Assembly: GCA_023132135.1 (NCBI GenBank)
Contig: JAGLYR010000084.1
Location: 1-8,627 of the forward strand
Reading direction: 5' to 3'
Length of the DNA: 8,627 nucleotides
From: Candidatus Eiseniibacteriota bacterium
GTDB taxonomy: Bacteria > Arandabacterota > Arandabacteria > JAGLYR01
Within the stretch, counting starts at the first letter, position 1; the number at the start of each line of letters is the position of its first letter. Of the stretch, positions 1 through 8,627 are shown one piece after another. A program made the position numbers and the translations under genes. The notes under the pieces are model-generated. The model did not search any database and was not told the DNA's origin. It was given only the letters and a program-made list of their open reading frames with translations.

Positions 1-3000
1 CTCTACCCGGACGAGGGAGGAGGGGTAATGGCCGGCGCGGAAATCGGCCTCACCGCAGCTCTCCTCATCAACAGCTCCCGGCCTCCCCAGAAGTTGACGG
101 ACGATATTCTGCCGTCCCGGACGGAGCAGGGGGCCGCGTTCTTCTACGATCCGGATGTGGATACACTCTGGACCGACACGGTGATCCGGATTGTCGTGGA
201 TGGCAACAACGACGGGGTGCCCGACACACAGAAGGGCGAGGGCACGATCACCGGGACGGTTCTGTTCGACGACCTTTCCGCATCTCCCTTTCCGGCGGTC
301 GAGGTGTCTGCATATGATCTGCCGGACGGGGTCGAACCCTTCCGTACCATCCGGTCGGACACTTCGGACGGGACCTTCCTGCTGGAGGAGTTGACAGACG
401 GCGGTTCTTTCCGTTTGACCTTCACCCATCCGTGGTACGAACCGGCGACGGTGGATAGCGTATTCATCCCCGTGGATGATCCGGCCGTCAGCCTCGGTCC
501 GGTGCCGCTCACTGCCTACACCGGCTCGATCTCCGGAACCGTCCTTCCGAGGATCGTCGTTGCCTGGGTCGTGGCCCATCAGAATGGGACACCCGTCGAC
601 AGCGTCCTCACCGACGGCTCCACGGGTGACTACCAGGTGATTCATCTGAACACGGGGACCTACGGCATCGTGGTGAATCCTGTGACGGCATGCTATGTGG
701 GGGCGACGGCTGAATTGATCGGTGTCGTCAACGGGGCCGACACAGTGATCGAGGACCTGACCCTCACGCCCTTCGGGTCCATCGGCGGGTCGGTCACCCC
801 GGCAACCGAGCTTGTGACGTTGGAAGCCGTTCAGGGAGACAGCATCTTTGCCCACATCCAGACTACGGGAACCTACCGGCTGTCGTGCTTGCCTGCGGGT
901 GTCTACTCGGTCCGCGTGGCGCCGGAGAGCCCGGAGTTTGCCGGCGCCCAGCGTGACAGCGTTCGGGTTCTTGATGGGCAGGAGACTTCCGGTATCAACT
1001 TCACGCTGCTGGGTGTCTCGACCTGGCGATTTGCCACCGATCCGGTGGGCGACGATCATGGGCCCCACCACCAGGTAGACCCGGCGGGCAGGCTGGTCCT
1101 AATGGATTGGAACGGCCACTATGTCTACGAGGACCGGTCCAGGGTCCCGGCGGATCTCATCCCGACGTTGGAGCCGGTCGATGGGCTCTACTACGTGTAC
1201 CCGACCAGCCTGGCGTTCCCTCGGGGATCTCACGACATTCACAGCTTCGAGGTCAGGGACCGCGACACGGCCATTGAGTTCGTGGTGACCGTTGGAGCAG
1301 TCCCCGATCCGGCGAATCCCGAACCCTACGACTACGCGTCCTGGGTGGGGTTCCTGGAAGAGGACGCCAAGATCCTTCTCCAGCAGATCAGCATCTACAT
1401 GGACGCGGGGCCGGGGGGCAGCATCCGGGGACTCCCCTGGCGCGGCCACGACATTTCCGAGTGGGACGCGTGGGAGTATGCGCTGGCCCTCAGCGGATGG
1501 TGGAAGGGCGTGATCCACTCCAATGGATCCAGCCTCCGTGAGAACTACTCGGTGTTCAAGACCGATCTGGACATAGATCTCCACGCCGATTTCGAGACGG
1601 GCACTATCTCGGCAAGCGTGCCCAAGACGCTCCTGGGCAATCCCACGGAAGAGGAGTTCGCCGAGTGGGATATCCTGGTGGTCCTCTGCGGGCACGACTG
1701 CTGTGATGACGACCTGAACCTGGGCGCCATCCGCTGGGTGGAGGGAGCTTTCAGTCCGGAGTGGCGGTTCCAGGGCGGGCGCAGTGGGGGCGAGGGAGCG
1801 TGGGACGGGAAGCAGGACCCCAACGTGGTGGACTTCCTGCCGCTGCCGGGGCTCGGCCACGACATGCCCGACACTCTTTCCGGCGAAATGATGGACTACG
1901 CAAGACCACATAACCGGATCCGGATCGAGACGGATGAGTATCCGGTCCGTCTGGCCGCTACCCGGTTTGAAGACCGTCAGGCTCCCGTGATGGATTTCGC
2001 CCAGTACTTCGGTTTCACGGCCGGGACTGAGGCCAATCCGGATTGGACCCTGAGCAACTACAACGAATCCCAGGGGGCCATGGATATCAACGAGGTGGAC
2101 GCCTACGGCGGCGGGAGCGCGGCGTTGATTACCGAGACAGTCGGGGCCTCGTTCCAGAAGTCAATCTGGAGGGACCGGCCGGGGTGGTACAACGTCCAAG
2201 TACGATCCATCGCTCTGGGTCAGACAATGCGCCTCCTGATCTGCCCGGGAAGCTCACTGTCTTCTGCGCTGACGGACACAACCCTCGTGACGCTGCCCTT
2301 CAGTTGGGCGTGGATCGACACCGTTTGGACCGCCACGCATCTCCAGCAGGGTTTCAACACATTCCGGTTTGAGTTCGCCCAAGGCGTGCCCGGGGATGTT
2401 TCCGACGGGCTGATGCTGGTTCCCGCTGTCCCGGAGGGGGAACCGCCGCTGGATCTTCAGATCGCCCGCCTGGCCAACACGGACCGCATTACCATTCGCA
2501 CCGGAATCATGGACAACATGGGCTTCGAGCACTACGTCGACGCGTGGTTGGTCTATCAGCTGCCGGGAGGGGATACTCTCCGGGTCGCGCTGGGAGAGGA
2601 AGAAGGCTCCAACGAATGGTTGGCGGATATCGAAGTCGCGGGACTCGACACACTTCTCTTCCACTTCGAACTGAAGGACAACGCGGGTCCCCTGAATCCG
2701 GAACCCAGCGTGGACAACTTCGCCGCGTATCCGAGGATTTCGCCCGAGGATCCTCTGACCCCCACGGTCCGGGATTCCCTGCTGGCCCTGGGCGATCTGG
2801 ATGCCTCCCGGTTCTTCTACCGGATTCCGATTGTGGAGATCGACCGCTTCGAAGCGCGGGAAGTCGGATGGGTTCCGAAGCGGAAGAACTTCCGCTCTCC
2901 CGAGGGATCCAAGATACTCATCTCGCAGTCTGCGGTTCCGGATGGAACGGACGGGCTGACGGTTTCCGTTGCGGCGGGCTCGCCGGACGCGATTCCGTCT

Positions 3001-3642
3001 CTTTCCTGCGCGCCCAACCGGGCCAACCTCCGATCCATCGGCTTCGCCCGGGACATCCGGGTGACCGATCTGGCCGGGGGACCCATCACGGCGTTTGAGG
3101 AACCGATCCAGATCTCGATTCACTACGAGCTTCCGGCAGAACAGGAGGCTGGCATCACCGAGGGCAATCTGGTGCTGTACCGCTGGGAGCCGCGGACGTC
3201 CCGCTGGGTGTTTGTGGGAGGCCGTGTGAACCCCGATGCCAGGACGATCCTTGCCCGGGTGAAGCACTTGGCGGAGCGATATGCGGTGTTCGAGGACCGC
3301 GGCCTCGAGCGAGACCGGGCGGATTTCATCACGGGGATCAGCTTCACGCCCAACCCCTTCTCACCCAACGGGGACGGGATCTACGATGCTCTCCGCATCT
3401 CGTACCACCTGTGGGCGAACGCTACGATCACCATCGACATCTACGACATGAGCGGGCGCGAGGTGAACAACTTCGTTTTCGAGGAGACGGGATCGCCGGG
3501 CGAGGCACTGGGTCATGAGTGGGACGGGCGAGATACAAACGGCGAGATGGTGCCGTACGGGATCTACATCGTGCGGTTCCGGGCGGTGGATGAGAGCGAG
3601 TTTCTGTATCGCTTCAACAAGGCGGTGGCGGTTATCCGGTAG
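1..3642 (+). CDS. Large secreted multidomain protein with glucodextranase-C-like domain and FlgD-like sorting domain (5'-partial)
   Basis: The frame is open to the left edge. The first ATG (28) has AGGAGG four bases upstream but no signal peptide follows, so the gene probably begins outside the window. Residues below count from that ATG. A calcium-loop motif DGNNDGVPD lies at 58-66. Three carboxypeptidase-regulatory-like beta-sandwiches follow at about 72-160, 166-245 and 250-330, each opening with G-T/S-I-x-G-T/S-V. Residues about 336-608 resemble the PF09985 domain found at the C-terminus of glucodextranase and amylopullulanases (DPVGDDHGP, YVYPT, WEYAL...GW, SVPKTLLG, PNVVDFLP). Residues 655-800 look like a CBM-type beta-sandwich (GWYNVQVRS, GFNTFRFEF). 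An Ig-like module and a ZU5-like segment reach about 1090. Residues 1100-1204 are an FSPNGDG / FlgD-Ig-like domain, typical of type IX or gliding-type secreted proteins. No catalytic domain is visible. Role inferred: extracellular alpha-glucan-binding protein or the tail of a hydrolase. The domain calls are from memory of family patterns. Confidence 0.85.
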   Translation, partial: LYPDEGGGVMAGAEIGLTAALLINSSRPPQKLTDDILPSRTEQGAAFFYDPDVDTLWTDTVIRIVVDGNNDGVPDTQKGEGTITGTVLFDDLSASPFPAVEVSAYDLPDGVEPFRTIRSDTSDGTFLLEELTDGGSFRLTFTHPWYEPATVDSVFIPVDDPAVSLGPVPLTAYTGSISGTVLPRIVVAWVVAHQNGTPVDSVLTDGSTGDYQVIHLNTGTYGIVVNPVTACYVGATAELIGVVNGADTVIEDLTLTPFGSIGGSVTPATELVTLEAVQGDSIFAHIQTTGTYRLSCLPAGVYSVRVAPESPEFAGAQRDSVRVLDGQETSGINFTLLGVSTWRFATDPVGDDHGPHHQVDPAGRLVLMDWNGHYVYEDRSRVPADLIPTLEPVDGLYYVYPTSLAFPRGSHDIHSFEVRDRDTAIEFVVTVGAVPDPANPEPYDYASWVGFLEEDAKILLQQISIYMDAGPGGSIRGLPWRGHDISEWDAWEYALALSGWWKGVIHSNGSSLRENYSVFKTDLDIDLHADFETGTISASVPKTLLGNPTEEEFAEWDILVVLCGHDCCDDDLNLGAIRWVEGAFSPEWRFQGGRSGGEGAWDGKQDPNVVDFLPLPGLGHDMPDTLSGEMMDYARPHNRIRIETDEYPVRLAATRFEDRQAPVMDFAQYFGFTAGTEANPDWTLSNYNESQGAMDINEVDAYGGGSAALITETVGASFQKSIWRDRPGWYNVQVRSIALGQTMRLLICPGSSLSSALTDTTLVTLPFSWAWIDTVWTATHLQQGFNTFRFEFAQGVPGDVSDGLMLVPAVPEGEPPLDLQIARLANTDRITIRTGIMDNMGFEHYVDAWLVYQLPGGDTLRVALGEEEGSNEWLADIEVAGLDTLLFHFELKDNAGPLNPEPSVDNFAAYPRISPEDPLTPTVRDSLLALGDLDASRFFYRIPIVEIDRFEAREVGWVPKRKNFRSPEGSKILISQSAVPDGTDGLTVSVAAGSPDAIPSLSCAPNRANLRSIGFARDIRVTDLAGGPITAFEEPIQISIHYELPAEQEAGITEGNLVLYRWEPRTSRWVFVGGRVNPDARTILARVKHLAERYAVFEDRGLERDRADFITGISFTPNPFSPNGDGIYDALRISYHLWANATITIDIYDMSGREVNNFVFEETGSPGEALGHEWDGRDTNGEMVPYGIYIVRFRAVDESEFLYRFNKAVAVIR

Positions 3643-3647
3643 AGGTG
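3642..3647 (+). promoter_or_regulatory. Ribosome-binding site of the PorV-like gene, overlapping the upstream stop
   Basis: GAGGTG begins on the last base of the TAG stop of the upstream gene (3640-3642) and lies seven bases before the ATG at 3655. The overlap implies that ribosomes finishing the large secreted protein can reinitiate here, so the two genes are probably translationally coupled. It also supports 3655 over the in-frame ATGs at 3673 and 3682. Confidence 0.7.
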
Positions 3648-3654
3648 TGAAGGA

Positions 3655-4530
3655 ATGAGAGGGATAGGACCTATGCGTCCTATGGGACCTATACTGATAG
3701 CTCTGGCACTCGCCATGCCTGTGGCAGCGCGCGCCGATTTCCGCGACCTGGAGATTGGTGCACGTCCTTTGGCGGTGGGTGGGGCGTTCGTCTCGATCAG
3801 TGACGACGCCAACGGTGTCTACTGGAACCCGGCGGGACTGGTGTGGATGGAGCGCCCGGAACTCCTTGGGATGATCACCCGGGCCTATGGCATCGATGAT
3901 CTGGGTCTTTACTACCTGAGCGGGGCCGGGAAGGTGGGGCAATTTGCCCTGGGCGGCAGCTGGATGCGCCTGGGGATCACGGACGTTTACAACGAGGACA
4001 CGTTCTCCTTCGCTGGAGCCAGGGGTTGGGGAAAGATGTCCTTCGGCGTCACGCTCAAGTTCCTGAAGGTGGATGCTCCGGGTTACGAGCAGTACGACGA
4101 TCCCGGGTACATGGGGGCCCAGATGGAGCCCACGCTGGATGTAGGGTGGCAGTGGCGTCCTCTGAAGAGCCTGTCTTTCGGGGTGGCCGCCTACAACTTG
4201 ACGCGCCCGGAGATCAACCTGATCGACACGACGACGGAAACGGATCCGGTTCCCAGAGATTACCGTGCCGGATTCTCGTTCGTTGTTCGGGAGGTCTGGC
4301 TGTTGACCATGGATGTGGTCAAGCGGGACACGGACGAATCGTCGTCCACGCTCCATGCGGGGACGGAACTCTGGTTCTATGACGCTGTTGCTCTGAGAGC
4401 CGGAGTCGACCGGGGCCGGATTACCATGGGTGCGGCCGTGGATGCCGGACGCTGGCAGATTGACGGGGTGGTGTCGGCACATCAGATGATGGGGAATCTG
4501 TACCGCCTGTCCCTGACGTTGCGGAAGTAG
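3655..4530 (+). CDS. PorV/PorQ-family outer-membrane beta-barrel protein
   Basis: The 291-residue product starts with a signal peptide: hydrophobic core PILIALALAMPV and a likely cleavage AARA|DF after residue 27. The mature N-terminus carries the family signature seen in PorV, PorQ and related FadL-like barrels: ARPLAVGGAF (about 36-45), SDDANGVYWNPAGL (49-62), including the NPAG turn. The rest alternates short amphipathic strands with aromatic and glycine residues, as in a barrel of about 14 strands, and ends in SLTLRK. In type IX secretion PorV is the shuttle that binds the C-terminal signal of cargo and passes it to the surface attachment complex. Many bacteria carry numerous paralogues of unproven role. 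The gene sits 12 bp after a cargo-like protein with a sorting-type C-terminal domain, which favours a dedicated partner role (inference). The family call is firm and the function less so. Confidence 0.85.
   Translation: MRGIGPMRPMGPILIALALAMPVAARADFRDLEIGARPLAVGGAFVSISDDANGVYWNPAGLVWMERPELLGMITRAYGIDDLGLYYLSGAGKVGQFALGGSWMRLGITDVYNEDTFSFAGARGWGKMSFGVTLKFLKVDAPGYEQYDDPGYMGAQMEPTLDVGWQWRPLKSLSFGVAAYNLTRPEINLIDTTTETDPVPRDYRAGFSFVVREVWLLTMDVVKRDTDESSSTLHAGTELWFYDAVALRAGVDRGRITMGAAVDAGRWQIDGVVSAHQMMGNLYRLSLTLRK
3667..3693 (+). repeat. Three 9-nt tandem repeats with a nested 7-bp inverted repeat in the signal-peptide region
   Basis: Three consecutive 9-mers, GGACCTATG / CGTCCTATG / GGACCTATA, encode GPM-RPM-GPI in the n-region of the PorV-like signal peptide. 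Within and just before them, ATAGGAC (3664-3670) and GTCCTAT (3677-3683) form a perfect 7-bp inverted repeat with a 6-base loop, starting nine bases after the ATG. The hairpin could influence initiation, or may simply follow from the repeat unit. Confidence 0.75.
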
Positions 4531-4533
4531 GAG
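4529..4533 (+). promoter_or_regulatory. Ribosome-binding site of the third gene, overlapping the upstream stop
   Basis: AGGAG begins inside the TAG stop of the PorV-like gene (4528-4530) and lies six bases before the ATG at 4540. Spacing is near ideal and the overlap again suggests translational coupling. Confidence 0.7.
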
Positions 4534-4539
4534 AAGGGC

Positions 4540-6039
4540 ATGAGAACAAGTCCCTATGGACACGACTGGACGCGAAGGCTGGCTGTGCCGGCGGCCGTCG
4601 TGTGCCTGGGCCTGACTTGCTTTTTGCCGACCGTTGACGATGCCTGTGCTCGCGCGCGGCTCGAGGGCTACTACGAAACCGAAGCTGTGGCGGAGAACGA
4701 CAACAGTCTGCAGGAAGGTTCCCGCTGGATTTTCAACCCGATGCGGCATCTCTACGAGTTCAAGTTCTCGGCGAATCCGCATCGCCGTTTTGATATCTGG
4801 ACCAAGTTCAATGGGGACAATAACAACGTCGACCGCAACCTCCACGTGCGCCGGTTCTGGCTCATCGAAGGCCACGCGAGAGTATTCGGGGATGGTTGGG
4901 AGGCGATCGCTTTTACGAAGGAAGACCGCTACTGGATGGCCAACGTGCTCTCCCACTTTTTCACCTGGGCGGACGGCAGTCGTCTGCGCACGGGCGACAA
5001 CATGGGAATCCGTCTGCAACGCTGGAACTGGTGGCATGGCTTGAACGCGACCGTCATCTACAGCGATTTCTCCGGGAACGTCGAACCTGCAGAGGACGGC
5101 AAGATCGTCAAGATCGACCGGTATTGGGAGAAGCAGAAGCTGTTCCTTGCCGGGTACTGGGTCAGGAAGGACTGGAACGAGCGGACAGCGGATGGTGAGG
5201 TCGAGTATGACAGTGCCGACAACAATCAGGTGTTCGGGCTCGACATCCGGTGGAACCGCGGGTTCGAGTGGGCTATGCAGCTGGGGCACTCCGAGATCCC
5301 GGGCGACCGGGTATGGGGAACCAGCGACAACAGCTGGGCCTTTGCCACCGAGATCCGGAACCTGAGAGCGGGGCCTTTCCAGCTGAAGCTCTCCCACCGG
5401 AACTACGGGAAAGAGTTCTTCAACTATCTCTCGGGAGCGTTGGACGCGGGCGGACAACAGGGTCGGCGGTACTACAACGGGGAGTTCCTCTACGGATTGC
5501 CGAACCTGGCCGTTACCACGCGGGTCAGCTACGAGCACTACGATCAGGACCAGGTGGGAACCACCCGGGACCAGTCTGTAGACAACGTGTTCGGCGAGGT
5601 CTACGTGGAGTGGATTCACGGGTTTGCCTCGCGTGTGTACTACCAGAAGACAGACAACATCGATGGGCGCTGGAAGCATCTCTTCGGAGAATTCCTGGTT
5701 GAGAACTTCCTGGCCAAGCTGAAAGCGCAGTTCAAGATCCGGAATATGGACACCAGGTACGAGGAAATCCTGTACGGGATCGACCTCGGGTTCAAGCTCA
5801 GCGACAAGTTCAAGGCGAATGTCAGGGCGATGACCAGCGACCACCGGAAGACCGTTCTGGCGCGGCAGTCGCTCTGGGCCCAGGGCATCTACCACGTGGG
5901 CGACCAGATGGAGCTCACGTTCGACTACGGACCCTCGTGGCACGGGGACAATGATCTGGTGAACGACGGCAGCTTCGCCGGGAGCCAGGATGCCGACATC
6001 ACCCATCGGTTTGCGATGAAGTTGAGGGCCTGGTGGTAG
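4540..6039 (+). CDS. Outer-membrane beta-barrel protein of unknown function
   Basis: The 499-residue product has a long signal peptide: basic n-region with RR at 12-13, hydrophobic core about 15-29, cleavage probably near ACA|RA (37-39). The mature chain from about L41 shows no soluble domain. It is a run of alternating-hydrophobicity strands rich in Trp, Tyr and Phe, separated by polar Asp/Asn/Gly loops (for example the GDNNNVDRN loop and the GDNDLVNDG loop). It ends RFAMKLRAWW, an aromatic C-terminus as expected for a BAM-folded barrel. Length suits roughly 16-18 strands. I do not recognise a named family. Segment by segment it is collinear with the C-terminal barrel of the next gene (from LEGYY versus VNGRY, through VFGLDI versus VFALDL, to the last strand), so the two are probable paralogues, this one without binding domains. 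No TonB plug or TonB box is visible. Role inferred: porin-like channel or surface scaffold in the same pathway. Confidence 0.85.
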   Translation: MRTSPYGHDWTRRLAVPAAVVCLGLTCFLPTVDDACARARLEGYYETEAVAENDNSLQEGSRWIFNPMRHLYEFKFSANPHRRFDIWTKFNGDNNNVDRNLHVRRFWLIEGHARVFGDGWEAIAFTKEDRYWMANVLSHFFTWADGSRLRTGDNMGIRLQRWNWWHGLNATVIYSDFSGNVEPAEDGKIVKIDRYWEKQKLFLAGYWVRKDWNERTADGEVEYDSADNNQVFGLDIRWNRGFEWAMQLGHSEIPGDRVWGTSDNSWAFATEIRNLRAGPFQLKLSHRNYGKEFFNYLSGALDAGGQQGRRYYNGEFLYGLPNLAVTTRVSYEHYDQDQVGTTRDQSVDNVFGEVYVEWIHGFASRVYYQKTDNIDGRWKHLFGEFLVENFLAKLKAQFKIRNMDTRYEEILYGIDLGFKLSDKFKANVRAMTSDHRKTVLARQSLWAQGIYHVGDQMELTFDYGPSWHGDNDLVNDGSFAGSQDADITHRFAMKLRAWW

Positions 6040-6062
6040 GGTGAGATCCCGTGCCGCGTGAT

Positions 6063-6068
6063 AAGGGG
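6063..6068 (+). promoter_or_regulatory. Ribosome-binding site of the CBM20-barrel gene
   Basis: AAGGGG lies five bases before the ATG at 6074 and eight before a second in-frame ATG at 6077. Either start gives the same signal peptide apart from one methionine. The 34-bp gap upstream contains no recognisable promoter, so transcription probably reads through from the preceding gene. Confidence 0.55.
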
Positions 6069-6073
6069 ACAGG

Positions 6074-8584
6074 ATGATGGGCAAGAAAAAACTGAGGACT
6101 GTGCTGGTCCTCCTCGGAAGCATGTTGATTCCGGCGATGGGGTGGGCCGAGGAGGTCACTTTCCGGGTCACGGTGCCCGGGAATACCCCGGCGGGAGAGA
6201 GCGTCTACGTCGTGGGGAATCTTGCCGGGCTGGGCGAGTGGGATCCGGGCGCGTTGGAGATGACGTCGGTGGAGTCTGGAATCTGGGAAATCGTCCTCGA
6301 TCTGCCCGATGGAGCCTCGATCGAGTACAAGTACACGCGGGGTGGGTGGTCCTCCGTGGAAAAGACGAGCGATGGGGCCGAGTCGGATAACCGGACGGTG
6401 AGGATCGCAGCCGGCATGATCATCGAGGACGAGGTGCCCCGCTGGGCGGATGTCACGCCCGGGCCGAAGGCGAAACCTGTGACGTCTGCAACAGGGAAGA
6501 TGGTGGTCCTCTTTCGCGTAGTCGTGCCTCCCAAGACACCCGAGGGCGAGCCTGTCTACATCTCCGGAGATCTCCCGGAGTTCGGGGTCTGGGATGGGGG
6601 GCGCGTCGAGTTCACACAGGTCGAGCCCGGCGTCTGGGAGGCGGAGGTGGAATTCTCGGCTGCCGGATGGGCGGAGTACAAATACACGCGGGGAGGTTGG
6701 GGGACTGTTGAGAAAAAGGCCGACGGAGGCGAGGCGGACAACCGGAGAATAATGGTTGAACCCGGTGCCCTGATCGAAGATGTAGTGATCGCATGGGCCG
6801 ATGTTCCGGCCGAAGGTGGGGCCGAGGTCACGTTGCTCTCAAACACGGACCTCAGCTCCAGCATGATGGTGAACGGCCGCTACGTGAGCACGTACATCAG
6901 CGAGCGGGAACCGGATGATCGCTACCGGCTGAACCGGCCCTCCCACGATATCCGGCTGGACTTCCTGGCCACCGTGGGTCCGACTGTCTCGGTCTGGGCC
7001 CGTGCCAGTTTCTTCACCGGGGAGCAGTTCCATTTCTCCTTCGATTTCGACCGGGCCTGGGCTCATGTTCACCCGGAGGAGTTCGACCTGAAGGCATTCT
7101 ACAACGAAGAGATTGTTGCTTTTGATGATCCCTTCAACCTGGTCGGACACAGGGATCTCTGGAGCACCATCGGGAACGACAACATCCCCTTCGGGCGGGG
7201 GAGCTCCGGGGCCGAGATCCGGTTCGGGTTTCTCGGGATGGATCTGGACGGGATGGTGGCCAACATCCATGACTTTGACGTCCGCAATGATCCGGACGCA
7301 TTTGATGAGGTCGGCACGGATTGGATGGCCGGCCGTGTGACCCGTGATCTCGGACATTTCTGGCTGGGGCTCACAGGCAGGAGGATCCGGACAGCCAATT
7401 GGGCCAGTGTGTATGAGACGACCCCGCCGCCCCCTCAGTGGGAGATGGATGTTGGGGACTACAGCAACGAGTTCTTTGAGCTGAACGAGACCGATGATGT
7501 CTTCGCACTGGATCTGTCCACGACAGCTTTGAGAGGCGCTTTGGACCTGGTTCTCGGCGGCGGGTACCAGAAGTGGCAGGCGGGCTGGGTTATCGGAAGC
7601 GCCCGGGAGCGTGTGTACCTCGGCGAGCACGTGAAGGTCGACGACAAAATCGGCAGCACGTCCGGTTTCCTCGGGCTCGTGGGCGCGACCTTCCATCTGT
7701 CCCCGAATCTCACGCTTGGCTACCGGTTCCACAGGGAATCCCTGGATGCGCTCGGAGAAGGTGATTCGTACGTGGCTTGGGTGCTGAAGCACAGGGACGA
7801 CGCCAACCAGCACATTTTCCCCATCGGGCTGCCGGGTCACAACCGTGAAGTTGACCACCAGGAGTGGACGTTCGGCTGGTCCGGGTCCGCGGTGGAGTTG
7901 AATCTGCTGATCTCGAAGCACGATGACAACCGGCGGGCGTTCCTGGTTTCCAGCGACCGGCACGCGACGCAGACCCGCGTACTTCCGGAGATCGCCTTCC
8001 GGTTTGGAGACCGTCTGGAGACGATCTTCCGGTACGTCTACGAGCGCGGCACGCGGTTCGGGTTGAGTGAGAGCATGGGGATTTCCTACGCCGAGCAGGA
8101 ATGGGAAACAGGATATCGCTTCCGCTTCGCCTCGGAGACGGAGAAGGTAGACACGAGGATATTCGCCGTCAGCACGCGGTACAAGCTCAGGAGAAACTGG
8201 TATTGGGATCTTGACTACCAGCGTTGGAACCTCTGGCGCGACTACGGGAACAACGGATCGGTCGAGGTGGACGGAATCTACGGCATGTTGTTCACAGGGT
8301 TTACCTACGAACCTCGCAAGGGAATCCAGATCCAGCTCGCGCTGGGGGTGGATCCGGTGGACGACGAGGACGACCGCCTGGCCGGACGCGAGATGTTCAT
8401 GCGTCGCCGGCTGGGTGACTGGCAGTACTCGGACGGCGATGGAGACGGCATCAGGAACTACCAGGATCGGGTGAACTGGTCCGATGACACACCCGGTCTG
8501 GTCCGCTCGCCGACCATCGGGGAGCTGATGCAGGAGCTGAGTGATACGAAGCAGGTGATGATCAAAGCCAGGATCCAATTCTGA
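6074..8584 (+). CDS. Tandem CBM20-like starch-binding domains fused to an outer-membrane beta-barrel
   Basis: The 836-residue product begins with a clear signal peptide (KKK, then VLVLLGSMLIPAMGWA, cleavage after A25). Residues 28-127 and 145-244 are two CBM20/AMPK-glycogen-binding-like modules. Each has VYxxGxLxxxGxWD, GxWE, an EYKYTRGGW segment, VEK and DNR. W56/W173 and K86/K203 occupy positions used in CBM20 site 1; the second site Trp may be W92/W209, which is shifted relative to classical CBM20. A short linker (128-144) joins them. From about 253 to the end the sequence is a beta-barrel of about 580 residues with aromatic-rich strands and long polar loops, including a PPPP loop and a calcium-loop motif (D787-N795), ending VMIKARIQF with terminal Phe. 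The barrel is collinear with that of the preceding gene. The two modules imply alpha-glucan binding at the envelope; substrate and transport activity are inferred. CBM48-type glycogen binding or a purely structural role are alternatives. Confidence 0.87.
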   Translation: MMGKKKLRTVLVLLGSMLIPAMGWAEEVTFRVTVPGNTPAGESVYVVGNLAGLGEWDPGALEMTSVESGIWEIVLDLPDGASIEYKYTRGGWSSVEKTSDGAESDNRTVRIAAGMIIEDEVPRWADVTPGPKAKPVTSATGKMVVLFRVVVPPKTPEGEPVYISGDLPEFGVWDGGRVEFTQVEPGVWEAEVEFSAAGWAEYKYTRGGWGTVEKKADGGEADNRRIMVEPGALIEDVVIAWADVPAEGGAEVTLLSNTDLSSSMMVNGRYVSTYISEREPDDRYRLNRPSHDIRLDFLATVGPTVSVWARASFFTGEQFHFSFDFDRAWAHVHPEEFDLKAFYNEEIVAFDDPFNLVGHRDLWSTIGNDNIPFGRGSSGAEIRFGFLGMDLDGMVANIHDFDVRNDPDAFDEVGTDWMAGRVTRDLGHFWLGLTGRRIRTANWASVYETTPPPPQWEMDVGDYSNEFFELNETDDVFALDLSTTALRGALDLVLGGGYQKWQAGWVIGSARERVYLGEHVKVDDKIGSTSGFLGLVGATFHLSPNLTLGYRFHRESLDALGEGDSYVAWVLKHRDDANQHIFPIGLPGHNREVDHQEWTFGWSGSAVELNLLISKHDDNRRAFLVSSDRHATQTRVLPEIAFRFGDRLETIFRYVYERGTRFGLSESMGISYAEQEWETGYRFRFASETEKVDTRIFAVSTRYKLRRNWYWDLDYQRWNLWRDYGNNGSVEVDGIYGMLFTGFTYEPRKGIQIQLALGVDPVDDEDDRLAGREMFMRRRLGDWQYSDGDGDGIRNYQDRVNWSDDTPGLVRSPTIGELMQELSDTKQVMIKARIQF
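6155..6454 (+). repeat. CBM20-like coding repeat, copy 1
   Basis: This encodes residues 28-127 of the CBM20-barrel protein. Hand alignment with copy 2 needs no gaps over 100 residues and gives about 52 identities. The EYKYTRGGW-coding segments match at 24 of 27 bases. This indicates an internal domain duplication, old enough to have diverged at about half of positions. Confidence 0.85.
6506..6805 (+). repeat. CBM20-like coding repeat, copy 2
   Basis: This encodes residues 145-244, the partner of copy 1. It keeps the aromatic and lysine positions of copy 1 (W173, K203, W209) and ends with the same WADV. Retention of these residues in both copies suggests that both are functional. Confidence 0.85.
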
Positions 8585-8603
8585 CTAGCTCGGGAAAGGG
8601 CAT

Positions 8604-8623
8604 CGGAGGGGTTGAAGCCCCCG
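8604..8623 (+). terminator. Weak hairpin after the last gene; possible terminator
   Basis: CGG-A-GGG pairs with CCC-CCG around the loop GTTGAAG, giving six G-C pairs with one bulged A, 20 bases after the stop at 8584. No T-run follows before the edge. GGAGG at 8623-8627 looks like a Shine-Dalgarno site for a further gene, so the hairpin may be incidental and the operon may continue. Confidence 0.25.
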
Positions 8624-8627
8624 GAGG

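Follow-up and report, generated by a model that had tools for sequence, protein, structure and literature searches.

Tandem CBM20 modules joined to a predicted plug-less outer-membrane barrel in a conserved gene cassette associated with alpha-glucans

Introduction

The Sus system of Bacteroidota (SusC/D/E/F/G) acquires alpha-glucans by combining an outer-membrane barrel with separate glucan-binding proteins, an amylase and downstream uptake. TonB-dependent transporters consist of a 22-strand barrel with an N-terminal domain on the periplasmic side, the plug. The LamB maltoporin and the CymA cyclodextrin channel have 18 and 14 strands, respectively, and both are without a carbohydrate-binding module (CBM). 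CBM20 modules occur in amylases such as Aspergillus glucoamylase (1ac0) and maltotetraose hydrolase (7czj).

Here we describe a window of 8627 bp (the whole stretch of DNA analysed) that encodes two CBM20 modules and an outer-membrane barrel in one chain. Like a preliminary description of the same DNA, we know of no described system with this architecture, and neither a fusion of CBM20 or CBM48 to such a barrel nor the surrounding gene cassette was described in those parts of the open-licence literature that the search covered.

Results

Gene layout of the window

The window is an entire contig (C329) of a 3.4-Mb assembly with 345 contigs. It carries four plus-strand genes in head-to-tail order, separated by 9-34 bp, and the contig stops 43 bases past the stop codon of the last one, encoding what we call the CBM-barrel protein. 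The features are:

1-3642, plus strand: surface protein with CarboxypepD_reg repeats, 5' end lost at the contig end
about 1189-1839, plus strand: Glucodextran_C domain (PF09985) of the surface protein, Pfam E 1.6e-21
about 3346-3582, plus strand: CHU_C/FlgD-like, T9SS-type C-terminal tail of the surface protein, Pfam CHU_C E 1.5e-7
3655-4530, plus strand: outer-membrane protein of 291 aa resembling the PorV/PorQ family, NCBIfam NF033709 E 4e-16, under the curated cut-off
4540-6039, plus strand: barrel2, a second outer-membrane barrel of 499 aa, modelled with 24 strands, without Pfam match
6074-8584, plus strand: CBM-barrel protein of 836 aa, from the list of open reading frames
6074-6148, plus strand: signal peptide of the CBM-barrel protein, by sequence inspection (n-region KKK, hydrophobic core, AMGWA directly before EE)
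6149-6469, plus strand: CBM20 module 1, residues 26-132, PF00686 E 3.0e-13 and alignment to 1ac0; candidate ligand residues W56, K86 and W92
6500-6820, plus strand: CBM20 module 2, residues 143-249, PF00686 E 2.0e-5 and 52% identity to module 1; candidate ligand residues W173, K203 and W209
6833-8581, plus strand: predicted plug-less 22-strand outer-membrane beta-barrel, residues 254-836, from family HMM, AlphaFold2 and structure comparison

The PorV-like protein scores 59.5 bits against NF033709, which misses the cut-off of 90, although the similarity is clear. Long open reading frames on the minus strand (for example 3361-6171, 936 aa, and 6839-8578) were dismissed as GC-rich mirror frames, since the genes opposite them have homologues. 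A chance or annotation artefact was likewise ruled out, because the CBM modules exceed the Pfam cut-offs and the layout of reading frames is conserved.

The CBM20 modules

Inspection of the N-terminus of the CBM-barrel protein, MMGKKKLRTVLVLLGSMLIPAMGWA followed by EE, supports the signal peptide reported in the preliminary description. The whole protein matches Pfam CBM_20 with E=3.4e-19 and 68.9 bits (cut-off 23.3) in two stretches, 6152-6340 (E 3.0e-13, 51 bits) and 6506-6691 (E 2.0e-5, 26 bits), each of which exceeds 23.3 by itself. Modules 1 and 2 are identical at 52 of 100 residues, with an alignment score of 283, and none of 500 shuffles scored above 57. The profile check of the N-terminal region hence bears out the two half-identical CBM20 modules claimed earlier. 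Module 1 also matches solved CBM20 structures (7czj, E 1.8e-7; 1ac0, E 1.5e-6). Module 2 alone reaches E 0.13 at best against these, so its assignment follows from the Pfam match together with the resemblance to module 1.

In the phmmer alignment to the glucoamylase domain 1ac0 of Aspergillus (A. niger), W56 and K86 correspond to W543 and K578 of site 1. Site-1 residue W590 aligns with K97, and W92 of a GGW motif lies close by, so site 1 is partly canonical. The Tyr527/Tyr556 pair of site 2 is not evident in this alignment. Since W56 and K86 are kept, W92 is near and the site 2 pair is not evident, each module is likely to have one glucan site, as far as sequence can tell. With the CBM20s of amylases the modules have the fold family in common by sequence, and in this alignment the site-1 Trp and Lys. 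They differ in being paired at the N-terminus of the chain, ahead of an outer-membrane barrel, and in the second Trp (GGW), the position of which resembles that of AMPK-type CBM48.

The closest CBM20 pair found (38% over 221 aa) forms the N-terminus of a GH57 plus Glucodextran_C enzyme of another genome, and a second relative occupies the C-terminal position of a GH13 amylase. A Pfam profile search revealed no CBM20 in the window genome beyond the two modules. The same genome encodes more AMPK1_CBM-bearing proteins of 795-1193 aa on contigs C25, C119, C160 and C287 (L144, L147, L148 and L146, respectively), the C287 copy together with GH57.

A predicted 22-strand barrel without a plug

Residues 254-836 have neither a Pfam match nor a PDB relative by sequence. 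The full chain was modelled with AlphaFold2 from a 10-sequence alignment, and strands were counted by reading the DSSP list. The model contains 22 strands across 262-835, the final one being the C-terminal ...QVMIKARIQF, preceded by a long loop. Mean pLDDT is 56.5, many barrel strands reaching 70-89 while the CBM region is low; strand count and module placement are accordingly provisional. In structure comparison, residues 261-836 of the model align with 22-strand TonB-receptor barrels (Z 17.3, 371 residues, rmsd 3.8) from the first strand after the plug through the last strand. CymA, LamB and AlgE were also among the fold matches. Together with the Pfam results, the model upholds the earlier proposal of two CBM20 modules and a barrel ending in IQF in one chain.

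The likeness to TonB-dependent transporters therefore lies in the 22-strand barrel (Z about 17) and the N-terminal domain on the periplasmic side, at moderate model confidence. However, CBM20 modules, or CBM48 in relatives, stand at the place of the plug, and no plug (PF07715) or receptor Pfam match was found in the CBM-barrel protein at E<=1, for which reason we rejected membership in this group. True plugs exist in the genome, with seven PF07715 matches elsewhere. With LamB and CymA the protein would share a probable passage of maltodextrins ahead of a MalE-type ABC importer; a sequence relation to either was not found.

Outer-membrane proteins that have an even number of strands and end in a C-terminal Phe strand keep both chain ends in the periplasm. 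Given the 22 strands, and because residues 261-836 align with TonB-receptor barrels past their plug, the N-terminus is predicted to be periplasmic. The linker between CBM and barrel is short, with a median of 8 residues and a range of 3-17 (n = 45 homologues). Even strand number and short linker together suggest, at moderate model confidence, that the most probable location of the CBMs is the periplasmic mouth of the barrel and not the cell surface; they should be at this mouth or entering the lumen, surface display being less likely.

This prediction runs against a surface location of the CBMs. Type V secretion proteins have an N-terminal passenger followed by a barrel at the C-terminus, and the cassette partners seem surface-directed (CHU_C/FlgD tail, PorV-like protein), so that the CBMs might be threaded outward like an autotransporter passenger and catch starch granules or glycogen outside. 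The protein is no classical autotransporter (type Va), however: its barrel has 580 residues and 22 strands where the translocator has 12, and no autotransporter Pfam match was found in it. Moreover, a linker of 3-17 residues would scarcely span the pore, no linker helix is visible, and the even strand number places the N-terminus in the periplasm. We consider display on the surface unlikely.

Alternatively, the CBM next to the barrel might reside inside the lumen as a ligand-responsive plug or gate that replaces the plug of TonB receptors, glucan opening the channel. The CBM holds the chain position of that plug on a short linker, a 22-strand lumen can hold a domain of such size, and every readable homologue keeps at least one CBM. 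On the other hand, the low confidence of the module region leaves docking uninterpretable, and the absence of a PF07715 match gives no indication of TonB coupling, although the genome has true plugs. A CBM acting as a gate appears rather unlikely to us; the preferred position is the periplasmic mouth.

Barrel2 belongs to no Pfam or PDB family by sequence. Its AlphaFold2 model (pLDDT 72.9) has 24 strands and is nearest to PapC/FimD-usher-like 24-strand barrels (Z 18.8). As far as the model goes, this is a resemblance in shape and strand number, not in function.

Homologues of the barrel

Among the genomes sampled, about 65, drawn from several candidate phyla, encode a homologue of the barrel. 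With the barrel HMM, 33 of 80 genomes from one other phylum had a match, as did 22 of the 386 relatives sampled; some distant matches are weak (E 1e-4 to 1e-8). In a third phylum 17 of 20 genomes gave barrel matches, with full-length alignment. The window barrel itself scores E 3.7e-190 against the family HMM, a model that includes the window sequence. Relatives with the barrel include Candidatus Eisenbacteria and Krumholzibacteriia MAGs, lake and sediment bins.

All readable barrels (60/60) bear a CBM of alpha-glucan type, from family 20 or family 48, the minimum kept being one. The other readable N-termini (59/59) carry CBM48/AMPK1_CBM in one or two copies, and CBM20 above cut-off was found on no other barrel ORF among 52 genomes searched. 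Judged by these profile matches, tandem CBM20 on this barrel is peculiar to the window genome among readable loci. Of the architecture first described, a CBM before the barrel is hence widespread, but it is normally CBM48. In the barrel tree the window forms a long branch (1.46) outside the clade of its own class. An exchange of CBM48 for tandem CBM20 on a conserved barrel would be the simplest reading; owing to the long branch we are unsure of this history. The window protein belongs to the CBM-barrel family as defined here, namely an alpha-glucan CBM directly before the barrel with barrel2 next upstream.

Two loci deviate from the usual gene structure. At L165 (genome G468) the barrel ORF continues into the downstream protein with two CBM48 in a single 972-aa frame, in which the final residues of the barrel are unmatched; a frameshift or assembly error is therefore likelier than a true fusion. 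At L169 (genome G474) the barrel is broken into two adjacent ORFs of 506 and 237 aa, possibly by a frameshift or as a decayed copy.

The gene cassette

Neighbours were counted with local HMMs around the barrel at 48 loci; many missing neighbours reflect contig ends. The conserved order, seen in up to 48 loci, is surface protein, PorV-like protein, barrel2, CBM-barrel and CBM48 lipoprotein. Barrel2 lies directly 5' of the CBM-barrel gene in 45 of the 48 loci, a CBM48 protein directly 3' in 41 and a PorV-like homologue is present in 39. The surface-protein homologue with its Glucodextran_C domain was found upstream in 25/48, many other loci being cut by contig ends. Inspected copies of the downstream CBM48 protein have a lipobox-like start. 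In relatives the operon goes on with two BPD_transp_1 permeases, an SBP_bac_1 binding protein and an enzyme combining GH57, CBM48 and Glucodextran_C. In other candidate phyla GH13 or GH57 enzymes are found near the barrel loci; at L121 and L124 GH57 enzymes follow, with genes that by inspection resemble the importer set just named.

Some neighbouring secreted proteins contain five consecutive CBM48 modules (L099:1-3783, L113:10894-14523), and at L094 and L104 the similar neighbours are GH13 amylases, which have two or three CBM48. The cassette's non-enzymatic surface protein (window 1-3642) and a GH57 enzyme (L145:1355-5098, at its C-terminus) have Glucodextran_C in common, a hint that the domain anchors or binds glucan in both.

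Another contig of the window genome, C49, opens with a matching MalE (60% identity) and GH57 (48% over 1106 aa). The host operon was probably split by the assembly between C329 and C49; as the window ends 43 bases after the stop codon, their adjacency is deduced rather than read. The best MalF candidate in the bin reaches 39%, short of ortholog grade.

SusD (PF07980) was absent from all 15 genomes searched, the Bacteroides control being positive. SprA, the T9SS translocon, was present in 12 of 12 genomes tested, in agreement with the T9SS-type tail of the surface protein.

The two barrels could also work in export or assembly, their cargo being either an alpha-glucan or the T9SS surface protein together with the amylase, and the CBMs would hold polysaccharide as it is exported. 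AlgE, one of the fold matches, exports alginate, barrel2 resembles pilus ushers in strand number, PorV-like and T9SS-type genes adjoin, and SprA is present. Yet the neighbours are genes of degradation and import (GH57, GH13, MalE/F/G), and glycosyltransferases were not seen among the neighbours scanned. Export is, in our view, very unlikely.

Discussion

The gene context gives good support to the alpha-glucan role first proposed, and to outer-membrane alpha-glucan acquisition as the function of the cassette, which is probably a route for capturing and importing sugars of starch or glycogen type that does without SusC/SusD machinery. The suggestion that a single chain takes over from the Sus proteins did not hold, as the CBM-barrel protein belongs to a conserved multi-gene cassette with barrel2, PorV-like protein, T9SS-type surface protein, CBM48 lipoprotein, ABC importer genes and GH57 enzymes, among them a secreted amylase. 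Like Sus, this cassette pairs an outer-membrane barrel with separate glucan-binding proteins, an amylase and downstream uptake for an alpha-glucan target. Unlike Sus, it stands in genomes without a SusD match (15 searched), its CBMs are part of the barrel's own chain, which has no plug match, and it includes genes for a maltose-type ABC importer, two barrels and a PorV-like protein.

Based on CBM20 and barrel in one chain, the conserved cassette, the importer and GH57 neighbours and the absence of SusD from the genomes searched, we propose that the CBM-barrel protein conducts alpha-glucans across the outer membrane and captures them at a site in the periplasm. We assign this reading a probability of about 0.5; glucan binding, transport direction and periplasmic position are what we infer. 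Architecture, family, cassette and GH57/ABC context were computed, and the parts would cooperate as follows. The T9SS-type surface protein and the PorV-like protein would bind glucan outside. The C-terminal part would form the large plug-less barrel of 22 strands, and the two CBM20 modules, held by their short linker, would occupy its periplasmic mouth, the place of the plug in TonB receptors. There the modules may bind emerging starch- or glycogen-type chains or maltodextrins, and binding would bias diffusion inward and raise the substrate concentration available to the MalE-type binding protein and the GH57 amylase. Barrel2 may be a second channel or a partner of the CBM-barrel. One difficulty for such a conduit is that both barrels, with 22-24 strands and no plug, would have to be gated by loops or by partners.

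We regard the cassette as a variant of the alpha-glucan utilisation locus, and there is a real chance that its transporter represents a new class. More tentatively, and with considerable doubt, one may envisage a class of outer-membrane glycan transporters spread over several candidate phyla. These would have a 22-strand barrel in which an alpha-glucan-binding module, lying in the lumen or at the periplasmic mouth, takes over the position of the TonB plug, and in place of SusC/D they would rely on a T9SS surface protein, a PorV-like protein and a further barrel of 24 strands.

The window would be a natural case in which a conserved barrel has exchanged CBM48 for two CBM20 modules in tandem, and it raises the idea that an outer-membrane barrel may use a carbohydrate-binding module as its plug or as a trap at its mouth. 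The cassette may further provide a sequence-recognisable marker for alpha-glucan use in uncultured lineages. Finally, it suggests how candidate phyla of Gram-negative type that lack SusD could import starch or glycogen, polymers too big for ordinary porins.
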